This document shows, in pieces, positions 1 to 14,687 of a stretch of DNA of 14,687 nucleotides. Position 1 is the first letter of the stretch, and the number at the start of each line of letters is the position of its first letter. Under the pieces are notes generated by a model. It had not been told where the DNA came from. It searched no databases and saw only the letters and a program-made list of their open reading frames with translations. This DNA is from Tritrichomonas foetus (taxonomy: Eukaryota; Parabasalia; Tritrichomonadida; Tritrichomonadidae). A program made the translations under genes and the position numbers. The DNA lies in assembly GCA_001839685.1 (NCBI GenBank), contig MLAK01001164.1, positions 17,119 through 31,805 on the forward strand. Direction: 5' to 3'.

Positions 1-76
1 ATTATTTAATTGTAATCCTATTAATAATATATAAATATTATAATTTAAAAATCAAGATACAGAGAAAACCAAATCC

Positions 77-94
77 AAAAAAAAATTGTGAGAA
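77..94 (+). repeat. left arm of an 18-nt inverted repeat
   Basis: Nine A followed by TTGTGAGAA is matched exactly, in reverse complement, at 670-687. Outside both arms a weaker match continues (GAGAAAACC against GGAGAAAGCC). The pair brackets most of the possible pseudogene on the minus strand. The poly-A part inflates the match, so the informative core is only about 9 nt. Confidence 0.35.
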
Positions 95-582
95 AAAAAT
101 AAACCCCACAGAAATTTCTGAGAATTATTGAGATAAAAAGTGATTTTATAGCATTAATATCTTGATTATTTCTTATCATAAATCGTGCTTTTTATTATCA
201 TATGACCCTCCATCGAAAATTATAATGTTTTCCAAAATACAAAAATGAAGTATAAAAAAAATATTAATAATTTTGATATAAATAAAAAAAATTTAGGCAT
301 CAATGAGAAGATTACGAATGTTTTGCCATCTAAATGGCGAGTCATCAGAAAATTCACTTGGCATCGAGTCTGGAAAAAAACATATTGGATTCCATTTTTC
401 TTGATTTGGTCTTTCAATCGTTGTATCTGTATCCCTGCTTGAGAATGTGCTGTTGAGGACTGCCAGTCTATTTTCTTCATATACTAAAATTTTATGACAG
501 AAAAGATTTCAATACATTCATATTTGTCAAATGGAAATTGAATTAATTCAACATCACTGAGTTAAAACTATCAAAATTTTCG

Positions 583-602
583 CGATTTTTAATTAAAAAT
601 CG
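583..602. repeat. perfect 20-bp palindrome
   Basis: CGATTTTTAATTAAAAATCG is its own reverse complement. CTATC at 568-572 and GATAG at 602-606 lie on either side of it. It could extrude as a hairpin or bind a dimeric protein, but no function is shown by the sequence. Confidence 0.7.
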
Positions 603-669
603 ATAGAAGAAGTGTAAATAGAATTATGGGAAGCAGTATTATAATCTTTGTGATTCTTGGAAAAAAAGC

Positions 670-687
670 TTCTCACAATTTTTTTTT
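670..687 (-). repeat. right arm of an 18-nt inverted repeat
   Basis: TTCTCACAA followed by nine T is the exact reverse complement of 77-94. See that entry for the extended weak match and the caveat about the homopolymer. Confidence 0.35.
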
Positions 688-916
688 AGGCTTTCTCCAA
701 AATCGCTCTTTTTTCGGTTTAATTGTTGCAAAATTTCAAAACTATGAATAAATATGGCTCATAACTATAAAAAATAGATTTAACAATTGACTGAAAGCTG
801 TTCACCCGAAAACTGAAACAATAGCTTCTTCAGAATCATTTTCGAAATATTTTTGAATTCGGCCATTTGCGAAGTTTGCGATAAGGGAAATTTTCGTCAT
901 TCTTTTAGCTATTTGG

Positions 917-938
917 NTTTNGATTTTTNANTGATGGN
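917..938. other. cluster of five ambiguous bases
   Basis: N is written at 917, 921, 929, 931 and 938. This marks poor base calling or read conflict about 110-130 nt upstream of the first long gene. Promoter and frame statements for this stretch are therefore unreliable. Confidence 0.95.
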
Positions 939-962
939 ATTAAGTAATACTGATGATAAGGA

Positions 963-969
963 TCATTTT
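963..969 (+). promoter_or_regulatory. Inr-like motif upstream of the HEAT-repeat gene
   Basis: TCATTTT fits the trichomonad initiator consensus TCA(+1)Y(T/A). It is 85 nt upstream of the ATG at 1050, which is long for trichomonad 5' untranslated leaders (normally under about 20 nt). A poorer match, TCATCTC at 1021-1027, is 27 nt from that ATG. Neither is decisive. Confidence 0.2.
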
Positions 970-1049
970 AGTGATTTCGTACGTTAAGACTATTTGGTTT
1001 GTATACATCTGAATCGACATTCATCTCTGAACAAATCAAAAAATCAGGA

Positions 1050-4000
1050 ATGGAATCCTTCCTAGAAGGCTTAATTCCACTCGTTGCCCAACCTCATCTT
1101 GTTCCAGCCGAACAAATTATCACGCTAGCACTTCTTTCCTTCGAAGAAATCTTCCAGACGGTCCCCGACGACTCCGATAAAATATATGAATCTATCGAAC
1201 AGGTTCTCCTTCCATTTTTCAGCATCAACGACGGCTGCCTTTCACTCCCCGCTTCAATTAGAATTGCCAACTGCCTTATTTCTGTTTATGAGAAATCAAA
1301 TCATCCCGAAAAATGGAATTTCATAAATTACACATCATTGAAATTGAATCCGGCTTCGATTTACGGTTTAGGTCAAATAATAGACTTTATAGGTGACAGA
1401 ATTGAAAACCAGCTTCCAACAATAGCAAAAGTATTAATTGATAATTCCAAAAATGAAGAATTTGTTTTGCCAACACTTTTTGCTTTGAATTCCTGCCTTA
1501 AACGGTCTCCACATTACATGCAGCCTTTTGCACCAAGTATTTTCAATTTTGCCAAATCAGCAGCATTATCTGATGATGAGCCACTTCAATTAAACGGTCT
1601 CAAACTTTTAAGAACACTTATTAAAAAGACTGATTTACCGATCCAGAACTTTTTGAATATTGCACATCAAGTTTTCAAGAAAATTGAATACAAAGAAACT
1701 CGGGCAGCTGATTACGTTTATTTAGATGCCTGTTACTTTGTTGCAAGGCTTGCATACACACCTTTCCTTTCTTTAGAACCGGAAGACACACGCGCAGAAT
1801 GGACAGCTGTCGAATGGGGCTCAAATGAAGTTGAAGATACATCTAGTATGAATTCAAACTCAAACTCAAATAATACTGTTAATACTAATGTTAACAACAA
1901 TGGATCTAATTCAAATATAAACCTGAGTGGAAATGATAATTCTAATAATACTAAGAAAGTCAATGAATTAGAAGAAAGTTTCGATATATTGAGACAATTT
2001 TCAGATCATTTTAAATTTATTTTAACAAGATTCTTGGATTTGCTTGAACCAATGACTATTCATAAAAATTTATTCACGCTTTATGAATTTGTTCGAGAAG
2101 TTGATGAAACAGAATTACCACAAGTAATGTCACTTTTCGGACATGATGTTAAACAATCAATTTTTAAACGAGTCGCCAAAGAGCAGCCACCAACAAAAGA
2201 GCAATTGGCTCTTCTTATTTCTTTATATTGTGGTGAAGATTCCACTCGAGAAATTGCAGCTCTTGCTTTACAATTAGCAAACAGTGGTAATACACGGAAT
2301 CGAAGAGCAGCTGCTGAGTTTTTTGCTGAATTGGATGAATGGGATCCCGATTTAGCTGAACAATATTTAGAAACATCAATGCTTTGTTTGGCCTTTCCAC
2401 CAGAAAATAATCCGAATATGGAAAATGAAATAATTGGGTTTTCAATGATTGCTTCTTCAATTTTAGGACCTTCTCCAGATCGTGTTGAACTTGCAATGGA
2501 TAATTCGGAAAATATTGAATTATTTTTAAACAAATTTTTGAAAGTTGATGATGTTCTAAGTCCAACTTTTGAAGCGTGTTTCGTATTAATGACGGTTTTA
2601 CCTGAAAAATTAATTCCGAAAGAACTTACAAGTGAAGCACTTGCAAGACTTGCTGGATTTATTGAAGGACAAGATTATTCACGTGGTATTGCGCGTTTAA
2701 ATGAGGTTTGTAGAAGTGCCGCTGTCTTTTTAGCACAACATCCTTATTTCGAAGTAATTGGCAGATTGTATTGGCATATAATTTCACTTCCAAATTTACC
2801 TTCACGCTCTGGTATTCTAGCAATCATTATTGCATCACCTAGAGCGTTAGAAGGAACATCAAAACTCGCAAATATCTCATACATGCTTGTTGAACATATT
2901 TTGAGTGTGAGGCCAAGTAATTCTTTAATGATGAGTATGGTAAAGCATCCAATAATATCTTTAAGTTTCGATCCACCACTTCCGGAATTGATTTTTTCAT
3001 ATGTACGGAAAAATGAATTCTGTTTTCGAATTGTTGACAATTATCCAGATTTCATTCTTTCATTAAAACCTGAAACTGCAACAAAAACAATTTCTAAACT
3101 TTTGGCAAATCAAACCAATAATGCAATGTCACATTTAATCTTATTATCATTGATTCAAAATGAGAAAATAATTAAACTTTTACCAAAAGGATTTGATAAA
3201 TCTTTATTTTCAACAGTTTCTGATTTAACTGCTGAATCAGACATTTCAGAAATTATGGAGTTGTCCATAACTGCTGAAGTTTTAGCAATTTATGCTAAAT
3301 CAAATCCAAAAAGATTAGCTTCATTTATGACAGTTCTTGAAGAACAAAGCACAATTGCGAAATGTATTCTTTTGGCTGCTGTTTTATCACATTGTGATTT
3401 TGATAATGAAGCATTAGCTGTAATCATGCATGATTTGGATGGTATTGCTATGATTAGTGATTTTACCAATTTTGCTCTTCATGCACTTTCGGTCCTCTTT
3501 ATTGAGAATAGTATGAAACTTGCTGCAAATGGTGTTGTTGATATGCAATGTCAAGTTATGTTTAATTTACTTAATTCTGAGCATGTTTTATATCCAGAAG
3601 AAATGGAAATGGTTGCTGACAGTTTTAGTAACTTTTTGCCAATTGTTTCACCAGAAATTGAAACTGATAGATCAGCTTTAATTCCATTAATTAAGCTTAC
3701 TGTTCAATCATTCACTAATGTACCACTTCCATTCATGAAACACTTCACGTTCAAAACAATGCAAGCTGTTTCTGCATTTGCTCGAAAATTAACAACAAAT
3801 ATCTTGACAATTCAATTTCCAATGTCACGTGGCATTTCTACAAAGCTACAACTTGTTGCATCTGCTACACTTGCTGATGTTCTTCGAGTATCTCCTGATT
3901 CTGTGAAAGAATATGACTTCTTTGAATATTTGGACGACTCTCTAGTAAATCTTCAAAGAACAGCAGATAAAAGAGCTTCGGACTTCATTCTTGCTATTAC

Positions 4001-6347
4001 TCAAAACTTTGCTGATCGCTTTACAGAGGAATTACATAATACTACAAAAGATCAAAAGGAAACCTCACGCTTAGGTGATTATATTTATATCATCAAAACA
4101 ATTTTAGCAAATGGTGCTTTGCCTTTCACTGGAAATGCAATAATTGAAGCTGTTCGTGTTGTAAAACTGTGTGCATTGAACATGATTGAAATCATTTTAC
4201 CCCTTTTTAAGAAAATTTATCCATTTCCAAGTGATTATCTCACCGATATAATGTCATCTTTAATTCGTGCAATTGAAACACGTAAAAGAAAGCTTACAAC
4301 ATTAAGCTATTCGATTCTAGTCACTATATTAGATGAATTTAAAGAAGAAGAAAATGATGATGAAGTCCATATTCTATCTTTATATGATTCACAATTTTCT
4401 ACAGCTGTTAGATATGGATTCCAACTTGATTTAGGTATAAGTAGTGAATTTTTAGTTGCCTTCTTATGGTTTCATCTAGAAAACCTGAAAACTAGACCAG
4501 CTGTAATGAAAGTCATTCTCGACTCTTATGTAACTGGTTTAGAAAGATGTAAACAACGTACCATTGCGTATGTTGGTATTGCTGCATGTATTGCAGATAT
4601 TGCACGTGAACAAACTGCTCTTTTTGATCAAGTTAAAGCCTTTGTCTCTAAATTGATGCCTTTATTCGCTGAAATTATAAATGAATCAATGAATATCCTT
4701 CAAAGTAATCCACCTGATTGGGCCAAAATTGCTCAGTTTCGATCAAATTACAGTGATTTCTATGGTGATATGCTTAGTTGTTTTGTTTGGTTCCAAAAGA
4801 AACTTGGAATAATGGAAATTATTCGATTAGAGAAAATTGTTAATTTCTGTATTAAAGAAATTTGGAATGGTTCTGAAATGTGGCGTGTTTCTTCTGCTTT
4901 TGAGGCTTTGGCAGTTATAATTGAAACATCACCTGAAACAGTCTCAATGGAAGTTCTTGGTCATGCCGTTGATGTTGTTCGTGAAATGAATGAAGCTTCG
5001 CCAGAATTTTTGGAATATGCACTTCCACTTTTCTTAAGAGCAAGTGTCAAAAAGATAACAAACATTGTAACAAGCATTCCGGTTTTAAAGAATTCTCTAT
5101 CAATGAATGACATAAAAGAAACAAACCCCACAATTAATAACCCCAGTCCTAAATCTTCACTAAACACTGAAATAAAATATTTACCTTCTACAGATGAAAT
5201 TAACAACACAGCCAAAGAACAACTTCAGCAAAACGTCAATCTCAATCAAAATCATGACAACATTGAAAATCAAAACACCAAAACTGAGAATATGCAAGAT
5301 AGTAAACTCGAAAATGAAAAAATTGTTGGAAAGGATGAAGAATTTACAAAGATTCATGATTTGAGTGATTTAAGTGAAACAATTGATCAAAATCTACAAA
5401 AAACTAGCAGTAAGTCAGATGACGATGATATTGATGAAACTCATAAAGACATCATTCAGAAACAAGCACCAAAAATATGGGAACATTTAATGGAAGCTGC
5501 TTTGAAATTGAGTTATGTTCCTGAAGTTTTGGGAATCTTAATTGCCAAAGGACGAAACGATCAAGTTTCTCAATATGCCGAAGGAATATTTCAAGATGCT
5601 GTCGATCAGCCTTCTAATGAACTATATGTTCCAGTTTTGAAGCTTTTGGCACATAAAGTTCCAGAAAAATCTGGAATTTTCATCGAAAGAATCATGAATG
5701 AAAAAGACATTGATATTCAATGGAAACTTGATAACTTAAAATTGTTTTTATCCAAAGTTACAATCGATTCTATCAAACCTTCTGTTTTGAATGATGCTTC
5801 AAAATTGATTCATTTTCATTTCAAAAGAGGAGGTCTAAAAATTCTGTCAGAGATCATAAGCAGTAATCCAAAAATAGGTTTTGCTGTTCTTTCTATTTAT
5901 AAACTTGAACATATTCGTTTATTAATTGAAAAAGAATTCAACAATGCGAAAGTTTATCTTCAATTTTTAAGATTCGCCTTTTTGAAAGCGAAAGAGCAGT
6001 TTTTATTAAATCCAGAAATTTTTGAACGTTTAATATCTGTAGCAATCCATACATTAAATATTTGGGGATCTTCTTCTGATCATCGAGTCTTCAAAATAAT
6101 TTCACTGGCAGTGAATCTACTCCAAGAAACAAAAGAAGCATCACCAAGACTTTTTAAAGAAACAATCCTTAAAAAAGTGAGTAACAGAGAAATGCAAATT
6201 GCACTTGCAGCGGTTGAAATGTCTATAAATAAGAAAAATAAAAGCGGAAAAATCATCAAACTGAAAAAATTCTCACAAATGAACAGGAAAAATTCCCATG
6301 ATTTGGAAAATGAAGATGGTGTTCCAATTCCAAATGAACCACAATGA
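1050..6347 (+). CDS. large HEAT/ARM-type helical repeat protein, 1765 aa
   Basis: The frame is open from 975 and its first ATG is at 1050, giving 1765 residues; the upstream TTG at 999 is not a credible eukaryotic start. The product is almost entirely amphipathic helix pairs (for example LPTLFALNSCLKRSPHYM and ASATLADVLRVSPDSVKEYD), with no signal peptide or membrane segment, as in HEAT/ARM solenoids that act as scaffolds or transport adaptors. Two polar stretches interrupt it: an Asn/Ser tract near 1843-1956 and a long charged Asn/Gln/Glu/Asp linker at about 5095-5455. The C-terminus is basic and then acidic. The length exceeds importin-beta proteins (about 1100) and is nearer to HEATR5/Laa1 proteins (about 2050). 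The arrangement of the N-terminal third suggests the latter weakly, and an importin-like protein is the alternative. The assignment to a repeat fold is firm; the family is not. No intron is needed. Confidence 0.9.
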   Translation: MESFLEGLIPLVAQPHLVPAEQIITLALLSFEEIFQTVPDDSDKIYESIEQVLLPFFSINDGCLSLPASIRIANCLISVYEKSNHPEKWNFINYTSLKLNPASIYGLGQIIDFIGDRIENQLPTIAKVLIDNSKNEEFVLPTLFALNSCLKRSPHYMQPFAPSIFNFAKSAALSDDEPLQLNGLKLLRTLIKKTDLPIQNFLNIAHQVFKKIEYKETRAADYVYLDACYFVARLAYTPFLSLEPEDTRAEWTAVEWGSNEVEDTSSMNSNSNSNNTVNTNVNNNGSNSNINLSGNDNSNNTKKVNELEESFDILRQFSDHFKFILTRFLDLLEPMTIHKNLFTLYEFVREVDETELPQVMSLFGHDVKQSIFKRVAKEQPPTKEQLALLISLYCGEDSTREIAALALQLANSGNTRNRRAAAEFFAELDEWDPDLAEQYLETSMLCLAFPPENNPNMENEIIGFSMIASSILGPSPDRVELAMDNSENIELFLNKFLKVDDVLSPTFEACFVLMTVLPEKLIPKELTSEALARLAGFIEGQDYSRGIARLNEVCRSAAVFLAQHPYFEVIGRLYWHIISLPNLPSRSGILAIIIASPRALEGTSKLANISYMLVEHILSVRPSNSLMMSMVKHPIISLSFDPPLPELIFSYVRKNEFCFRIVDNYPDFILSLKPETATKTISKLLANQTNNAMSHLILLSLIQNEKIIKLLPKGFDKSLFSTVSDLTAESDISEIMELSITAEVLAIYAKSNPKRLASFMTVLEEQSTIAKCILLAAVLSHCDFDNEALAVIMHDLDGIAMISDFTNFALHALSVLFIENSMKLAANGVVDMQCQVMFNLLNSEHVLYPEEMEMVADSFSNFLPIVSPEIETDRSALIPLIKLTVQSFTNVPLPFMKHFTFKTMQAVSAFARKLTTNILTIQFPMSRGISTKLQLVASATLADVLRVSPDSVKEYDFFEYLDDSLVNLQRTADKRASDFILAITQNFADRFTEELHNTTKDQKETSRLGDYIYIIKTILANGALPFTGNAIIEAVRVVKLCALNMIEIILPLFKKIYPFPSDYLTDIMSSLIRAIETRKRKLTTLSYSILVTILDEFKEEENDDEVHILSLYDSQFSTAVRYGFQLDLGISSEFLVAFLWFHLENLKTRPAVMKVILDSYVTGLERCKQRTIAYVGIAACIADIAREQTALFDQVKAFVSKLMPLFAEIINESMNILQSNPPDWAKIAQFRSNYSDFYGDMLSCFVWFQKKLGIMEIIRLEKIVNFCIKEIWNGSEMWRVSSAFEALAVIIETSPETVSMEVLGHAVDVVREMNEASPEFLEYALPLFLRASVKKITNIVTSIPVLKNSLSMNDIKETNPTINNPSPKSSLNTEIKYLPSTDEINNTAKEQLQQNVNLNQNHDNIENQNTKTENMQDSKLENEKIVGKDEEFTKIHDLSDLSETIDQNLQKTSSKSDDDDIDETHKDIIQKQAPKIWEHLMEAALKLSYVPEVLGILIAKGRNDQVSQYAEGIFQDAVDQPSNELYVPVLKLLAHKVPEKSGIFIERIMNEKDIDIQWKLDNLKLFLSKVTIDSIKPSVLNDASKLIHFHFKRGGLKILSEIISSNPKIGFAVLSIYKLEHIRLLIEKEFNNAKVYLQFLRFAFLKAKEQFLLNPEIFERLISVAIHTLNIWGSSSDHRVFKIISLAVNLLQETKEASPRLFKETILKKVSNREMQIALAAVEMSINKKNKSGKIIKLKKFSQMNRKNSHDLENEDGVPIPNEPQ
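1843..1956 (+). repeat. Asn/Ser codon tract inside the HEAT-repeat gene
   Basis: About 38 codons are mostly Asn and Ser, using AAT/AAC and TCA/TCT, for example MNSNSNSNNTVNTNVNNN. The tract is inserted between helical segments and is probably a disordered loop that grew by codon slippage. The mix of synonymous codons argues against a recent simple expansion. Confidence 0.8.
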
Positions 6348-6640
6348 AATATTTGATGAAATTTGAGGGAAGAACTGATCTCCAGTTTGATTCATGTAAT
6401 GTAATTTTTATATGTTTTATTTTATTAATATTTTAATGTTTGTCTTTATACTAAAATGATAAAATTTATTATTATTATTTTGTTTCATCAATAAATCCTT
6501 ATGCCCACGCTTTTCGTTTTTCAAAATCATTTTAGACATAAGTGTTAATTATTATATAATTATTTTTGTTGTTTTTCCTGATGCTTGCATACCTATGTGC
6601 CAGTTAACCGCCTATTATTTATATTTGTCAATATGATGAA
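6348..6640. other. intergenic spacer between the first and second genes
   Basis: This is an AT-rich spacer of 293 nt with several T-runs and TAAA-like sites that could serve 3' end formation of the upstream gene. I see no open frame or RNA gene. Upstream of the second gene, TCAATAT at 6628-6634 precedes the first ATG, and CCATTC at 6670-6675 precedes the alternative ATG at 6680. Confidence 0.6.
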
Positions 6641-8851
6641 ATGTTATCTGCTTTTGACCTTAACCGTTTCCATTCTATCATGACCGAAAAACCTTTTCAG
6701 CTTCTTCCAATCATTGATTTAAATAATTTTCAAGTGGAAGAGGAACTTGGAAATTATTATTTCCAAACAACCTATCTCATCAAAGAAAACAACCAAGTCT
6801 ATGATGGTCAGTTTTATCATCACGATTGTGCCGAGAGTGAAATCTCTAAATATATAGCACGGCCAATTATTGAGAAATGTCCTGGATTCATTGAAGTTGT
6901 TGGTGTCACTTTTTCTTCAAGTTTTAAACAAGGCAGAAATGTCATTGTTACAAAGCACTATGAAAATAAGACACTTCGGAATGTTATGGATGATTTAATG
7001 AAAAAAAAGCGTACATTAGGCTATGATAACACAGCCAAACAAATCATTATCACCGGATTGGCCAAAGCCATCGAAATACTACATTCCAATCGAATAATTC
7101 ATAACGAGGTCACTCCTTCAAACATTTGGCTTGATGAAAACTTTTACCCGCATTTAGGTGGTTTTGAATTCAGCACTCCATTTGATAGAGAAGCAATCAT
7201 GTTAGAAAAGGTGGATAATACATCACCTGTTTATAGGGCCCCAGAAAAAATTGAGAGTGAAGATTATGACGAGAAAGTTGATATTTATAGTTTTGCAATC
7301 ACACTTTATGAGATTTTATTTGACCGAGATCCTTATCAACTTAATTCATATAACTTAATATTCCCATTCTTAAGAAGTGTTCAGAACGGTGTACGACCTG
7401 AAATTCCAACATCTGTAAGTAATCATTTTCTTGCTGAATTAATGGAAAAGTGCTGGGATTATAATCCACGTGAAAGACCAAGCGCGAGTCAGTTATTTAA
7501 ATTATTATCAGAAGATCCTAATTATATGCTTGATGGAGTTGATAAACATGCATTTCAATCTTACTTGAAAACATTAAAATATGATGATCCTAATTCATTA
7601 AAAGACGAAATTTCCAAACTCAAGAAAAAAAACCAATATCTCCAAAATATTAAAAAAGAAAACGAATATTTAATCACTAATATTGTCGAAAAAGAAAAAG
7701 AAATTGAGAGATATAAAAAACAATATGATTCGCTAAATTTGCTATATACAAAATTAAAACAAAAATATGAAAAATTGAAAGAAGAAGAAAAGACCAAAAA
7801 ATCATGGTCAAGCGAAAGTAATGCTAAAAATGCAATGATTGATTTGAATGAGTATGAAAAGAAAGAACAATTAAGTTTTGGTACATTTGGTGAAGTTTAT
7901 TCAGTTTATCATAAAGAAAGTCACGAAGAATTTGCAGCTAAAGTGAGTAAATATCCATTTAGTAATAATGATGCTGATCTTCGAGAAATTAACATTTTAT
8001 GTCAATTAAAACATCCAACAATTGTTAATATGAAAGGATTTTCGTTTACTAATTTTGAACATGAAAATTGTATCACTATTTTGATGGAATTAATACAACA
8101 TGGTTCTTTACGAAATTTGCTTAATGAAGAGCAAAATGGTAATCTTAAACTTGATTATAATAATACTCAACGTCAAATTATTATTACCGGAATTGCATAT
8201 GGAATGAAATATTTACATGAACATCATATTTTTCATCGAGATTTAAAGCCAGATAATATTTTAATTGATTCAGAATTACATCCTAAAATCACTGATTTTG
8301 GTACATCCAAATTTTTTGATCCAGATCATTCACATTCACAATCACAACAACATGGTACATTATTTTATATGTCTCCAGAATCACTTGTTGATAATCATTA
8401 TGGACCAGAATCAGATGTTTATAGTTATGGTATTATGTTATATGAAATTTTAACATCACTTCCTGCTTATGATATGACTAAAACAGAAATTAATACAATC
8501 CTCAAATTTTGTAATAAAGTTGTCTATCAAAATTATCGACCAATCTTTACCATTCCAATTCAAAAAGAATTTCAAGAATTAATTGAGCAATGTTGGGATT
8601 CAGAACCATCAAATCGACCAACATTTTCCGATATTTTTACCAAATTGAGTTCAGATTCAAGATATCTTCTTGATGATGTTGATGAGAATGAATTTTCTAA
8701 TTATTTATTTGATTTAGAGCAATCCCAAAAGAATGATAATATTTCTGCTGTTCGTAATGAAGAAGTAATAATCAAACTTCTTCGAGACAATGAACTTCTA
8801 CGTCAAAGGATTGAAGAACTTGAAAATCGAACTAAAATTTCCGAATCTTAA
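6641..8851 (+). CDS. pseudokinase - coiled coil - active TKL-like protein kinase fusion
   Basis: The 736 residues form two kinase folds. Domain 1 (about 28-290) is catalytically dead: there is no glycine loop, the VAIK lysine strand reads VYDGQF, HRDLKPxN is HNEVTPSN (154-161), and DFG is GFE (174-176). APE (200-202) and the C-lobe CW..NPRERP motif remain. Residues about 317-388 form a Lys/Glu-rich coiled coil. Domain 2 (about 400-675) looks active: loop SFGTFG (412-417), AAK434, helix-C E449, HRDLKPDN (532-539), DFG (552-554) and SPE in place of APE. The first loop Gly is replaced by Ser. A second coiled coil closes the protein (about 703-730). Both domains are followed by the tail Y-(M/L)-L-D-x-V-D. 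The expected activity is cytosolic Ser/Thr (TKL-type) phosphorylation, with domain 1 as a likely regulator (inference). The start may instead be Met14 at 6680. The stop overlaps TAAAA, which fits the trichomonad TAAA poly(A) signal. Confidence 0.93.
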   Translation: MLSAFDLNRFHSIMTEKPFQLLPIIDLNNFQVEEELGNYYFQTTYLIKENNQVYDGQFYHHDCAESEISKYIARPIIEKCPGFIEVVGVTFSSSFKQGRNVIVTKHYENKTLRNVMDDLMKKKRTLGYDNTAKQIIITGLAKAIEILHSNRIIHNEVTPSNIWLDENFYPHLGGFEFSTPFDREAIMLEKVDNTSPVYRAPEKIESEDYDEKVDIYSFAITLYEILFDRDPYQLNSYNLIFPFLRSVQNGVRPEIPTSVSNHFLAELMEKCWDYNPRERPSASQLFKLLSEDPNYMLDGVDKHAFQSYLKTLKYDDPNSLKDEISKLKKKNQYLQNIKKENEYLITNIVEKEKEIERYKKQYDSLNLLYTKLKQKYEKLKEEEKTKKSWSSESNAKNAMIDLNEYEKKEQLSFGTFGEVYSVYHKESHEEFAAKVSKYPFSNNDADLREINILCQLKHPTIVNMKGFSFTNFEHENCITILMELIQHGSLRNLLNEEQNGNLKLDYNNTQRQIIITGIAYGMKYLHEHHIFHRDLKPDNILIDSELHPKITDFGTSKFFDPDHSHSQSQQHGTLFYMSPESLVDNHYGPESDVYSYGIMLYEILTSLPAYDMTKTEINTILKFCNKVVYQNYRPIFTIPIQKEFQELIEQCWDSEPSNRPTFSDIFTKLSSDSRYLLDDVDENEFSNYLFDLEQSQKNDNISAVRNEEVIIKLLRDNELLRQRIEELENRTKISES

Positions 8852-9037
8852 AACTAATCCTTAATAAACTTTTCTAGTTTTTTCCTGATTATACATTTCT
8901 TTATGACTTCTTTTCTTAAATACTTGATTTATTGATTTACACTATAGGCATGAAATATCCAAACTGAGGCAATATATTTATAGATTATTTGTTATTAAAT
9001 TTGGAGTAGAAATCTGAGAAAATTGGAGAAATTATAA
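8852..9037. other. intergenic, 3' flank of the kinase fusion gene
   Basis: This is AT-rich sequence with no gene, RNA or repeat that I can support. It separates the kinase fusion gene from the coding-like remnants that begin at 9038. Confidence 0.6.
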
Positions 9038-9477
9038 ATGATACATATCATTACAAAAAATCATCAAATCAACCTTTTGGAGATTTTTTCTGAGTATATT
9101 CAAGTTGTGAATTGCTTTTGGAAAATTGTATATCGAAATGACTGATTCACTACTCTTCACAACACACTTTTCAGTGGATTTGGATAGTGATATGACACTA
9201 AATAATTACAAATATTGATTAAAATATCTACGATATATAGTGAATATGAAGAGCTTTATTTCTGTGGAAATTTCTCAGAATTTTCCCGATTCGGCGAGAT
9301 TTGTCTATTACTAAACATCAATTTTATGAACTTTCTATTTCTTGATATTCTCTTTTTGAAATATTGGCTCAAAGTGGATTTTCTCATAGTAATACTTGTT
9401 TACAACTAGCTAATGGCGAGCATTTCAATGCGATTTCGAACCCGAAAAATGGGCTGATCGAGGAAACCTCAATATAA
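9038..9477 (+). pseudogene. possible eroded gene in three frames
   Basis: Protein-like open stretches run in order on the plus strand: 9038-9145 (ATG start, contains INLLEIFSEYIQVVNCFW), 9138-9218 (ATG start, MTDSLLFTTHFSVDLDSDM), about 9219-9330 in the first frame (contains YSEYEELYFCGNFSEF), and 9346-9477 (43 codons, contains LANGEHFNAISNPKNGLIEE). The last stretch is clearly richer in G+C than the spacer around it, has natural-looking composition and ends in TAA. No single intact frame links them. This reads like a gene broken by indels, and its family is not recognised. Chance open frames in AT-rich DNA remain possible. Confidence 0.3.
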
Positions 9478-9485
9478 ATTTTCCT

Positions 9486-9550
9486 AAATGCATAATTTAT
9501 CAATGTATAATTCCTCTATGTATTATTACTCAATGTATAATTCCTCAATG
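9486..9550 (+). repeat. 15-bp tandem repeat, about 4.3 copies
   Basis: The units are AAATGCATAATTTAT (9486), CAATGTATAATTCCT (9501), CTATGTATTATTACT (9516), CAATGTATAATTCCT (9531) and a partial CAATG (9546). Copies two and four are identical over 15 nt, and copy three differs at a few positions. The array ends 85 nt before the first ATG of the next gene, so it lies in that gene's putative promoter region. Confidence 0.85.
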
Positions 9551-9634
9551 AAAAAAATGACAGAGTGAAAGTCTGTCTTGAAAAAAAACGTAGAATTGTG
9601 TTTATAAATGGCCAACCAAAAATAATTTGATTGT

Positions 9635-10786
9635 ATGACCATATATATTGTGAAAAAGTTTCCATATTTTCCGATGTTTGATCTGAGCAATTACAAAGTC
9701 TCAAGGCGGATCTTTTGTGATACATACTTTGATATTTCCGTTATTAAACAGTGCGAAACCAAAGAAAAGTTCGTTGCCTACGTTTCCTTAACATCGAGTG
9801 ATTATTTTGACAGAAACGCGACAGAAATACACAAATACTACGATAAACTACTCAATATCGATCACCCATGTATTCTCCGCCACGTTGGCCGTTCAGATGT
9901 CGATTTAAGTGACAGAAATTTTCCAACATATATATCTGAATATTACGGAAGCGGGAAAACTCTGGATTTCGTAATCGAAGAATCAAACAGACCGAAAAAC
10001 GATGATAACGAAAGGAGCGAATACAGCGAAAGTTCAGAAAGTGATGATGACAAAAGTGAAACTGACAATGACAAAAATAACACAAAAAGTGAAAATGACG
10101 ATGAGGAAAATAACAGAAAAAGTGAAAACGAAGAGGAAGAAGAAGAAGGAAAAGATGAAAAAAGTGAAGATTATGAAAGTAGTGAATATAGTTATAGTTA
10201 TTATAGTGAAGAAGAACCACCACAATATGATAACACTGCCCGCCAAATAATTTTAACGGGAATTGCATCTGGCATGAAATATTTTCATTCTCTTGGATTT
10301 ATTCACAGAGATTTAAAGCCAAGCAAAATATTCATTGATGATGATTTTTATCCAAAAATTTCTGGATTTGAAGTTTGTGAAGTCACCAGCTCCTATCTTT
10401 CCGGCGAGCCAATGGGAAACGTAGTTGGCTCTCCGCTGTTCATTGCACCTGAAGTAATGAAGGATGTGAAATATTCCGAAAAATCTGATGTTTTCAGTTT
10501 TGCTATGATTATGTATCAAGTTTTGACAGGATGCATGGAGTTTTATCCTGATACACCAAACACCTTCAGAATCGTGACAGAAATGGTTGATGGTTTGCGG
10601 CCGAATTTGGACATTCAAATAAAAGAGTCTTTCAAAAACTTAATAAAGCGCTGCTGGGACACAGATCCAAACAATAGGCCGTCCTTTGAAGAGATTTTTG
10701 ACTTGTTGAGTAAAGACCCGCAATATTTGCTTGATGATGTCAATCAGGATGCGTTCAAAAGTTTCATGGAATATTTATCACAATGA
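9635..10786 (+). CDS. pseudokinase with long acidic low-complexity insert
   Basis: The 383-residue protein has a kinase-like fold that is probably inactive. The N-lobe has no glycine loop, and the VAIK lysine is replaced by Tyr (FVAYVS, Y49). The catalytic loop is HRDLKPSK (224-231), with the metal-binding Asn changed to Lys. DFG is SGF (243-245), losing the Mg-binding Asp. APE (271-273), the D-V-F-S-F-A helix and CW.TDPNNRP are kept. Between the N-lobe and helix E lies an insert of about 75 residues (121-195) rich in Asp, Glu, Ser, Lys and Asn, including three 11-residue repeats beginning KSE. The protein ends with LLDDVNQDAFKSFMEYL, the same tail that follows both kinase domains of the upstream gene, so the two are tandem paralogues. 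The likely role is scaffold or allosteric partner rather than enzyme (inference). Met14 (9674) is an equally good start, because the family usually begins close to the DLSNYKV strand. Confidence 0.9.
   Translation: MTIYIVKKFPYFPMFDLSNYKVSRRIFCDTYFDISVIKQCETKEKFVAYVSLTSSDYFDRNATEIHKYYDKLLNIDHPCILRHVGRSDVDLSDRNFPTYISEYYGSGKTLDFVIEESNRPKNDDNERSEYSESSESDDDKSETDNDKNNTKSENDDEENNRKSENEEEEEEGKDEKSEDYESSEYSYSYYSEEEPPQYDNTARQIILTGIASGMKYFHSLGFIHRDLKPSKIFIDDDFYPKISGFEVCEVTSSYLSGEPMGNVVGSPLFIAPEVMKDVKYSEKSDVFSFAMIMYQVLTGCMEFYPDTPNTFRIVTEMVDGLRPNLDIQIKESFKNLIKRCWDTDPNNRPSFEEIFDLLSKDPQYLLDDVNQDAFKSFMEYLSQ
10052..10150 (+). repeat. 33-bp in-frame tandem repeat, three copies
   Basis: Three 33-nt units beginning AAAAGTGAAA encode KSETDNDKNNT, KSENDDEENNR and KSENEEEEEEG. 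They form the core of the acidic insert of the pseudokinase. The period is a multiple of three, so copy-number change would lengthen or shorten the insert without breaking the frame. The third copy has drifted into a GAA/GAG run. Confidence 0.85.
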
Positions 10787-10938
10787 GTCCTATATTATTA
10801 TAAATATATTTTTAATTTTCATAAGATTTCCAATATTATATTAATGTTTTTATTTATTTATCAAGATTCTATCTAAGACCTTTAAAGTTGATTCTTTGTT
10901 TCAAAAATGAGAAGTCGAAATCTAATAACAAAAAAAAA

Positions 10939-11142
10939 GTGTAATAATATATTATGTGTACGTCGATTTTGGATAATACATAAATTAAGAACAGACCACT
11001 TATTTAAACAGTTAACTTCATTAATGAATCATTCTATTTATTTTTATAAATGAACAATTTTATATTTTAATGATTTTATCCATTTTTGTTTCATATTTCT
11101 GAAAAATCAATCATTGAGTCATAAAAACAAATTTAAAATATA
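10939..11142 (+). repeat. left terminal inverted repeat
   Basis: The arm starts with GTGTAATAAT and pairs with 12276-12488. Its core at 11012-11079 is identical to the reverse complement of 12339-12406. It contains the short palindrome TTCATTAATGAA at 11017-11028. Similarity fades inward after ATTTAAAATAT near 11142. Confidence 0.85.
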
Positions 11143-11566
11143 TCAATTACGACAATATATGAGATCATTTAAGTTTAGAATTATGGTTTCATTCATGAAT
11201 GTTTTAGGTTTTTCATTTTTTGTTGGTTTTATTTTATCATGTGTAGCCTTCATTTGCTCATTTAACTATATTTTTTGCTTTTTGTGTAAAGTAAAGATTA
11301 TTTTTATAATAATTGGGTATAAAATCATCAAATGATGATTCGGTTTCATTTTTATTTTTATATGTATCATTTGAATCATGACTTGTTGAGTCAGGTGTAA
11401 AACTCTTTGGTATTTATTCTTTGAATCCATACATTTTATGTATAAACATAGGCAGTTACATTATTCAGTAAATGCTCATTAATACTGTCTTGATGATTTT
11501 TATAAACTTAACTTTTCGTTAAGTAAACTTATAATTCTTTAATAGATAATCTTCGTATAAAATTTA

Positions 11567-12130
11567 GGTTTCTATATCGGATAGGAATTGATGTCGTTTA
11601 ATTAAATGTCTTGCTTTATGGACATCACGCTTCTATAAAGAATCAATGAATTCATTCATAAATTGTTTTGGAATTAATGATTCAAACCATTCAGATATTC
11701 ATGAGGATAGAATCCATTATTTTCTGCTTTCTCATTTCCTAAAGTTCATCATTCTATTCATTACTTGGTTAGAAACTATTTTTTTTTAAGATCATATGTT
11801 ATCATTTCAAACAATATCACCAAATTTATATAAATCATTAATAAAAACATTAATAAAGTTGTTTCCATAATATGATCTGTATCCTTGAAATTAACTATTA
11901 ATTATACGCAAATTGGGTCAATTATTCCTTCATCAAGTGTAATAGTTTCAAAATCATATATGATATAATATCTTATTGGTTAATAATTTAATTTATGAGC
12001 ATTTATAATATTATAAAATTGTGCCTAAATCTCCTTTGCTTTTGATATAATCAGCCTTTATTTTGGTGGTTTAAACATTTCTTTTGCTAAACAACAACAA
12101 AAACACAGATTAACTCAGTTTTCAAGTTGC
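11567..12130 (-). pseudogene. remnant resembling family-B (protein-primed type) DNA polymerase, exonuclease region
   Basis: The minus strand holds colinear coding-like pieces with stops and frameshifts. The best is at 11973-11902, containing RYYIIYDFETITLDEGIIDP, where YDFET matches the Exo I pattern (D-x-E) of family-B polymerases. Next come 11863-11810 (NNFINVFINDLYKFGDIV) and 11736-11689 (NEKAENNGFYPHEYLN), the latter resembling the KGxFPH-type motif found between Exo II and Exo III in DNA_pol_B_2 proteins. Then comes 11695-11567 (contains SEWFESLIPKQFMNEF and KARHLIKRHQFLSDIE, with an internal stop). Upstream, at about 12130-11974, the Exo I frame continues with several stops. The order agrees with a polymerase read on this strand. 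It is certainly non-functional; the family assignment rests on short motifs. Confidence 0.42.
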
Positions 12131-12275
12131 CAAATGCATTTATATAATATAAATTTCTGCATATTGTTTACTATATAACACATGCTGTGACGAATATTTC
12201 TCAATGATTTATATAACTATAAAATGTTAGAATAACTGTTTTAATGTGTTAGATGTTTATTGCCTTGAAAATAGC

Positions 12276-12488
12276 ATACTTTAAATTTATTTTTGTTGAT
12301 TCGATGTTTGATTTTTCAGAAATATGAAATAAAAATGAATAAAATCATTAAAATATAAAATTGTTCATTTATAAAAATAAATAGAATGATTCATTAATGA
12401 AGTTAAGTTGTTCAAATAAGGGGTATGTTCTTAATAAATTTATGCATTATCAAAAATCGACATACATATTATATATAATTATTCACAC
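12276..12488 (-). repeat. right terminal inverted repeat
   Basis: This is the reverse-complement partner of 10939-11142. It is a few nucleotides longer because of small insertions near its outer part (for example the extra TTT near 12430 relative to the left arm). The outer end reads ...TTCACAC. Confidence 0.85.
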
Positions 12489-12808
12489 CGAACAAACAAA
12501 AGAAAAGGTAACATCCTATAATTTTATTAATGATATAATTCCTTAATGTGATACTCAACAAAAGCAAGAACTTTGATGAAAAAATGGTGAATTAATTCAC
12601 ACTAATTTCGAAACAACTGGAAATTGAGCAATCTTAAAAATTATATCTATTTAAATTTTGAAGATCATAATTAATCATGATTAGAAACATTATTTATGGG
12701 AAATATAACATCAAAAGAACATAAAAATCTGCTAGCATATTGGTAATATAAATCACATGGCACAACACAATAATATAAGAGAATCTCTAACTGAGGCAGA
12801 AATTGTCA
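12489..12808. other. intergenic, right flank of the TIR element
   Basis: This is AT-rich sequence with no convincing open frame, RNA gene or repeat. Its first bases (CGAACAAACAAAAG) were compared with the left flank (CTAATAACAAAAA) for a target-site duplication. Only A-rich resemblance is seen. Confidence 0.5.
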
Positions 12809-13069
12809 TTATAATTTTCTATGGGGCTTATCTTGCTTAATGAATGATATTCCCCGAGAAATATAGATATCTTCAGATAAACATTTAAGATTGTTTTTCC
12901 AATTTTTCTTAAACATATTCACGCCAAAATATAATATAATCAAATAGCGTTGAAAAAAGGATTCTGAAATCGCCGAAAGCAAATATATTGATAACATTAT
13001 CCGTGTTTTAGGAGTATTACTTTCACTCTCTCGGCTTTTCTGAATGAATAAAAAAACTCGAGTCAGCAT
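12809..13069 (-). CDS. hypothetical short open frame, 86 codons
   Basis: The frame starts with ATG at 13069 and ends with TAA. It encodes a basic, partly hydrophobic polypeptide (MLTRVFLFIQKSRESESN...; a hydrophobic stretch IMLSIYLLSAI follows). There is no recognised domain. It overlaps, in another frame, the end of the G+C-richer open stretch at 13202-13023, and the two may be pieces of one broken gene. I have low confidence that it is expressed. Confidence 0.2.
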   Translation of the reverse strand: MLTRVFLFIQKSRESESNTPKTRIMLSIYLLSAISESFFQRYLIILYFGVNMFKKNWKNNLKCLSEDIYISRGISFIKQDKPHRKL

Positions 13070-13202
13070 ACAGCGCGAACATTAATGGCGCATTTTGCAT
13101 CAAGCAGCGAACAACCATGAATCCTGCTTGGGCCTCTCCAGTATATCTATGATGCTTAAAAATCAGTTTCAGCTTGCCGCCGGCGCTTGAAAAAAAAGTG
13201 TT
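13023..13202 (-). other. G+C-rich coding-like open stretch, 59 codons, no clear start
   Basis: This frame opens just after a TAA and runs to TGA at 13025-13023. Its first ATG is internal. It includes RYTGEAQAGFMVVRCLMQNA, which reads like ordinary protein. Base composition is near 50% G+C, far above the surrounding spacer but close to the 3' part of the neighbouring kinase gene. It is in the same frame as that kinase gene but separated from it by several stops. It may be a 3' remnant of a longer ancestral gene, an unrelated fragment, or a non-coding region of unusual composition. Confidence 0.25.
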
Positions 13203-13268
13203 TTATTTTTTAAAAATGCAAAGATAGAATGTATGCAGTATATAGAATATTTACAACAACAATATAAA

Positions 13269-14486
13269 CTATGCAAATGTGGACTGCCTCCGATTCTCCT
13301 GGGCGAACGATCGATTTCCGGAGACAAGTTTGAGTGCGGATTGGTCGGGCTTCGATAAATGCCGTCTCTTATGTGAAATGCTTTTGTCAGAAAACGATTG
13401 GACGAAGAAGCCGGCCTTCATTCCAGATCGTCGTGATCCGGATGGGTCGATTCCGCGCCCGCTTGCCATGGCCATCCGTGAGAAAGATCCGCGCATTGAT
13501 CCTGATGAAGCGATTTGCGGCTGCTGCATGTTGTTGAAGATTTTATCGGATAAAACTTGTTCGATTGTCGGACGGAATTTTGGACTCGTTTTGAGCATCT
13601 GGTTAATCAGTTTTTGGAACTCGATTGGAGCTGTTCTACGCGGGTGGTCGGGATCGATATCGAAATGAACTAATCCAAATTTAATTGACTTAATCACTTC
13701 CTGTTGATGTTCGCGATGATCTGAACCGGATATAATCCATGGCAGCTTGCCCATTGCCATTTGATAGAAAGTTACACCAAGTGCCCAAACATCGGCCTTG
13801 AAGGGATCGAATCCGTTATTTTTTACATTGGGGTCAAATATTTCAGGGGCCATCCAATAGAGGGACCCACCCCTGCTCGTTATTTTCTTATCTATTGAAT
13901 TTTCAAGATCTAACGATAGGCCGAAATCACAAATTTTTGGCCTTCCGTGCTGGTCAATTAAAATATTTGATGGCTTGATGTCGCGGTGGGCAACTTTTTT
14001 GTTATGGCAGGCATTAAGGGCTCCCAAAATTTGATAACAGAAAGAATAGAGCATTGGCGGTTTCATTGGGCCATTCTTTTTAATATAATCATTGAGGGAT
14101 CCGTTTGGGCAGTATTCGATGATGATAAAAACTGTTCCATCCTTTTCGAAATATTCAAAAAGAGAAATAATATTTGGATGTCTTACTTTCAAATTCGCGC
14201 CAATTTCTCCTTCTTTCTTAGCTAGATCAATTTCAGATGGAATGTTAGAAGCGTCATTGTTTGCATTTGAGAACATATTCAAATTTCTATTGATATTGTT
14301 TTGATTTGAATTATTATTTGGCTGGAGAGGAGAATTTTGATTATTATTGTTTTGTGAATTTAACACGATTTTCTGGCCATTTAGAACGATTTCTGATCCG
14401 TTTGCTTGCTGTTCTCTTTCATTTTTTCCTTGGTTGAGTGGATTGTTTGCATAATTTTGGAGGAATTGGTAGCACATTGGCTTCAT
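13269..14486 (-). CDS. Ser/Thr kinase C-lobe protein with Asn-rich N-terminus, lacking the glycine loop
   Basis: From the first usable ATG (14486) the product has 405 residues. Residues 1 to about 82 are Asn/Gln-rich. Kinase similarity starts abruptly at helix C (about 86-102, ending VRHPNI), followed by the hinge IIEYCPNGSL, HRDIKPSN (167-174), DFG (187-189), GGSLYWMAPE (APE 213-215), D-V-W-A-L-G-V and FRPT. These features suit the CAMK/ULK-like kinases common in trichomonads. The glycine loop and the VAIK lysine, normally about 40 residues before helix C, cannot be found; Asn-rich sequence occupies that place. The C-terminal 85 residues are basic and Ser/Arg-rich, plausibly regulatory. The frame is open back to 14615 with the same Asn-rich character, and an ATG at 14630 is in frame but stopped by TAA at 14618-14616. 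The gene is therefore either truncated at its 5' end or recently disabled. With a complete C-lobe but no ATP-anchoring strands, kinase activity is doubtful. Confidence 0.85.
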   Translation of the reverse strand: MKPMCYQFLQNYANNPLNQGKNEREQQANGSEIVLNGQKIVLNSQNNNNQNSPLQPNNNSNQNNINRNLNMFSNANNDASNIPSEIDLAKKEGEIGANLKVRHPNIISLFEYFEKDGTVFIIIEYCPNGSLNDYIKKNGPMKPPMLYSFCYQILGALNACHNKKVAHRDIKPSNILIDQHGRPKICDFGLSLDLENSIDKKITSRGGSLYWMAPEIFDPNVKNNGFDPFKADVWALGVTFYQMAMGKLPWIISGSDHREHQQEVIKSIKFGLVHFDIDPDHPRRTAPIEFQKLINQMLKTSPKFRPTIEQVLSDKIFNNMQQPQIASSGSMRGSFSRMAMASGRGIDPSGSRRSGMKAGFFVQSFSDKSISHKRRHLSKPDQSALKLVSGNRSFAQENRRQSTFA

Positions 14487-14606
14487 ATCATTGCTATTAC
14501 TATGTTGAATTTGGTTCCTTGTCTGCGGGTTGTTGTTGTTCGGTGTTGAAATTGTAGAATTATTTTCGCAATTAGTGGGTTGAATATTTTGGATATTCAA
14601 ATTCGA

Positions 14607-14611
14607 TGTGA
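14607..14611 (-). promoter_or_regulatory. Inr-like TCACA upstream of the kinase frame
   Basis: On the minus strand TCACA fits TCA(+1)Y(T/A). It lies about 120 nt from the ATG at 14486, and just inside the open Asn-rich frame, so it may be coincidental. If it is used, translation would start at 14486. Confidence 0.15.
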
Positions 14612-14687
14612 TATATTATGTTTGAGTCATTACGGCACCCTAAAAAATTTTACGTCATCACCACCATCAATTCAAAAATAACCCAAA

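What the first reader, a model, noticed from the sequence alone, without database searches (positions are those of the whole stretch)
10939..12488. Compact 1.55-kb element with about 200-bp terminal inverted repeats
The arms 10939-11142 and 12276-12488 are reverse complements, with an exact 68-nt core (11012-11079 / 12339-12406). The interior has no intact gene, so any mobility must be supplied in trans. Near-identical arms with a heavily decayed interior suggest that the ends are under selection or homogenised by conversion, as in non-autonomous families.
Basis: seen in the sequence. Interest (0 to 1): 0.75.

Follow-up and report, generated by a model that had tools for sequence, protein, structure and literature searches.

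The report
Dead copy of a polymerase transposon
The stretch is a decayed, internally deleted copy of a small mobile DNA element whose relatives elsewhere in the same protist genome appear to carry one large gene for a DNA polymerase with a built-in HNH cutting domain; the copy itself is dead, but the family looks like an unusually small kind of self-copying transposon.

Summary
The inverted repeat is real (206 columns, 88% identical, exact 68-nt core), but the interior is not empty: it is the minus-strand relic of a DNA polymerase gene with three internal deletions. By homology the ends lie at 10947 and 12474 (1528 bp). The genome holds many relatives; eight large two-ended copies measure 4.6-6.0 kb. 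Of 12 two-ended copies, 8 have an exact 6-bp target duplication; the window keeps 4 of 6 bases. Pieces of decayed copies and metagenomic relatives show a family B polymerase with an HNH/endonuclease VII insert; Pfam finds no polymerase family in it. By length, no integrase fits in the 4.63-kb copy, so integration is probably supplied in trans, or (bolder) by the HNH domain. The window is a unique deletion derivative: no other match found crosses its junctions, so an amplified non-autonomous family is not supported. The 68-nt core is better explained by conversion between arms than by selection. The family shares the Maverick duplication length, not its size or termini. Limits: the middle of the 4.63-kb copy and the whole interior of two others are withheld, and the other five large copies were seen only at their ends, so one-gene content is inferred.

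The parts
10947..11141 (+). left terminal inverted repeat; family-type end at 10947
   Evidence: alignment to TIRs of two-ended copies; inverted match
12276..12474 (-). right terminal inverted repeat; family-type end at 12474 (17-nt end motif with 2 mismatches)
11012..11079 (+). exact 68-nt core of left arm, probable conversion tract between arms
12339..12406 (-). exact 68-nt core of right arm
10941..10946 (.). probable decayed 6-bp target duplication, left (GTAATA)
   Evidence: 4 of 6 match to right flank; chance of 4 or more about 0.09
12475..12480 (.). probable decayed 6-bp target duplication, right (ATAATT)
12007..12192 (-). relic of polymerase gene, residues 4-67 of the N-terminal piece of a relative (L032), several stops
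   Evidence: tblastn 55% identity, E 3e-13; 57% over residues 5-67
11795..12000 (-). relic of polymerase exonuclease region (residues 227-298), includes YDFET (ExoI motif, recalled)
   Evidence: 69% and 82% identity
11680..11745 (-). short relic (residues 391-412)
   Evidence: 55% identity, E 0.003
11522..11695 (-). relic of the C-terminal extension of the polymerase gene
   Evidence: 62% identity, E 9e-18 to a piece of L042
11288..11521 (-). further C-terminal extension relic
   Evidence: match 11626-11288, 39% identity, E 3e-13 to a piece of L049; pieces of L042
11158..11292 (-). last codons of the polymerase gene relic
   Evidence: 55% identity, E 4e-7 to the C-end of the L031 frame
11690..11702 (.). 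junction of the largest internal deletion (about 2.4 kb, estimated against L031)
   Evidence: no other match crosses it
11742..11743 (.). junction of internal deletion (about 232 bp against L031)
12007..12020 (.). junction of internal deletion (about 457 bp against L031)

Best explanation
The element at 10947-12474 is a dead, internally deleted copy of a family of small DNA transposons (two-ended large copies 4.6-6.0 kb). The family has TIRs of about 200 bp, 6-bp target duplications and, as far as can be read, one gene: a family B DNA polymerase, probably of the protein-primed group, with an HNH/endonuclease VII domain inserted between exonuclease and polymerase. Shown: the ends, the duplications, the gene relic in the window, polymerase and HNH pieces in other copies, the window's private deletions. 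Inferred mechanism: the element's own polymerase copies it as linear DNA from its TIRs (the logic proposed for Polintons), and the linear copy is joined to a 6-bp staggered cut. The joining enzyme is not visible in the element. I think it is most likely a Polinton-type rve integrase acting in trans (about 0.5), less likely the element's own HNH domain (about 0.2). After insertion the window copy suffered three deletions and many stops. Its arms drifted apart, except that a 68-nt tract was made identical again by conversion between the arms.
Against: The middle of the C125 copy and the whole interior of C161 and C897 are withheld, and the other five large copies were seen only at their ends, so one-gene content is inferred: 844 masked codons in L031, about what the rest of a P0012-like polymerase plus the C-terminal extension needs (my estimate). 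Pfam finds no polymerase family in the relatives; one hhalign run against an ordinary PolB2 of this genome failed; Foldseek against the PDB gave no match at E <= 0.001. Ten of 13 relatives lacked at least one strict motif pattern. A sub-threshold match to a transposase DNA-binding domain (HTH_Tnp_Tc5, E 0.004, under its cut-off) was also seen. The window's own flanks match at only 4 of 6. Protein priming, excision and integration are not shown.
Confidence: 0.8

Rival explanations
1. Canonical Polinton/Maverick remnant: the small elements are deletion forms of ordinary 15-20 kb Mavericks and use the same ends.
For: Same TSD length as rve integrases (6 bp; PMC12220804 and PMC10045372 passages); family B polymerase with adintovirus-type fold matches. 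Tritrichomonas foetus is reported to be rich in such elements (PMC10120064 passage). 36 of the 56 terminus sites are unpaired, so longer elements cut by contig ends or with diverged partners are not excluded.
Against: All eight large pairs among the 56 sites are 4.6-6.0 kb and none is 15-20 kb apart. None of the 4 rve matches shares a contig with a terminus hit, though withheld stretches could hide some. The relatives' polymerase is not found by the Pfam family that marks ordinary PolB2 genes in the same genome.
Confidence: 0.15
2. Amplified non-autonomous (MITE-like) family with ends under selection.
For: Short two-ended copies exist: C856 503 bp with exact TSD, C622 623 bp, C647 2.25 kb.
Against: The short copies have different internal structures and no other match shares the window's junctions. 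The core is not notably more conserved in the family than the rest of the arm.
Confidence: 0.04
3. Mutator-like or another DDE TIR transposon.
For: Long TIRs; a parabasalid is reported to carry MULEs (PMC2725143, search listing only); a sub-threshold HTH_Tnp_Tc5 match.
Against: TSD is 6 bp, not 8-11 (recalled for MULEs); the gene relic is a polymerase and no transposase domain passed its cut-off in the pieces. IS481EU of parabasalids has 4/15/25-bp duplications (PMC10045372 passages).
Confidence: 0.03
4. Segmental inversion or chance inverted repeat.
For: None found.
Against: Arms stop at family-wide ends; copies at many loci; target duplications. Score 292 against 69 for the best control.
Confidence: 0.01

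Closest known systems
Polinton/Maverick self-synthesising transposons (polintoviruses)
   Same: TIRs, 6-bp target duplication, family B polymerase, protist hosts including trichomonads
   Different: 4.6-6.0 kb instead of 15-20 kb; no visible rve integrase, capsid, ATPase or protease; HNH domain inside the polymerase; termini 5'-ATATA instead of 5'-AG (the latter recalled)
Casposons (PolB plus Cas1, prokaryotes)
   Same: self-synthesising logic with TIRs; several encode an HNH protein proposed to help target-site recognition and integration (PMC4046053 passages)
   Different: HNH is a separate gene there; Cas1 is the proposed integrase; prokaryotic hosts
Adintovirus- and bidnavirus-type PolB
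   Same: best fold matches of the relative P0002 are an adintovirus protein and densovirus-labelled polymerases; bidna- and polintovirus PolBs have a long N-terminal region proposed as terminal protein (PMC4061559 passages)
   Different: those are virus genomes with capsid genes (recalled for adintoviruses); the element's gene starts about 285 residues into P0012 and so lacks most of the comparable N-terminal region
Transposon-derived family B2 polymerases of Entamoeba histolytica (813-1279 aa)
   Same: large PolB2 genes found without the other Maverick genes (PMC3511435 passages)
   Different: no TIRs or HNH insert are mentioned in that text (0 occurrences of 'terminal inverted repeat' and 'HNH')

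Membership tests
Polinton/Maverick | terminal inverted repeats of 100 bp or more | tested here: met
   203-204-column TIRs, 98.5-100% identical in the three large copies measured
Polinton/Maverick | 6-bp target site duplication | tested here: met
   8 of 12 two-ended copies exact; one offset by 1 nt, three decayed
Polinton/Maverick | family B DNA polymerase gene | tested here: met
Polinton/Maverick | polymerase of the protein-primed group | tested here: inconclusive
   phi29 ranks first but is tied with an archaeal enzyme; adintovirus-type matches and F12 match suggest it; no tree made
Polinton/Maverick | retroviral-type (rve) integrase in the element | tested here: inconclusive
   4 rve matches in the genome, none on a contig with these ends; intact interiors withheld; by length no room in the 4.63-kb copy
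Polinton/Maverick | size 15-20 kb | tested here: not met
   eight large two-ended copies 4628-5972 bp; 36 of 56 terminus sites unpaired
Polinton/Maverick | capsid, packaging ATPase and protease genes | not tested
   no search for these genes was run; intact interiors are withheld
Polinton/Maverick | termini 5'-AG (recalled) | tested here: not met
   termini 5'-ATATA(G/A)TATGTACGTCG with the TSD directly outside
MULE | 8-11 bp target duplication (recalled) and MULE transposase | tested here: not met
   6-bp duplications; relic is a polymerase
IS481EU | target duplications of about 4, 15 or 25 bp | tested here: not met
   6-bp duplications; family feature from PMC10045372 passages
Amplified non-autonomous (MITE-like) family | multiple copies sharing the same internal structure | tested here: not met
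   0 of 90 other matches cross any of the three junctions; 40 of 56 candidates scored, withheld stretches unsearchable
Casposon | Cas1 integrase in the element | not tested
   no Cas1 search was run

The most novel reading that the evidence does not exclude
The family is a distinct group of eukaryotic self-synthesising transposons reduced to one gene, in which a single protein both copies the element (polymerase) and opens the target with a 6-bp stagger (its own HNH/endonuclease VII domain), with no DDE or tyrosine integrase at all.
Probability: 0.2. Interest if true: 0.85.

Novelty: new variant of a known kind. Interest (0 to 1): 0.6.

Why it matters
The eukaryotic self-synthesising transposons described so far are large virus-like elements that carry an integrase. 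A 4.6-6.0 kb element with one polymerase-HNH gene would be either among the smallest autonomous ones, or a polymerase-bearing parasite of Mavericks that borrows their integrase. Both can be tested. Pfam finds no polymerase family in the group, and the four relatives named Tritrichomonas musculus are all 'hypothetical protein' in their NCBI names (one has a CRAL-TRIO label in UniRef), so such elements may sit unrecognised in other trichomonad genomes and in gut metagenomes.

Tried and rejected
Selection on the 68-nt core: rejected, because the core is hardly more conserved among relatives. The clustering of differences is unlikely by chance (p 0.00015 counting gap columns, 0.003 counting gaps as single events). 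Microhomology at deletion junctions: looked at, no convincing repeat. Window TSD alone: 4 of 6, chance about 0.09, not evidence by itself. Empty site in the same genome: the right flank is unique; the left flank was not searched. Searches in viral contigs and prokaryotic genomes found no relative. The first protein search, with the N-terminal piece, found none. C403 (L053) was fetched as a possible relative, but its sequence reads as a cellular replicative polymerase (Pol alpha-like; judged by eye). The first structure model was too poor (pLDDT 39.6) and was replaced by one from a deeper alignment (pLDDT 70.6). Foldseek against the PDB had no E <= 0.001 match; its rows include OTU proteases (best prob 0.96, E 0.03) and the HNH enzyme PacI (prob 0.69). 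An OTU-like domain before the exonuclease is possible, not established.

Dropped before counts: single-ended copies and the rearranged C432 copy (L048) were not used for TSD counts. In the arm comparison 21 arms from 18 loci (L048 included) were aligned with the two window arms, and 9 of them (8 divergent, 1 young) gave the core/outside averages; not all matches were used. Genome searches score only the best candidates (40 of 56, 40 of 53), so copy counts are lower bounds.

Literature: ten searches were run in the open-licence library. The last was for poxvirus F12; the other nine gave, in the listings, abstract starts and passages that I saw, no description of a 4.6-6 kb polymerase-HNH transposon. 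Subscription papers and Repbase were not searched. PMC12721341 was seen as outline and abstract; PMC10120064 as passages plus section 7; PMC12220804, PMC10045372, PMC3511435, PMC6431247, PMC11415386, PMC4304020, PMC4061559 and PMC4046053 as passages; the rest as listings.

Full report
WHAT IS THERE. The window is part of contig C771 of an unnamed 63.7-Mb genome. Three of the four large proteins scanned are protein kinases. The inverted repeat is real: 10942-11141 pairs with 12276-12481 at 88.35% over 206 columns, score 292 against at most 69 in 200 controls. The 68-nt core is exact at the stated coordinates. The element lies between a kinase gene ending at 10786 on + and another kinase-domain frame at 13269-14600 on -.

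WHERE THE ENDS ARE. The element finds 91 matches in its own genome, with 40 of 56 candidates scored. Three large copies have TIRs that are 98.5% (C125, 204 columns), 100% (C161) and 99.5% (C897, both 203) identical, with the terminus 5'-ATATAGTATGTACGTCG. Aligning the window arms to these puts the window's ends at 10947 and 12474. The stated ends 10939 and 12488 include a few flanking bases that happen to match. A scan with the 17-nt terminus (up to 2 mismatches) gives 56 sites against 12 for the reversed control. Twenty sites form ten convergent pairs: large copies of 4628, 4740, 4673, 5089, 5204, 5099, 5945 and 5972 bp and short ones of 623 and 503 bp. No pair is 15-20 kb apart; 36 sites are unpaired (contig ends, diverged partners such as the window's own left end, or longer elements).

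TARGET DUPLICATIONS. Of 12 two-ended copies, eight have exact 6-bp direct repeats outside the TIRs: TACTTT, AAAATA, TATCAT, AACGAC, ATGAAT, TTCATG, ATTTGG, and ATGAAT at C232. C536 has CAACTT with one extra base, C622 5 of 6, C647 4 of 6 and the window 4 of 6 (all). The last is not significant alone (about 0.09) but fits an old copy.

WHAT THE INTERIOR IS. Copy C125 (L031) has, just inside its left TIR, an open frame whose middle is withheld. The same N-terminal part is open for 485 codons up to a contig end in C213 (L032). Searching the genome with it hits the window three times on the minus strand. Pieces from other copies explain most of the rest: 12192-12007, 12000-11875, 11878-11795, 11745-11680, 11695-11288 and 11292-11158, in gene order, with stops. 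Against C125 the window has lost about 457 bp, 232 bp and about 2.4 kb (the last estimated). No other match crosses a junction (0 of 90, two of these being the window's own arms), so these deletions look private.

ONE GENE? This is inferred. C161 and C897 interiors are fully withheld, C125 partly, and the other five large copies were seen only at their ends. In C125 844 codons are masked, about what the remaining polymerase and the C-terminal extension need. An rve integrase would not fit besides. The genome has 4 rve matches, none on contigs with these ends. The element's gene begins at about residue 285 of P0012, so it lacks most of a region comparable to the one that in polinto- and bidnaviruses is proposed to be the priming protein (PMC4061559, passages).

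MECHANISM. Inferred: replication by the element's own polymerase from TIRs, then joining of a linear copy into a 6-bp stagger. rve integrases give 6-bp duplications (PMC12220804 and PMC10045372, passages), so a Maverick integrase in trans is my first choice. The HNH domain is the second; casposons carry separate HNH genes thought to help integration (PMC4046053, passages).

THE ARMS. The exact 68-nt tract is longer than expected from randomly placed differences (p 0.00015, or 0.003 with gaps as single events). It is hardly more conserved in relatives (0.840 against 0.814) and holds 6 of the 7 states shared only by the two window arms (6 of 68 against 1 of 138, p 0.006). This points to conversion between arms after insertion, not to selection. 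The test used 21 other arms, and more arms could reduce the private states.

VERDICT. The window copy is an ordinary dead transposon copy. The family behind it is the finding: a small polymerase-HNH TIR element that shares the Polinton duplication length but not its size or termini. I file it as a new variant of self-synthesising transposons, not as a Maverick.

On re-reading the calls I corrected the number of matches elsewhere (88, plus two own arms), the statement on protein priming (now inconclusive), the unpaired termini, and the fact that five large copies were seen only at their ends.

Noticed in passing
window 8156-8300 and 10226-10370: Two neighbouring kinase genes share a 145-nt stretch at 72% identity, so they look like tandem duplicates.
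   Followed up: no
window 999-6347: A 1782-aa open frame with no Pfam match at 0.001.
   Followed up: no
window 9481-9555: Four overlapping 30-nt copies at 15-nt spacing upstream of the second kinase gene.
   Followed up: no
P0002 residues about 350-475 and start of the L032 frame: A conserved DNLC...H region; Foldseek lists OTU proteases among its weak matches for P0002, so an OTU-like domain in front of the exonuclease is possible. The link of the match to this region is my reading.
   Followed up: partly
P0007: A piece of this polymerase is filed under Helicobacter typhlonius, probably contamination.
   Followed up: no
L055 (C645:36800-38700): The same genome also has an ordinary Pfam-visible PolB2 lineage, distinct from the element's polymerase.
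   Followed up: partly
L045 1339-1841 (C856): A 503-bp copy with exact TSD and about 402 bp 99.3-100% identical to young copies: a recent internal deletion, so short forms can arise quickly.
   Followed up: partly
metagenomic contigs of P0008, P0010-P0016, P0018, P0022, P0023: Eleven proteins of 1356-1882 aa sit on contigs of only 4.9-7.6 kb, as expected if the element itself is the assembled unit.
   Followed up: no
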